From Desulfuromonadaceae bacterium (GTDB lineage Bacteria; Desulfobacterota; Desulfuromonadia; Geobacterales; Pseudopelobacteraceae): a stretch of 64,000 nt of DNA. Below the pieces are notes generated by a model, which searched no databases, was not told the origin of the DNA, and worked only from the letters and a program-made list of their open reading frames with translations. Numbering within the stretch: the stretch's first letter is position 1; every line of letters begins with the position of its first letter. The translations under genes and the position numbers were made by a program. Below are positions 1 to 64,000 of this stretch, piece by piece. Location: contig JAQTQX010000004.1 of the NCBI GenBank assembly GCA_028712075.1, forward strand, positions 1 through 64,000, read 5' to 3'.

Positions 1-1850
1 CCTCCCGCACTCGGGGCAGTGGCGCTTTCCGTGATGAGATAGCCGGTAACACCAACCGCATCGCTGGCAGCAAGGCCGGAGACCGGTACCGTTAATGAAG
101 CCGCAGTAGCGGGAAGGCTGAAACTGGTGACAGTTGGTGCAACAGCGTCCGGGAGTGTGATCGTGACTGCAGCCGAGCGGGCGGAGGATACGTTGCCGGC
201 GGCATCTTTCGCCCAGGCGTAGGCGGTTTTGGCGCCGGCTGAGCTAAAGGTGTAGCTCGTCGGTGCAGTGGCGCTCCAGCCGGAGGCGGAGGCGCTCGGA
301 GCTGATGCGCTTTCCGTAATAAGGTAGCCGGTGACACCGACTGCATCGCTGGCGGCAAGGCCGGAGACCGATACCGTCAGAGAGGTCGCAGTGGCAGGCA
401 GGCTGAAGCTGGTGACCGCAGGGGCAACGGCATCAGCGAGTGTGATGGTGACACTTGCCGAGCGGGCAGATGAGACGTTGCCGGCGGCGTCTTTGGCCCA
501 GGCGTACGCGGTTTTGACGCCGGCTGAGCTAAAGGTGTAGCTCGTCGGTGCGCCGGCGCTCCAGCCGGAAGCGGTGGCGCTCGGAGCTGATGCGCTTTCG
601 GTAATGAGATAACCGGTGACACCGACTGCATCGCTGGCGGCAAGGCCGTAGACCGGCACCGTCAGTGAGGTCGCAGTGGCAGGCAGGCTAAAGCTGGCCA
701 CTGCGGGGGCGATTACGTCAGGCAACGTAATGGTGACACTTGCCGAGCGGACAGAGGAGACGTTGCCGGCTGCGTCTTTGGCCCAGGCGTACGCGGTCTT
801 CGCACCGGCACTGGAAAAAGTAAAGCTTGTTGGTGCAGTGGCGCTCCAGCCGGAAGCCGAGGCGCTCGGAGTACTGGCTCCCTCGCTGATGAAATAACCG
901 GTGACGCCGACAGAATCAGTGGCAGCGAAGCCGGAGACCGGCACCGTCAGCGAAGTCGCTGCTACCGGAAAGCTGAAGCTGGTCACTGCGGGGGCGATTA
1001 CGTCAGGCAGCGTGATGGTGACGGAAGAGGAGCGGCTTGATGAAACATTGCCGGCAGCGTCTTTGGCCCAGGCGTACGCAGTCTTCACTCCGGCACTGGC
1101 AAAGGTGAAGCTGGCCGGTGCGCTGGCGCTCCAGCCGGCGGCTCCCGCACTCGGGGCAGTGGCGCTTTCCGTGATGAGATAGCCGGTAACACCAACCGCA
1201 TCGCTGGCAGCAAGGCCGGAGACCGGTACCGTTAATGAAGCCGCAGTAGCGGGAAGACTGAAACTGCTGACCGTTGGTGCAACAGCGTCCGGGAGTGTGA
1301 TCGTGACTGCAGCCGAACGGCTTGATGAAACGTTGCCGGCAGCATCTTTCGCCCAGGCATAGACGGTTTTGGCTCCCGCAGTGGCAAAGGTGTAACTGGT
1401 TGGTGCAGTGGCGCTCCAGCCGGATGCGGAGGCGCTCGGGGCAGAGGCACTTTCCGTAATGAGATAGCCGGTGACGCCGACAGCGTCACTGGCAGACAAC
1501 CCGTAAACCGGGATGGTCAATGCGGTTGCAGTGACAGGAATGCTGAAACCGGTGACTGCAGGTGCAGTGATATCGGGGAGCGTAATGGTGATCGAAGCCA
1601 CACGACCTGATGAGACATTTCCGGCGGCGTCTTTCGCCCAGGCGTAGGCGGTTTTCACTCCGGCACTGGCAAAGGTGAAGCTGGCTGGTGCGCTGGCGCT
1701 CCAGCCGGCAGCTCCCGCGCTCGGGGTGCTGGCGCTTTCCGTGACAAGATAGCCGGTAACGCCGACAGCGTCTGTAGCGGCAAGGCCGGAGACCGGTACC
1801 GTCAGCGAAGTTGCCGTGGCGGGGAGACTGAAGCTGATGACCGCCGGGGC
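1..1850 (-). repeat. 285-bp (95-aa) tandem Ig-like repeats, about 6.5 units in window
   Basis: e.g. 'gctgatgcgctttcc/ggtaat' at 301 and 586 (285 bp apart); 'ctcccgcactcggggcagtggcgctttccgtgatgagatagccggtaacaccaaccgca' at 2 and 1142 (1140 bp = 4 x 285). Confidence 0.9.
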
Positions 1851-3308
1851 AACGGCATCGGCAACCACATTATTTACCGTCACGGTCACTGACGACGATT
1901 GCGTTGAATTACCGGCATTGTCAAAAGCCCAGGCGTTTATCGTATACGTACCATTACTGACAGTTCTCGTATCCCAGCTGAAATTATACGGAGAAACGTT
2001 GGTAGCGTAGAGAAGCACACCGTTGCCGTAAAATTCGACTCTGGACACACTTACATTGTCACTCGCTCCGGCACTGATCGTGGCAGTTCCGCTCAGAACG
2101 GCGTTGTTTACCGGCGATGTCATGGCAACCGTCGGAGGAATGCTGTCATTTACAACCGTCACGGAGCGGCTCGACTGACTGACGTTGCCGGCCGCATCAT
2201 ACGCCTTGGCCATCAGCGTATAGGCACCGGGCGTTACTGATGACGTATCCCATGAGTAGAAATATGGCGCACTGGTCTCTGACGCTTTCAGTTGGTCATT
2301 GATAAAAAATTCAACCTTGGTGACGCCTACATTGTCAGCGGCGTCGACATTGATCGAAACAGCGCCGCTGACATTGACACCTGCGGATGGGGAGGTAATG
2401 TCAACCGTGGGAGGGGCCTGTTCCTCAATGGTCAGCGAATTTGAAAACAAACTCTCAATTCCGGCGTTATTGTATGCAGTGACCGCAAAGGTGTAGGTAA
2501 TACCGGGGTCAAGGTCGTCAATAGTTGCCGTGGTCTGATTAATGACATCCAGCGGTGTAGTACCTTCAAGTATCGTGGCTCCGGCGTTATGATACACGCG
2601 GTAACCTGCCACGTCAGATTCACTGTTCGCATTCCAGTGGAGCGAAACGCTGGAAGCCATGGCTGGAGCACTAAGGCTGAGTGAAAGTATCGCTGCAAGC
2701 ACTGATTTGACCAGCATCTTCTGAAGACGGAAACCGCTTTTGAGCTGGTCCGGCTGGACATACCCCTCTTCAAGAAGTACTTCACCGATTTTTTTGTGGG
2801 AAAATCTCTGTTTATGGAGTGCATCTTCCAACTGATCACGGGAGATATTTCCCGTGGCGATAAGCAGCTCACCAAGTCGCAATGGGCTGTATGTGGAGGT
2901 ATTGCTCTGGTTCTGCTGAAATTCGAGCAGCGCCGCAAGTTGGGGCTCCGTCAGCATGCCGAGGCGGGTAAACACATCGCCTAACCGTTCGCCGGTCCAT
3001 TTCTGCTCGGCAATGGCCCGATCAAGCTGCTCGCCGGTTATGCGCCCGGACTGAACCAGCAGGGCACCCAGCAACTGACGTTCACCGGCAGCAATCTTGA
3101 CGGCATCTCCAACAGTAGAAAGATGCTCCTGAACCTTCAGGGGAGCATCAATATCCTGTTCCTTGAGCACCCCCATCCGCACCAGAACCTGGCCAAGAAG
3201 TTCCTTGACCAGTTTTTGCTCTTCAAAAGCCAGATCAAGTTCCTTTTTGGAGATGAAACCCCCATCCAGAAATATCTGACCGATACGATGCCGTACGCTG
3301 TTTGCCAT
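1..3308 (-). CDS. Large surface protein (partial, runs off left edge): N-terminal tandem MshEN/GspE-N-like motifs, internal signal/TM segment, Fn3-like and Ig-like domains, then 95-aa tandem repeats
   Basis: Manual translation of the minus strand from ATG at 3308: MANSVRHRIGQIFLDGGFISKKELDLAFEEQ...RLGELLIATGNISRDQLEDALHKQ...KMLVKSVLAAILSLSLSAPAMASSVSLHWNANSESDVAGYRVYHNAG...; reading frame continues through the repeats to position 1. Missing from ORF track, presumably because it has no stop in the window. Confidence 0.85.
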   Translation of the reverse strand, partial: MANSVRHRIGQIFLDGGFISKKELDLAFEEQKLVKELLGQVLVRMGVLKEQDIDAPLKVQEHLSTVGDAVKIAAGERQLLGALLVQSGRITGEQLDRAIAEQKWTGERLGDVFTRLGMLTEPQLAALLEFQQNQSNTSTYSPLRLGELLIATGNISRDQLEDALHKQRFSHKKIGEVLLEEGYVQPDQLKSGFRLQKMLVKSVLAAILSLSLSAPAMASSVSLHWNANSESDVAGYRVYHNAGATILEGTTPLDVINQTTATIDDLDPGITYTFAVTAYNNAGIESLFSNSLTIEEQAPPTVDITSPSAGVNVSGAVSINVDAADNVGVTKVEFFINDQLKASETSAPYFYSWDTSSVTPGAYTLMAKAYDAAGNVSQSSRSVTVVNDSIPPTVAMTSPVNNAVLSGTATISAGASDNVSVSRVEFYGNGVLLYATNVSPYNFSWDTRTVSNGTYTINAWAFDNAGNSTQSSSVTVTVNNVVADAVAPAVISFSLPATATSLTVPVSGLAATDAVGVTGYLVTESASTPSAGAAGWSASAPASFTFASAGVKTAYAWAKDAAGNVSSGRVASITITLPDITAPAVTGFSIPVTATALTIPVYGLSASDAVGVTGYLITESASAPSASASGWSATAPTSYTFATAGAKTVYAWAKDAAGNVSSSRSAAVTITLPDAVAPTVSSFSLPATAASLTVPVSGLAASDAVGVTGYLITESATAPSAGAAGWSASAPASFTFASAGVKTAYAWAKDAAGNVSSSRSSSVTITLPDVIAPAVTSFSFPVAATSLTVPVSGFAATDSVGVTGYFISEGASTPSASASGWSATAPTSFTFSSAGAKTAYAWAKDAAGNVSSVRSASVTITLPDVIAPAVASFSLPATATSLTVPVYGLAASDAVGVTGYLITESASAPSATASGWSAGAPTSYTFSSAGVKTAYAWAKDAAGNVSSARSASVTITLADAVAPAVTSFSLPATATSLTVSVSGLAASDAVGVTGYLITESASAPSASASGWSATAPTSYTFSSAGAKTAYAWAKDAAGNVSSARSAAVTITLPDAVAPTVTSFSLPATAASLTVPVSGLAASDAVGVTGYLITESATAPSAG

Positions 3309-3486
3309 GACCGCACCCCATACCTGAGCCGTGGTGGACTATCTATCTATTCTACTCAATCGGGCTCATTGTAACACTTTGAATATACAGCGTCAAACGA
3401 TTGTGCGGTTTTTTTCAATACGTTACGAGACATCGCCGCTCTTCTGCAGGAAAAACTGCGGCGGATTGTTTAAATATCCAAAACCG

Positions 3487-4497
3487 TCACTTTATGGAGT
3501 AATACCGTTTGTACCACAACACAAATCGTTCCAAGCCGTCCGCCAAAGCTGTCGCAGGCTTAAAACCGACGTCCTGCATCAGGTCATCAACAGTGGCGTA
3601 TGTGGTCGTCACATCGCCTGGCTGCATCGGCAAATAGTTTTTGATCGCCTTTCTGCCCAGCTTTTCTTCCAGTATTTCAATAAACAGACCCAGTTCCACG
3701 GGATTATTGTTGCCGATATTGTAAATACGGTAGGGAGCGGAACTCGTGGCCGGATCGGGGACCTCCCCCTGCCGCAACCGCTTCGGCTGCGGCGGCCGGT
3801 CAAGAACGCGAACAACACCTTCCACGATATCATCAATATACGTGAAGTCGCGCCGCATGCGACCGTGATTGAAGACATTAATAGGCGTACCGTCAAGAAT
3901 ATCCCTGGTAAAGGAAAAATAGGCCATATCGGGGCGCCCCCACGGGCCATACACCGTAAAAAAGCGCAGCCCGGTCACCGGGAAACCGTACAGGTGAGCG
4001 TAGGTGTGCGCCATCAGCTCATTGGACCGTTTGGTCGCGGCATACAGGGATACCGGATGATCGGCGCCGTCATGTTCAGAGAACGGGATCTTCGCGTTGG
4101 CACCATACACCGAGCTGGACGAAGCGAAAACCAGATGCTTGATCGCGTTGTGACGGCACCCTTCCAGAATGTCAAGAAAACCGACCAGATTGCTGTCGAT
4201 ATACGCATACGGGTTCTCAATTGAATAGCGCACGCCGGCCTGTGCCGCCAGATTGACCACGGCGTCGAACCGTTCTGAGGCAAACAGTGCGGCGACTGCG
4301 TCACGATCTTCAAGCGCACAGCGGACAAAACTGAAGCCGGTCTGACCATCAAACTGCTTCAGGCGGTCATGCTTCAGGGTGACGTCGTAATAATCGTTGA
4401 TATTGTCAAGCCCGACAACCTCGTCACCCCGCTCAAGGAGACGAGTGCAGAGCTGTGAACCGATAAAGCCGGCAGCGCCGGTGACAAGAACTTTCAT
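3487..4497 (-). CDS. NAD-dependent epimerase (UDP-glucuronate 4-epimerase-like)
   Basis: MKVLVTGAAGFIGSQL Rossmann motif, SSSSVYG, YAATKRSNE; extended SDR family. Confidence 0.9.
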   Translation of the reverse strand: MKVLVTGAAGFIGSQLCTRLLERGDEVVGLDNINDYYDVTLKHDRLKQFDGQTGFSFVRCALEDRDAVAALFASERFDAVVNLAAQAGVRYSIENPYAYIDSNLVGFLDILEGCRHNAIKHLVFASSSSVYGANAKIPFSEHDGADHPVSLYAATKRSNELMAHTYAHLYGFPVTGLRFFTVYGPWGRPDMAYFSFTRDILDGTPINVFNHGRMRRDFTYIDDIVEGVVRVLDRPPQPKRLRQGEVPDPATSSAPYRIYNIGNNNPVELGLFIEILEEKLGRKAIKNYLPMQPGDVTTTYATVDDLMQDVGFKPATALADGLERFVLWYKRYYSIK

Positions 4498-4557
4498 AAG
4501 ACCACCCAATGCTTCGTAATCGAAAACGGAATATAACGGGAGTAACGGGCCTATTCG

Positions 4558-4810
4558 CTAATAATGGTAACGACACGCAATTACAACCACATCTGCACCA
4601 TCTACAACATTATACCAGACGATTTGTTTCATCAACGAGACGGGACCGGAAGCCGGCCCGATTTTCCCGCAATGGCTCAGGCTTGCCGATGCCTTTAAAC
4701 GGGCTGCGCGTGGCATCCCGAATCAGCAGATTGGTGCGTTTCAGCGTCTTTTATCCTGTACCAGCCGGTATTGGCAGCCTTCCCGGACAGACAGAGGCCA
4801 TATCAGCCGT
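4558..4810 (-). pseudogene. Degraded YoeB/Txe-family toxin
   Basis: Minus-strand frames: ...KTLKRTNLLIRDATRSPFKGIGKPEPLRENRAGFRSRLVDETNRLVY then frameshift into NVVDGADVVVIACRYHY*; matches YoeB core (KGIGKPEPL...RLVY...CRYHY). Confidence 0.8.
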
Positions 4811-4943
4811 TCAGGCATCTGCAAGCGTTCCAATTATCGTTTTTCCCGCTCGAAACTGCTCAATTGACTGTGCAAGGTGTACTGCATTGGCAGGAATCTT
4901 TCAAGAGATGAACCGTCTCCTTAAGAGTGTTAAAGGCAGCTAG
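4811..4943 (-). pseudogene. Truncated/frameshifted YefM/Phd-family antitoxin C-terminus
   Basis: Minus strand LAAFNTLKETVHLLK / IPANAVHLAQSIEQFRAGKTIIGTLADA*; stop lies directly upstream of the toxin relic. Confidence 0.75.
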
Positions 4944-4962
4944 TACCGTGTAACATCTAAAT

Positions 4963-5043
4963 CTAACCCCCCTCAGTCCCCCCTTACCTAAGGGGGGAGC
5001 CTTGAAGTTTCCCCCTAGGTAAGGGGAGATTGAGAGGGGTTAG
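4963..5043. repeat. Long palindrome (REP/hairpin element)
   Basis: taacccccctcagtccccccttacctaagggg ... ccccctaggtaaggggagattgagaggggtta, ~32-bp imperfect arms. Confidence 0.8.
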
Positions 5044-5847
5044 GGGTTTGCCGGGAAATAATCGTAAAAACTGAATCAGCTGCCGTCTGGTCAACCACAC
5101 GCTTACAATTATAACGCGCCTCAGAAAAATGGGCACCGTGCATTGGCCACACCTCTTGTTCATAAAGCGACACAAGTCTACTTTGTTACACGGCACGCGT
5201 CAAGGGCGGATTATCAGCTTGATCCATACACATATGTAATGTTTTACAATGAAAAGCCCATGGCACCATAGCGAAATCAATCATCACATCTCTCGATTTT
5301 GATTACGCGTTTTCGGGCAGATTCAAAGGTGAAATGCAGAAGCGGAGAAAATTTTCAACATCAGGATGAAAATGATCTCATGACCTGACATGAAAGCCCT
5401 TGTCGGAATTATTTACAAATAGTGTGCGACAACGTTATTGGTTCTTCAGCCTCGGAATACATCAAACTATTCGGCATTTGCTGCAAAGGCATTCTCACAG
5501 GGATAAAAGAAGGATAGAACGGGATAAACCCGGACAAGCCGGAACCAGGATAATCAAAAAGCATGGTTTTAAACAAAAAACCTTTCACGAGTGCCGTTAT
5601 CCGCTGTTATCCCCTTGATCCCTGTTAAACGAATTTGTGCATCAGCGTATCGTTCCCAACATAGTGCCAAGCAGTCCTCTTCTCAACAGACACTATGATG
5701 TCAGGCTCCCCTTGACCCTGTTTTCAGATTGTAAACGTTTCCGACACTCGTTCACCATCAAGCCGCCAACGGCAGACTAACCACGCCACCACGTTTCCCA
5801 TGCGCACATTCAAGCCTGAAGTCACTTACGGTACGCTTACCCGACAA

Positions 5848-5883
5848 ACAGAAAAGGCGCTGCAAACGCAGCGCCTTTTCTGT
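5848..5883 (-). terminator. Rho-independent terminator downstream of PEP-CTERM gene
   Basis: acagaaaaggcgctgc-aaac-gcagcgccttttctgt perfect hairpin. Confidence 0.75.
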
Positions 5884-5906
5884 TAAATCGTATGTATGGC
5901 CTGATC

Positions 5907-6659
5907 TTAGGCGTTTTTGCCCATGCGGCGTTTGCCGAAAACTGCAAGACCGAGCATACCCAATCCAAGCAATGCAATCGTGCCGGGCTCAGGAACCGGA
6001 ACCTCTTGATACACAACATCATTAGCACATGTTACTGCATAACCGATAATAAAGTCAGAACCAAAAGTCAAAGCACTTTGGTAGGCAGCAAAGTCAAAAG
6101 TAATGGCTGAGTTAGTCGATGTATACATAACATCCCCAATATCAGTGCTCCGACCAAAAGCTGATTCCAGAAGACCGACAGGGAGACCGGAGCGGATATT
6201 ATAATTGGCTGAACCATCAGTATTGCCACTATTAAACGGATTATAGCTGGAAAGCGCATACGTATCTGACGCATGGATAGCAATAGGGGCTGCGAACGAG
6301 TAAAGATCAAGGCTAAGGGGAGTTGATGTTTCCAAGGTATTACCCAAACCGCGTACAACGTAATCCCACGTCTGGTCAGCATTAGCATCAATGAACAGAT
6401 CACCGGAATAGACAGAATCCAGATGGGCAGCAATGCCGGCTCCCTTGAATTGTATCTGTTTCAGCGTGTAGTCATCCATTGTTACCGACGTTGAAGTAAT
6501 GCTCGGTGTACCCAGCGGATCACTTGCATTGTTCGCAGTTGCGGTCCACGTAGCCCAGTTTAAAGCCTTATCGGCGTAATCTGTGACCGTTGTTGCCTGT
6601 GCGATTTGACTAAAACCCATTGCTGCAATAAAACCAACTGCCAGTGCTGTTCTTTTCAT
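5907..6659 (-). CDS. PEP-CTERM sorting domain-containing protein
   Basis: signal peptide MKRTALAVGFIAAMGFSQIAQA; C-terminus VPEPGTIALLGLGMLGLAVFGKRRMGKNA. Confidence 0.92.
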   Translation of the reverse strand: MKRTALAVGFIAAMGFSQIAQATTVTDYADKALNWATWTATANNASDPLGTPSITSTSVTMDDYTLKQIQFKGAGIAAHLDSVYSGDLFIDANADQTWDYVVRGLGNTLETSTPLSLDLYSFAAPIAIHASDTYALSSYNPFNSGNTDGSANYNIRSGLPVGLLESAFGRSTDIGDVMYTSTNSAITFDFAAYQSALTFGSDFIIGYAVTCANDVVYQEVPVPEPGTIALLGLGMLGLAVFGKRRMGKNA

Positions 6660-6851
6660 AACGTTTCCTCCAGTTTTTTGGTATTAATGATCTAACACCT
6701 TAGTAGATAGTTTGTGACTGCTTCAACAATATACACATTCCATGCCAATCTCATAACAGACTAATTATCAAGCGTTTTACCATTAGAGAGAAGGACGTTT
6801 CACATATATGTAAAAAAGTTCGACACAACAAACATCAGGGGAGCCTTCGTA

Positions 6852-7898
6852 TTAATAGCCGATATCCGCGATCAACGGCAGATGATCCGAGCCTATGTCC
6901 GGTCCGACCGCGCACACGAGCGGCACCGCAGTTTTTCCGGTCAGAATATGATCGATCCTTACCGCTATCGGGATGCTCCGAAACCTGTTAAATTCGGTCC
7001 ATCCGTAGCCTCTGCCGACTTTTGAAAATGCATTGGCATACCCACTCCACACGTCCTTATAAATCGCGCTTTCAATCGGCATGTTAAAATCTCCGGCAAC
7101 TATCACCGGCAATCCGCTGGTGGCCACCAGAGCCTGAACTGCTCTGGCTGTATTCGTTCTGTTGGCGGTTTCATCATCAAGCAGCTTTCTCCGGGCAATG
7201 CTTATGACGCTATTCCGATCCATCATATTCTGCAGGCCAAAGCGGGGGCTCGGCAGATGAACCGTAACAAAAGAAATATCACGGCCGGGTACACTGACTA
7301 CACAGTGAAGTGCGCCAAGGCGTGGCCATTTGTGTGGTGGATGCATCGCATTAAGAGAGGCTACTTCCCTGATGGGGAATCGGGAGATAATCACCAATTC
7401 ACCTTTCTGGACAACATGCAGATTGCCGGGAATTTTCTCTTTCAGGCCAATGGGGCACTCCTGCAAGGCAACAATATCAGCGGCACTGCTCTGTAACACC
7501 GGCAGCAGTCGGGCAAGGTCAAATGAGGTATATCCGACATTACAGGTCAATACCCTGATTACGTTTTTCCGGTTCCTGGATTCACCCAAAAAAGACATCC
7601 GCAGGTCAAGCAGGAAAACAAATACGGCTACAGCGCAACATATCAGCAAAACGAGCATACGCCGGTTTATTAAAACCGCTGCAATCAATAAAAAAGGAAG
7701 CGGCACGATAAAAATCCAACGCGGCCCAAAGAGCAGGTAGGTTCCCGGCCACCAGCGATCACCGCCGACATGCAGAAAAAAAAGCGCCACCAGCACAACC
7801 GCCGCATACGTGTACACCATCCATGAGAACAACCGTTTATATGTACGGGGTGCAGTTGTCAAAATCGAACATCCTTGCATTGGGGACTTGAATAACAA
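6852..7898 (-). CDS. Endonuclease/exonuclease/phosphatase family protein, membrane-anchored
   Basis: N-terminal TM helices; VLTCNVGY, ALQECP, VIVAGDFNMP, GSDHLPLIADI motifs. Confidence 0.85.
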   Translation of the reverse strand: MLFKSPMQGCSILTTAPRTYKRLFSWMVYTYAAVVLVALFFLHVGGDRWWPGTYLLFGPRWIFIVPLPFLLIAAVLINRRMLVLLICCAVAVFVFLLDLRMSFLGESRNRKNVIRVLTCNVGYTSFDLARLLPVLQSSAADIVALQECPIGLKEKIPGNLHVVQKGELVIISRFPIREVASLNAMHPPHKWPRLGALHCVVSVPGRDISFVTVHLPSPRFGLQNMMDRNSVISIARRKLLDDETANRTNTARAVQALVATSGLPVIVAGDFNMPIESAIYKDVWSGYANAFSKVGRGYGWTEFNRFRSIPIAVRIDHILTGKTAVPLVCAVGPDIGSDHLPLIADIGY

Positions 7899-7937
7899 TA
7901 TGACTCATCACTGAACATCGTCGGCAGAGCACGTCGA

Positions 7938-8507
7938 TTACTCCGACAATTCAATGACTATCTTTGGCCTGAGATAGCCATCAAGCGAGCTCGGATTCGA
8001 TACTACCGTTTGATCCCAGCCCGACGCTTTAAACGTAACCGATTTTTCCAACGCCAATCGATCACTTTCCCCAATAACGGCACCAGCACGCATCACACAT
8101 GTCATACGTGCCATTTCACCCGGGCCGAAACCGGTTTGAGCCGTAGATCCGTCTGTAATCACAATCGACAACATGTTGGCAGAATAGGTGCCAAATAGTA
8201 ATGAAGGCCCGGATACAACAGCGGCAACCGCACTTCCCGGAGTCAACCCGCCCGAAATCAAGCCGTTATCAGCCGTCGTCACATCAAGAGCGGAAGGCAG
8301 CGGGGCAATCAACTGTACGCCGTTTATCCGAAATGGAAGTCGTGCCGTACTCACAAGTGAAAACGAAATAGTCGCCCTGGAGAGTGCCCCGTGCATGCCG
8401 CTCTCAGGCGCACCACCGCTGCCACAGCCACAGACAAGCGCCACTATAAAAAAAACGGTCAGATGTACGAACGTTCTCGCCACGCTGGCTCCCCTTCCTG
8501 TTACCAC
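7938..8507 (-). CDS. Lipoprotein with cohesin-like domain (GTG start)
   Basis: N-terminal hydrophobic segment ending LVCGCGSG; beta-rich sequence ...ISFSLVSTARLPFRINGVQLIAPLP...GLISGGLTPGSAVA...GPGEMARMTC resembling cohesin/CBM-type folds. Confidence 0.55.
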   Translation of the reverse strand: MVTGRGASVARTFVHLTVFFIVALVCGCGSGGAPESGMHGALSRATISFSLVSTARLPFRINGVQLIAPLPSALDVTTADNGLISGGLTPGSAVAAVVSGPSLLFGTYSANMLSIVITDGSTAQTGFGPGEMARMTCVMRAGAVIGESDRLALEKSVTFKASGWDQTVVSNPSSLDGYLRPKIVIELSE

Positions 8508-9298
8508 GTCAACTGGCCAACCGATCTACGAAGAATTACAATGACATCATCAATATCTACCCTGCCGTCGGGACTCGATTGTCGGGTTATCATGTCAAGA
8601 GGTGCGACATCAAGACGAGTAAAAAGCTCCATTGTCAGAGTTTCCAGACCAAGAACGTATCTGAGTGACAAGAGAGCATCGTTAAGCGTGCTGTAGCCGG
8701 TTACGTTAAGTCGAATATCCGATGACTGCGTCATATTGCCGGCAATATCATATGCAACAGCAAATACAGAATAGCTTTTTTCCTGTATTTCTGTTGGCCT
8801 CAGGGTGAAGTCAAATGGGGCCGTTCGCAAAGTGTCGTGAAGCACACTATCAACATAAAATTCTACCCTGGCAATGCCACCGGCATCAACAGCACTGACA
8901 CTCACGACAGTATTTCCTGTGGTGGTTCCATTATTCTTCGGAGAGATAATCGAAACAACAGGGGGAATTATGTCGTAAATCACGACAACATCTGACAGGA
9001 GGCTCTCAATGCCGGCTGTATTGTAAGCCGTCGCAGCAAGAGAGTAATTCAAAGCAGGATCAAGTCCGGTAAGAGTCACCGCTGTTGCAGTATGGACATC
9101 AATTGGTGACGCCCCCTCTGCAGCCCCGACTCCAGCAAAAGGCGCATCAGCTAATCCAACCTTATAATGGATTTTATACCCCTCAAGATCCGCCTCAGAA
9201 TTCGGGGTCCAGTGAACTGAAACATCGCGTGCGAAGCACAATGAATGTGTGAGAAACAAGAAAATGCTTGCCAGTAATAACTTTAAGCCACAATTCAT
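8501..9298 (-). CDS. Secreted Fn3/Ig-like protein with C-terminal dockerin-like segment
   Basis: signal peptide; VHWTPNSEADLEGYKIHY Fn3-like; Ig-like VSIISPKNNGTTTGN...VEFYVD; C-terminal ...YVLGLETLT...DVAPLD...SPDGRVDIDDVIVILRRSVG. Confidence 0.65.
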   Translation of the reverse strand: MNCGLKLLLASIFLFLTHSLCFARDVSVHWTPNSEADLEGYKIHYKVGLADAPFAGVGAAEGASPIDVHTATAVTLTGLDPALNYSLAATAYNTAGIESLLSDVVVIYDIIPPVVSIISPKNNGTTTGNTVVSVSAVDAGGIARVEFYVDSVLHDTLRTAPFDFTLRPTEIQEKSYSVFAVAYDIAGNMTQSSDIRLNVTGYSTLNDALLSLRYVLGLETLTMELFTRLDVAPLDMITRQSSPDGRVDIDDVIVILRRSVGQLTW

Positions 9299-9395
9299 TC
9301 ACAAAATCCCGTAACAAAATGCATTCAGCTTCAGAATTGCAGATAGAAAAAACTCTGGGCACTCACGCCATTAAACCCAAAAAAAGCATTTTAAA

Positions 9396-9535
9396 CACGG
9401 AGAGACGGAGAACACGGAGTAAAATTGAAGAGTTACAGATAAAATATGAGGCCTTATGGTTCACCAAAAAGGTATTTATGTTTTCGACCTTAAGCCTTTG
9501 ATTTCTCAGTGTTCTCCGTGTCTCCGTGTTATTGA
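9396..9535. repeat. Palindromic intergenic repeat (ACACGGAG... family)
   Basis: aacacggagagacggagaacacggagt ... tgttctccgtgtctccgtgtt. Confidence 0.7.
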
Positions 9536-9647
9536 ACTGTCGGTTTTAGGTTAAACAAAATCAAATAGCAGAAAACGCCAAACACACACCCTTTTGCTCA
9601 AAAAGGTACTTTATCAAGCCATGATAATTCACCAACTTGTTCCAGAC

Positions 9648-9758
9648 TCACCATCGGGTAGTGCCGTGAGTACGACACAGGTCAACAATCTTCATTCCGG
9701 CTTGGGCTTGTTTCAGGATACCGATGATCTGCTCTTCGGTGAATCGCCTTGGTTTCAT
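9648..9758 (-). pseudogene. IS3-family OrfA N-terminal remnant
   Basis: minus strand MKPRRFTEEQIIGILKQAQAGMKIVDLCRTHGTTRW*. Confidence 0.8.
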
Positions 9759-9810
9759 GTCCAGACTCCTTTTGGGGGTTCCAGACCGAAATCACTAAGT
9801 TTGCAATGGT

Positions 9811-10965
9811 TCATCTGGAGGGAGGGCTAGGAGGCAGAGGAGCACCGATTTTATATTTGTAACCATCACTGTTAACTGCGCCATTTGAGTCAACCACATA
9901 GAGGTAAGCAATCTGACCTGGTGTGAAATTTCCCGAGTTGAACGTAATGGTTATTTGACCGCTGCCCCATGCTGTAGGAGGCTGTATTTCGCAGTGAGTT
10001 TTTGCCCCCCATGTTGAGGTATCACACAATTCGACTCGTGCAAAAGTATTATCGATGTAAACATTGTCAAAATAAAATTTCATATTTCCGAGAGTTGTAG
10101 GTAAATTATTTGAATCATTTAAACTTTCCAATCCGTTGGTTATCATAAAATAACGCCATTTATCATCACCTACCGAATGTGTTATTAAATTATTCCACGT
10201 TGTCGTTAATACTCCATTACAATAGGAAAGTATTTGACCATCTGCTACATCAGGTGCAGAAGATAATTTAATTACTTGCTCAAATCTAAACCAAGTATTT
10301 TGGTCACCGTACATGTTTCGATTGCCGGGGGCAAAGGAATGGTCGAAGCCTGTTGCTCCAGATTTGGAATACACATTGCTACCACTGTTGTACCATCCCA
10401 ACTTAGTGGGTGGATCGTAGTATGCCGTAGTCGATGAAGTCCAAAAAGCATTGATATGGACACTAGATACATTTGTTTGTACATCAGGATAATTGTTTGC
10501 GTAATAAACATTTGGGTGACTAGACCAGCGCCACACCTTCCACTGATACCCACGGTTTGTATCATTTTTTTCAATAAAAATGTTGGCACTTAAATACATT
10601 TTATCAGAAATTGAATTAGCCCCTAAATCACGAATCATCTGATTATAAGAACCTTTATTGATATTGGTACTATCTAAGGCTTTACTACCACCATATGCTT
10701 TTGTATTTGAAACAACTGGATTTCCGGACAACCTTGTCCAACCTGAGGGGGGAACCCCCATCAAATCCGATTCTAAATTATCGAAAACTAAAGGCTCAGC
10801 GCTCGGTTTTGTACCAAAATTATTGCCTGATATAACAATATCTTGATTACTCAACGGTGGTCTTGATAATGACAATATACTGGGTGCAGCACAAACCGAC
10901 CCACTAAGCGTAAAACTTGCAAATAATATAGCATTAACTATAACCCAAAACTGACTTGTGTTCAT
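9811..10965 (-). CDS. Secreted IPT/TIG-like domain protein with large beta-rich (lectin/lyase-like) region, function unknown
   Basis: start MNTSQFWVIVNAILFASFTLSGSVCAAPSILSLSRPPLSNQDIVISGNNFG; long Trp/Tyr/Asn-rich beta-like central region. Confidence 0.6.
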   Translation of the reverse strand: MNTSQFWVIVNAILFASFTLSGSVCAAPSILSLSRPPLSNQDIVISGNNFGTKPSAEPLVFDNLESDLMGVPPSGWTRLSGNPVVSNTKAYGGSKALDSTNINKGSYNQMIRDLGANSISDKMYLSANIFIEKNDTNRGYQWKVWRWSSHPNVYYANNYPDVQTNVSSVHINAFWTSSTTAYYDPPTKLGWYNSGSNVYSKSGATGFDHSFAPGNRNMYGDQNTWFRFEQVIKLSSAPDVADGQILSYCNGVLTTTWNNLITHSVGDDKWRYFMITNGLESLNDSNNLPTTLGNMKFYFDNVYIDNTFARVELCDTSTWGAKTHCEIQPPTAWGSGQITITFNSGNFTPGQIAYLYVVDSNGAVNSDGYKYKIGAPLPPSPPSR

Positions 10966-11246
10966 AAAGCCGCCTCCCCTCTCGCATAAACGATACCTTT
11001 CAAAGTAACGCAACTGAGGTGTCCTGTCAATCGTGGACACTGACATCTCAGGCGGCCACCGCCAGTATATTGAAATTCTTTACACTACCCACTACCGTCA
11101 CATGGCGGCATCTCCTTTCGGTTTATTTGACAGTTCGGTTTCTGGGGGGAAGTCACAATGGGGTAAGGTCAAACTCACAACATGTACGTTTGATAGTTCA
11201 CTCAATAATATTGCTTTACCTTCTGCTAAGTAAAATCAACTTTGCT

Positions 11247-12005
11247 TCAAAGCGAATAATAGTTGTCTAATTTTAGAAAATTAGGTGTTAGATTCATCCA
11301 GTTAGATGATTTAAGCAGTTCAACCTCTGCATTATACGGTTCATACGTGGTACCCGGGTGAACCATTAATTCTATCGAGCTCAAATGAGGAAGAGTACCA
11401 TTCTCAATAATTTTATAAAAAGTTGAAAAACCGCAAAAACCTTCTGCGCTCCTTGTTGACCATATTTTGCGCAATGCAATACTGAATACAATTTTTTTTA
11501 TGTGCCTTACTATCGACATCCGCTGCCCTGGAGGGAGCAAATTAATAGTATTTCTGACCCTTAGGATGCCAAACTGCCGTTGTAGCGACTTTAAAACAAT
11601 AAACAACTGAGGCATAGTATGAATATGTTGGTGAGAATCAAAATGGCTTATAGTGATGCCAAAATCAACAACTCTCTGTACCTGAGCAATTAACTCCATT
11701 TGTAGTGCATTAGTAAGATTCTTTGAAAACGGGGCACCAAATATTTTTTCAGAAAGACTACCATCTTCGCTAAGTATACGTTCTAGATAATGTGATCTTG
11801 TGAGTGGCTTAAAAACGGTCAGGTTCAAGTGTACGCCAAACGAACAGTTCGGAAATCGGTATATGTTTTCAACAGCATGCTCAAATGCAGGAGCATTGGA
11901 AATAATTGATGCTGAAGTAACCAAACCCTGTTCCATCAACTCAAATATTTTATTATTCACCGTCTCACTTGCACCAAGATCATCAGCGTTGACAATTACT
12001 AGCAC
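11247..12005 (-). CDS. ChbG/YdjC-family polysaccharide deacetylase
   Basis: MLVIVNADDLGASETVN; SFGVHLNLT; FDSHQHIH; ELMVHPG. Confidence 0.88.
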   Translation of the reverse strand: MLVIVNADDLGASETVNNKIFELMEQGLVTSASIISNAPAFEHAVENIYRFPNCSFGVHLNLTVFKPLTRSHYLERILSEDGSLSEKIFGAPFSKNLTNALQMELIAQVQRVVDFGITISHFDSHQHIHTMPQLFIVLKSLQRQFGILRVRNTINLLPPGQRMSIVRHIKKIVFSIALRKIWSTRSAEGFCGFSTFYKIIENGTLPHLSSIELMVHPGTTYEPYNAEVELLKSSNWMNLTPNFLKLDNYYSL

Positions 12006-12036
12006 ATTTCAATCCCTTTTACTTAATTTTGTACCT

Positions 12037-13041
12037 TCATGCACCGTTACCGGTCATAACGTACTTGATTTTTAAATAATAATTGAAAATCAGTCCTACG
12101 CTTCTGCCTACAAAATAAAAATAGTAAATGATATTTAACTGCAACAATTTTATTATAGCACTTGAAATATCATTATGTTGTTTATTCCACGCAATCACTT
12201 TCTTTAAAGGTTGAATATTTATGATACAAGTTATCAGCACGACTACACATGAAATGTAAAACATCTGTGCATGACAATAAACAAGCAAAGGAAAAATAAA
12301 GTGACAAATAATGAATACATTTGTCGCAATAAAAAGTTTATTAGTAAGAGGATTGGTTATATCAATTGAGTTTTTTGAGTGCCATATTTGCCTTTTAGTA
12401 ATTTCGAGCACGCTTTTTGGATAGCCTTGATGAATAACAAAACACTGCTTTAATGACAGCAATTGAAACCCTTTGGAAGTAATTGCGATAGATAATTTAT
12501 CATCTTCTCCTGCCGAAAGCACTTCATCAAATCCTCCACATTCACAGAACACTTCTCGACTCACAATGAAATTTGCACCAGGCAGATATTTAGTAATGAG
12601 AGTTTCACTCCCCTGACCTGAAACCCAAGCTTTTTCCAACCAAGTACCATTTTCCTTTACTAAACACCCCCCCCCCACTGCTCCAATACCAGAGCGAAAC
12701 AAAAAAACCAGGGCATCCTCCAGCCACTGTTTCGGCACGATACAATCCGCATCAGTAAAAGCCAGAATTTCACCTGTTGATTCAGCAAAACCTGCATTCC
12801 TGACTGCACCTACTTTTACACCAGGCTTCTCAATTAATTTTACAGGATACCCCCTGGCAATGCTGTTTGTATTATCAGTTGATCCATTATCAACCACAAT
12901 AATTTCGAGCTTATCTTTGGGGTATTCCAGACTAATAACAGAGCTGAGGCACTCCCCAATGTATCTGTCTTCATTGAAAGCAGGAATAATCACTGACACT
13001 TTCGGAAAAGCTTGTTCCATATTTTTGAACTCTGTACTCAT
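12037..13041 (-). CDS. Family 2 glycosyltransferase (contains G10 tract)
   Basis: VSVIIPAFNEDRYIGECLSSV...VVDNGSTDNT...AFTDADC. Confidence 0.88.
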   Translation of the reverse strand: MSTEFKNMEQAFPKVSVIIPAFNEDRYIGECLSSVISLEYPKDKLEIIVVDNGSTDNTNSIARGYPVKLIEKPGVKVGAVRNAGFAESTGEILAFTDADCIVPKQWLEDALVFLFRSGIGAVGGGCLVKENGTWLEKAWVSGQGSETLITKYLPGANFIVSREVFCECGGFDEVLSAGEDDKLSIAITSKGFQLLSLKQCFVIHQGYPKSVLEITKRQIWHSKNSIDITNPLTNKLFIATNVFIICHFIFPLLVYCHAQMFYISCVVVLITCIINIQPLKKVIAWNKQHNDISSAIIKLLQLNIIYYFYFVGRSVGLIFNYYLKIKYVMTGNGA

Positions 13042-13056
13042 AGGATGGAAAAGGGA

Positions 13057-14163
13057 TTATGGGCTGTGGGCGATGCCAATTCTACGCATCAATGCTCGTA
13101 ATATTATTTGTATATTGTAATACACATTGGTTTTAAAGAAATTCTTAAAAAAATTCTTATAGTTAGTTCTGTATATTTCACCACTGATTTTCTGCTGAAT
13201 TGCTTCCATTTGAACATCCGGCAAACATGCCCCGCTTCGAATATTGGAACTAAGATTATGTATTTTGGCTATAAATTGGTCACTTTGTGACTTATTCATA
13301 AGATAAGGGCAATAATCATCTTTTATTTCGATAGGGACAATTTTACTTCCTGCGATTCCATTACTATTTATACTAATGACTAGTGCAAACGACTTATTTG
13401 CAGGGTCTGCATCCATATCAAAAATAAAATTCCCCAAACTATAGGCAATAAGTCCACCATTATATTCTTCTATTCCCTGCGGTGCATGGGAGTGATGCCC
13501 CAATATTATTGTTACACCACAATCAACAAGCTTGTGACAAAGTTCACGCTGCTCCAAAGATATTGAGTCCATAAATTCATATCCCCAATGCAACGAACAC
13601 ACTAATAAGCCATTAAAGCTAGTTCTTATTTTCTGAATATCTCGCAAAATATCATCAGCATTTTCCCGTAAAGAGTACGGTGCTTTTAACATTGGATGGT
13701 ACTGTTCATAGTGCAAAGAATAGCCGACAAAACCAATGACGAAACCATTAAGCTCAAATGTTGCAAAGTTTCTATTAGAATAATCATCGCCGATAATCTT
13801 GACGCCTTTACTTGCAAGATTGTCAATTGTATCAATATATGGCTCCATGCCATGCTGGAATATGTGATTATTAGCGATATTTACAACATTAAATCCTGAT
13901 CTGCTGATTATATCGGTGAAATCAGATTTTCCTCTTATTTCAACTGACGAAATGTCATAGACATTCCTGCCCTTATCACTAAGAACGCTTTCAATATTTC
14001 CAAAACAAATATCATGACCATCTATAATTGTTTTAATTTTTTCGACAAAATAATCTTTCCCATTTCTGTAAATACTGTCTTTTACACCGCATCCTGTCTT
14101 AAGTGGCGTATCCGCCAAAAAAATATCTCCAACCGCCAATAGATTGATTGACTCATTTTTCAT
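13057..14163 (-). CDS. CapA-family (poly-gamma-glutamate capsule biosynthesis-like metallophosphatase) protein
   Basis: INLLAVGDIFLADTPL, NIANNHIFQHG, CSLHWGYEF, ILGHHSHAPQGIEEYNGGLIAYSLGNFIFD. Confidence 0.85.
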   Translation of the reverse strand: MKNESINLLAVGDIFLADTPLKTGCGVKDSIYRNGKDYFVEKIKTIIDGHDICFGNIESVLSDKGRNVYDISSVEIRGKSDFTDIISRSGFNVVNIANNHIFQHGMEPYIDTIDNLASKGVKIIGDDYSNRNFATFELNGFVIGFVGYSLHYEQYHPMLKAPYSLRENADDILRDIQKIRTSFNGLLVCSLHWGYEFMDSISLEQRELCHKLVDCGVTIILGHHSHAPQGIEEYNGGLIAYSLGNFIFDMDADPANKSFALVISINSNGIAGSKIVPIEIKDDYCPYLMNKSQSDQFIAKIHNLSSNIRSGACLPDVQMEAIQQKISGEIYRTNYKNFFKNFFKTNVYYNIQIILRALMRRIGIAHSP

Positions 14164-15511
14164 GATTTTTGTCTTTATTGATATTTGACAAAACGAATTT
14201 TCTCTTTCCCGTTTTAATTTCATCAATTTTTTGTACTATCTGGAAATGTACTTTCAAATTATTATCGCCTTTATCTAAAATTTCATTTCTTATTTTATTC
14301 AATAACGTTTCACTAAGCATATCATTGGCTACCAACTGGACATTTAAATTAGTAACGTCTTCCTGAATAACTCGAAAATTATCGATTTCAGGATAATATT
14401 CAAAAAGTCCTGTGAAAAAATGAACAATCAACTTGTTACCGTTAGGTGTATAAATAAAGTCGGAATCTCTACCATCTATCTTTTCCAGAATATCGTAACC
14501 ACGTCCGCATGAGCACGACTCTTCCTTACACATTCGTCCCACATCGCCAACTTTGTATCTAATAAACGGCATTGCCCCAGGTTCAAGACACGTCAGCACA
14601 ATATTGCCCATCTCTCCCCGTGGTACCGGCATGCCAGCATCATCGACAATCTCCACAATTACATGAGGCATAAAAATATGATATTTATTGTTGCCAGCGG
14701 GACACTGAGCAGCAACCTGAATGCCTTCACCGCAGCCATAAGTGTCTGTTACCCGGCATTGAAACTGTTCTTCAATGCACTTCCTGAAGTGTTCATAGAG
14801 ATTGTCGCCCCAGGTAACAACTCCGCTCATATTAAGTTTTAAGTCAACTTCTCTAGCGCGATTTGCCAGGGCAAACATACTGCCGGGATACCCCATTAAA
14901 TATTTGATATTCTTTTGTTTAATTATATCAAGATAGTAGTCCAGACGTGCATCACTCAGATCAAACGCGGATGCGTAATACGTATTAAAAACCAGATCTT
15001 TTATTTTTTTAACGACACCTCTTTTAAGAGACATGCCGGTTTGAAACACGGCGTCGCCTTGCTGCCAACCGGAATAGTTTGCCCGCATCAGCATAAGTGC
15101 GCGTGCCTGACTCATAGTCTGATTATCAACCATGACCGCAAAAGGATTACCGGAGGAACCACTGGTAAAGTATTCCTTAACCGGCCAGTTGGTTTTACGT
15201 GTGCAGCCATTTGGATAACTGGCTTTCAAATCCTTCTTGGAGACAATTGGCAGTTTATGCATTTCATTTATAGTTTTAATCAGACTGACGTCAATCCCAT
15301 GTTGCGCGTATAAATCTCTATAGAATGGCACCTCCTCGACAGCGGTGCTTAAAAGACGTAGCAATTTATCAGTCTGATATGCTAGCAGTTTTTCCCGTGG
15401 CCACCATTGTGCTTGATCGAAAAACGCGTGCCATTCCATAACCTGCTGGCCGGAAAGCTTGTCAGCAATTTTCAGGAACGAAGAGTTCAAAAATAATTTG
15501 CGAATGGGCAT
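14153..15511 (-). CDS. Phenylacetate-CoA ligase-like (CapK/PaaK) adenylate-forming enzyme
   Basis: TSGSSGNPFAVMVD; DTYGCGEG; PFIRYKVGDVG; CSCGRGYDILEKIDGR. Confidence 0.87.
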   Translation of the reverse strand: MPIRKLFLNSSFLKIADKLSGQQVMEWHAFFDQAQWWPREKLLAYQTDKLLRLLSTAVEEVPFYRDLYAQHGIDVSLIKTINEMHKLPIVSKKDLKASYPNGCTRKTNWPVKEYFTSGSSGNPFAVMVDNQTMSQARALMLMRANYSGWQQGDAVFQTGMSLKRGVVKKIKDLVFNTYYASAFDLSDARLDYYLDIIKQKNIKYLMGYPGSMFALANRAREVDLKLNMSGVVTWGDNLYEHFRKCIEEQFQCRVTDTYGCGEGIQVAAQCPAGNNKYHIFMPHVIVEIVDDAGMPVPRGEMGNIVLTCLEPGAMPFIRYKVGDVGRMCKEESCSCGRGYDILEKIDGRDSDFIYTPNGNKLIVHFFTGLFEYYPEIDNFRVIQEDVTNLNVQLVANDMLSETLLNKIRNEILDKGDNNLKVHFQIVQKIDEIKTGKRKFVLSNINKDKNHEK

Positions 15512-15512
15512 T

Positions 15513-16673
15513 TTAACGCATCCTTTGAGAAATAAGTGACTGCAATGAAGTCACCGTAGATGTTACGTCATAGCGCTCCACTGCCAACGGTGCAAAATCA
15601 GCAAAAATATTTCGCATGTCATTCTCCATAAAGAGTTTTATTTCATTTATGAAGGCATTCAGGTCTTTAGACGGAACAAGATGTGTTGGAGTATTTGCTG
15701 CAACTTCACGTAAACCAATACAGCCAAATGCCAATAGCGGTGTACCGCAGGCTAGCACTTCCATTGGCAGGAGAGGACAAGCCTCCCATAACGAAGGCAT
15801 CACAACCAGGTCGAGCCCCTTTATCACACTCGCCACATTTGGCGTAAAAGGCAAAAACTTGAAGTATTCATCCAAACCACGCGCTGTAATGGCAGCCTTT
15901 TCCTCACGGATGAACGCACCATCCCCGAATGTCAATACAAGCGGTTTCTTCGGCAAATTCCCTGATTTTTTCAATTGTTCTATTGCATCGACGAGATACA
16001 CAAACCCCTTTTGCGCCATAAAACGACCCAAAAAACCAATCAGAAAAAAATCTTCACCTACTCCCAACTCACTACGCAAATCCCTCGGTACAGCATTTAC
16101 AAAACGATCACTTTCAATACCGTTCAAAATTACAACACATTTACCGTTTTTTCTTGCGAATGCGGGGAAGAACTCAAGCAGGTTCGCTTGGGCATCGTGA
16201 CTGACAGAATGTATGGTATTCACCAACGACAGCGCTGCTCCCATTCCGATCTTCTTGATCCGCCCGGAGAACCCTCTGAATTGGGCATTTGAAAGGACAT
16301 CGTGTGATGTAAGAATATGTGGAGTCCGGAAGAGGAATGCCGGTAACGCTGCACAGATACCAGAAGTAAAACCTTGCGAATGAACCAGATCGTACCGACC
16401 GCGCATGAGTAACTTGACTGTAGCTATGGAGAGTTCATACGCCGAAGGTCGTTCAGATACTTTTATTATTTCGAAATCAAGCCCTTCAAGATCAGCAGCC
16501 AACACATTAAGCTCAGAATTATCCGGCCCGAGAATGGTAAAATGATACTGCTTTGGGTCAAAACGGCGGTACACATAGCGCATGAAGGTGCGGATGCCGC
16601 CCACCGGCCAGCGCACTACCAGCAGAATCCTTTTTTTGCGTACTGTGACATTATTGTTTTCAGTTGCTTTCAT
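15513..16673 (-). CDS. Family 4 glycosyltransferase
   Basis: KRILLVVRWPVGGIRTFMRYV; GFLGRFMAQKGFVYLVDAIEQL; PSLWEACPLLPMEVLACGTP; start moved to MKATENNN because the upstream extension overlaps a palindrome. Confidence 0.85.
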   Translation of the reverse strand: MKATENNNVTVRKKRILLVVRWPVGGIRTFMRYVYRRFDPKQYHFTILGPDNSELNVLAADLEGLDFEIIKVSERPSAYELSIATVKLLMRGRYDLVHSQGFTSGICAALPAFLFRTPHILTSHDVLSNAQFRGFSGRIKKIGMGAALSLVNTIHSVSHDAQANLLEFFPAFARKNGKCVVILNGIESDRFVNAVPRDLRSELGVGEDFFLIGFLGRFMAQKGFVYLVDAIEQLKKSGNLPKKPLVLTFGDGAFIREEKAAITARGLDEYFKFLPFTPNVASVIKGLDLVVMPSLWEACPLLPMEVLACGTPLLAFGCIGLREVAANTPTHLVPSKDLNAFINEIKLFMENDMRNIFADFAPLAVERYDVTSTVTSLQSLISQRMR

Positions 16674-16719
16674 TTTAGCACTTCCTGTCAACCTGATTAG
16701 CACTGATCTCCCACTTTTT

Positions 16720-16812
16720 TTCCTGGAGGTCAGGAGGGGGATGGGGGATGATTTCTGCTTGATATAACCCATCCCCACCCCAACCCTCCCCTTGAAAGGG
16801 AGGAGGCTATTT
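16720..16812. repeat. G/C-rich palindromic repeat (CCCATCCCCACCCCAACCCTCCCCTTGAAAGGGAGG family)
   Basis: ggaggtcaggagggggatggggg ... cccatccccaccccaaccctccccttgaaagggaggagg; same unit recurs inside the GT4 gene at ~31440. Confidence 0.75.
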
Positions 16813-16822
16813 AAGGTTAGGT

Positions 16823-16947
16823 CTACTTATTCCCGTCAATTAGTTCTCTATACCACATCTCCAGCACCATAAGAGTCCAGATAATATAACTGTGATCACG
16901 CCGTCCCGGTACTCTGCCACCATGTTTTTCAGGTAAGCGGCGTTGAA
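16823..16947 (-). pseudogene. C-terminal relic of asparagine synthase (glutamine-hydrolysing; XrtA-system amidotransferase type)
   Basis: FNAAYLKNMVAEYRDG then frameshift to DHSYIIWTLMVLEMWYRELIDGNK*, resembling AsnB-family C-terminus. Confidence 0.65.
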
Positions 16948-17038
16948 ATAACCCCAAGTCTTTCTGCTTTTGAAGTTATCCGCCGTTATCCCTTTCATCC
17001 CTGTGAATAAATGATTCTGTTTTGACTTCAAAGGCTTT

Positions 17039-17158
17039 TTAACAGGGATAAGGAAAGATAAAGGCGGATGAAACCTGAAAGATAAAGATCTATTTTGTTT
17101 AACTCCAAGTATTCGTTTCGCTTTTGAAGTTATCCGCCGTGATCCCTTTTATCCCTAT
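17039..17158. repeat. Palindromic repeat (ACAGGGATAAAG...TTATCCCTGTTAA family); half copy at 16949-17006
   Basis: ttaacagggataaggaaagataaaggcggatg...aactccaagtattcgtttcgcttttgaagttatccgccgtgatcccttttatccc. Confidence 0.85.
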
Positions 17159-17326
17159 TTATGCCTCACCCGCTCCGCTTAAGCCGTAAAGGCGCCAAAA
17201 GAAACTGTTCGGCACATGCTTAAACTTATGAAAAAGTTTGTCGTATTCTTCCACAGAACTTGCAGATATAAAATAGAAGATGACAGGTATTCTTGTCTCA
17301 ATTCACCACATAACAATAATACGTAT

Positions 17327-17409
17327 TTCTTTGCGACTTCGCGGCTTTGCGTGAGAAAAGACTATTTATCTCGCCCGCTTCGCTCAAGCCGCCAAGGCGC
17401 TAAGAGAAT
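17327..17409. repeat. Intergenic repeat (TTCTTTGCGACTTCGCGGCTTTGCGTG...CGCCAAGGCGCTAAG); further copies 17803-17883 and 17921-17975 (truncated)
   Basis: direct comparison of the three copies flanking the GxxExxY gene. Confidence 0.85.
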
Positions 17410-17786
17410 CATAGACCATTTACTACTCTGGTGATTCCATCCTTTATCAGGTTTGATCCAAAATTAACAAGAAACCCGAGCTTTTTTCCAGAAAGGCGTA
17501 AATAGGTTACAAGCTGCTTTTTATGAACCGGAACAACAGACTCTACAGACTTTAGTTCGATAATCACCTTATCATCGACAAGTATATCGGCTCGAAACCC
17601 TTCACCAAGTACGACTCCTTCATATACGACAGGTATCAATTGTTGACGCACTACATCAAGCCCCCTTTGTTGAAGCTCATAGGAGAGAGCCGACTCATAA
17701 ACAGACTCCAGCAGACCCGGCCCCAATACTGTGTGAACTTTATAGCAGCAATCAACAATAACTGTAGCTATTTGATTTTCGTCCAT
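17409..17786 (-). CDS. GxxExxY family protein (PDDEXK_3-like)
   Basis: GPGLLESVYESAL; FRADILVDDKVIIELKSV; LGFLVNFGSNLIKDGITRVV. Confidence 0.92.
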   Translation of the reverse strand: MDENQIATVIVDCCYKVHTVLGPGLLESVYESALSYELQQRGLDVVRQQLIPVVYEGVVLGEGFRADILVDDKVIIELKSVESVVPVHKKQLVTYLRLSGKKLGFLVNFGSNLIKDGITRVVNGL

Positions 17787-17975
17787 ACCCGTTAATTATA
17801 CCTTTCTTTGCGACTTCGCGGCTTTGCGTGATAAAGAACTTATGTCTCTCGCCCGCTTCGCTTAAGACGCCAAGGCGCTAAGAAGATCTAAAAAACAAAA
17901 TGATTCTGGTTGTTCATAAAGCCTTTCTCTGCGACTTCGCGGCTTTGCGTGATAAAGAACTTATGTCTCTCGTCT

Positions 17976-18212
17976 TTACTGAGGCCCAGCCAATCGCTCT
18001 TTACCGGTTATGACCTTCAACGACCGGATCGGATCAAGCATCCCTGCCAGCAGCAGATGATACCCGGCGGCAAGATAGTTTTTCTCCTCCAGATAGCATT
18101 GCCCCAGCCTGAAATTGAGCACCGCCTTACGGCGTCTGACAGTGGCAGGTGGATACGGGTATCGTTTGCGGGCGGCCTCAAGAATCTTGAAACCGTTTTT
18201 CCAGCGCTCCAT
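17976..18212 (-). pseudogene. C-terminal relic of a GT2 paralogous to the adjacent glycosyltransferase
   Basis: MERWKNGFKILEAARKRYPYPPATVRRRKAVLNFRLGQCYLEEKNYLAAGYHLLLAGMLDPIRSLKVITGKE vs RRWLNGYTILKKAYSRYNYPLSTIFGRLAVLNFRLGQCYYEEKRYLRAGLLFIASGICNPKRAIGVLIGKE in 18305..19249. Confidence 0.85.
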
Positions 18213-18304
18213 TGTCCGGTTATTACTGATACTGCCGCCATGCCTGCGGTATTTCCAGAGACATTTATCGATAAATAAACATCAAAGCTACGACATACAT
18301 GAAA

Positions 18305-19249
18305 CTAATGAGGACTGCTAACCTCTTCTTTGCCAATTAATACGCCTATTGCGCGTTTAGGGTTGCAAATACCGGAGGCTATAAATAACAATCCAGCACG
18401 CAAATATCGCTTTTCTTCATAATAACATTGTCCAAGCCTGAAATTTAAAACCGCGAGCCTTCCAAAAATAGTACTTAAAGGATAGTTGTATCTGGAATAG
18501 GCTTTCTTGAGAATTGTGTAACCGTTTAACCATCTTCTTTTGGCGTTTTTTTGACTTATGCTGTCCTTATGCCTTCTATAGTAAAAAAGAGAATCATCCA
18601 GGTACGCCAGTTTTGTTATTTCTGCGACCCTGATTGCCATATCATGATCTTGTGCCGCTCTTAGCGTTTCATCAAACCCCCCTGCTTTTTCAAACACTTT
18701 TTTTCGGACCAAAGAGTTGTTGGGCAGAAGAAAGTAACAATCCAGCAAGACATTATTAGGGTTTGAATATTCCTTGTGATTTTTATAATAGATCCCATGA
18801 ATAATATTCGAATTTTCATCAATTATATAACCATTGGAATACACAAGGCCTATTTCAGGGTTTTCTATCAGGAAAGTTACCTGCTTTTGAATTTTATCAG
18901 GGGCAAAAAGGTCGTCACTGTCCAAAATAGCTACATATTCTCCATGGCAATTTTGTAATCCCAGATTAATCGCCGCCGACTGACCACGGTTCACCCTGCC
19001 CGGATGTTCCAGAATCGTCAGAGAAGTACCAAATGATTCTAGAAGGGCACGGGATCCGTCAGTACAGCCATCATCCACGACAATCAGTTCAATATCAGGC
19101 CAGGACTGAGCCAGGACACTTTTTATGGTATCAACAACGAATTGCTCCCGATTGTAGCATGGGATGATAACACTGACTAAATCTGCTTTAGCATAAGAAT
19201 TATCCACATACATAATGTCATGGTTTCCTTTTAATGCTGCCTTTACCAA
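18305..19249 (-). CDS. Family 2 glycosyltransferase
   Basis: VSVIIPCYNREQFVVDTIKSVLAQSWPDIELIVVDDGCTDGS; AILDSDD. Confidence 0.92.
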   Translation of the reverse strand: MVKAALKGNHDIMYVDNSYAKADLVSVIIPCYNREQFVVDTIKSVLAQSWPDIELIVVDDGCTDGSRALLESFGTSLTILEHPGRVNRGQSAAINLGLQNCHGEYVAILDSDDLFAPDKIQKQVTFLIENPEIGLVYSNGYIIDENSNIIHGIYYKNHKEYSNPNNVLLDCYFLLPNNSLVRKKVFEKAGGFDETLRAAQDHDMAIRVAEITKLAYLDDSLFYYRRHKDSISQKNAKRRWLNGYTILKKAYSRYNYPLSTIFGRLAVLNFRLGQCYYEEKRYLRAGLLFIASGICNPKRAIGVLIGKEEVSSPH

Positions 19250-19368
19250 CGTATTATATTTTTCCTTTATGGCTCAGCCACAAAGATTAACCGGGAATTG
19301 TACAGACAGGAAGTTGTGTTTAAAAAAACGCCCGGAGTGGTAGGGCACGGTATGCTTCTATCAGCAGG

Positions 19369-20688
19369 TCAGCTTGCATAAGCCTCGTCCTCATGGTAAT
19401 CCTCTGCCAGCTCACGAGGTTGCCGTTCACTTGACAGGGCGTTACAGACCGTAGCGACACCTCCAAAAAAGTACCATTCCCAGCTAACCAGACCAAAACA
19501 GGAAAGACTGTAGAAGAGATCCATGATGACCCAGACCAGGGTAGCCGAGCTCAACCGCCAGAGCCAATCGTCTTTACCATACCCTTTACTCAGCAGCGTC
19601 TGGCGCGCCTGCCGCAAGCCATTGACCATTGCGGCAATAAACAGCATGAACATCGTGAACCCTATAATACCATTACCTTGCAGTATCTCAATATAAAGGT
19701 TATGGGTGATTTGGGAACTGCCACCCATAATATTCCAGTTTACTTCTCTTGAAGTACCAAGCCCATTGCCAAATAGCGGGTTATGCGAGATTGTTCCCAA
19801 CTGGCGAATTAAGGCAGTAACCCTGCCTTGCCTTGTATCAGCACCTGCAACGTCTGATTCAACGAGGGAAAGGTATCTGGTCTGCATATCTGAGGATAAC
19901 TGCCCGATCATCATTATCGTCAGCGGCAATACAACCACCATAACAATCACCAGGTTACGCATTTTCCTTTCACTAAGCAGGATAATACCGAAGATTACTG
20001 CACCCAGGGAGAGCAAGCCGCTGCGGGCACCAGTCAACAGAAGCGTTTTTACTGACGGGATCAATAGTACGACACAAAGTAGTTTGCACCACTTATTACC
20101 ATTCCAGAGCAGGTAGAACAAAAACGGGACGATACCGACAACTACCCAGCCCAATTGTGTTGAGTTCACCACATCAAACGGTGCTCCGCCGAGGCGGTTA
20201 AGCCCACTCATGCTCCCTCCGATATGGGTATATGCCACATCGCCCCAATAACCGGTGGTTATATGCATATAGAGCGGTTCCAGCGTCCGGAAAAGCTGGC
20301 ACCCTATAAATATCACCATTAACAGTCGCAACTGTTTTTCCGTACGAACCGCTCCCACGACCAACAGAAAAAAAAGTGCCACCTTGATCCAGTCGTCCAA
20401 GTTGTTTTTAATGACCGAGCCGGGCCAGGTGACAAATGGCAGGCTGATGAAAACATACAGCAAAAATTGATTCAGGCGCCGGGCGGTCAGTTGGTCGAGG
20501 CGCAGCGCATTCACTCCTTCCCGAATAAAGACCGCCACCAAGGTACTCAACCCCAGCACCATATCAAGGTGCAGTGCCCCTAACATCGGTACACGAGCTG
20601 TCAGATGCAGGAAGTAGCTTATGGTAAACAGAATAAGGAGGATCATTGCCATATATTGCTCATGATTTTTCAACCGTCTGCAAGCCAA
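19369..20688 (-). CDS. O-antigen ligase/polymerase-like multi-TM protein
   Basis: polytopic; FGNGLGTSREV...ITHNLYIEILQGNGIIGFTMF typical Wzy_C/WaaL motif. Confidence 0.85.
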   Translation of the reverse strand: MACRRLKNHEQYMAMILLILFTISYFLHLTARVPMLGALHLDMVLGLSTLVAVFIREGVNALRLDQLTARRLNQFLLYVFISLPFVTWPGSVIKNNLDDWIKVALFFLLVVGAVRTEKQLRLLMVIFIGCQLFRTLEPLYMHITTGYWGDVAYTHIGGSMSGLNRLGGAPFDVVNSTQLGWVVVGIVPFLFYLLWNGNKWCKLLCVVLLIPSVKTLLLTGARSGLLSLGAVIFGIILLSERKMRNLVIVMVVVLPLTIMMIGQLSSDMQTRYLSLVESDVAGADTRQGRVTALIRQLGTISHNPLFGNGLGTSREVNWNIMGGSSQITHNLYIEILQGNGIIGFTMFMLFIAAMVNGLRQARQTLLSKGYGKDDWLWRLSSATLVWVIMDLFYSLSCFGLVSWEWYFFGGVATVCNALSSERQPRELAEDYHEDEAYAS

Positions 20689-22195
20689 TTTTTTTCATCA
20701 CAAGCTGGCGTTCTTCCGTCGTAATTGAAAGCAGGAAAAATGCAGGTAAATAGAGGCACATCGAGAAAGTCGCTATCATGAGAACCTGAAGCAGCGAAGC
20801 AGGAGAATGAAACCAGCAGCATACTCCAATCGTAGCCACGAGAACCCCCGAAGGAACCAAAAGAGGTACCAGTACTTTTACCGCATACCCCCAAACAGTC
20901 GTTTTCAGCACCTTACAAACCTTGACAAAGTAAAGCGGTTCGCATACAAGCGCCGGAAGCAGTGTCCCTAGCGCGACCCCCTCCTTCCCAAGATACTGCA
21001 CCAGGACCAGACTGAGCCCCAGATTAAAAAAAGAAGCTATAATAGCAACCTTGGCCATGATGCCATGCTCTCCATAACCGACCAACAATTTGCTTGCCAA
21101 AGGATTTAACCACCCTACGCCATAGGCTGCTGCAATTATGTAGATCACTAATCTGCCGCTTTGGGCATACTCCGCACCCATCCAGTGTTCCAGAAAAGAA
21201 GGGCCAAGCATGACCATGCCGATCAATAGCGGCAGGATAATGCCGATCATAAATCGGGAGGCCTTAAAGTAAAGCCTCTGGGCAGCTTCGCCATGATCAA
21301 GGGCGTCAAGTTCGCTGAATAACGGCATAAAGTTGCGGGACAAAGCCCAGACCAGGTCACGACCTTGGCATATGAAGTTGTACGGAATAATGTAAAGTGT
21401 GACGATTGCCGGCCCTAGAAAAGTTCCGATAATGAGGGAGTCCGTTACGGTAGATATTCTCAAGGCAACCGCATAGACAAGATTTTTAAATCCAAACGAA
21501 AACAGTCCTTTGAGGGTTACAAACGAGGTGTCGGCAAAACGGAACCTGAAACTGCCGAACCGATTTGTTGCCAACATAATACCGTAAATCGTGAACTTGA
21601 TAGTTAAGCCGGCAGCATTGACTACTGCAACGGCCAACAATCCCCCACCGCTCTTCAATAAAAAATACAAGACCAGATTTCCGGCAACCATCATGAACAC
21701 TGTGGTGTAGTTACGAAGCTTGTACTTCTGAAAACCTTCCAGAAAACAATCAAAAAGTGAACCGACAAAAGTAACAAATGTAATAGCAGCTACAATCAGG
21801 ATAAAAATGAAATATTTTTTAGAATCTCCTACTACAGCCCCCTGCATGATCAATTTAGGGGCCCAATAGGCCATTGCAATCAGAACAAGTGCCGTGGCAA
21901 GTCCCACCAGTAAAAAAAACGCCATGGAGCTGCTATAGATTCGTTTAAGTTCTTTATTGTCTCCAAGGGCATGATGCCGAGACACATATCGAACAATTGC
22001 GGGCGCCAGACCCATGTCGAGTATTCCCATATACCCAACAACCGCAAAAACCATCTCCCAGATACCATAGTCGTAGTTACCTAAACCTCGAACAATTAAA
22101 GGTGATACGATAAAGGTAATTATTACTCTTATAAATGGTACCAGACCTCCCGACAGGGAGTTACCAATTATGCTTCTAGCGCTTAGTGATGACAT
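20660..22195 (-). CDS. Oligosaccharide flippase (Wzx/MATE-like)
   Basis: ~12 TM helices; SFGFKNLVYAVALRISTVTDSLIIGTFLGPAIVTLYIIPY. Confidence 0.88.
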   Translation of the reverse strand: MSSLSARSIIGNSLSGGLVPFIRVIITFIVSPLIVRGLGNYDYGIWEMVFAVVGYMGILDMGLAPAIVRYVSRHHALGDNKELKRIYSSSMAFFLLVGLATALVLIAMAYWAPKLIMQGAVVGDSKKYFIFILIVAAITFVTFVGSLFDCFLEGFQKYKLRNYTTVFMMVAGNLVLYFLLKSGGGLLAVAVVNAAGLTIKFTIYGIMLATNRFGSFRFRFADTSFVTLKGLFSFGFKNLVYAVALRISTVTDSLIIGTFLGPAIVTLYIIPYNFICQGRDLVWALSRNFMPLFSELDALDHGEAAQRLYFKASRFMIGIILPLLIGMVMLGPSFLEHWMGAEYAQSGRLVIYIIAAAYGVGWLNPLASKLLVGYGEHGIMAKVAIIASFFNLGLSLVLVQYLGKEGVALGTLLPALVCEPLYFVKVCKVLKTTVWGYAVKVLVPLLVPSGVLVATIGVCCWFHSPASLLQVLMIATFSMCLYLPAFFLLSITTEERQLVMKKIGLQTVEKS

Positions 22196-22219
22196 TTAAT
22201 AGTCTGGCGTGCATTCAAG

Positions 22220-23218
22220 TTACTTTACCTTCCTCGTTCTGTAGGCAAGTGATTCGCCTCCATAAAGTTTCCAGACAAAATCGATGCAGTTATCGTTTAT
22301 CCCCATCCGGGGAGTTTGGAAACGGTCCCACGAGGCAAGGTCTGTACCAAAGACAGCCCCACTGTATCCTGCCCTGTCTACGGCAGCAATAACGTCATTG
22401 TTGATATCTCCGGGGCCACTGTTAGGGTAACAGAAAGAACGTACCGGGTTGCCTAACCGTTCTTCCAAAATCTGCTTACACGTTCCGATCTCACGATCCA
22501 ACGATTCTGGACTAATCTTTGACAGAATCGGATGGCTCATTGTGTGACCACCGATCTCAATACCCCCTCGCTGCATTTCGCGCAGATGATCCCAGCTAAC
22601 AGCACAATATTCAGGGGGGGGAGTTGACGGCAGTTCAACCGCAAGCAGTTCTAGAACCTGCCTGATAAATGACAGGCGTTGGTTCTCTTCAGATCGGATA
22701 CAATGACTGATAAAGAGTTGCCAGGCTGACGACCGTTCGCTTTCATTTTTCAAAGAGAGCAAAACCTGTTCGCCGGCAATGCTTACGCTGCAGCTTGTGC
22801 AGTCAGTCTGATTCAGTGCGTATTCAAGCTGGTCAGGCCACAGCCAGAAAGAGCCGTCAACAAAGCGTGTTGTAACAAAAAAAGTGGCAGGCATCTTCCG
22901 GCGAGCCAACTCGGGCCAGGCCCACTCATACATATCACTGTAACCGTCATCAACAGTCAGCACCACACAACCTTTTGGCCAGAAGCCATGGTGCAGAAAC
23001 CTGGCAATGCAGTCACCGAAAGAGATTACATCGAAATCTTTTTGAATAGTGTCAAGCTGCCAGGCGAAAATATCAGCGCTAACCCGGTGTGGCACTGCTA
23101 CACCGGATGGCGCAAAGCGATGATAGACCATGACTTTGGGGAAATTACCGGTGCTGCGGTTCAGTATGTGCAACAGCAGTCTGCTATCGGTGATGATGCG
23201 TTTCAGACGCTGTCGCAT
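22220..23218 (-). CDS. Polysaccharide deacetylase (NodB-like)
   Basis: KVMVYHRFA; VVLTVDDGYSDMYEWAWPEL; GGHTMSHPILSKIS; FCYPNSG. Confidence 0.9.
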   Translation of the reverse strand: MRQRLKRIITDSRLLLHILNRSTGNFPKVMVYHRFAPSGVAVPHRVSADIFAWQLDTIQKDFDVISFGDCIARFLHHGFWPKGCVVLTVDDGYSDMYEWAWPELARRKMPATFFVTTRFVDGSFWLWPDQLEYALNQTDCTSCSVSIAGEQVLLSLKNESERSSAWQLFISHCIRSEENQRLSFIRQVLELLAVELPSTPPPEYCAVSWDHLREMQRGGIEIGGHTMSHPILSKISPESLDREIGTCKQILEERLGNPVRSFCYPNSGPGDINNDVIAAVDRAGYSGAVFGTDLASWDRFQTPRMGINDNCIDFVWKLYGGESLAYRTRKVK

Positions 23219-23219
23219 G

Positions 23220-23840
23220 TTATGGTATCCCCATTTTGCGATGATTGAAGTTGACGAAGTCCCGGCTTGACTCCAGATTGATGACCTTTGCCGGGATACC
23301 AACAGCAACAGCATTGTCCGGAAGGTCCCTGGTGACAACAGCGTTGGCACCGATCGCAACATCATTGCCTATGGTTAATTTACCAAAGAGTTTAACTCCG
23401 GGAGCAATATAGACCCGGTCACCAATCCGGGGGACGTGGCGTTCGGCGCCCCTTCCGGCCTCGCCTATCGTTACACCTTGAGACAGGTTACAGAATTCAC
23501 CCATTACTGTACGGGTTGAAAGGATAATTTGACCAAAATGTCCAATATACAGCCCACGACCGATCCGTGCGGTGAAAGGAATATCAATACCGGTGGCAAT
23601 TTCGACGATTTTCTGACAAACGGTAAGACATGGTAGCAGCAGGCGCACCAACACCCCTAACCGTTTACTGTTTCTGACGCACCAGAACCCGGCACGGTAG
23701 ATGATCAATGCCCAGATCCCCTGCGTAAGAACAATCAGACGAAGTTTCCCGAGAAACGAAATTGTTTCTGTTTGGTCATCCGGATAGAAATAGCGGTACA
23801 GGTCATATTTCAGGTACTGATCATTACTCGAATTCGTCAT
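23220..23840 (-). CDS. Serine acetyltransferase-like LbH acyltransferase
   Basis: IGRGLYIGHFGQIILSTRTVMGEFCNLSQGVTIG... hexapeptide repeats. Confidence 0.88.
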   Translation of the reverse strand: MTNSSNDQYLKYDLYRYFYPDDQTETISFLGKLRLIVLTQGIWALIIYRAGFWCVRNSKRLGVLVRLLLPCLTVCQKIVEIATGIDIPFTARIGRGLYIGHFGQIILSTRTVMGEFCNLSQGVTIGEAGRGAERHVPRIGDRVYIAPGVKLFGKLTIGNDVAIGANAVVTRDLPDNAVAVGIPAKVINLESSRDFVNFNHRKMGIP

Positions 23841-24820
23841 AAGTAGTCGATATCTCCTTCGCCGTGAACAAAGTTGAGGTCAGACCATGAAATGCCCTCT
23901 ACGAGTGCAGATGGTGAAAAAAAACTAAAATGAGGGGTCTCTTTCATACAATAAAAGCCCTGTTTTCGCAAGGTGCTTCTCAGTCTCCGATGCGTTCCCC
24001 ACGCTGTTATTTTACTGGCTCCCATCCGACGAGAAAATTTCTTGGCAATGGCAATGCTTGTTGACGGTTCGTCAGCCGCATTAACATCCCAGATAATATC
24101 AACGAGATAAGCGCAATTTCCGCTGAACCTGACTACAAGAAACGAAACAGGCTTTCCGCCAACGCGCCTTAAGAAGAGATGATATCGCTTGTGCGGAATG
24201 CTTCGATACCTCCAGTTAAGATATTGAGCATCTTTCCGGACACCATCACAAATTATGTCAGCGACATCATCAGGAATTTCACCGTGTAGAAGCATATCGC
24301 TCAACAGATCATCAGGCACGATATCCTTGATTACCTCTACCGGTCGATTAAAAAAGCGTTGAAGCACCCATTTTACCGGATCGATAATGCAGCTTTGAAA
24401 AGTGTTGGGCATGATATCACGGTAACCTATTTTTTTGAGTACCGTGTACATTCCTTGTGCCGTTCCCTTTGAAAACTGTATGGCTTTACTCTCTTCTGCA
24501 GCCAGCATATATAGTTTCTGAATAATCCCTTGACCACGCATGTCAGGCCTGACCATAGAAAGAGAAGCAAAAAAAACTGTCTGCGACGCACCATTTACTA
24601 ACAGCGTAACAGGCTGCCTTACTGTCAATCCGACCAATTGCCCATCCTGAAACGCACAGTAAAACCTGATCTCCGAACTCCTCGGATGATGTATAAACTC
24701 CCAATCCCAGCGCTGTCGCAAAGAGGTAGAAACCCCATAAACCTGCTGTTTAAGCTGAAAAACAGCTTCGGCAATATCTGCCGTTGGTTGTGTAAAACTA
24801 TACTGTATAGCGCTATTCAT
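23837..24820 (-). CDS. GNAT-family N-acetyltransferase
   Basis: VRPDMRGQGIIQKLYMLAAEES. Confidence 0.78.
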   Translation of the reverse strand: MNSAIQYSFTQPTADIAEAVFQLKQQVYGVSTSLRQRWDWEFIHHPRSSEIRFYCAFQDGQLVGLTVRQPVTLLVNGASQTVFFASLSMVRPDMRGQGIIQKLYMLAAEESKAIQFSKGTAQGMYTVLKKIGYRDIMPNTFQSCIIDPVKWVLQRFFNRPVEVIKDIVPDDLLSDMLLHGEIPDDVADIICDGVRKDAQYLNWRYRSIPHKRYHLFLRRVGGKPVSFLVVRFSGNCAYLVDIIWDVNAADEPSTSIAIAKKFSRRMGASKITAWGTHRRLRSTLRKQGFYCMKETPHFSFFSPSALVEGISWSDLNFVHGEGDIDYL

Positions 24821-25931
24821 CTTCTTTCCCCTGAGCACTTTTTTTAAAACGAGTGTACATGGCCTCAAGGACTCCCAATAAATTACCTTTAATCGTTTTA
24901 TTATAAACGACTAAATGATCTCTGTTACGCAGGCTATCAACCCAGTCGAACTTGTAGGAATCGGCGCCTTGCAGGTAATCGAGTGTACGTATTTTGTCCT
25001 GCTCCATAATGGTGCGCAACATGCTTTCACTGAGCACAGTTCCCGGCGAATACTGCTTGTACTTTTCATCATAAAAAAGTTTCAGAACAGAGGCTGCTTC
25101 ATCATGCACAAACCAGAGTTGGCAGGCAATTGGCTCAGCATTAAAATCCAGAAAGCCCAACCTGAGCCACCCTTTAGCTGCGGCCATTCTTACCAGATCA
25201 CGGTGAAAAGTCGGGCCGAGATATTCACTCTTTTTCCAGCTTTTTGCGTAGAGCTGATAATAACTGTCCATAATGGTGTCGAGGTTGTTATCGTTTTTGA
25301 CAAGCCGAAATTCCAGCGTACCCTCACGCTGCATCTTTCTACGATAGTAGGGGGCGTTTTTCCGCACGGTGGCAGGCCGAGCTTTTAAATAATCATCAGC
25401 AGTAAGGGTAATGCCATCCTGATAACAATTTTCGTAAGCGACTCGCCTGCGGTAGCGCAAACCACAGCGTCTTGCTGCCTCCATTATCTGCTCGCTGTTC
25501 CCGTTTTCCGGTTGCAGTCCGTACAGATCAAGGAAATCCCAATCCGGAGCGTGTTTCGTGAAATAGCTTAACAGCCATTCCGCCTGAAGTATTCGCTCTT
25601 CCGGATCAGTACTATCATGGATGATAGCCCGGGCCTGAGTGTAAGCATTTCCTGCAAAAGCATATACCTGCAGAGGAATGCCGCGTTTATTAACTGTCTT
25701 CCTCTCCATCGGCATAATGGCGGCCACTGCGCCGTTACGGTACAGCACCGGAATAAACAGCTGCGTATCGGGAAAATGTTTGAGCCAGGTAACAAACCAA
25801 TCAAAACTGAGAAACGGGAAATATGAACCGTTATTCATCGCCAAGCGGTCCCAGTCATCTTTCAAAGAGCGGAAACCTTCCACGCCAATAGCAGGGATTA
25901 CGGTGAAATGTGAGTCAATGGTGTATTTCAT
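24813..25931 (-). CDS. GNAT/BioF2-like acetyltransferase (CelD/BcsL-like)
   Basis: SYFPFLSFDWFVTWLKHF; ACQLWFVHDEAASVLKLFYDEKYKQYSPGTVL; DYLQGADSYKFDW. Confidence 0.85.
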   Translation of the reverse strand: MKYTIDSHFTVIPAIGVEGFRSLKDDWDRLAMNNGSYFPFLSFDWFVTWLKHFPDTQLFIPVLYRNGAVAAIMPMERKTVNKRGIPLQVYAFAGNAYTQARAIIHDSTDPEERILQAEWLLSYFTKHAPDWDFLDLYGLQPENGNSEQIMEAARRCGLRYRRRVAYENCYQDGITLTADDYLKARPATVRKNAPYYRRKMQREGTLEFRLVKNDNNLDTIMDSYYQLYAKSWKKSEYLGPTFHRDLVRMAAAKGWLRLGFLDFNAEPIACQLWFVHDEAASVLKLFYDEKYKQYSPGTVLSESMLRTIMEQDKIRTLDYLQGADSYKFDWVDSLRNRDHLVVYNKTIKGNLLGVLEAMYTRFKKSAQGKEDE

Positions 25932-25991
25932 ACTATTTATTTCAATTTCCCGTGGTAAAGGCTAAATCCTTGCGAAATACAATAAAGGCGC

Positions 25992-26119
25992 TTTAACAGG
26001 GATAAAGGCGGATGAAGGGGATAAAACCAATCTATACGTATTATGGTTTAAACCCAAACTCAGTTGAGTCCCTACGTTTTAAGCCGTTATCCGCCTGCAT
26101 CCCCCGTATCCCTGTTAAA
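25992..26119. repeat. Palindromic repeat (ACAGGGATAAAG family)
   Basis: ttaacagggataaaggcggatgaaggggataaaa ... ttatccgcctgcatcccccgtatccctgttaa. Confidence 0.85.
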
Positions 26120-26140
26120 AACGGATGTTACTGTTTTTCA

Positions 26141-27319
26141 TCAATGCACAGGCTTTACGAACCGGTCTTTTAGCAATTCAATAAATGGTTTTGTATCACT
26201 CAACGATAAATATGCAAAACCAGGGTTTCTGAATAACAATGCCAGATGTTTCAGGATGTAATAATCCTTTCTGCGGAAATAGTACTTCAACCCATAGCCA
26301 ACAGAAGGTTCACTGAACCACGCAGAAGGCTTTTTCCGAGGTTTTTCCGCAGCTTCACCAAGCATTTCTCTACAGACGGCCGCGGTAAGATTTACTCCAC
26401 CAGTCACGGCAATATATGACTGGAAATCGTTTCTGCCGACGGTAGGTTCCATAATGTAGAATTTGCCGTTACGGGGGTCTTTCTTGTACTCCATCGAGCC
26501 AAGGCCTTGATATTTTACTGCATCAAAAATAGCTACCGTCAGATCTCTGGTTTCGTCCTTTTCGTCACTTACTGCAATAGCTGTGGAACCACCAAGCGGA
26601 GGCCACTGCATAAGCTTGCGTCCACTAAAATAGTTTACCAACTTACCTTCGCTGCTGTACTGGACAAGACAGAAGTATACTTCGTCATCTCCACCAGGAA
26701 TCCATTGTTGAACAAGCATCGTGGGAGCCACATCAAAAAGCATCCGGGGGAGCCTTTCGTACTGTTTGTGGGTTTCCAGAATAAAGACCTTGTCATTTGG
26801 CATTTCATGATTCCACAGCCAGGTGCGGTATAGCGGCTTCAGCAACACTGGATATCCGATCTCACGGATAGCATTGTCCAGCTGTTCAAAACCGGTAACC
26901 TCAATGGTTCTGGGAAAGGGAAACCCGTGCGCTTCTGCCCAACAGAAAAATTTGGATTTGTCCAGCAACATATCCACTGTTTCGGCATCCGGCATAATAA
27001 GAATACAAGAAGGTGGAAGCTCATGTCGCCTGTCAGAGAGTATCTTTACACAATCATCATCGGCAGGAAGCAATAACAGGCGGCCCGTTCTCCCGGCAGC
27101 AGTTGCCTGAATCGCTTGCATCATCGCTTCAGGTGTCCGTTCAATAATCAGCATGGAGGACCAGACCGATGAACGAAGACATGGGCTTTCGCCAAAGGCG
27201 ATGCCCATAATATCGACCGCCAGGCCACGCAGAGAGCGGGCGGTCATCAGGCCAGTGGGGTGCTGCGCGCCCAAAACAAGTACAGCAGTTTTCTCATCGG
27301 TAATCATGCAGCCGGTCAT
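26141..27319 (-). CDS. ATP-grasp domain carboxylate-amine ligase-like protein
   Basis: GYPVLLKPLYRTWLW...VQQWIPGGDDEVYF...FYIMEPTVGRNDFQSY. Confidence 0.85.
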   Translation of the reverse strand: MTGCMITDEKTAVLVLGAQHPTGLMTARSLRGLAVDIMGIAFGESPCLRSSVWSSMLIIERTPEAMMQAIQATAAGRTGRLLLLPADDDCVKILSDRRHELPPSCILIMPDAETVDMLLDKSKFFCWAEAHGFPFPRTIEVTGFEQLDNAIREIGYPVLLKPLYRTWLWNHEMPNDKVFILETHKQYERLPRMLFDVAPTMLVQQWIPGGDDEVYFCLVQYSSEGKLVNYFSGRKLMQWPPLGGSTAIAVSDEKDETRDLTVAIFDAVKYQGLGSMEYKKDPRNGKFYIMEPTVGRNDFQSYIAVTGGVNLTAAVCREMLGEAAEKPRKKPSAWFSEPSVGYGLKYYFRRKDYYILKHLALLFRNPGFAYLSLSDTKPFIELLKDRFVKPVH

Positions 27320-28416
27320 GCTAACAGAGTTTCATAGTAGTCACCGGTTTGAGTTACCATTGCTTCCATGGAGTACCGTTTGGGGACTTCCTCCCGGTTA
27401 ACTATGGAGATTCGCTTACGTTCATCAGGCTTGGCCAGCAGGCGCATTATCGCACCTGCCAGCTCATCTGTATTGCCAACATCATACAGGAATCCGTTTT
27501 CTCCATCCCGAACCATTTCAATATTGCCTCCAGCCCGAGTAACCACGACAGGTAACCCGCAGGCCATGTATTCGATAATGGAATTGCTGAATCCTTCCGT
27601 CTCGGAAGTCAAAACCCCCACGGTAAGTTGTGCTACATAATCAAGTGGATTGGGCACATTGCCGGTAAAGGTGGTACAATCCTTAATACCAAGGTCGGCG
27701 GCCTGTTGTTCAAGACTTGGCTGCAGTCCTCCACCACCAACAACCAGAAATGTCGTTTCAGGGTAATGTTTATGGACGATGGACATAGCCGAGATAAAGT
27801 CCTGAACCCGCTTGACAGGACGGTTCAGATTGGCAACTATCCCGACCACCGGAGGTGCATCAGGATCCTGCGGTATCGTGGCAGCGGCAGGGATTGCAGT
27901 GAGGTCAAAACCGTTGTAGACAACCGTAATCCGTGAGGAGGCAATACCGTCTGTGTTACAAAAGTGATCCTTTACCGCCTGGGAGTTGGCGATAAATCCG
28001 TTATAGAATGGATAGGCGAGCCTCATTTTGCGCGATTCACCGGGTGTACGCCAGAACCCGAGATCCAGAAAAGTGCCGATCAGTTTTACATCGGTGAAGG
28101 ACTTGACCAGAGCGCCTAACAGGCATGGATCCTGAAAAAAAGTCTGCACAATCCCGATTTGATTACGGTTGATAAAACGAGACAATCGCCAGAGTACTCC
28201 AATCAGTGATGGCTTGACGAAGCTGGAAAAGTTGAGACATTCCTTGGGGATGTCAAGCTCGTCATACAAACCGCAAGAGGGCTTGAGGGTGCAGAGATGT
28301 GGTCGGAATTGACGAGGATCAGAGTTCCGGATCAGTTCCGCAAGCTGTCGCTCTGCGCCACCATGGGCCAGACTGTCAATAAGGTATAGGACGTTTATTG
28401 GGTTCATTGGGTTCAT
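27316..28416 (-). CDS. Family 4 glycosyltransferase
   Basis: INVLYLIDSLAHGGAERQL; TSETEGFSNSIIEYMACGLPVVVTRAGGN. Confidence 0.93.
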   Translation of the reverse strand: MNPMNPINVLYLIDSLAHGGAERQLAELIRNSDPRQFRPHLCTLKPSCGLYDELDIPKECLNFSSFVKPSLIGVLWRLSRFINRNQIGIVQTFFQDPCLLGALVKSFTDVKLIGTFLDLGFWRTPGESRKMRLAYPFYNGFIANSQAVKDHFCNTDGIASSRITVVYNGFDLTAIPAAATIPQDPDAPPVVGIVANLNRPVKRVQDFISAMSIVHKHYPETTFLVVGGGGLQPSLEQQAADLGIKDCTTFTGNVPNPLDYVAQLTVGVLTSETEGFSNSIIEYMACGLPVVVTRAGGNIEMVRDGENGFLYDVGNTDELAGAIMRLLAKPDERKRISIVNREEVPKRYSMEAMVTQTGDYYETLLA

Positions 28417-28520
28417 TGCGTTTATTGTGTTCGTTAACCAAAAAGAACTTCAATCTATTGATTCTGGGATTTTTCGTGCCTCTGTGCCTTCGTGTGAGCC
28501 ATTATTCCTACAAAAGCATG

Positions 28521-28644
28521 TAACAGGGATAGAGAAAGATAAAGACAGGTAAATCCTCAAAGACCAAAAACATTATAGTTTAACCCCAAAGTATTCGTTT
28601 CGTTTTTGCAGTTATCCGCCATTATCTCTTTTATCCCTGTTAAA
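28521..28644. repeat. Palindromic repeat (ACAGGGATAAAG family)
   Basis: taacagggatagagaaagataaag...aaccccaaagtattcgtttcgtttttgcagttatccgccattatctcttttatccctgttaaa. Confidence 0.85.
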
Positions 28645-28675
28645 ATAGTTTTTCGGTCTAACTTCAGAGGCTTTT

Positions 28676-28821
28676 TACAGGGATAAAGAAAGATGAAGGG
28701 GATGTAAACCCAAAAATCAAGAGAATAATTGTTCAACAAAAAATGATTGATGTTTTTGCTTTATCCCCAATAATGTTTACTTTTTCAGTTATCCGCCTTT
28801 ATCCCCTGCATCCCTGTTAAA
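28676..28821. repeat. Palindromic repeat (ACAGGGATAAAG family), second tandem copy
   Basis: tacagggataaagaaagatgaagggg...cagttatccgcctttatcccctgcatccctgttaa. Confidence 0.85.
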
Positions 28822-28988
28822 AATGACTTTCAATTATTTAACCGCAAATATACAGCCAATAAAAGCTGAATTATTAAACCTTTTTGAGGCAAGCTAAAAC
28901 CATCGTCTTTCCTATTAGGTTCTAAAACGGCGTACATTGGCGGTTCATCGATTTTGTTGATCTTTCTGTTTGAGAGTAATTGCTAAAG

Positions 28989-30062
28989 CTATAAAATGAT
29001 CTGTTCCATAGTCCCGGTGCTTCTCAAAATCTGCAGCCCATAGAGACCTGGCGCGCCATACTGGCTGGACAGTTTTTGTTCGAGTTCAGGCGTAAGCTCA
29101 ATGTCATCCGGGAGACTTATAACTCCTTCGATCCCATTACGTGTATGAATAATCAGTGGGATAGTATCAATGATCCGGGCAAACTTTTTAGAACTGCCGC
29201 GATTAAACAGGTAGACCCGGGATGTTGCTCCTTCAAAAGCACCTGTTTTAGCACCCCAGTGCTGTTTGGTCAGATAGACGCCGTTGTTTAAAAACGGAAG
29301 GCTATTCATAAAATCAACTTTTTGATAGCCCTGTTCTCTGGCATATTCCATCAGGTAATAATACCACGCAGACATTGCTCCCATCTTCAGGTATGAAGGG
29401 TCACCATCACGTAAACCTGAACGGTATGCCACAAAAGTTCCTTTATCCTCGTAACAGAGAACGCCGGAAATTGGTTCTCCTTCATACAAGACTAATAGTA
29501 ATATTCCCTTTTCAAAAAAGAGTTTCAAATCATCGTAAGTAGCTTCCATTGCCGCGTCACCAAACTTGTTAATTAAGGGCTTTGCCATCCGATGATAGAA
29601 AAAATCAAAATCTTCCTGAGAGTGAGTAACCCGGCAGGTTAACCCGTACTTTCGTATCGTACTATTTACCGCTCTCTTCCGGTCACGAAAGCGTTTATTT
29701 GCATCCACTGTTTCAATATCTAATTTTTGATTAACCCGTGTCTGCATGGTGTAAGTAGCAGAATCATGAAAAAGTGGCGCATGACGGAGCGAAACATTGG
29801 CAAAACAGATATCGGCATCGAACCCGCGCGAATCCAGCAGGCGCTTCAATCCTGGGACCCAGCAGCGAAAGGTACGGACGAGTTTTGGTGATTCCTCAAA
29901 AAGTGCGTGCAGCACCTGCAGATAGAACTTGTCATTATCAACAAACAGGCATTTGACAGAACCGTTTCCGGATTTGAGCGTTCCTTCGTACAGATAGGCC
30001 CGAGAGAAGTAATTCCGGTATAACGGGTAAAGCCTGCTTTTAAGTGCGCTGATCGGGTTCAT
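28989..30062 (-). CDS. FemAB-like XrtA/PEP-CTERM system-associated acyltransferase
   Basis: GVLCYEDKGTFVAYRSGLRDGDPSYLKMGAMSAWYYYLMEYAREQGYQKVDFMNS. Confidence 0.82.
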   Translation of the reverse strand: MNPISALKSRLYPLYRNYFSRAYLYEGTLKSGNGSVKCLFVDNDKFYLQVLHALFEESPKLVRTFRCWVPGLKRLLDSRGFDADICFANVSLRHAPLFHDSATYTMQTRVNQKLDIETVDANKRFRDRKRAVNSTIRKYGLTCRVTHSQEDFDFFYHRMAKPLINKFGDAAMEATYDDLKLFFEKGILLLVLYEGEPISGVLCYEDKGTFVAYRSGLRDGDPSYLKMGAMSAWYYYLMEYAREQGYQKVDFMNSLPFLNNGVYLTKQHWGAKTGAFEGATSRVYLFNRGSSKKFARIIDTIPLIIHTRNGIEGVISLPDDIELTPELEQKLSSQYGAPGLYGLQILRSTGTMEQIIL

Positions 30063-30257
30063 AGCGTTATGGCGTTAGTTGCGCTTATTGCGTTAGTTGC
30101 GTTTATTGCGATGTTTTCCATCTCTTCACGACTCAAACCAGATGCAAACGAAGGGCAATTTTGGATTGTAAAACTTTTTAGCCTCGGGATTACCGTGATT
30201 TCTCTGAATTTCACCGTCAACGGCTTTAATTCCGGGCAATCCAGAACGAAAACCTTA

Positions 30258-30836
30258 TTACCGGAAAACCAGCGCAAGCACAATTTCAAGATCTGGAAAG
30301 ATGCCGACAACAACCGTTTCCTCACCACCGTACACATCAGGGCGCCCGTATCTATTATCAGCTCCCAGTTTGAACACAGTAACGGTATTTGCTGACGGAT
30401 CAACCAGCCAGTATTCTTTTACCCCGGCATGTTCATAGCAAAAGAATTTTTCTTTGTGATCCTTACGAGAGGTAGATGGGGACAAAACCTCCGCAATCAG
30501 GTCTGGCGCACCGCTACAGCCGGCGTCATCAAGCTTGTCAGGATCGCATATAATTGAAATATCAGGTTGTACAACCGTAGCAATATCTGAAATATTCTCA
30601 TCTGTTTCAGGAAGGCGCACATCAAAAGGGGCAGTATATACCTGACACGATTTTTCAAGCAAATATGTCGCAAATTGACGGGTAAGTTCTGTTACAATCT
30701 GCTGATGCCTACGGCTCGGTGCCGGTGACATATTGTATGCCACACCATTGATCAACTCCCACCGCTCATCATCATGCCATTTCAGATAATCACCGTATGT
30801 ATACAATTCTTCTAATTTTTCAGCCAATGGTCTCAT
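30258..30836 (-). CDS. Uma2-family (DUF820, PDDEXK-like) protein
   Basis: YLKWHDDERWELINGVAYNMSPAPSRRHQQIV; VQPDISIICDP; PDLIAEVLSPSTSRKDHKEKFFCYEHAGVKEYWLVDP. Confidence 0.92.
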   Translation of the reverse strand: MRPLAEKLEELYTYGDYLKWHDDERWELINGVAYNMSPAPSRRHQQIVTELTRQFATYLLEKSCQVYTAPFDVRLPETDENISDIATVVQPDISIICDPDKLDDAGCSGAPDLIAEVLSPSTSRKDHKEKFFCYEHAGVKEYWLVDPSANTVTVFKLGADNRYGRPDVYGGEETVVVGIFPDLEIVLALVFR

Positions 30837-30852
30837 AAAACATACTCCCTGA

Positions 30853-32028
30853 TCACTGTAGAACACTCTGATAGATTGCCAGATATTTTTCCGCCATTAC
30901 CCGGCTGGAGTAGGTGTCAGTCACTCTCAGTTTCGCCGCTTTCACTCTCTCCCCTGCTGCTTCCGGATTGTGCATGACATTTGTAATACCACGCTCCAGC
31001 TCTTCCCGGCAATCGGGATTAATCAGGAGTCCACAACTCCCCTCCTGCAGCACTTCCGGAATCCCCCCTACCCTCGTAGCAATAATCGGCACGCCGGCCA
31101 GCATGGCTTCAAGCAGCACCATAGGCAACCCTTCTGTAAGAGATGGCATGGCAAACAGGTTGAAGAACGGAAGATAGCGCTTGGCATCCGGTATGTAACC
31201 GGGCATCAGCACATTTTTTTCAATGCCAAGCTTACTGACCGCCGCCTCATGACTCGCTCGCAACCCGCCTTCGCCCAGTATGACCAGACGGATATCCGTC
31301 CCCTGTGCAGAAAGTGCCGCAACAACTTCCAGAAGCGCATCAAAGGCTTTTTCCGGAGAGAGTCTGCCGATGGCACCAATGGTAAAACCGCTGCGGCAGA
31401 AGGCAATTATTTCCGGGTTGAGGTCGGCTTCTTTCCGAAACCCATCCCCACCCCGACCCTCCCCTTGAAAGGGAGGGGGAAAATTTTGAGAAATATTTCG
31501 TTCATCAAGCGGTATGCCATTCGGAACGACTTCCAGAGCCAGATCACGCCTGTTCTTCAGACGGGGATGATTCTGCATGGCTGAACTTACCGTGACCACC
31601 CGATCAACGCGGGAAAGGCTGAGTGAATCAAGCCACTCATATACCCGCATGCGGGTCATGCCACCGCTCCAGGTCCAGCCGTGCAGGGTTGAAATCATAG
31701 GAAAACAACGTACAAAACGGGGCAGAAAACCGAAGAGGATGTTACCCTTGTAACCGTGGGAATGGAGGATGTCGACCTGTTCGGCCCGGGCAAAACGTAA
31801 AATGTCCAACGCACCTATGAGATTCGGACCTGGTTTCATCCGGAATACTGCGACATTAAACCCCCTGCGTTTGCATTCAGCCTCAAGCGGTTTTTCAGGG
31901 ATACCGGGGTCACCGATACTTGCCAGGATTGGTATATGACCCAAAGCGACCTGTTCACTAATCAGGTTCAGCAGCATGACCTCGGCACCATACAAACCGC
32001 CGCTATCTATTATATGTAAAATTTTCAT
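30853..32028 (-). CDS. Family 4 glycosyltransferase with in-frame palindromic repeat insertion
   Basis: MKILHIIDSGGLYGAEVMLLNL; GAIGRLSPEKAFDALLEV; PSLTEGLPMVLLEAMLAGVPIIATRVGGIPEV; insertion NFPPPFQGEGRGGDGF. Confidence 0.92.
   Translation of the reverse strand: MKILHIIDSGGLYGAEVMLLNLISEQVALGHIPILASIGDPGIPEKPLEAECKRRGFNVAVFRMKPGPNLIGALDILRFARAEQVDILHSHGYKGNILFGFLPRFVRCFPMISTLHGWTWSGGMTRMRVYEWLDSLSLSRVDRVVTVSSAMQNHPRLKNRRDLALEVVPNGIPLDERNISQNFPPPFQGEGRGGDGFRKEADLNPEIIAFCRSGFTIGAIGRLSPEKAFDALLEVVAALSAQGTDIRLVILGEGGLRASHEAAVSKLGIEKNVLMPGYIPDAKRYLPFFNLFAMPSLTEGLPMVLLEAMLAGVPIIATRVGGIPEVLQEGSCGLLINPDCREELERGITNVMHNPEAAGERVKAAKLRVTDTYSSRVMAEKYLAIYQSVLQ
31439..31489. repeat. REP-like palindrome inside coding sequence
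   Basis: aacccatccccaccccgaccctccccttgaaagggagggggaaaatttt; near-identical to 16767-16804. Confidence 0.85.
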
Positions 32029-32072
32029 GGGGTAATTGGGTCCTAAATTCAACCGAAAGATCAACTTTTTAT

Positions 32073-32187
32073 ACAGGGATGAAGGGGATAAAAGGGATAA
32101 AACCGAACAGCTTTAAAACGTTATGGTTTTAACCAAATTCTGTAAGATATTTTTGCTTTTGAAGTTATCCACTTCATCCCTGTAAAA
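32073..32187. repeat. Palindromic repeat (ACAGGGATAAAG family)
   Basis: acagggatgaaggggataaaagggataaaa ... gaagttatccacttcatccctgtaaa. Confidence 0.8.
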
Positions 32188-32200
32188 TTGCCTTCAGATT

Positions 32201-32539
32201 TTAAAATTTGTTTCCAAATCGTCGATATTCAAGTTTTGGATTGCCAAAGTTAATAAGAATTCCGACTCCAATGCCGGTAGCCTTGAGATAATTCATTACC
32301 TGTGCCAAATGTTCAGGTAATAAGGCTTTTACCGCTTTCAACTCTAACAACACATCATCCTCAACGACAATGTCCGGGTAAAAATCGCCAACCACCTGTC
32401 CATGAAACATAACCTTCAATGGGATCTGTGACTGGGCCTTCAAGCCAGCTTCCATGAGAGCTATTAGTAAGGCTTTGTGATACACAGATTCAAGAAAACC
32501 ACATCCAAGTTCGTTGCTGACCTCAAAACAGGCTTTCAT
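32201..32539 (-). CDS. GxxExxY family protein (PDDEXK_3-like), second copy
   Basis: GCGFLESVYHKALL; FYPDIVVEDDVLLELKAVKALLPEHLAQVMNYLKATGIGVGILINFGNPKLEYRRF. Confidence 0.92.
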   Translation of the reverse strand: MKACFEVSNELGCGFLESVYHKALLIALMEAGLKAQSQIPLKVMFHGQVVGDFYPDIVVEDDVLLELKAVKALLPEHLAQVMNYLKATGIGVGILINFGNPKLEYRRFGNKF

Positions 32540-32587
32540 ATATTATCTCGGTAAGTTCTTCATGAATCATAATCAAACCTTTATCTC

Positions 32588-32705
32588 ACAGGGATGGAGG
32601 GGATGAACCTTAAAAAATCAGGATGATATTGTATAACCTCAAAAATCTTATAAAAGTTTTTTTGTCTTTGCCGTTATCCCCTGCATCCCCTTCATCCCTG
32701 TTAAA
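32588..32705. repeat. Palindromic repeat (ACAGGGATAAAG family)
   Basis: acagggatggaggggatgaac ... gccgttatcccctgcatccccttcatccctgttaaa. Confidence 0.8.
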
Positions 32706-32710
32706 TTTAT

Positions 32711-33853
32711 TCATCCTTTCCTCGGTGTCCAGATAACCTGTTTTTTGCCGAGGATGAATTTACAGAACGCGTGTGCGGCCGCTACATTTACCAGCAAAAA
32801 ATAGCGGCTGAAAGTCACAATGCGCCCTGCCATACCGATTCTCTCCAGATACGGAGCAAGCAGTGCAACGAGATAGCACAGGCACTGCACGGCAAAAAAT
32901 GCGACATAGAACTGACTGCGACAGAGAAGAAGGGCATTGGCACCAAAAGCCCCTGCCATGAAGATAAAACAGAGGTAGCGCAGGAGCTTGTGCGACCAGA
33001 GCTGCCAGGCAAAAAGAGAATTAATCCCTGGAATCAGCAGTTGCCGCATATCAAAAAGCGCCCAGAGAGCCCGCAACGACACCCGTACCCGCATGCGGTA
33101 TTCATCACCCGAATCTTTAAGCGAGGGTTCCCACAGCAGCGCTTCAGGCTCGTAAACAACCTGATACCCCTGTTCGATAACCTTGAGCGGTTGCACAAAA
33201 TCCGGCAACTGATCGGCACTCAGTGGGCGATAGAGCGATTTTCTCATGGCGTCGATACCGCCATCAACGCCGACAATTGAACCAAGGCGGGTTTCAATCA
33301 AACGGAGGCTGTTCTCATATTTCATGTAGGCACTGCACCCCTCTCCGATCGGTGTGCTATCCGGATTGGCATAGATCATTTTCCCGCTGACATAGCCGAC
33401 CTGCTGATCTGCAAAATTGGCAACCAACCGCCGGACTGCATCCGGTGCATACAGCGAATTGGCGTCGGAAAAAACGATGATTTCACCTTTCGCCTGCGGC
33501 ACAGCGAGATTAAGGGCACTGGTCTTTCCGGCACGTGGTATCTGACGAATCAGGCGGACACGTGAATCTTCAATGGCCTGCACGATCTCATCAGTGTTGT
33601 CGGCTGATTCATCGGATATGACAATTATTTCAGTTTTTTCGAGGGGATAATCAAGAGCCAATTTGTTCCGGACGGTCGCTTCTATGGAATCCTGCTCGTT
33701 AAACGCTGCGATGAGGATTGTTACGAACGGTTCACCATCTGCGGAATGGACACGCCGGTTCACTACGGCGCCAAGTATCAGTGCCAGCAGCGGGTAGCCG
33801 GCATAGACGTAGAAGATGAGGAAAAGTGATAGGAAAAAGATGATTTCTGTCAT
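32711..33853 (-). CDS. Family 2 glycosyltransferase, membrane-associated
   Basis: PFVTILIAAFNEQDSIEATVRNKL; VISDESADNTDEI; VFSDANSLY; C-terminal TM helices. Confidence 0.92.
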   Translation of the reverse strand: MTEIIFFLSLFLIFYVYAGYPLLALILGAVVNRRVHSADGEPFVTILIAAFNEQDSIEATVRNKLALDYPLEKTEIIVISDESADNTDEIVQAIEDSRVRLIRQIPRAGKTSALNLAVPQAKGEIIVFSDANSLYAPDAVRRLVANFADQQVGYVSGKMIYANPDSTPIGEGCSAYMKYENSLRLIETRLGSIVGVDGGIDAMRKSLYRPLSADQLPDFVQPLKVIEQGYQVVYEPEALLWEPSLKDSGDEYRMRVRVSLRALWALFDMRQLLIPGINSLFAWQLWSHKLLRYLCFIFMAGAFGANALLLCRSQFYVAFFAVQCLCYLVALLAPYLERIGMAGRIVTFSRYFLLVNVAAAHAFCKFILGKKQVIWTPRKG

Positions 33854-33860
33854 TTGCTTT

Positions 33861-33926
33861 CGTTCTTTGCGTTCTTTGCGTTCTTTGCGTTCTTTGCGCT
33901 ATAACGCTACAAACGCTACAAACGCT
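33861..33926. repeat. 9-bp tandem repeats upstream of glycosyltransferase start
   Basis: (cgttctttg)x4 plus cgctacaaacgctacaaacgct. Confidence 0.9.
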
Positions 33927-34580
33927 TTACTTCCCCACATAGCGGTAAAATTCGGGATAAAAGCTGTTGACAAAATCCAAAGCTCTTTTCTTGGCAATTT
34001 CTGAATTGTTGCCTTCCATTCTGGTGCTCACCCTGACGAAAGCATTTTCTTCCCGGGGGTTATTTCGCAGGCGCTGCCAGAGCATCTGAACCTTCTGATC
34101 AAATGTTCCGGAGGACGTAGTGTTGTTTGTCTGGAACCAGTAGAGTATGTACTCTTTGTCGGATTGCTGTTCGGCAACCATGGTGGAATAGTTTATTATA
34201 TGGCTGCCCGGACTAGGGAGTTGATATGTTCCCTTCCCCCGCTCTGCGATACGCCACCCCTGCCCGGTGAAACAGACGAGCGGATCATGAGCGGAACCAA
34301 CCTTGGCGGCGCTCCGGTAGTAGCCGATATACAGGGATACGGTGTCGTTGTCACGTCTGTAGGTTTTGAACAGATAATCATCAAGTTTAAGTGCCTCTTC
34401 GATATTTGCTCCCATTGATATATTCGGAGAGGCGTTCCAGCCAGGCAGCGAATCAAGGGCATTTCTTAAAGGCTCTTTGGTCGTTTGCTGAAGCTTGTTT
34501 ACGGAAGAGTTGACAAAAATTGCTACCATAAGGAGTAACGCTGCCAGCAGCACAATTTTGAGAATACTTACTTTTCGCAT
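33927..34580 (-). CDS. epsI: EpsI family exosortase-associated protein
   Basis: SLPGWNASPN...DYLFKTYRRDNDTVSLYIGYYRSAAKVGSAHDPLVCFTGQGWRI...YWFQTNN; lies next to exosortase. Confidence 0.88.
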   Translation of the reverse strand: MRKVSILKIVLLAALLLMVAIFVNSSVNKLQQTTKEPLRNALDSLPGWNASPNISMGANIEEALKLDDYLFKTYRRDNDTVSLYIGYYRSAAKVGSAHDPLVCFTGQGWRIAERGKGTYQLPSPGSHIINYSTMVAEQQSDKEYILYWFQTNNTTSSGTFDQKVQMLWQRLRNNPREENAFVRVSTRMEGNNSEIAKKRALDFVNSFYPEFYRYVGK

Positions 34581-35431
34581 TTTGCCAATCCTTTCTGAAA
34601 AATGATAAAGAACACAAAACCCAGCGCAAAAACAAGTAATCCAAGAATTGTATGCGGCGTCCCCTCGGTAAGATTGAACTTGAAGTAGTTATAGGCAATA
34701 ACCATGGTAAATACCCTGAAGATATTGACGGCAATTGCGATCGGAACTCCGGCGACAACCAGAATCAAACGCAGGAGCGACGAACGGAGCGTGAAATAGC
34801 CCAATATCGCTCCCAGTGTAAGCATGGTCATGATCGATCGTAGTCCGCTGCACGCCTGTACAACCTGAAAAGTCATATCTGAGAGATGGATGACGTTGCC
34901 TTCCCGATAGATGATAACACCCATCATTGAGGCCAGGGAAACGGTTATTTTGGTGACGATAAACTGCAGTGGATTAGTCAATGCCGCGAATATCTGCTCC
35001 GGCACCGGTATCATAAAGATCAGAAATAAAAGCGGAAAAGAGCAGATCCGGAACATTTTGAATCCGAAAAAAAATATCACCGCACTCCAGATGAATAAGA
35101 TCAAGGAAATTGGTGGCAGCGTAAGAACAGAGCCGAATTTTCCGAGCAGGAACAAGAACAGTGCAAAAAGTGCCAGCGGCAGGCCGAACCAGGAACCTTC
35201 AACCGGCTGTGCGACAAGCGTACTGCGGTTCTGCCATAAAATGTACGCTGACAGCGGAAGTATCAGAAAACCATGCGAATAGTCGTCAGAACCGTTCCAG
35301 GCTTTTACCAGACCGCTGAGAACCGGATAATACACCGCTGCAAATGCAGCAAACAGGAGTACCCAGACAATTATTCTGACTGGTTCTTCCAGCCGGTTTT
35401 TGTTTACCTGCACACTCATATTATTCTCCAT
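34568..35431 (-). CDS. xrtA: Exosortase A (XrtA/EpsH)
   Basis: SDDYSHGFLILPLSAYILW; catalytic VVQACSGLRSIMTMLTLGAI; GVPIAIAVNIFRVFTM; GTPHTILGLLVFALGF. Confidence 0.94.
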   Translation of the reverse strand: MENNMSVQVNKNRLEEPVRIIVWVLLFAAFAAVYYPVLSGLVKAWNGSDDYSHGFLILPLSAYILWQNRSTLVAQPVEGSWFGLPLALFALFLFLLGKFGSVLTLPPISLILFIWSAVIFFFGFKMFRICSFPLLFLIFMIPVPEQIFAALTNPLQFIVTKITVSLASMMGVIIYREGNVIHLSDMTFQVVQACSGLRSIMTMLTLGAILGYFTLRSSLLRLILVVAGVPIAIAVNIFRVFTMVIAYNYFKFNLTEGTPHTILGLLVFALGFVFFIIFQKGLAKCEK

Positions 35432-35774
35432 TTTCAGTAAGCAAGCTACTCAGCAACTCAAGTAATTCTGTTTTTTTGGCATCAGAAGAACTTACACCAC
35501 CATCCCATTCATCCACCAGCTGCAATCATTCCATTTCAAAAGCTATAATACCGGGTGATCCTGAAACCTTTTTTAGCCTCTGGATTATTACGAACTCTGG
35601 ATTTTAATGTTGTCAAGGGGTCGAATTTCAAAATAAGCTTTCGCGCAAAGGGCGCAAAGAACCGCGCCAGAAGTAGGCGCTATTAAGCGAAGTGCGCAAA
35701 GTAAATTCAAAAACAAATGTTCCGGGCTAACGACAAAGGCTGTCTGTATTTATTCCTGGTTTTTCTTGCTTTTC

Positions 35775-36851
35775 TTAGCGCACCGTCTTGGTGTAGAAAG
35801 TTTCTTTGAGAAAGCCATAGCCTAACGCAAAATGTATTACAAAAAGAATAGCCGGTATCGGCATACCATGCCTTAAACCGTTCCCCAATGTAATCCTGAC
35901 GGATTCTGCCATGACAAAAGTCAGATAGAGACCATACGGGACGGCCGTCAGCAGCAGTATATAGACACCGCTGAACAGATAGAGTGCCAAAGAACAGATG
36001 AGACAGATTAATCCGGCAACAAACGCCGCAGGTATCAGCTGATTCAACGTCAACGCTTCCCGGTGTTTCCGTATAAATTTCCTCCGCCCCTTGCCATACC
36101 GCGCCATCTGACGAAAAAGCCCGCGCAGATTTTCTCTCGGATAGTACCTGACCGTCAACCTGGGACTGGTATAACAGGTAAGCCCGGCCTGCTCTACCCG
36201 ATAGTTGAACTCCACATCCTCGGCTGCATCAAAATTTTCATCAACATAGCCAATTTTGTCAAAAACATGCCGGGCATACGCAGCACCATTACTGACCGGA
36301 CTGGCAAAACCCTCATATTCCCCGAAAATAAGCGATTCACCGCCATGCCCCAAGCGGGATGCCCGCGCCAGCGCTATCGACTTTTGAAAGCTCGTCAAAC
36401 CGGGTGGATCAAGGGGTTGAGGCCGTCCAAGACAATCTGCCCCGCTCTTTGCAAAGCAATCAACAATTGTGCGAAACAACTGGTCATCAGGAATGTAACA
36501 ATGGCCATCAACCACCAGAAAATAATCACCTTTACCGTTACGAAAACCAATGTTGCGTCCAGCGCCTGACTTCCGGCCAGGATTATTCATAAGTCTGATT
36601 TGTGCGTGCGATTGTGCTATCTCTTCGATAATCGCTTGAGTGCCATCATCCGACTCACCATCCGCAACGATGATCTCATATCGATCTGGCGGATAATCCT
36701 GGGATAGCAAACTCGCTAGCGTATCTTTGATGTAATAAGCCTCATTTCTGATTGGCATGACTATGCTTATAAACGGCCGATTAACATGATTGCTAATCGC
36801 CCTAGACACGCGCCCGCCTCCAGACATCATCCATAACCCTGGCAATCGCAT
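35775..36851 (-). CDS. Family 2 glycosyltransferase (XrtA-cluster type)
   Basis: PFISIVMPIRNEAYYIKDTLASLLSQDYPPDRYEIIVADGESDDGT; LVVDGHC. Confidence 0.92.
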   Translation of the reverse strand: MRLPGLWMMSGGGRVSRAISNHVNRPFISIVMPIRNEAYYIKDTLASLLSQDYPPDRYEIIVADGESDDGTQAIIEEIAQSHAQIRLMNNPGRKSGAGRNIGFRNGKGDYFLVVDGHCYIPDDQLFRTIVDCFAKSGADCLGRPQPLDPPGLTSFQKSIALARASRLGHGGESLIFGEYEGFASPVSNGAAYARHVFDKIGYVDENFDAAEDVEFNYRVEQAGLTCYTSPRLTVRYYPRENLRGLFRQMARYGKGRRKFIRKHREALTLNQLIPAAFVAGLICLICSLALYLFSGVYILLLTAVPYGLYLTFVMAESVRITLGNGLRHGMPIPAILFVIHFALGYGFLKETFYTKTVR

Positions 36852-37992
36852 CCCAGGTATATGACTCCAGAATCAGTGTGCGACCGGCGGCCCCATACTC
36901 CAAATATCGGTCAGGATTATTCAGAACCGCACACGCAGCATCGGCAAAATCATGAGGAGTATCACGCAGGAGAATCTGCTTCCCTTCTACAACATCCAGC
37001 CCTTCCGCCCCGACGGTTGTGGAGAGTACAACCTTTTCCATGGCCATCGCTTCAAGAATTTTGAGACGGGAACCGCCGCCAACCCGCAGTGGCACAACAT
37101 AGAGCATGCTGCTGGCAATGTAGGGGCGAACATCATCGACTGTGCCGGTTACCGTCACGCCCGGAACTCGCTCTGCGAGCGCAATTAACCACTGGGGAGG
37201 TTTGCGGCCGACTACGGTAAATGTTGCCACAGGAATACGCTGCTTTATGAGCGGGAATATTTCATCGATAAAATATTTGACGCCATCCTGATTCGGGCGC
37301 CAATCCATCGAACCGGTAAAGACCATACTCCCCGGATTTAGATCAGACTGAAGCGGTGCAAAGTACTGTTCATCAACACCGTTGGGGACAACCGTTACCC
37401 GTTTGCAACCATATTTTTCGACAAAAGTATCCCGATCCGGTTCTGAAACAACCGATACTTCAGAATAGTTACGGGCTGAGTTTGCCTCATAGCGAATCAG
37501 TTTCTGCCACTGGAAATAGATGTAGATTTTTTTGAGCAGATTTGTTTCTGATTCATGGTAGCGCTCCCATATCTGAGCCTCGACGTTATGCGCCGACAAG
37601 ACTGATGGAATGGTACCAATTAACGTACGGATGTTCTCGGTGTAAGGGGTCCATTCACAATGGACAAGATCAAAAAGACCGGAAGCGATCAGCGAGAGAG
37701 CTTTCTGTTCAAATGCGTCTGAAAAATGGCGGTCTACAATGTATGGTTTTGCAGAGAGAAGATTTGTCAGCAGCGCACCATAGAAGCGAGCGCCTTTTTG
37801 TTCAAGAATCGTGCTAGGCAGGGCTATCAGCGTCACATTCGGACAGTCAGGCAGGGAGGATCCCGATTCACCGTAACAAAGATAGGTAATTATATGATTT
37901 TCCTGGAGGCGCTGTACCAGGTTGTATGTTCTGATCCTTTTCCCGGTATTGAGCGGCCAGGGGATCTCTTCGTCAACGATCAATATATTCAT
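36802..37992 (-). CDS. TIGR03087-like PEP-CTERM/XrtA system glycosyltransferase
   Basis: WPLNTGKRIRTYNLVQRL; VFTGSMDWRPNQDGVKYFIDEIFPLIKQRIP; VVPLRVGGGSRLKILEAMAM. Confidence 0.92.
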   Translation of the reverse strand: MNILIVDEEIPWPLNTGKRIRTYNLVQRLQENHIITYLCYGESGSSLPDCPNVTLIALPSTILEQKGARFYGALLTNLLSAKPYIVDRHFSDAFEQKALSLIASGLFDLVHCEWTPYTENIRTLIGTIPSVLSAHNVEAQIWERYHESETNLLKKIYIYFQWQKLIRYEANSARNYSEVSVVSEPDRDTFVEKYGCKRVTVVPNGVDEQYFAPLQSDLNPGSMVFTGSMDWRPNQDGVKYFIDEIFPLIKQRIPVATFTVVGRKPPQWLIALAERVPGVTVTGTVDDVRPYIASSMLYVVPLRVGGGSRLKILEAMAMEKVVLSTTVGAEGLDVVEGKQILLRDTPHDFADAACAVLNNPDRYLEYGAAGRTLILESYTWDAIARVMDDVWRRARV

Positions 37993-38075
37993 AATGTTTG
38001 AACACCAATAAGTGGATTGTAACCTTTTTTTGCCTCAGGATTATTGATCTGTCCCTTGCATCCCCTGCATCCCTG

Positions 38076-38939
38076 TTACATAAAAGACCGTCTCTGATCC
38101 AATTCCAGTACTTGCGACATGGTACCGAACTGCACGTTATAAAATATTGAGCGCAGCTTACCTTCTGTTTTGTCAAGATTCAAATAATGCCGGAAGCGCG
38201 ACTTCAATCCTGCGCTGCTGATTCTCGGTTGGCCAGGATCTATCTCCCACGGATGAAAATAAAGCACCGCTGGCTGCTGTTCTAAGCTGTTTATCCTCCC
38301 AAATCCCCATGTTATTACCCTTGCAGGCAGCAGGCGCAGATAGCCGCCCCCGGCAATCGGCAGGCGCACCTCTTTTCCGCCAATGTGCAGCGGCAGCGTG
38401 GTCAACGGAAACTCCGCAAGAGGCCCTGCTCCGGTCTGTAAAATATGCGGGAAGCGCTGGGCATCGGGTATGCCGTAGGTATCGTGCATAACCGGGAAGA
38501 TGCTGGAGTCATAGTTGAAACCTTCCTCAACCAGAATATCCAGCGCCCAGAGTGATTGTTTGGTGATGGAATAGCTGGGAGCACGGTAGCCGCACACCTT
38601 TTCGCCGCATTGGTCTTCCAGCAGCATCTTCGAACGCCTGATATCGGCACGGAAGCGTTCGGGACCGATTGCATAAATCAGTTCATGCCCGTAGCCATGA
38701 CAGGCAACCTCGTGACCGCGGCGGTGAATCTCCTTTGTCAACTCGGGCAGCCGTTCCGCCACCCACCCGAGAATGAAGAAGGTGGCCTTGATGGAGAAGC
38801 TGTCGAGCAGATCGAGGATCCGGCGGGTGTTATTATCCACCCTGAGTGGATAGCCATCCCACTGATCCTGGCGGATGATACCGGCAAAGGCATTTACCTG
38901 GAAGTAGTCTTCGACATCAATGGTCAGGGCGTTTAGCAT
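38076..38939 (-). CDS. XrtA system polysaccharide deacetylase
   Basis: MLNALTIDVEDYFQVNAF; ATFFILGWVAERLPEL; CHGYGHELIY; CGYRAPSYSIT. Confidence 0.94.
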   Translation of the reverse strand: MLNALTIDVEDYFQVNAFAGIIRQDQWDGYPLRVDNNTRRILDLLDSFSIKATFFILGWVAERLPELTKEIHRRGHEVACHGYGHELIYAIGPERFRADIRRSKMLLEDQCGEKVCGYRAPSYSITKQSLWALDILVEEGFNYDSSIFPVMHDTYGIPDAQRFPHILQTGAGPLAEFPLTTLPLHIGGKEVRLPIAGGGYLRLLPARVITWGFGRINSLEQQPAVLYFHPWEIDPGQPRISSAGLKSRFRHYLNLDKTEGKLRSIFYNVQFGTMSQVLELDQRRSFM

Positions 38940-38951
38940 TTGTCTACTGTC

Positions 38952-40241
38952 TCAAAAAACTTTCTTCACTTCCACTACCGCCTTACTGATCTGATATGAG
39001 CCGTTGCTCCTGTCCAGATCAAGCCGATTGTCGGTGTAGGTGCCGGTCAAGCCAATCGTAAGGCCGTCCTTCAGTGCGTAGTTGAACCCGGCTACTCCGG
39101 TAAGTCGATAGGGACGGTCAATGAGGGAATTGCTGACGACTTTCCATTCAAAGTGTTCACCGGTTGCCGTAAGGGCAGCGGTCAGATTTTGCAGGATTTC
39201 ATAGCGGCACATTGCAGTTACAGTTGATTTGCGCCGATCCCAACTGCCGGTTTCGGTATTGACGTACTCCGAATAGCCTCCGGATAGTCCGAGAGCTCCC
39301 CTTGCAAGTAATTTATCTATTTTCCCGGTGTAGCTGGTCTCCTTGGTTGACACCGCCAGCGGGTCTTCTGTGGTTGCTACTTTGGTTTCAAGTACAACAA
39401 CGATGCCATCGAAATCATGGCTGATTCCGGCATTCCAGAACAGATAGTGTGTTTGAGTGCCGTTATCGAAGCGCTGCCAGCTGTTGCCGATCTGGCCCGA
39501 CAGAAACGATTTGTCGGCATATTCATATCTGAATCCGCCATTGATGTCATGCTTGTCATATTTTGCGAAAAGTTGCTGATCAGTGTCTGCCGGAGATGAA
39601 TCCAGACGGGTGAAAGAGTATCCGGCGGAAAGGCTGAACCGTGAGGTTAGTTCGTGGGTCAGATCGGAAAAACCGCGCTGTTCCTGCTTGTCGATGCCAT
39701 TTGTGCCGCTGTAGCGTGTATCGGTAAAGCGATAGCCGGTTTTGAGCACACTGTCACCGCGCAGGCGCCAGAGCAGATAAGGGGAGACCGAAGCAATATT
39801 CTGTTCGGTCTGATTGAGGAAAAGGCTGCTTTCAGTTGCTGCATTGCGGGAAACATCGAGCGTTACCCTCTGGTATGTGTCACTTGCGTCAATAAACAGA
39901 AATTTGTCAATCAGTGTAATAGTGCCCTTCGCCGCCCCGGTATGGTTATATTCGTCATCACCGCTGTTTCTGGCGTAGGTTCGATATTCGAAGGTATAAA
40001 ACAGGTCCCACATCCAGAAGGGAGATGTGTAGCGGAACGTTGCTCCGGGGCTGACTCTGGTGGTGTATTCAGCGCGTTTGTCGGCGGATTGTTCATAAAT
40101 ATTGTCGGTGTATTCTTCACTGACTGACAGTGAGGGGGCAAAGGCGGTGTCCGCCGCCGCTGCAGGAAATACCGTCAGTGGGACTGCCAGTAACAGGTTC
40201 ATGCAGAGGCATGCTATCGGGAGTATGTTATTACTTTTCAT
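38952..40241 (-). CDS. TIGR03016-family PEP-CTERM system-associated outer membrane beta-barrel protein
   Basis: signal peptide; SLSVSEEYTDNIYEQSADKRAEYTTRVSPGATFRYTSPFWMWDLFYTFEYR...; C-terminal VVEVKKVF. Confidence 0.87.
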   Translation of the reverse strand: MKSNNILPIACLCMNLLLAVPLTVFPAAAADTAFAPSLSVSEEYTDNIYEQSADKRAEYTTRVSPGATFRYTSPFWMWDLFYTFEYRTYARNSGDDEYNHTGAAKGTITLIDKFLFIDASDTYQRVTLDVSRNAATESSLFLNQTEQNIASVSPYLLWRLRGDSVLKTGYRFTDTRYSGTNGIDKQEQRGFSDLTHELTSRFSLSAGYSFTRLDSSPADTDQQLFAKYDKHDINGGFRYEYADKSFLSGQIGNSWQRFDNGTQTHYLFWNAGISHDFDGIVVVLETKVATTEDPLAVSTKETSYTGKIDKLLARGALGLSGGYSEYVNTETGSWDRRKSTVTAMCRYEILQNLTAALTATGEHFEWKVVSNSLIDRPYRLTGVAGFNYALKDGLTIGLTGTYTDNRLDLDRSNGSYQISKAVVEVKKVF

Positions 40242-41428
40242 TTACTGTTCGGATAACTGTCACCACCAAAAACCCGGCGGACAAAACCTATTTTCGGTTC
40301 CTCAAGCGGTGTGTCTGATGGATGAATTGTGGCATTTTTCTTTAACTCTTCCAACTTTTTGTCCAGCACCTGTATGCTGGAACTGTTTTTTGCAACCTGT
40401 GCCTGCACGGATGTCTGGAACGTAACCAGTCGATCATTCTGATCTTTGAGCCCTTCATTGAGACGGTTGGTGATATTCTGCTCAACCGATTCAAGCCGGC
40501 GGCCAATGTCAACAATCATGGTATGCAGGTCAAGAGACGCCGCTGTAGCGAGTGGCGAGGCATGTTCGTCCGGTTGTGGGGAATCCTGAAGGCCGGTGCT
40601 GAGCCCCTCCATCCAGTGATAATTTTCAAAATCCAGATCGCCGATGACATCACGAACCATATCCGGACTTAATTCGGTGGTCTCCTCGGCAAAGGCCAGG
40701 AATAGCAGAAAGTCACAGATTATATTGACCAGACGTGGAATACCCCGGCTGTAACGGTATATGATATCGAGAGATTCCGGCAGAAATTGCACGGCATCAA
40801 CATTGCCGGCAACGTCAAGGCGATGGAGGATATACAGTTCCAGCTCCTCCCGGTTGAGTGCCAGCAGATGGCAGTTGATGCTGATACGCTGCCGCAGCTG
40901 GCGCAATCCCGGAGCAGCCAGGATTTCACGCAGTTCAGGCTGACCGACAAGTATGATCTGCAGCAGCTTGCTGGTGGAAGCTTCGAGGTTCGAGAGCATG
41001 CGCACCTCTTCCAGCAGCTCCGAAGAAAGGTTCTGCGCCTCATCGATAATCAGAATCGGCTGATTGCCGGCGGCATACTGAGTGATCAGAAATTCATTCA
41101 GATCACGAATCAGGGTGACTTTATCCTTACCCTGGACTGCAAGACCAAAATCATCATTAATCATTGCCAGTAATTGTTCGGAGGTTACGCGGGTGTTGAA
41201 AATTTTGGAGAGCACCACCTGTTCGTAGTGTTTTTCGAGAAGATCGCGAATCAGGGTGGTTTTCCCGGAACCGATTTCGCCGGTCAGCAGCACAAACCCT
41301 GAGCGCTCCCTGATACCGTAATCCAGATAGGTGAGTGCCTTTCTGTGTGATTTGCTCAGATAGATAAAACGGGGATCCGGAAGCAAATCAAACGGTTTGA
41401 CTGTCAGCTTGAAGAAGCTTTCATACAT
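40238..41428 (-). CDS. XrtA-associated ATPase (ExeA-like AAA)
   Basis: MYESFFKLTVKPFDLLPDPRFIYLSKSHRKALTYLDYGIRERSGFVLLTGEIGSGKTTLIR; PILIIDEAQNLS. Confidence 0.93.
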   Translation of the reverse strand: MYESFFKLTVKPFDLLPDPRFIYLSKSHRKALTYLDYGIRERSGFVLLTGEIGSGKTTLIRDLLEKHYEQVVLSKIFNTRVTSEQLLAMINDDFGLAVQGKDKVTLIRDLNEFLITQYAAGNQPILIIDEAQNLSSELLEEVRMLSNLEASTSKLLQIILVGQPELREILAAPGLRQLRQRISINCHLLALNREELELYILHRLDVAGNVDAVQFLPESLDIIYRYSRGIPRLVNIICDFLLFLAFAEETTELSPDMVRDVIGDLDFENYHWMEGLSTGLQDSPQPDEHASPLATAASLDLHTMIVDIGRRLESVEQNITNRLNEGLKDQNDRLVTFQTSVQAQVAKNSSSIQVLDKKLEELKKNATIHPSDTPLEEPKIGFVRRVFGGDSYPNSK

Positions 41429-41459
41429 GCGTGCTATCCCTCATCCCTTTGCCCCGTAA

Positions 41460-42299
41460 TTATTCGGTACGGGCATAGCGTTTGTAACTGGAGTATTTTT
41501 CATCGTGGCGGTCAATATAGGTATCATTGTAAATGGTGCCCAACAACCCGCATCCTTTCAAAGCGTCCAACGCTTCCTTGACGTTTTTCAGCGACGCCAG
41601 CTGCTCTTTGACGACAAAAAGCACTCCGTCAACAAGATGTGCCAGTGTGCGGGACTCGGCAAAAGGAAGTACCGGCGGAGTATCAAAAATAATAAACCGG
41701 TCGTTATAGCGGTTCTTCATTTCTCCGATATGGCGTGCAGTCTTCTGCGACGCAAACAGCTCAACAGGATTGGGAACGTCGTGCCCGGCGGTAATTATCG
41801 AAAGCCTGCCGATACCGGTCGGTATAATCACCTCATTGATCTGGGCTTCACCGAGCAGTACATCGGAAAAGCCTTTGTTCATTGTAATGCCGAGGTAGTT
41901 ATGGATTGACGGTCTACGGAAGTCTGCATCTATCAGCAGCACGGTATGGTCATATTCCTGGGCCAGACTTATGGCCAGATTCAAGGCGGTGAGACTTTTC
42001 CCTTCATTCGGCACCGAGCTGGTCACCATCAGGGTATTCCGAAAAAAACCCTCACCCTTGGTCAGCTTCACCAGTTCGGCCTTCAGTTTTCGGTACTCCT
42101 CCGCAATCGGCGAAAATGGATCATTCAGATTAACCAGCAAAGGGTTTGACGGCACAACGATTCCCGGTTCATGCTCCGGAGTAGGCGGAATATGTTCCGT
42201 TTTGTTTATTATCTGTGATGGAGGAGTCTCGACCGGTGCAGTTCCGACAACGTGCCGCAACTGTGCAGCCTTTTCCATCGCTTTTTCAATTCTGCTCAT
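41460..42299 (-). CDS. XrtA-associated tyrosine autokinase (CpsD/CapB-like)
   Basis: MVTSSVPNEGKSLTALNLAISLAQEYDHTVLLIDADFRRPS; FIIFDTPPVLPFAESRTLAHLVDGVLFVV. Confidence 0.93.
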   Translation of the reverse strand: MSRIEKAMEKAAQLRHVVGTAPVETPPSQIINKTEHIPPTPEHEPGIVVPSNPLLVNLNDPFSPIAEEYRKLKAELVKLTKGEGFFRNTLMVTSSVPNEGKSLTALNLAISLAQEYDHTVLLIDADFRRPSIHNYLGITMNKGFSDVLLGEAQINEVIIPTGIGRLSIITAGHDVPNPVELFASQKTARHIGEMKNRYNDRFIIFDTPPVLPFAESRTLAHLVDGVLFVVKEQLASLKNVKEALDALKGCGLLGTIYNDTYIDRHDEKYSSYKRYARTE

Positions 42300-42351
42300 G
42301 CATCCATCCTTTCACGGCAACCCCTTCGTAAACGACGATCATTCAAGGCAT

Positions 42352-43863
42352 TTACTTCAAGCGACCTTTCACATCCTGCACCATTCCCGTGGGATTTATC
42401 TTGTCCACCAATCGGTCAACATATGTCATACCAAGCAGTTCCATGAGCGGAAAACAGAGCAGTAGCAGAAAATAAACGCCGGCCACGGAAAAGAGGCGCA
42501 TGCTCTTTCTACGGCTTATTTCCAATACCCGTGGATCAGGAATGCTGGGGATTATGGCCAGCAGCGGCACGTTAAATTCTTTCATACTATCAACATTTTT
42601 AACTGATGTATCCATCTGGTCGAGCAGCAGCAGGAAGCCTAAGGCTCCGGCTATCCCACCAACGAAGCCCATCAGCATGATCATCAAGCGGTTGGGACTG
42701 ACCGGTTTAACTGGCAGTATAGCCGGATCAACAATACGGAAGGTTGTCGATTTATCCTGAACCTCCATCTGTTTCGATACTTCCGACTGCCCATGACGGG
42801 CAAACAGCTGGTCATAGATATCTTTTTGGTTTTTCCGCTCAAGCTCCAGTTTTTCCAAATCCGAACGTGCAGTAGGAATTTCGCGCAACAAGGCCTGATT
42901 CGACGTGACAAAGCGCCGCTGCCCCTCCTCACTGATCTTGATGGCAGCAATCTCGGACTCTATCTTGGCTAACTCCTGCGGATCAATTTCCTTGGTGACC
43001 CCGCCTGATGTCTTCATCTGATCCTTGACGGCTTCAATCTCCCCTTTAACCTTCAGCACTTCAGGATAGCTTTCCATATATTCGGAACGAAGATCCGACA
43101 GCCTCTTCTGTAGTACGTTAAGTTTTGTCTGGAGTGGATCATTGCTGATTTTCGTGATTTTGCGCATCCCTTCGAGCTGGTGACGTCTCAGTTCCAGATC
43201 ATACAGTTTTTGCTGCGCAAGACTGATTTCCTCAAAGAGCCGCCCCTCGTCTACAGCTATAATATTGCCCTTATCTCTCCTGAAATTGTTGACCGCTGTC
43301 TCTGCTTTTTCAAGTTTAGTCCTGAATGTGTCAATCTGCTCGGAAAGGAACTGGGTTGCTGCGTATGACTCGTCACGCTTCGACGAGGTGTTTTCCTCGA
43401 TATAGAGACGCACCAATGTGTTGACAAAATCTCTTGAAACACGAGGGTTTTCATCGATAAATGAGATAATGAACAGATTTTTGTCTCTCACATTGACCTT
43501 AACTCTTTGCTGCAGGCTTTTTATCAATCCCTCGCTGTCTGCACTTGTATTTTTAACAACATTGACGTCCAGACTGTCAACGACTTTGGTGAGAATCGTA
43601 CGACTGGTAATGGCATACGTCAGAACTTTGATGGTGTCTTCCATGGATGGTGTCACAGTGATGCCCTTGACCAGTTCACTGATGACATTTTTTTCGATAA
43701 AAACCGTGCTTTTTGCTTCATATTTTTTCGGAAGCAGATAACTGACCGCCACCATGATGGTCATGATCAATAACGCAAGGAACATAAACAGACCTGTGCG
43801 CCTGTTGAGCAATTGCAGGTATCTTTTGTAATCAAATTCTGAACTCTGCTGCATGAATTCCAC
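42352..43863 (-). CDS. XrtA system polysaccharide chain-length determinant (Wzz-like)
   Basis: YKRYLQLLNRRTGLFMFLALLIMTIMVAVSYLLPKKYEAKSTVFIEKNVI; coiled coil; PAILPVKPVSPNRLMIMLMGFVGGIAGALGFLLLLDQMDTSVKNVD. Confidence 0.93.
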   Translation of the reverse strand: MEFMQQSSEFDYKRYLQLLNRRTGLFMFLALLIMTIMVAVSYLLPKKYEAKSTVFIEKNVISELVKGITVTPSMEDTIKVLTYAITSRTILTKVVDSLDVNVVKNTSADSEGLIKSLQQRVKVNVRDKNLFIISFIDENPRVSRDFVNTLVRLYIEENTSSKRDESYAATQFLSEQIDTFRTKLEKAETAVNNFRRDKGNIIAVDEGRLFEEISLAQQKLYDLELRRHQLEGMRKITKISNDPLQTKLNVLQKRLSDLRSEYMESYPEVLKVKGEIEAVKDQMKTSGGVTKEIDPQELAKIESEIAAIKISEEGQRRFVTSNQALLREIPTARSDLEKLELERKNQKDIYDQLFARHGQSEVSKQMEVQDKSTTFRIVDPAILPVKPVSPNRLMIMLMGFVGGIAGALGFLLLLDQMDTSVKNVDSMKEFNVPLLAIIPSIPDPRVLEISRRKSMRLFSVAGVYFLLLLCFPLMELLGMTYVDRLVDKINPTGMVQDVKGRLK

Positions 43864-43881
43864 CTTATCCCGGTTAAATAA

Positions 43882-44715
43882 TCAAAAGAAACTTTCCATG
43901 ACAAGGATGTAATCACCCGCTTTTAATTGGACATTTTGGGTCAAATCGCCGTTATTCAACAGTTTTTTTGCCTTGACTGTAAGCGTGGAGTCCTTGCCGT
44001 CATTCTTTCTACGGATGACAATATCGTTCTGATCCGCATATTTCGTAAAACCACCCGCCTCAAGTATGGCCTCCATAACCGTCATTCCTTCCCGGTATTC
44101 AATCGCCTTGGAGGCGTTGACCGCACCGAGCACATATACGTTGCGGTCAAGAAGTTGCGGGACAAAAAGAGAATCACCCGATTCAATAATAATATCCTCG
44201 GCCGTGTCCCCTTTGACAAAAAGGTTATAGAAGTTTTCCTTAATTTTCTTGCCGCTCCGCAGGACATAGGCCCGCTTGTAATCGGCACTCTTTGCAGCAG
44301 GAGACGACCCGGCAGCAGGGGTGCCGAGGGAACAGAGCAACTGGAGCAGTGTTGTGCGCCTGTTGAGATCATACACTCCGGAATTGATTCCGCCGCCGAA
44401 TATGTAGACCTTGCTGTTGGTAATCTCCCTGACTGTTACAGTGACAATAGGGTTCTTGACCAACTCTTTCAATCTGACCGTCAACTGGGCCTGCAAAGCG
44501 GCCGGCGTGCTGCCGCTGGCATGAATATCGCCCAACCCCGGGACGGTTATTTTGCCGTCCGGACGAACCCTGGCAGGAAAGGACAGCTCCTTTACCCCCC
44601 AGACCGCAATGTCAAGACCATCCCCTTCACCAATAACGTAATCCCCGGCAACTGCCGCGAACGGGAGTACCATCAGCATGACAAAAGAAACCAACAGTAT
44701 TTTAATCTTATTCAT
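43882..44715 (-). CDS. XrtA/PEP-CTERM polysaccharide export protein (Wza/SLBB)
   Basis: DYVIGEGDGLDIAVWGVKELSFPARVRPDGKITVPGLGDIHASGSTPAALQAQL; SLBB repeat. Confidence 0.93.
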   Translation of the reverse strand: MNKIKILLVSFVMLMVLPFAAVAGDYVIGEGDGLDIAVWGVKELSFPARVRPDGKITVPGLGDIHASGSTPAALQAQLTVRLKELVKNPIVTVTVREITNSKVYIFGGGINSGVYDLNRRTTLLQLLCSLGTPAAGSSPAAKSADYKRAYVLRSGKKIKENFYNLFVKGDTAEDIIIESGDSLFVPQLLDRNVYVLGAVNASKAIEYREGMTVMEAILEAGGFTKYADQNDIVIRRKNDGKDSTLTVKAKKLLNNGDLTQNVQLKAGDYILVMESFF

Positions 44716-44786
44716 AATATTATCTCCACAATGAGCCAATAAGTCTTTGTATTTCCCGTTCCCCTTCAACCTTCAACCTTCTTTTT

Positions 44787-46181
44787 TCACCGTCCACCAA
44801 ATCCGAACAGCACCACCTTGATTGTCTCAAAAAATATCAGCGTGTCAAGAAAGGGGCCGAGATTTTTGATATAGTACAGGTCATAACGCAATTTTTCGAC
44901 GGCGTCCTCTACGGATGCCCCGTACGGGTATCTGACCTGCGCCCAGCCGGTTAACCCCGGTTTGATAAAATGCCGCTTCGAGTAATACGGTATGACCAGT
45001 TTCAGTTTTTCGACAAATTCCGGACGTTCCGGCCGGGGCCCGACAAAGCTCATTTCCCCTTTCAGCACGTTGATCAGCTGAGGAATTTCATCGATTCGTG
45101 AACCACGAAAAAACCTCCCCAGTGTGGTGACGCGAGGATCTTTTTTTTCCGCCCATACCGCACCGGTCGCCGCCTCAGCATCCTGGCGCATCGTTCTGAA
45201 TTTGTAGAGCATAAAGAGTTTTTCCCGGTTTCCGACCCGTTCCTGCCTGAAAAACACCGGCCCGGGAGAGTCGATTCTGATTGCCAGGGCGATGAGTGGC
45301 ATAAACGGCAGCGTCAGCAGCAGACCGATCACGGATAGGGCAATATCAATCGTCCGCTTTAAAATATGTGATACGGTCGTTCGCCGAAAACCGTCAGAAA
45401 AGATAAACCAGCTTGGGGTGATAGATTCCAGCATCAGCTTACCCTGCACAAGTTCATACAGGGTTGGTGCGTCCATCACCTGAATGCTGTTCAGTTTACA
45501 GCGGAGGACGTCTCTGAGCGGAAAGACCCCCCTTCGCTCTGTCAGCGCCACCACAATCACATCTGCCCGGGCCTGACGCACGGTATCGAGGAGATCGTCA
45601 CTGGTGCCGACAATCATATCTTGTGGCACCCCGGTATCCGCTGCAGTTTCCTGGGCGCTTTCCTGCATGTCGGCACCACACGCCGCATACCCGGCCAGCA
45701 CAAAATTTCTCCGGTCAGAAGCAATGATCTCGCCAATCCGGGCGGCCAGAACACCGGTGCCCAGCACCAGAACCCGTTGGGAAAAACGGGCGCGATCTTT
45801 CCCCGCCAGGTAGAGTGCATGCACGCAAAATTGGTACAGCACAAAAAACAGAAGGGAAAAAAACAGGACGCCGCGCCCTATGATGACATCCGGCACGAGA
45901 TAGTACACGGCTGAGAGCAGGGAAAACGACGTCACAGTGCCAAACAGAATATTGACAATAATTTCACGTTTTCGCGTGTTTTTACTCAGGTCGTAGACTT
46001 CCATCAGATGAGAGGAAAACAACACAACAGCAGTAAAAATAAGCGTTGAGTAAATTTTGACCGGCTCCAGCTGGTTCCAGCCCGTTTCAAAATAGCCGAG
46101 ACGCACGGCCATGGCGGAAAAGAACGCCGCAACCGCCAACAGAGCATCAAGAGTTATAAGAGTTGTTACATTAGACGCCAT
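44787..46181 (-). CDS. EpsB-type (TIGR03013) sugar transferase
   Basis: KRTIDIALSVIGLLLTLPFMPLIALAIRIDSPGPVFFRQERVG...YKFRTMRQDAE...GWAQVRYPYGASVEDAVEKLRYDLYYIKN. Confidence 0.94.
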   Translation of the reverse strand: MASNVTTLITLDALLAVAAFFSAMAVRLGYFETGWNQLEPVKIYSTLIFTAVVLFSSHLMEVYDLSKNTRKREIIVNILFGTVTSFSLLSAVYYLVPDVIIGRGVLFFSLLFFVLYQFCVHALYLAGKDRARFSQRVLVLGTGVLAARIGEIIASDRRNFVLAGYAACGADMQESAQETAADTGVPQDMIVGTSDDLLDTVRQARADVIVVALTERRGVFPLRDVLRCKLNSIQVMDAPTLYELVQGKLMLESITPSWFIFSDGFRRTTVSHILKRTIDIALSVIGLLLTLPFMPLIALAIRIDSPGPVFFRQERVGNREKLFMLYKFRTMRQDAEAATGAVWAEKKDPRVTTLGRFFRGSRIDEIPQLINVLKGEMSFVGPRPERPEFVEKLKLVIPYYSKRHFIKPGLTGWAQVRYPYGASVEDAVEKLRYDLYYIKNLGPFLDTLIFFETIKVVLFGFGGR

Positions 46182-46190
46182 GTACCACCA

Positions 46191-48836
46191 TTATTTTTTT
46201 AGTGCTGCAACAGCAGCCGCAGCTTCTTTGGACTCGACAAAATCACCCAGCGTCAACGACTTTTCCAGCAGCTTCAGCGCATTAGCCTTGTCACCAGACT
46301 CTTTGTAGGCCAGGCCGAGATGATAGGCAACGGTCGGATTATTCGGCAGCAGGTTGACCGCTTTTTCCAGAACTTTTTTGGCGTCTTCAAAGCGACTATT
46401 TTTGAGCAGAGCATAGCCAAGGGTATCTACTACGCCGGCATTACCCGGTTCGCGTTTGAGTGCCGTTATTGCCATACGGAGTGCCTCTTCCTTGTTGCCA
46501 TAGCCCGAGGCGTACAGATAGGCAAGATTATTGAGCGCCGGGACGTAGCCATCTGATTTCTCCAATACGGCTCTGTACTTGGCAATCGCCTCTTTCTTTT
46601 TGCCGGCCTGATCAAGGAGCGTACCCTGTGCAAAAAGTGCCGGCACGAAATCCGGTTTTTTACGACTGGCGTCCTCATATGCACCCATGGCCTGAGCATA
46701 ATCCTTGGTTGCAACATACAGATTCCCCAGATAGACATATGCCTGGGCATTTGCTGTGTCGACGCGGATTCCGTTTTTCACTTCACTGATTGCCTTGGCA
46801 TAATCCTTCTGACTCTCATAAATCGACCCAAGAATCATATAGCCGCGCGCCGACGTCGGATATTTCTCCACTATTCTTTTCGCCTGTTCAACAGCCTTGC
46901 CGGTCTCCTTCATGGTGACGTAGGCCCCGATTTTCAGTGCCACACCAGTCTCCGGATTAATTGCCTCGACCTCTTCAAAGACCTTGATGGCATTATCAAA
47001 TTTCTTTTCACCGACGAGCACGCGCCCCTTCATTTCCAGAATCGAGACATTTTTTGCGTCAACCTTCAAAGCATCATCCAGTACCGTGAGCGCTTTTGCT
47101 GCATCACGTTTTTTCATGTAATATCCGGCCAGTGACATGAACGCATTCGGCTGTTTGGTATCCGCCGCCTTCTGATAGTATGAAAGTGCTTCGCTGTCAT
47201 TCCCCTTTATTTCATGCAACATTGCCAGACCAAGCATTGCCCGGACATTTTTCGGGTCATTACGCAACAATGCCGCGTACTCTTCAATCGCTTTATCGTA
47301 TTTTCCCGCGGCTGCATAGTAGGTAGCAAGGTTCTGATAGGAAGCGGGGAAAGCCGGATCAATCTCCTTGGCTTTTTGAATACTTTTTAGCCCTTCATTC
47401 TGCTTGTTTTGCATAAAGTAGACAGCGGCAATACTATTGTAGAGGAATGCGTCGCTTTTTTTACCGGTCAGGCCCGCCTTGAGATCCTGCAGGGCCTTGT
47501 CTGATTTTCCGGTTCTCATGTGATATGAGGCCAGCAGCAATCTGCTGTTCAGGGCATCAGGAGCAGCTTTGACTGCGGTCTCAAGCTCCGTTTCACCCTC
47601 AGCATTCTTGCCGCGACTAAAGTAAAAATACCCTTTTTTCAGATACGCATCGACGATCTTCGGGTCAATCTTTGTTGCCCGGTTAAACTCGCGCATGCCA
47701 TCTTCAAACATCCCTTTTGCCATATAGGTACTGCCGAGCAGATTGTGGGCGACCGCATCGTTGTCATCTTTTTGCAGCACCTTCTGGACTTCTGTCATCG
47801 CATCATCAACCCGTTTCTGGGCGAGCAGGATCGAGGCGGTCATCAGCCGGGCCTGACGGGAGTCGGGAACGTTATCGAGAATTTTGCGGAACTGGCTCAG
47901 TGCACTCTCCAATTCGCCGCGATTGTAATAGCAGAGACCGAGGAAATGGTACGCTTCGAGCGTTGGTGCCAGCTTGACGGAATTCTGCAGGTTGGTCAGC
48001 GCTTCTGCATAATTTTTCCGCTGATAGTAGACAAGACCCTTAAGGCGCGAACCGTCCCCCCGCTTCGGAAAGCGGCTCAACAGGTCGTCAGCGGCTTTGT
48101 CAGCCTTGTCGAGCTCTTTTTTCTCGATATAGATAAGTCCGGTTTTGTATATGGCAAGTGACTCATTCGGATTGTTTGCCATGACTGTCTGATAAATTGC
48201 CAACGCCTTGTCACTGTTGCCGGCCCGTGCTTCGATAGCCGCCAACATATAGTAGGGCCGGGTATTTTTGGGATCACTCGTGGTCAACTCCTCCAACAAG
48301 CTCTTCGCTTTTGGTTCATTGCCGGAGGCCACATACACCGCAGCAAGATCAAGCTTTGTTTTTGCCCGGGACGGGTCGGCGGCAACTGCCTGCAGCAGAT
48401 ACTTTTCGGCATCTTCATTACGCTTATTCACCGCACTGGCTATGCCGAGAATTTCAAGACCCTCTACGCTGCCGGGGTGTTTGGCGAGATACTGCTCGCC
48501 CAGCTTGAAGGCTTCATCCGCTTTTTTCAGCCCATTCAACACATTGGCAAGTTCCGGCAGCACTTCGTCCCGGGAAGGATTCTGTTTAAGTACTTTGTTG
48601 AATTCTTTTTCAGCTTGTTCAAGTTTTCCCATTTTCGTATAGCATTTAGCCAATTGAAAGCGGGCATCAAGATAGTTTTCATCCTTCTCCAGGGCATTCT
48701 TAAACAGAACCACAGCGCCACCCGGATTCGATGCTTCCAGCTGCTTGACTCCCTCGGTATATAACTGCTCTTTTGTCTTACTGCTGCATGCGGTAAAGAT
48801 AACGAGAGTTAACAACACAAGTATCGTTCTGATCAT
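46191..48836 (-). CDS. prsT: PEP-CTERM system TPR-repeat lipoprotein (PrsT-like)
   Basis: lipobox TLVIFTACSS; ~20 TPR-like repeats over 881 aa; position at head of XrtA cluster. Confidence 0.9.
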   Translation of the reverse strand: MIRTILVLLTLVIFTACSSKTKEQLYTEGVKQLEASNPGGAVVLFKNALEKDENYLDARFQLAKCYTKMGKLEQAEKEFNKVLKQNPSRDEVLPELANVLNGLKKADEAFKLGEQYLAKHPGSVEGLEILGIASAVNKRNEDAEKYLLQAVAADPSRAKTKLDLAAVYVASGNEPKAKSLLEELTTSDPKNTRPYYMLAAIEARAGNSDKALAIYQTVMANNPNESLAIYKTGLIYIEKKELDKADKAADDLLSRFPKRGDGSRLKGLVYYQRKNYAEALTNLQNSVKLAPTLEAYHFLGLCYYNRGELESALSQFRKILDNVPDSRQARLMTASILLAQKRVDDAMTEVQKVLQKDDNDAVAHNLLGSTYMAKGMFEDGMREFNRATKIDPKIVDAYLKKGYFYFSRGKNAEGETELETAVKAAPDALNSRLLLASYHMRTGKSDKALQDLKAGLTGKKSDAFLYNSIAAVYFMQNKQNEGLKSIQKAKEIDPAFPASYQNLATYYAAAGKYDKAIEEYAALLRNDPKNVRAMLGLAMLHEIKGNDSEALSYYQKAADTKQPNAFMSLAGYYMKKRDAAKALTVLDDALKVDAKNVSILEMKGRVLVGEKKFDNAIKVFEEVEAINPETGVALKIGAYVTMKETGKAVEQAKRIVEKYPTSARGYMILGSIYESQKDYAKAISEVKNGIRVDTANAQAYVYLGNLYVATKDYAQAMGAYEDASRKKPDFVPALFAQGTLLDQAGKKKEAIAKYRAVLEKSDGYVPALNNLAYLYASGYGNKEEALRMAITALKREPGNAGVVDTLGYALLKNSRFEDAKKVLEKAVNLLPNNPTVAYHLGLAYKESGDKANALKLLEKSLTLGDFVESKEAAAAVAALKK

Positions 48837-49396
48837 AAATAATTGTCTCCGTTCCCAATTTGTATGACGCCCGTATATGTATATCTCAAATTTGTCAGTT
48901 GTACAGCGGTGAACTTTACAATTGTTATTAATTTTTGTAAAGCGGATACCTTCTGAAAAACAAACGTTCTTTCAGGTTGATTTCAGTTAGTTACGGCAGG
49001 CATGGGGATGCAACTCTCCTGTGAGGCAATAAGCAGGAATATGAAAATACAGAGCTGCCAGTTCAGCATTGTTCTGAAGCGGCCGCAAAGCTGTGACTCC
49101 ATGCCCTATCCAGTAACCATGGGCGCCGACAGAAACCGTCTGACAGCCGCGAGTTACGGAAAAGAAAAACCGTTTGCAGGTGGAAATGATGAAGCGGCAT
49201 GAGCCGGTAATCGTCGTGCTGAATTTATTATTGCGACACCCTGGAGGCAGGTAGGGATGATATTTCAGTGAGAAGGAGAAGTTTTGGATGTGATCAGAAT
49301 AATTCTTCATGTGGGTACGAGCATATATTTGCTGCCTGCACGTCGCTTAACCGTCTTACAGCTACACGAGAGGTACACGCAAGCCATAGAACAAAA

Positions 49397-49426
49397 AAGC
49401 ACCTACAGAATTAGCTGTAGGTGCTT
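49397..49426 (-). terminator. Rho-independent terminator after tRNA-Pro
   Basis: agcacctacag-aattag-ctgtaggtgct followed (minus strand) by T6. Confidence 0.75.
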
Positions 49427-49434
49427 GAATTTGC

Positions 49435-49511
49435 TGGTCGGTGAGACTGGAATCGAACCAGCGACCCCCTGCTCCCAAGGCAGGTGCGCTACCAGGCTGC
49501 GCTACTCACCG
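49435..49511 (-). tRNA. tRNA-Pro(UGG), CCA encoded
   Basis: CGGTGAG TAGCGCAGCCTGGTAGCGCA CCTGC CTTGGGA GCAGG GGGTC GCTGG TTCGATT CCAGT CTCACCG ACCA cloverleaf. Confidence 0.95.
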
Positions 49512-49572
49512 ACGAAAGACGACTTAACTATCACAGCAGGTTTCATTGTGCAAGCTAAAAATCAACTGTGCG

Positions 49573-51504
49573 TTATTCAGATATGGTGGCAGCTTTGCCC
49601 GCATGCAGATATGTGCGAATTGATTCTGCTATCCCGGCACCGTCCAGGCCAAGCATGGTACGCAGTTCATGTTGCTCCCCCTGAGGAATGTATGAATCGG
49701 GATAACCGAGACGGAGTACCCGTGTGCCGCTCAGATCGTGCTGCTCCAGCAGTTCCAGAACCGCTGTACCAAAACCTCCCTGCAGGGCATTTTCTTCAAT
49801 GGTGATCAGAATTTCGAATTCTGTCGCCAGCGCAAGCAGCATCGTTTCATCAAGCGGCTTCACGAAACGTGCATTCACAACCGTCAGACGTGTCCCTTCC
49901 GCATCCAGCAAGTCAGCAGCCCTCAGTGCGGCATGCACCATCGTACCAAGAGCGATGACGGCAGCGGCATTTCCTTTCCGAAGCAGTTCACTCCTGCCGA
50001 TCGGCAAAAGAGTAAGTGTCTGGTCCAGCGGTACGCCATAACCGCTGCCGCGCGGGTAGCGTACTGCAGCCGGACTCCCCAGATTGACAGCGGTTGCAAG
50101 CATAAACTGCAGTTCATTTTCGTCTTTCGGAACCATCAGGGTCAGATTGGGAAGATGGCGCAGGTATGACAGATCAAAAGCACCGTGATGAGTGGGGCCG
50201 TCATTCCCGACCACCCCTGCCCGGTCAATAGCAAACGTAACCGGCAGGTTCTGCAGACAGACATCGTGACATATCTGGTCATAACCGCGCTGCAGAAAGC
50301 TTGAATATATGGCGCATACCGGACGGTATCCACCGACAGCCAGGCCGGCCGCGAAGGTGACACCATGCTGTTCGGCAATGCCGACATCAAAAAACCGCTC
50401 GGGGTACTCTTTGGCAAACCGGGCAAGCCCGGTGCCGTCGGGCATGGCAGCTGTAATTGCCGTGATGCGGTCATCCTCTGCAGCCAGCTTGCAGAGTGCA
50501 TCGCCGAAAACCGCCGTATATGTGGCGACGCGCCCCTTCACCTTGGTTACTTTACCGCTTTCGACATCAAACGGACCGACCCCATGGAACAACGCCGGAT
50601 TTTTTTCTGCCGGGGTATACCCCTTCCCTTTGGTCGTCAGGATATGAATCAGGAGAGGATTATCGAATTTTTTGACATTTTCAAACGTCTCAATAAGCAC
50701 CGGCAGGTCATGCCCGTCTATCGGCCCGATGTACTCAAAGCCGAACGCCTCAAAAAGCATGCCAGGCGTAAAGCACCCTTTGAAGGATTCTTCCATTTTT
50801 TTGGCAAGATGAAGCACCCCCTTGCCAACTTCCAGACGTTTAAGAAAAGTTTCCGTACTCTTTTTGAAGCGATGAACAAATTCACTGGATGCGGTGCGGG
50901 AGAGAAAACTGGAGAGAGCACCGACATTTTCAGCAATCGACATTTCATTGTCATTAAGGACGATAATCATATCCTTGTTGAGTTGACCGGCATGATTAAT
51001 CGCTTCGTAGGCGATACCGCCGGTCATGGAACCGTCGCCGATCACCGCCAGCACCTTTGCCCGGCGCCGGGCAAGATCCCGGGCGACAGTAAAACCGGTG
51101 GCGGCAGAAATCGAGGTGGACGAGTGCCCCACATCGAACAGATCGTGCGGCGATTCATGCCGCTTGGGGAAACCGCTGATGCCGTTCAGCGTGCGTATTG
51201 ATGCAAAGCTATCGCGGCGACCGGTTAACAGCTTGTGGGCATAGACCTGATGGCCGACATCCCAGATAATTTTGTCGGTTGGCGTGGTAAACACCCGATG
51301 CAGGGCAATTGTCAGCTCCACGACACCGAGTGACGGCGCAAGATGCCCGCCGTTAACAGCGCAGGTCTGGATAATGATCTGCCGCAGCTCTTCGGCAAGC
51401 TTAGGCAACCGACCGGCCGGGAGGCGTTTGACATCTTCGGGTGATTGTATTGTTTCAATAATCGACATAGCTCCATCCGGGGGAGTGGATACGGTGCAGG
51501 TCAC
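49573..51504 (-). CDS. dxs: 1-deoxy-D-xylulose-5-phosphate synthase
   Basis: [69 protein letters not shown]. Confidence 0.97.
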
Positions 51505-52394
51505 GTCCTACGCTGTACAATGTAGCGTGCAATGTCCCGGAGCCGGTCAGCCTCGGCACCGAAACATTCAAGTGATCTCAGCGCCTCATCCATCATTGCC
51601 TGCGCCTCGTTCTTCGCTGATGCCAATCCCATAACGGCGGGGTATGTCGCTTTACCGCGCGCTTCGTCACTCCCGGTATCCTTACCGATCTCCTCAGTGG
51701 TCCCCACAATATCGAGAATATCGTCGGCAATCTGGAACGCCAGTCCGGCGGCTTCGCCGTAACGGGTAATCGCCGCCAGCTGGTGGCCTGCTGCACCACC
51801 CAGGATCGCCCCCGACACAACGGAGGCCTTGATCAATGCCCCTGTTTTATGGGTATGAATGTATTGAACCGTTGCGAGATCAATATCATGCCTTCCTTCG
51901 CTCTCCATATCGATGACCTGTCCGCCAACCATGCCGCAGGAGCCGGCACAGGCAGCAATCTCATGGATAACCGCTAACAGGGCCGCCGGATCACACCCGC
52001 CGGTATGACGGGGATCGCTGACCAGCTTGAACGCTTCCGTCAGCAGTGCATCACCGGCCAGAACCGCAATCGCCTCACCAAACACCTTATGGTTAGTCGG
52101 ATTGCCTCGCCGAAAATCATCGTTATCCATGGCCGGGAGATCGTCGTGAATCAGTGAATAGGTGTGGATCATCTCCATAGCGCACGCCGCCGGCAGGACC
52201 CTTCCAGTCTCTCCGCCGACCGCCTGACACGCGGCCAGCATCAGGATCGGCCGTACCCGCTTGCCGCCGGCAAAAACCGAATAGCGCATCGCTTTGTGAA
52301 TGCTATGCGGCAAATCCGTTTCATTTGGCAAAAAAAGCTCAAGAGCCGCATCAATGCAGGATCTCTGTTCAACTAAATAGCTTTTCAGATCCAT
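51501..52394 (-). CDS. ispA: Polyprenyl (farnesyl/geranylgeranyl) diphosphate synthase
   Basis: [41 protein letters not shown]. Confidence 0.95.
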
Positions 52395-52399
52395 ATCCT

Positions 52400-52630
52400 T
52401 CAGCTCCCGACAGATTCAAACGGTTCCCGCTTCAGGGAACCATCCTTCTGTTTCAGAAGGATTTCCACGCGCCGCTCGGCATCATCGAGCCTGCTGGAGC
52501 AGAATGATGCGTGCTTCACCCCCTCCTCAAACGCCTTCAGGGAATCTTCAAGCGACAAGGTTCCGGTTTCCAGACGCACAACGATTTCTTCCAGTTTTTT
52601 AAGGGATGCTTCAAATTTGTCAGTAGCCAT
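52400..52630 (-). CDS. xseB: Exodeoxyribonuclease VII small subunit
   Basis: FEASLKKLEEIVVRLETGTLSLEDSLKAFEEGV. Confidence 0.95.
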   Translation of the reverse strand: MATDKFEASLKKLEEIVVRLETGTLSLEDSLKAFEEGVKHASFCSSRLDDAERRVEILLKQKDGSLKREPFESVGS

Positions 52631-52684
52631 AGCTGGATTCCTTCGGAGGAAATGAGGTAGATATACGGTGTATCGCTGTGGAGG

Positions 52685-54073
52685 TCAAGTTTCGCCGGAG
52701 TCGTGGGACTCAACCCGGCACTGAATCGCACCCCGACAGAGTTTCAGCTGCAGCAGATCGCCTCTGGCCAAGGAACCGGAATCGGTTACCACCATGCCGT
52801 CACCGCAACGGGTTGCAATTGCATAACCGCGCGCAAGAGTGTTAAGAGGGGAAAGCACTTCAAGACGGGCTGCATGAGCGCCAAACTCCTGCCGGCAGGC
52901 CTCCAGCTGTTGGTTCACCGCGCCTTCCGCACGCATCGACAGCAGCAGAATCCGTTGCCGCAGCGAAGCTGTCTGAGCTTGGGGATCGTTATGACGCAGG
53001 ATATCCACGAGTCGAACAAAAAGGCTGCGGCGCTGCGTGGCAGTCGATCTTAATGCTGTTTCAAGCCTGCCGGACAAATCGTCAACCCGCTGGGAAAGAT
53101 GTCCGAGCATCCGCCGGGGATCATGCAATGCCCGGCGCAGACCGCTGAGGCGGCCATCGTATCCGGCCAGCATGCGCTCAACCGTGGTACGCAGCCGGTG
53201 CGACAGCATATCAACCTGAGATCGGAGCTCATCGGCACTTGCTATGACCAGTTCGGCAGCAGCCGATGGAGTCGGCGCCCGCAGATCAGCGACAAAATCG
53301 CAGATGGTCCAGTCGGTTTCATGCCCGACTGCAGATATAATCGGAATTTTCGACCGATACACAGCCCGGGCCACCACCTCCTCGTTAAACGCCCACAAAT
53401 CCTCCAGTGAACCGCCGCCACGGCCTACAACAAGGACATCGACCTCCGCAAGCCGGTTCATTTCGTCAATCGCCCGCGCAATCTCTACTGCCGCACCTTC
53501 TCCCTGCACCCGCACCGGGTAGAGAAGTACCGACAGTGCAGCAAAGCGGCGCTTCAGTACATTAAGGATGTCGTGAATTGCAGCGCCGGTCAGGGACGTA
53601 ATAACACCGATGCGGCGGGGAAAGCAGGGCAGCCTGACTTTATGCGACTCAGCAAAAAGACTTTCGGATGCAAGCTTTTCCTTCAGCTGCACAAAAGCGG
53701 TCTGCAAAGCACCGATGCCGTCTGGTTCGGCGTATTCACAGATAAGCTGGTATTCTCCCCGCTGGTCGTACACCGAAATACGGCCGCGTACTATCAGAGC
53801 CATGCCATCTGATAAACGGTATTTAAGGTTCTTTACGGTACCCTTGAACATCACGCAGCGTAACTGGGCGCCGGCATCTTTCAGGGTAAAATAGCAGTGC
53901 CCTGAAGAGGGATAGGACAGATTGGAAACCTCCCCCTGTACCCAGAGCTGTTCGAAATTTTCCTCAAGCAGACCACGCAGCAAAGCAGTCAGGCGACTGA
54001 CGGTAAGAATTGTTTTTTCCGCAAAAATATCCACATTATCCGCCCATAGAGTGCATTCCGGTATCATCCGCAA
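52685..54073 (-). CDS. xseA: Exodeoxyribonuclease VII large subunit (true start probably somewhat downstream of ORF start)
   Basis: LTVSRLTALLRGLLEENFEQLWVQGEVSNLSYPSSGHCYFTLKD; VGRGGGSLEDLWAFNEE; AVGHETDWTICDFVADLRAPTPSAAAE. Confidence 0.95.
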   Translation of the reverse strand: MRMIPECTLWADNVDIFAEKTILTVSRLTALLRGLLEENFEQLWVQGEVSNLSYPSSGHCYFTLKDAGAQLRCVMFKGTVKNLKYRLSDGMALIVRGRISVYDQRGEYQLICEYAEPDGIGALQTAFVQLKEKLASESLFAESHKVRLPCFPRRIGVITSLTGAAIHDILNVLKRRFAALSVLLYPVRVQGEGAAVEIARAIDEMNRLAEVDVLVVGRGGGSLEDLWAFNEEVVARAVYRSKIPIISAVGHETDWTICDFVADLRAPTPSAAAELVIASADELRSQVDMLSHRLRTTVERMLAGYDGRLSGLRRALHDPRRMLGHLSQRVDDLSGRLETALRSTATQRRSLFVRLVDILRHNDPQAQTASLRQRILLLSMRAEGAVNQQLEACRQEFGAHAARLEVLSPLNTLARGYAIATRCGDGMVVTDSGSLARGDLLQLKLCRGAIQCRVESHDSGET

Positions 54074-54333
54074 CGATCAGTTTTGTCGTAGCGTATCTTC
54101 AATACGGTAAGGACGACATTACACACCAACGGAGTGATGTTGGCCAGAATCAGCGGTGTGTCACCGATGAGAATCCCGTACACCATCCAGAGCGCTACGC
54201 CAAATGCCAAAAGAAGCGGCTGCCAGATCGAGATATCGTGAGCCTGACGGCTCCGCATCGTTTTGACAACTTGCGGGATGGCGGCAACACTGGTCAGCGC
54301 CCCCGCCACGAAACCGATCGTCGTGGGGTTCAC
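54064..54333 (-). CDS. SemiSWEET-like sugar transporter
   Basis: GFVAGALTSVAAIPQVVKTMRSRQAHDISIWQPLLLAFGVALWMVYGI; PQ-loop-like 3-TM. Confidence 0.9.
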   Translation of the reverse strand: MNPTTIGFVAGALTSVAAIPQVVKTMRSRQAHDISIWQPLLLAFGVALWMVYGILIGDTPLILANITPLVCNVVLTVLKIRYDKTDRCG

Positions 54334-55064
54334 GAGCGCTTCCTTCCGTCAAAGGCGGAACTGGCCCAGTCAATCTGTGTCAACATTCCCCGCAGCACGG
54401 TAACCTCTCGATTGTCAAGATTCGCCCGAAAAAAGATTCTCCGGAGTGAGCGCATGATATGAGCAGGATTCTGGTCATTGAGAAAACCTATCTTGTTCAG
54501 AGTACCGTCGAGGTGCGCGAACAGCGCCTCCATCTCGCAGGAAGTCGCCAATTCAAGCGGCCGCCCTCCCCCCGCTGTTTCAGCGGCCTTGCCAAGTTCA
54601 TAACAAAAAAGCAGCACCGATTGCGCCAGGTTGAGTGAGCCATACTCGTGCGACGTCGGAATGGTGGCATGCCAGCGACAGAGCGACAATTCCTCCGTTG
54701 TCAGGCCGTTATCCTCACGTCCGAACACGAGTGCTGCACGGCAGTCGAAAGTAACGAGTTCCCTGAATCGGCCGGCAACCTCCGGCGGCGAAAGGATCTC
54801 CTGGCGGTATTTTCCGTGCCGCCGGGTCGTGCCAACCGTCAGTGTACAGTCTTCGATAGCTGATAACAGGTCAGGAAACAGCTGTGCCGACTCGAGTAGA
54901 TCGCGAGCCGCTACAGCAAATTTAAGCGACTCGGGATGGAAACGGTCACAGCCGTTGACGATTCTCAGCCGGGTAAGCCCCATGTTTTTCATGGCGCGAC
55001 AGGCCATACCGATATTTCCGGGTGACTGCGGCTCAACCAGTACGATTGCAATATTATTGTTCAA
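54330..55064 (-). CDS. RNA methyltransferase, TrmH/TrmJ-like SpoU family (TTG start likely)
   Basis: NNNIAIVLVEPQSPGNIGMACRAMKNMGLTRLRIV; ALVFGREDNGLTTEEL; YGSLNLAQSVLLFCYEL. Confidence 0.92.
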   Translation of the reverse strand: MNNNIAIVLVEPQSPGNIGMACRAMKNMGLTRLRIVNGCDRFHPESLKFAVAARDLLESAQLFPDLLSAIEDCTLTVGTTRRHGKYRQEILSPPEVAGRFRELVTFDCRAALVFGREDNGLTTEELSLCRWHATIPTSHEYGSLNLAQSVLLFCYELGKAAETAGGGRPLELATSCEMEALFAHLDGTLNKIGFLNDQNPAHIMRSLRRIFFRANLDNREVTVLRGMLTQIDWASSAFDGRKRS

Positions 55065-55696
55065 GAAGGTACCTTTCGTTGTGCCCGTATGGCTCGTATC
55101 TGTGCCAGCCGCTCTCTGGCAGGTTTTTTGAGTTTCCAGACGTGATAGGCATGGCCGCACCACGCCATACCGATAATACCGAACAGCACCAGCACAAGGT
55201 ACTGTTCGTAATTGGCGACGTTGTCCAGTACGAGTGACGCACTTTTGCCGAACAGGTACCCCCCGAGAGAGAAGGCTACGGCCCAGGTAAAGGCGCTGGC
55301 CAGATTTATCCAGAGGAACGTACGGGGAGCAAGATTGGTTATGCCGAGGACTATCGGCAGGACGATTCTGAATCCGTAGGTAAACCGGGAAACAAAGGCC
55401 ACAAAATTTCCGTATTTTTCAATCAGCTTGAGAGCAGCGCGAAACTTTTTCGCGATAGAATGAAATCGCGCGAGCAAAACCCGCCCTTTGCTGCGGCCGA
55501 CATAGAAATAGCACTGATCGCCAAAAAAAGAACCACCCCATGCAGTAGCTATAACGCCAATAATATCCAGGTAGCCCTGAAACGCCAGAAAGCCGGCCAG
55601 CAGCAGGATCGCCTCACCCTCCAGAAATGTCCCGACAAACAGCACCCAGTAACCGTGAAGCTGCAGGTACTCTTTGAGGAGTTGCTGAACATGCAC
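55061..55696 (-). CDS. DedA family membrane protein
   Basis: YLQLHGYWVLFVGTFLEGEAILLLAGFLAFQGYL...AWGGSFFGDQCYFYVGR...FVSRFTYGFRIVLPIVLG. Confidence 0.93.
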   Translation of the reverse strand: MHVQQLLKEYLQLHGYWVLFVGTFLEGEAILLLAGFLAFQGYLDIIGVIATAWGGSFFGDQCYFYVGRSKGRVLLARFHSIAKKFRAALKLIEKYGNFVAFVSRFTYGFRIVLPIVLGITNLAPRTFLWINLASAFTWAVAFSLGGYLFGKSASLVLDNVANYEQYLVLVLFGIIGMAWCGHAYHVWKLKKPARERLAQIRAIRAQRKVPS

Positions 55697-55720
55697 CGTT
55701 TCCTCCTGCCATACCGTAAG

Positions 55721-56713
55721 TTATTCAGCAAGCCGCCCGGCCATTTCAGACTCCATCAGCTCGATCATTTCGTCAATACGGGTATCCGGATTTGAAGCGA
55801 CAGCATCTTCCCTCACCCGGGCAACAAAAAGCGCCCGCCGGGTTGTATCACATAACTGGGCGCCCCCTCCAAGTTCAGCTATTCTCTGTTGAACGATAAC
55901 GCGCCCTTCCCTCATCAGGTATGCAGAGGCAATTTCAGCAAGATCATCAACCAGCTCAAGCAGTTTTTGCTCACTAATCCGCGGAGCAACAGACTGAGGA
56001 ACAACTAGCTGCAGAAAAACAGGTTCCGGGACCGTTTCGGGAGGAACATCCTGACGCGGAGTTTCATGCCTGATCCGGGCGGATTCCCACAATTTCGGCA
56101 GGTTAACCATCTGCATCAAATCGTATTGGCTCAGCTCTTCACGCGTCCTGGTTGAGTATATGTCAAAACGCGCACCGGGCAGCGCTGCTATGGCTCTCGT
56201 CTCGTCCGAAGAGGTTTCAACTGACCCCGTTCCGTCATAATAGTAGCCGATTGGCAGACCATTCCGGTAAAATACAAGCGCTGAGCGCTCTGGAGTATAG
56301 AAACGAACCACTCCGTTTGCTCCCTGGGCTTTCAAACGGGCAATGACGCTCTGAATGTCCGACTTGCGCACTTCCTCCCCGCTGAAGATGCGTGTACCAA
56401 GAGCAATGGCATAGGTACAGACGGCAAGATCCGCATTCATCTGATACACATTTATTTTGCCGCCGACCGCAAGCACTTTATCAAACAGAAGGGACAGTGC
56501 CTCAAAGCCGGTTTTTGATCTGCCATCTTCCGTACAAACAGTACCCAACAGCTTTCCTGTGGCAAAGAATCCAAGAAAGACGAAATTTGATGCACAATGG
56601 TTGATGTAACCGCTGAAACCGCCTGTTGCCAGTTTTTCGAATACATTTGGTATGATAACCTTGTCAGCTGCGATATGTTCATACAGAGGATTTATTCTTG
56701 GCAATACACGCAT
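55721..56713 (-). CDS. Hypothetical protein, no family recognised
   Basis: 330-aa ORF with normal coding composition, no opposing alternative. Confidence 0.7.
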   Translation of the reverse strand: MRVLPRINPLYEHIAADKVIIPNVFEKLATGGFSGYINHCASNFVFLGFFATGKLLGTVCTEDGRSKTGFEALSLLFDKVLAVGGKINVYQMNADLAVCTYAIALGTRIFSGEEVRKSDIQSVIARLKAQGANGVVRFYTPERSALVFYRNGLPIGYYYDGTGSVETSSDETRAIAALPGARFDIYSTRTREELSQYDLMQMVNLPKLWESARIRHETPRQDVPPETVPEPVFLQLVVPQSVAPRISEQKLLELVDDLAEIASAYLMREGRVIVQQRIAELGGGAQLCDTTRRALFVARVREDAVASNPDTRIDEMIELMESEMAGRLAE

Positions 56714-56969
56714 TCCACAACTCCCAACGACATCCGTACAGACCCACCATCAATTGGCTTGTTTAAAGCAAAAAATTGTCTGATCAGCGGTGGCACCGTA
56801 AAGGATTTTTGAAATCATGTCAAAGCAAAACAATCGTCATAAATCGCTGAATATCCAACAATTACACGGATATTGCGCTTGACAAATCACTGATGCTACA
56901 GTAGGTTTCACGACATTTTACTGACGTTAATTGTGGGGGTTTTCTGGAGGTACAGGTGCGGGGAAGGTA

Positions 56970-58859
56970 ATGGCAATCGTTTCAAAAAAGGACAAACTGC
57001 TTGAAGATGCTCAGAAATTAGTGGCGCGAGGTCAATTTGACAAAGCTGCCAGAATATATGAGCAGATTATCGCCCTGGATCCCACGACTACAAACCTGCG
57101 CCAAAAACGGGCCGAATTATTGATCAAATGTGGGCAACATGATGAAGCACGTCAGGAATTCGAAACTATCGGTAAACATTTCACCAACAACGGCTTTTAC
57201 CAGAAAGCTATTGCGGTGTATAAACAGCTCCAAAAACATTTTCCACATGATTTAACCCTGACGCTGACGCTTGCCGAGTTGAACGCGAAGCATGGCCTTG
57301 TTGCCAACTCCCTTTCCGAATACAAACGCGTGTATGAGTTTTATGAAAAAGAAGGCAGCGCTTCCGCTGCGCTCAATATACTTGTCAGAATGCAGGACGT
57401 TGACCCTCAGAATATTCCTATAAAACTTAAATTGGCGGACGTTCTCTTTCAGCAGGGAAAGGCAAATGAAGCCTACACCACCTTTTCAAAGACAGCATCT
57501 CTCGTCCTGGAACGTGGAGACAACGCCACACTCGCTACAATTATTACCCGCATTCAGCAGCTTTTCCCCGATAAAAGTGATGTACTGCTCGGAATCCTCT
57601 CCGAACAGGTTAATCAGGGCAATGCGGCAAGCGCCATTGACAAGATTCAGAATCTCCTGCGCAGTGACCCGACCAACAAACAGGCTTGGGATTTAATTGT
57701 TCTGGCCTATCAGCGGCTTGAGCAGCCACAACGGGTCAAGGTTGCGTATCAGCACTATCTGAAATTTTTCCCCTCGGAACCATCGGCTATTGTCGGACTT
57801 ATAGCGTCCGTCACCGCTGATAAAGATCTTGCCGGGGCCATCGAACTGCTTGACCAGTATGAAACGCTGCTGATATCCGCCGGATGTCTGCAGCAGCTTG
57901 AACAAACCTATCGTGAACTTGACAGCATTGACCCTGTCAACGGCAGGGTGCTTGAAGGGCTTATCAGAATTGCCTCGGCGGCCGGCAATAATGACGAGGT
58001 TTGCTCGCTCACTTCTAAATTACACGGGCTCCGCGCCGCTGACGGTAGTGGATTCACCAGGACGGTCGAACCTGAACCGGCATCAGATCAGGAAGAAAGC
58101 GTTCTTTTCGAAACTGCACTCCCGCAGGAACAGACGGCCACATCTGTTGCAGTGGCCATTGAACATGAAGATTCATCCGCACCGGAACCGGCTGAAGAGC
58201 TACCTGAGCCAGTCGCTGATTCTATTGATTTTCCTGTCGAAGAGTTTGAAATTGACATGGATATCGATATCGATATCGACATCGACTTTGATAATGACGT
58301 TGATGGTGACCTCGATCACCCGGATAAATCACCAGATCAGGAAACCGGCACAGCGTCATCACCGGCTGACTGGCTGGACTCGGTCGGCGATTTGTTCGAT
58401 TCAATCAACACCGCCCCGCGCGGGGTAAAATTCGGTAATGAATCTGAACAAAGTGACGCTCAGTCGCACTTTGACCTTGGGCAGGCTTTTAAGGAGATGG
58501 GACTGTATGATGAAGCAATTAATGAGTTCCGTCAGGCTTCCCTGGATCAGTCGCGACGGGTGGAATGTCTAATCTTGCAGTGTGCATGCCTGAGAGAGCG
58601 AGGAGATTCAGACAAAGCGATCACCATGCTGAAGGCTCTGCTGCAGCCGGGCCTGAGTGATGAGGAAGGTTGCGCAGTCAGGTATGAATTGGCATCTGGA
58701 TATGAAGCTGTCGGAGACAAAGAGGCTGCACGTGCGCTGCTTAACGAAATAAACGCTATTAATCCCAGTTTCAGGGATGTCAGCTCACGTTTCGATGCAG
58801 CGGGACATCCCGAATCGATAGTGTTTTCAGATGAGGACCTTGATGATTTTTCGCTTTGA
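56970..58859 (+). CDS. Large TPR-repeat protein with Asp/Ile-rich linker
   Basis: MAIVSKKDKLLEDAQKLVARGQFDKAARIYEQIIALDP...; EIDMDIDIDIDIDFDNDVDGDLDHPD. Confidence 0.88.
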   Translation: MAIVSKKDKLLEDAQKLVARGQFDKAARIYEQIIALDPTTTNLRQKRAELLIKCGQHDEARQEFETIGKHFTNNGFYQKAIAVYKQLQKHFPHDLTLTLTLAELNAKHGLVANSLSEYKRVYEFYEKEGSASAALNILVRMQDVDPQNIPIKLKLADVLFQQGKANEAYTTFSKTASLVLERGDNATLATIITRIQQLFPDKSDVLLGILSEQVNQGNAASAIDKIQNLLRSDPTNKQAWDLIVLAYQRLEQPQRVKVAYQHYLKFFPSEPSAIVGLIASVTADKDLAGAIELLDQYETLLISAGCLQQLEQTYRELDSIDPVNGRVLEGLIRIASAAGNNDEVCSLTSKLHGLRAADGSGFTRTVEPEPASDQEESVLFETALPQEQTATSVAVAIEHEDSSAPEPAEELPEPVADSIDFPVEEFEIDMDIDIDIDIDFDNDVDGDLDHPDKSPDQETGTASSPADWLDSVGDLFDSINTAPRGVKFGNESEQSDAQSHFDLGQAFKEMGLYDEAINEFRQASLDQSRRVECLILQCACLRERGDSDKAITMLKALLQPGLSDEEGCAVRYELASGYEAVGDKEAARALLNEINAINPSFRDVSSRFDAAGHPESIVFSDEDLDDFSL

Positions 58860-58918
58860 ATACCAAGATTGACATCCCCCCCGATTATGCCGCATGTTTT
58901 TCAAGGAGGCTCAACTAC

Positions 58919-59863
58919 ATGAATAAAATCTTCTCTGCCGTACTTGTTCTTACGCTGATCAGTTGCTTGCACTCTGTCGCAACTGCCGCTCAATTACTTG
59001 ATGTCAGACCGACCGTCGTTGGAAGCGCCGTTTCAGTTGATATTTCCGCCGATAGCGCAATGACATATACCTACTATAAGGTTCCGGGTCAGGCTCGGGC
59101 GGTAGTAGATATCGCCGAAGCAGATCCTGAAAAAATCGAGCCGCTGATTGTTGTCAACAAAGGGAACGTCGCAAGCATCAGTGTTGACAAGGTCGAAGTG
59201 AGTGGCCTCGTCGTCAGCAGAATCATCTTCAATCTGATTTCTGAATCTGATATTTCGGTCGCCTCCACATTTGACCGAAAGAAGCTGACCGTGTTATTTG
59301 CCGGTTCCCCGGTCGCCGACGCCTCTTCGGAACAAGCGTTGCCGATGCCGGCAGAGCCTGCCGCACCTGCGGCTGTCGCAGCCCCTGCAGCCATGATCCT
59401 CCCCAACCGTGACGCACCGCCTGCCAAACCGGTGCTCCCCTCACCTCACACGAAAACAAACACAGGTGACGACCAGACTCCTGCACCTCCGACAATCCGT
59501 ACCGACAGACTGGAACCGGTTGTTCCTATCGCCATGCCGGGCAGTTCCCCGGTATACAATACGGCATTGACGATAACAGCCATTACCGCCGGTACATCAT
59601 ATATCGATATCCATGCCAACCGGACTTTAGCCGAGTACAAAGCGTTCCGACTGCACACTCCCGAGCGCCTTGTCATTGATATTCCCACGGGAAAAGTCAG
59701 TCAGAAACCGGGAATGGTTGCGATAAACAAGTTCGGCATATCAAAAGCCCGCATCGGAGTTTCCCTGCAATACATCCGCGTTGTACTTGATTGTGCCAAA
59801 ACCGCGTTTCCTTACTACACAATCAGCTCAATTGACAACGGACTGCGCATCCGTTTCAAATAG
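58919..59863 (+). CDS. AMIN domain-containing secreted protein
   Basis: aaggagg RBS; MNKIFSAVLVLTLISCLHSVATAAQLLDVRPTVVGSAVSVDISADSAMTYTYYKVPGQARAVVDI...; second AMIN-like segment at C-terminus. Confidence 0.85.
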   Translation: MNKIFSAVLVLTLISCLHSVATAAQLLDVRPTVVGSAVSVDISADSAMTYTYYKVPGQARAVVDIAEADPEKIEPLIVVNKGNVASISVDKVEVSGLVVSRIIFNLISESDISVASTFDRKKLTVLFAGSPVADASSEQALPMPAEPAAPAAVAAPAAMILPNRDAPPAKPVLPSPHTKTNTGDDQTPAPPTIRTDRLEPVVPIAMPGSSPVYNTALTITAITAGTSYIDIHANRTLAEYKAFRLHTPERLVIDIPTGKVSQKPGMVAINKFGISKARIGVSLQYIRVVLDCAKTAFPYYTISSIDNGLRIRFK

Positions 59864-59933
59864 CGCATATAGCCAAAGTTACGTTGTCCTCAGCGGTCAA
59901 CCGACCAATTTCAGAAACAGGAGCATTACCATT

Positions 59934-60311
59934 ATGGGAATTTTTGCGGGAGTAGCCAAAAGCACCGGATCTTCGGAAAGTAAAAAGTTTCACTCTGATT
60001 TTGGAAAACTGCTTATGGACGGTGAGATTATTGAGGTCGGCTTTGTAGTTGTCAGGGATACTCTCCTGTTCACCAACAAGAGATTGATTCTCATCGATAT
60101 ACAAGGTATCTCCGGAAGGCAGATTGAGTACCTTTCCATTCCATATAGTAAAATTACCAAATTCAGCATTCAGACCGGCGAAAGCTTCGACCTAAACGCG
60201 GAATTGAGAGTGTGGATTGGCAACGACACCATGCCGCTGGAAAAAAAATTCAATAAGGACCTGAATGTGTATGAAGTGCAGAAGGTACTGGCAAGCCATG
60301 TTCTGAAGTGA
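59934..60311 (+). CDS. Bacterial PH-domain protein
   Basis: MGIFAGVAKSTGSSESKKFHSDFGKLLMDGEIIEVGFVVVRDTLLFTNKRLILIDIQGISGRQIEYLSIPYSKITKFSIQTGE. Confidence 0.88.
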   Translation: MGIFAGVAKSTGSSESKKFHSDFGKLLMDGEIIEVGFVVVRDTLLFTNKRLILIDIQGISGRQIEYLSIPYSKITKFSIQTGESFDLNAELRVWIGNDTMPLEKKFNKDLNVYEVQKVLASHVLK

Positions 60312-60515
60312 TTATACGGGACGACCGTCTGAGCCCTTCCCGGGACCGAGTTAGTTTTGAACAGATTATATAACTATACGTTATTATTTAATTATACTGA
60401 GTTAAAAAACAGGTATACCCCTAAAAAGGCCCCCATTAAGTGAGGGGGAGCTGCGGCAGTACCCCCGAGAGTTTGCGGATTACTCTTTTTGTTCTGGCTC
60501 CGTGTTGCGAAAAAA

Positions 60516-60547
60516 CGAAAGGGCCTCCGTTTCTGGAAGCCCTTTCG
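60516..60547 (-). terminator. Rho-independent terminator after PEP-CTERM gene
   Basis: cgaaagggcctcc-gtttct-ggaagccctttcg, T-run on minus strand. Confidence 0.8.
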
Positions 60548-60563
60548 TGAGTGTCGATATTCT

Positions 60564-61283
60564 TTACACAGATTTCTTTCTTCTCCAGAATGCCAGTCCG
60601 GCAATGCCACCGCCAAGAAGGAGCATGGTTGAGGGCTCAGGAACGGGGGCAACTGTCAACTTCCAGTCTTCAACTTCTCCCTGATACCAAGTACCAGTGG
60701 CAGTCAAGTTGCCGAGGTTGCTTCTGATGTCTGCACTACATACCACCTGTGCTCTCAACCAGTAATCAGTGAGACTGGTACTAGTCGGCATAACGACATC
60801 CGTATAGAAAGATTTGCTGACACCTGCAAAAGAATCATTCTTATGATAACCACTTTCACTTTCAAAATGCCATACGTCCGCAAAAATGGTTTCGCCACTA
60901 TCGGTAAAATCTTTGTCACCGTTCCAGTCTATCCAGACTTTGATTGCATCAAAATCGTGAATACCCCACTCTTCCTTGTACATATCAAACCTAAATTTAA
61001 CGGTCTGCCCTGCCGTAATAACAGCATTCCCCCAAGTTGCACCATTATCGACAGACCAGAAGACTCCGTCATCTGAGGAGTCAATCGTCTTTGAACTCGA
61101 TTCCGCATCCCACTTCGTGCCAAGTCGCTGCCATGAAGCATTTTGATGTCGTGCCATACCATAGCCAGTGGCATCGCCGTAATCGTATTGCGTTGCCAAA
61201 GCATCACTGGAATAACCAACTGACAAGGCAAGCACAAACATAAGAACAAAATAGCATCCGAAAATAGCGGTCGTACACTTCAT
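60564..61283 (-). CDS. PEP-CTERM sorting domain-containing protein (GEVED-like)
   Basis: signal peptide; DFDAIKVWIDWNGDKDFTDSGETIF; VPEPSTMLLLGGGIAGLAFWRRKKSV. Confidence 0.92.
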   Translation of the reverse strand: MKCTTAIFGCYFVLMFVLALSVGYSSDALATQYDYGDATGYGMARHQNASWQRLGTKWDAESSSKTIDSSDDGVFWSVDNGATWGNAVITAGQTVKFRFDMYKEEWGIHDFDAIKVWIDWNGDKDFTDSGETIFADVWHFESESGYHKNDSFAGVSKSFYTDVVMPTSTSLTDYWLRAQVVCSADIRSNLGNLTATGTWYQGEVEDWKLTVAPVPEPSTMLLLGGGIAGLAFWRRKKSV

Positions 61284-61329
61284 GGTAACACCTCGACATT
61301 AAAATTTTAAATCAATACAACTTGTTTTT

Positions 61330-61345
61330 AGCAATTGCCGTGCCA
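61330..61345 (-). promoter_or_regulatory. Sigma-54 (RpoN) -24/-12 promoter
   Basis: minus strand TGGCACG-GCAA-TTGCT, matches consensus TGGCACG-N4-TTGCW, ~47 bp upstream of start codon at 61283. Confidence 0.85.
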
Positions 61346-61656
61346 AGCACCGGAGTATTAAAAGAGTGGACTTTATAGACATACAACATATTGAAATAAA
61401 TATTTATTTTAGCAGAGTGATGTTATGGCAAGCAGAGTAATGATGAGGAACAGTATCAGAAATAATAAACGTGTAAATAAATTCGACAATTTTTTTCAGC
61501 AAAAAAATATAAGGATTATATTTGATACTGACCCATTGTCCGATACAGATAACCAAAAAATCTCATTGGAGAGTAGTGACATACCCTTATAAATGCCCCA
61601 ATTACTCTTGGATTCCGCCATATCATAAAGAACAATATCAGATAAAGGTAATAAAA

Positions 61657-61679
61657 AAGCCCCTATTTTCAAGGGGCTT
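61657..61679 (-). terminator. Rho-independent terminator
   Basis: aagcccc-tattttcaa-ggggctt with T-run on minus strand. Confidence 0.65.
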
Positions 61680-61830
61680 AAGTAATTGTCCGGATTGTAC
61701 CGGACAATTTTAATGGGGTGCAGTCCATTGAACTGATAATGTAACTACACAATATTGTTATTAATACTTGTTATTAAAAAACATCTGGGCCCCTATAAAG
61801 GCCCCCTAAATATTTTGGATGATAAAGTTG

Positions 61831-62019
61831 CTACCTGATAAGAGTGTGCTGACTGTTAAGGTCATTAAATATTGTGTCAAATGCCTTGATAGCCTCTGAA
61901 TTGTCATCACTACATAGTTGCGGGCGTAAACTCTTTAAGCTGTCGAGCGCCCTCACAATATCCGTATACTGCCTAAGCATGAACTCCTGTTGCTGAGTCA
62001 ACCAGACTTGCACTGCCAT
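61831..62019 (-). CDS. Small hypothetical protein, phage-like context
   Basis: 62-aa ORF, gene-dense minus-strand neighbourhood, RBS-like aaaggagg upstream. Confidence 0.55.
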   Translation of the reverse strand: MAVQVWLTQQQEFMLRQYTDIVRALDSLKSLRPQLCSDDNSEAIKAFDTIFNDLNSQHTLIR

Positions 62020-62076
62020 GGTATTTTCCTCCCTTTAGTGTATTTTGGGGTGTCCACTAAGTGAGTGCTCCTTTCC

Positions 62077-62316
62077 TCAGGCATTGCCCTTGGTAAGAAA
62101 TGTTTCGTAGATCGCTTCCTGAAGTGCATCCTTGCTGGCCTGTTCCATGTCTGACAATAGAGACTCAACGGCAGCCTTAGCGGCAACAGCTAGCGCAAGA
62201 ACCTCATCCGGATAAAAGTGTCCATGACACTCTTGTGCCTTGGTGATAAGTTCCGCCAGGGTATCGAGCTGAGGGCTCCTGCTTTCCGCTTCTCTGAGTT
62301 GGTGAAGGTCTCCCAT
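62077..62316 (-). CDS. Small hypothetical protein, phage-like context
   Basis: 79-aa ORF with RBS-like agaaaggat upstream. Confidence 0.55.
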   Translation of the reverse strand: MGDLHQLREAESRSPQLDTLAELITKAQECHGHFYPDEVLALAVAAKAAVESLLSDMEQASKDALQEAIYETFLTKGNA

Positions 62317-62410
62317 AACAATATCCTTTCTAAGAGGGGGCGTAGAATTACCGCCCCCTTAACTATCTGATTAAAGAGATCGGCTTAAAAATAAGCCGGA
62401 CTTGCGTTTA

Positions 62411-62651
62411 CTGTTTGTTTCTCCTGATGTAAGCGTCGTACCTGTTATCCCAGGGATCTTCACCTTTGTACAGACTTGGAGGTGTACCCACTCGAAAGGT
62501 TGCCCTAGCCTCCCGCGCGTGTTTCATAGCAATAGCCAACTCGGTTTCTTCTGTCGCTCGGGATAATGCGGTCTCATGACTAAGACCTTTATCAAGGTAT
62601 TCTTCATATTTCCTCTTGAAGGCTCGGTCTTGCTCTGTTGTTTTCGCCCAT
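62411..62651 (-). pseudogene. Small phage-like ORF with apparent 1-bp frameshift near its start
   Basis: frame reads TTEQDRAFKRKYEEYLDKGLSHETALSRATEETELAIAMKHAREARATFRVGTPPSLYKGEDPWDNRYDAYIRRNKQ*; the RBS/ATG upstream is in another frame. Confidence 0.5.
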
Positions 62652-62704
62652 ACTGTTACTCCTTTTGTCGCTAGAATTCGGCCTTGAGGCCGTTTGACTG
62701 TGGT

Positions 62705-64000
62705 TTACTGTGAGGTGTACACTTGCCGGTACCAATCAATTCCCCTGGTCAACGTTTCCAGATCCTGAGCAGAAAGCGACTGCCTGAACTTTGCTCGCTC
62801 ACTAAGCGGTAACATTGCCATCGGGTGAGCTTTACCGATGCTTTTACCTATCCCTTGCAGCGTCCCGCCTGCTGCAAGATATTCGTCCTTATACTTTCCC
62901 GCTGCTTCAGCATCGCCATAACGCAATGCCTGCTTGTAGTAGTACAGGGCATTGCTGCGGCTTGTCGGTTCAGCTGCCACGGGTTCTTTGCCCGATTTTT
63001 CCAGGTGCTTTATTGCCAGCCGCCGAATATTGTTATAAGCCGCTTCTCCTGGATCATTTTCGTATAGGTACAAGCCTTTCAGGCTATCCAGGTACCCGCG
63101 TGAAGGTTTGCCTTTCATGGCCTTGTATTCGTTTTCCAGTGCCAGAAAACGGGCCGCATGCTCTACTTTGTCGCGGATCGGTACCGGCTTGGTAATATCC
63201 GGATAGATTGACTTGCCGGTAATCAGTTCACCGGCAAGCTTGAAGAAGGGCGCTGAAGCGTTGGCCAGTTTGTTGGGCGTTGCCATAAGCATCTTCTTGG
63301 CCAGTTCACCTGATTCCATTTCGCCGTTTTTGAGCTTACGCAATGTTTCCGGATAATCCTCAAGGCCAAACCATGCCAGGGCATCAGGAAAGGCACCTTG
63401 AAAGCGGGCCGTCATAATATTACCATTGGTTTTGGTACCCAGAATCACATGAAGTTGCTGCTGGTCAGATTCGTTCAGAAGATCCTCTTCATCAGGATGC
63501 ACCAGATGATTGAATGCGCTGACAGTCGCAAACAGCACCTGAGTCAGCATAACCTTTTCTGCTATACCAAGAACTGCGCCTGCAACCTTGCGAGTCCCTA
63601 CGCCTGCCATGCGTGCGGCAGTGCTGCCTGCTTCACCTTTGGTTGCTGCATTCTGAAACAGCCGGTAATAACGAGGGGCGTTGATCTCCATCCAGGAAAA
63701 GAACGGAATGAACCGGGTCCGGATCTTCTCGCCATGAGCTGAAAGGTTCCCGTAATCGCCCAGGAGCTCGCGACTCAATTTAGCGGCCTTATCCTTAACA
63801 TCAATCAAGGCGTCAATCTCGCTCGGTTTGCTGGCCCAATATACCTTCTTTCCCTTTTCAAGCAGCTCTTTGGCTCTGAGGTATGCCGCTTCACGTAACA
63901 GCCCTTCACGAAGCTGAGACAGCCCGGACACCCAATAGAAATATTTTTGAATAATGTTTGGCGGCGCAAGCTTGGAAAGATCACCAGAACGCAAGGCAGC
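62705..64000 (-). CDS. Partial large phage-like (polyvalent-protein-like) protein, runs off right edge
   Basis: open frame through window edge; the track's 'M' is a TTG and upstream codons (gct gcc) stay open. Confidence 0.6.
   Translation of the reverse strand, partial: AALRSGDLSKLAPPNIIQKYFYWVSGLSQLREGLLREAAYLRAKELLEKGKKVYWASKPSEIDALIDVKDKAAKLSRELLGDYGNLSAHGEKIRTRFIPFFSWMEINAPRYYRLFQNAATKGEAGSTAARMAGVGTRKVAGAVLGIAEKVMLTQVLFATVSAFNHLVHPDEEDLLNESDQQQLHVILGTKTNGNIMTARFQGAFPDALAWFGLEDYPETLRKLKNGEMESGELAKKMLMATPNKLANASAPFFKLAGELITGKSIYPDITKPVPIRDKVEHAARFLALENEYKAMKGKPSRGYLDSLKGLYLYENDPGEAAYNNIRRLAIKHLEKSGKEPVAAEPTSRSNALYYYKQALRYGDAEAAGKYKDEYLAAGGTLQGIGKSIGKAHPMAMLPLSERAKFRQSLSAQDLETLTRGIDWYRQVYTSQ

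Follow-up and report, generated by a model that had tools for sequence, protein, structure and literature searches.

The DNA window analysed, the first 64,000 nucleotides of a contig (JAQTQX010000004.1, here C3) from a Desulfuromonadaceae bacterium, begins with a minus-strand open reading frame of 1102 codons that runs without interruption from an ATG at position 3308 to the window edge, as the preliminary description had read it. The window edge is also the start of the contig, so the gene (3..3308, 1102 readable amino acids) is truncated. Its first part is composed of three MshEN_N-type units, namely unit 1 at 3129..3287 (residues 8-60), unit 2 at 2916..3074 (residues 79-131), both motifs of which fit the extended c-di-GMP consensus, and unit 3 at 2721..2879 (residues 144-196), the most conserved unit in the family. 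This cassette is followed on the same strand by a signal-peptide segment KMLVKSVLAAILSLSLSAPAMA (2655..2720, residues 197-218) with a predicted cut after AMA, by a fibronectin type III (Fn3) domain with which the passenger starts (2430..2654, Pfam PF00041, 2.7e-10), by two Big_7 Ig-like domains (1875..2417, borders approximate, Pfam PF17957, 3.5e-36), and by 95-aa Ig-like repeats (22..1856, period 285 bp, 6.4 copies) that run off the contig end. All parts of the succession seen earlier, a signal segment followed by Fn3, Ig-like domains and 95-aa repeats, were recovered. Its Fn3 and bacterial Ig-like domains (Pfam) and the nature of the locus point to the passenger being a surface adhesin.

The gene lies in an exopolysaccharide/exosortase locus, and its remainder is probably found at the end of contig C5 (locus L048, 6938-8038, 366 aa), where the same 95-aa repeats come to an end. 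No exact sequence overlap was found between C3 and C5; the join is proposed because of the identity of the repeats and of a gene order in common with locus L127, in which, as behind the C5 part, a small lipoprotein, a UDP-sugar dehydrogenase, an epimerase and PrsK are encoded. A cassette-less paralogue, used here for comparison and lying outside the fusion, is located at 8501..9298 on the minus strand, and displays an ordinary signal peptide, Fn3, Big_7 and a dockerin-like C-terminus. The genes with dockerin-like ends (8501-9298 in the window and 6938-8038 in L048) each directly precede a gene for a small lipoprotein or secreted protein (7938-8507 in the window and 5538-6869 in L048) that may carry a cohesin-like domain, and a dockerin-like gene with its cohesin-like neighbour is possibly a surface-anchoring pair. 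The dockerin resemblance on contig C5 was seen by eye, with no match in Pfam or the PDB, and the cohesin identity of the downstream lipoproteins, which likewise looked likely by eye, was not confirmed. The same window encodes an exosortase (34568-35431) and two proteins with PEP-CTERM-like ends, of which one (5907-6659) was confirmed by Pfam and the other (60564-61283) was not.

The preliminary description had noticed at least four copies of an MshEN-like motif in the N-terminal region; the repeats are present, in six copies and three regular units. The 24-residue MshE motifs, which start at residues 8, 37, 79, 108, 144 and 173 within residues 8-196, are paired three times with a 5-residue spacer in each pair, giving three 53-residue units, and such a spaced pair is what defines the MshEN_N c-di-GMP site (PMC5013675). 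The motifs conform to the pattern [RKL]LGxx..G..L...L..Q. The MshEN-type identity suspected from the motif was borne out by profile searches: the NCBIfam model NF053729 (c-di-GMP motif, MshE-related) matched the window protein in three stretches with E=4.6e-44, and a profile of the family searched against the PDB retrieved PilF (3e-23) and MshE (2e-11), the nearest solved relatives being the traffic ATPases PilF, PilB and MshE. The Pfam MshEN model PF05157, which spans 90 positions compared with the 53-residue unit found here, reported no match on the window protein. In an AlphaFold model of the cassette (mean pLDDT 72.5), which consists of helices only, the units display the four-helix bundle fold of MshEN_N; local superposition on 5htl, 8pdk and 8pfa, among them the c-di-GMP-bound structures of PilF-GSPIIB and MshE, gave 0.7 A for a stretch of approximately 50 residues (probability 0.98-1.00), the E-values of these matches being weak because the matched stretch is short. 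Since the model contains helices only, the beta-sheet subdomain MshEN_C is absent, and the cassette was rejected as a full T2SSE_N domain. Membership among the T2SS/type IV pilus ATPases was rejected as well, Pfam finding only Fn3 and Ig domains and the C-terminal ATPase domain being absent. In Vibrio cholerae MshE, MshEN_N binds c-di-GMP alone, without MshEN_C (PMC5013675).

The same architecture was sought in other genomes and found in 70 distinct cassettes, each in one open frame through the junction into its passenger. The cassette was present in 23 of 58 genomes of close relatives, in 41 of 141 at the level of the order, in 42 of 277 at that of the class (only one of these outside the order), and in 13 of 396 sampled genomes of the phylum, 11 of the 13 belonging to other classes. 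Named carriers in the scan include Geobacter sp. OR-1, several Geomonas, one Pelobacter MAG and two Nitrospirota MAGs, bearing in mind that MAG assignments may err. A second cassette in the genome under study shares 62% identity with the first and precedes a c-type cytochrome. The dN/dS values of approximately 0.02-0.2 are alike in cassette, junction and passenger, and the 70 distinct open frames under purifying selection rule out a frameshift, assembly or annotation artefact. The fusion of MshEN-type domains in one frame with an exported, adhesin-like protein, as first proposed from this single gene, is therefore real and recurrent. A broken form was seen in Geomonas oryzae, where two near-identical contig regions (L163 and L164) carry a cassette that breaks off after residue 163 and has neither signal peptide nor passenger behind it.

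Scoring of the contact residues in the 70 cassettes with the consensus from PMC5013675 and its extended form in PMC11731258 showed intact c-di-GMP contact residues for unit 2 in 38 cassettes and for unit 3 in 50. By these residue rules, 54 cassettes possess at least one intact unit and 16 have none that is fully intact. Unit 1 is degenerate in 68 of 70, and position 1 of the motif is degenerate in most relatives; all three units of the window protein carry permitted contact residues. In units 2 and 3, the columns for Gly, Leu and Gln vary little or not at all across several classes. The first 196 residues or so are best read as three putative MshEN_N c-di-GMP-receptor units. MshEN-like motifs also occur elsewhere in the same genome (L010, 967-1833), followed by a region that by eye looks CheX-like.

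Counted from the last cassette residue in the 70 cassettes, the junction displays an alanine at position +22 in 49 members and Ala, Gly or Ser at +20 in 58, behind a charge-free hydrophobic core with a median length of 16 residues. Four members have a lipobox cysteine at position 20-22 (including LAGC, LTGC and MEGC), LAGC and LTGC being textbook examples. The sequence features of a Sec signal peptide, i.e. a positive end of the n-region, a hydrophobic core and an AxA or lipobox, are all found. A shuffled-tail test for AxA was not discriminating (52 observed against a shuffle mean of 47) because the region is rich in Ala and Ser, and the case for a cleavable signal is carried by the fixed position of AxA and by the lipoboxes. 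At 8501-9298, the paralogue begins with an ordinary signal peptide that aligns with the fused one and ends at the same place relative to Fn3. A plain transmembrane segment spanning the membrane, as originally envisaged, gives way to a segment predicted to act as a cleavable signal peptide. It had also been proposed that an internal start at ATG 2717 yields a secreted isoform; a related reading takes the upstream 197 codons as separate or spurious. This ATG is present, and in 48 of the 70 relatives an ATG lies no more than six codons from the junction; however, in the other 22 there is none, the start at 2717 has no Shine-Dalgarno sequence, and Shine-Dalgarno matches amount to 0-4 bases at the junction compared with 4-6 in most cases at the first start, which makes two isoforms unlikely. 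Together with the lack of any stop between cassette and passenger in the 70 frames and the purifying selection acting on the cassette itself, this leaves a two-gene or two-isoform reading barely credible. The observations named beforehand as speaking against the fusion (no MshEN match, a frameshift between 2717 and 3308, or homologues that always start at 2717) were not encountered.

Six kinds of passenger, all extracytoplasmic, are found behind one and the same cassette: the Fn3-Big-repeat adhesin (A), a c-type cytochrome with three CxxCH motifs (B), a CAP domain (C), a lipoprotein with a fold of no recognised type (D), a beta-sandwich of approximately 145 aa resembling a chaperone-usher pilin subunit (E), which is the most widespread, and a beta-helix lipoprotein (F). 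The model of the pilin-like kind resembles the PapG pilin domain, CfaB and a P-pilus-type subunit with a probability of 0.97 and a TM score of only about 0.4; its genes lie within chaperone-usher clusters at L105, L118, L155, L157 and L162, in the last case directly between the chaperone and the usher. The passenger kind changes at least seven times on the cassette tree, the minimum possible being five, far fewer than with shuffled labels, and cassette and passenger are mostly co-inherited with some exchange. The adhesin and the pilin-like passengers also occur without cassette, behind ordinary signal peptides, which marks the cassette as an add-on. The preliminary description had called the fusion unusual and considered that it could be a one-protein adhesion switch: the fusion itself stands, and instead of being tied to a one-off adhesin the cassette proved to be portable, combined with passengers of six kinds.

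In relatives, the same loci are associated with c-di-GMP-I riboswitches. In L125, L126, L127 and L131, of which three have closely related cassettes, one such riboswitch stands 48-121 nt ahead of the cassette gene. In L154, L155 and L157, it is the pilus operon adjoining the cassette gene that has tandem riboswitches in front of it. Geomonas has riboswitches before cassette-less Fn3 paralogues beside the cassette gene, which itself has none. As there are just 4-23 c-di-GMP-I riboswitches per genome, the clustering at these loci is strong. Members of one passenger family consequently come with the RNA sensor, the protein cassette or the two combined, as would be expected if the cassette brings c-di-GMP control. 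The genome under study has only four c-di-GMP-I riboswitches, on contigs C10 and C23, and none was found upstream of or near the window gene, even with a permissive threshold. Loci with riboswitches around cassette genes, Fn3 paralogues or chaperone-usher operons comprise L125-L127, L131, L142, L143, L145-L149, L153-L155 and L157; in L153 (6979-8489), two tandem c-di-GMP-I riboswitches precede a 421-aa gene that has no relationship to the cassette and lies beside a cassette-cytochrome gene.

Several known systems share part of this organization. As in the LapD/LapG/LapA system, in which cytoplasmic c-di-GMP sensing acts through a periplasmic protease on a giant adhesin, the fate of an adhesin would be decided from the cytoplasm; there, three separate proteins are involved, whereas here sensor and adhesin form one preprotein. 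To judge by their placement upstream, c-di-GMP-I riboswitches control the same passenger family in relatives, at the RNA level, whereas the target of the cassette would be the completed preprotein. V. cholerae MshE (PDB 5htl; PMC5013675) has the same 24-residue motif pair, 5-residue spacer and 53-residue four-helix c-di-GMP site, with a fold match at 0.7 A; compared with MshE, the cassette lacks the ATPase and MshEN_C, has three units in a row, and leads into a signal peptide with an exported passenger behind it. Thermus thermophilus PilF, with its GSPII-A/B/C (PDB 8pdk, 6f8l; PMC11731258), likewise has three consecutive domains and allows Lys or Leu at motif position 1, but is a cytoplasmic pilus ATPase whose GSPII domains each have a C-terminal subdomain. 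In NfrB-type glycosyltransferases (PMC8669469), to whose NfrB/PRK15489 models the cassette gave partial matches, MshEN is joined to a biofilm-matrix function and acts from the cytoplasm as the regulator of a membrane enzyme, whereas here it precedes the product's own signal peptide. The MshEN fusion partners given by Wang et al. (PMC5013675), their supplementary architecture tables aside, are ATPase, glycosyltransferase, REC, HD-GYP, CheA, CheX, cyclase and kinase, and exported passengers are not among them. The literature searched, apart from those 2016 supplementary tables, in which a precedent may be listed, contained no description of MshEN ahead of a signal peptide.

We propose, with about even chances of being right, that the cassette is a cytoplasmic c-di-GMP receptor that gates the export or release of its own passenger. 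This model infers the membrane topology, the cleavage, the binding of the ligand, and the gating together with its direction. The three four-helix MshEN_N units would constitute the receptor in front of the Sec signal peptide, at which the preprotein would enter the membrane in an N-in/C-out orientation. Signal peptidase I (signal peptidase II in the lipoprotein members) would then cut behind the signal peptide and release the passenger, which in the present case is a long adhesin of Ig repeats produced next to an exopolysaccharide/exosortase locus; the cassette would remain inside the cell. The c-di-GMP occupancy of the cassette would determine if insertion or processing of the preprotein takes place, or at what rate, and c-di-GMP would in this way gate the export of one surface protein after its synthesis. 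In favour of gating are the MshEN identity, the contact residues, the real fusion, the signal features, the modularity and the riboswitch association in relatives; against it are the degenerate unit 1 of most members, the cassettes without an intact unit and the lack of a riboswitch at the window gene.

The main rival, which we consider unlikely, is a preprotein whose signal stays uncut, with MshEN inside, the passenger in the periplasm, and c-di-GMP altering passenger activity across the membrane in a LapD-like manner. A large N-terminal cytoplasmic domain, a single membrane segment and a periplasmic domain constitute a known topology (CadC, ToxR), and cytochrome and CAP passengers could function while anchored in the membrane. 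Such a tether is at odds with the AxA at a fixed position and the lipobox members, with a core of about 16 residues that is short for an anchor, and with the ordinary signal peptides that cassette-less homologues have at the same place; moreover, neither the pilin-like subunit encoded between chaperone and usher in L162 nor a repeat adhesin of more than 1000 residues would be of use if membrane-bound.

Two further readings change the role of the cassette. The MshEN units may lead the preprotein to a T2SS or type IV pilus platform or to the cell pole, c-di-GMP only tuning the process, given that the closest solved relatives PilF, PilB and MshE are traffic ATPases and that the same domain docks in GspE/PilB. 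We hold this to be improbable: pilin-type passengers lie in chaperone-usher operons with their own outer-membrane route, and no T2SS or pilus gene appeared among the shared neighbours, viewed incidentally and not in a targeted search. The cassette may, finally, have lost ligand binding and serve in targeting, stability or dimerisation only, as XpsE provides a precedent for an MshEN domain without binding (PMC5013675), and as the 16 cassettes without a fully permitted unit and the near-general degeneration of unit 1 would suggest; this is less probable still, because units 2 and 3 retain their contact residues and conserved columns across several classes. Returning to gated export, its extension to a portable, second-messenger-gated export signal, put to repeated use with adhesins, pilus subunits, cytochromes and lipoproteins across two or more phyla, is a tentative proposal, to which we give somewhat less than even chances.

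Cyclic di-GMP is the bacterial 'settle down' signal, and it is known to control surface proteins through transcription, riboswitches, secretion ATPases and adhesin-releasing proteases. If the proposal is true, a different control point would be added, the export step of one chosen protein, with the receptor built into the preprotein ahead of the signal peptide and swapped among unrelated passengers; in laboratory strains, the cassette could be used to place a protein's export under c-di-GMP control. The family also adds candidate c-di-GMP effectors, c-type cytochromes included, in the metal-reducing Geobacterales, where extracellular electron transfer is linked with biofilm formation. That one and the same predicted sensor precedes six or more kinds of exported protein, unrelated to one another, in related bacteria suggests that these cells may use c-di-GMP to time the exit of such proteins.
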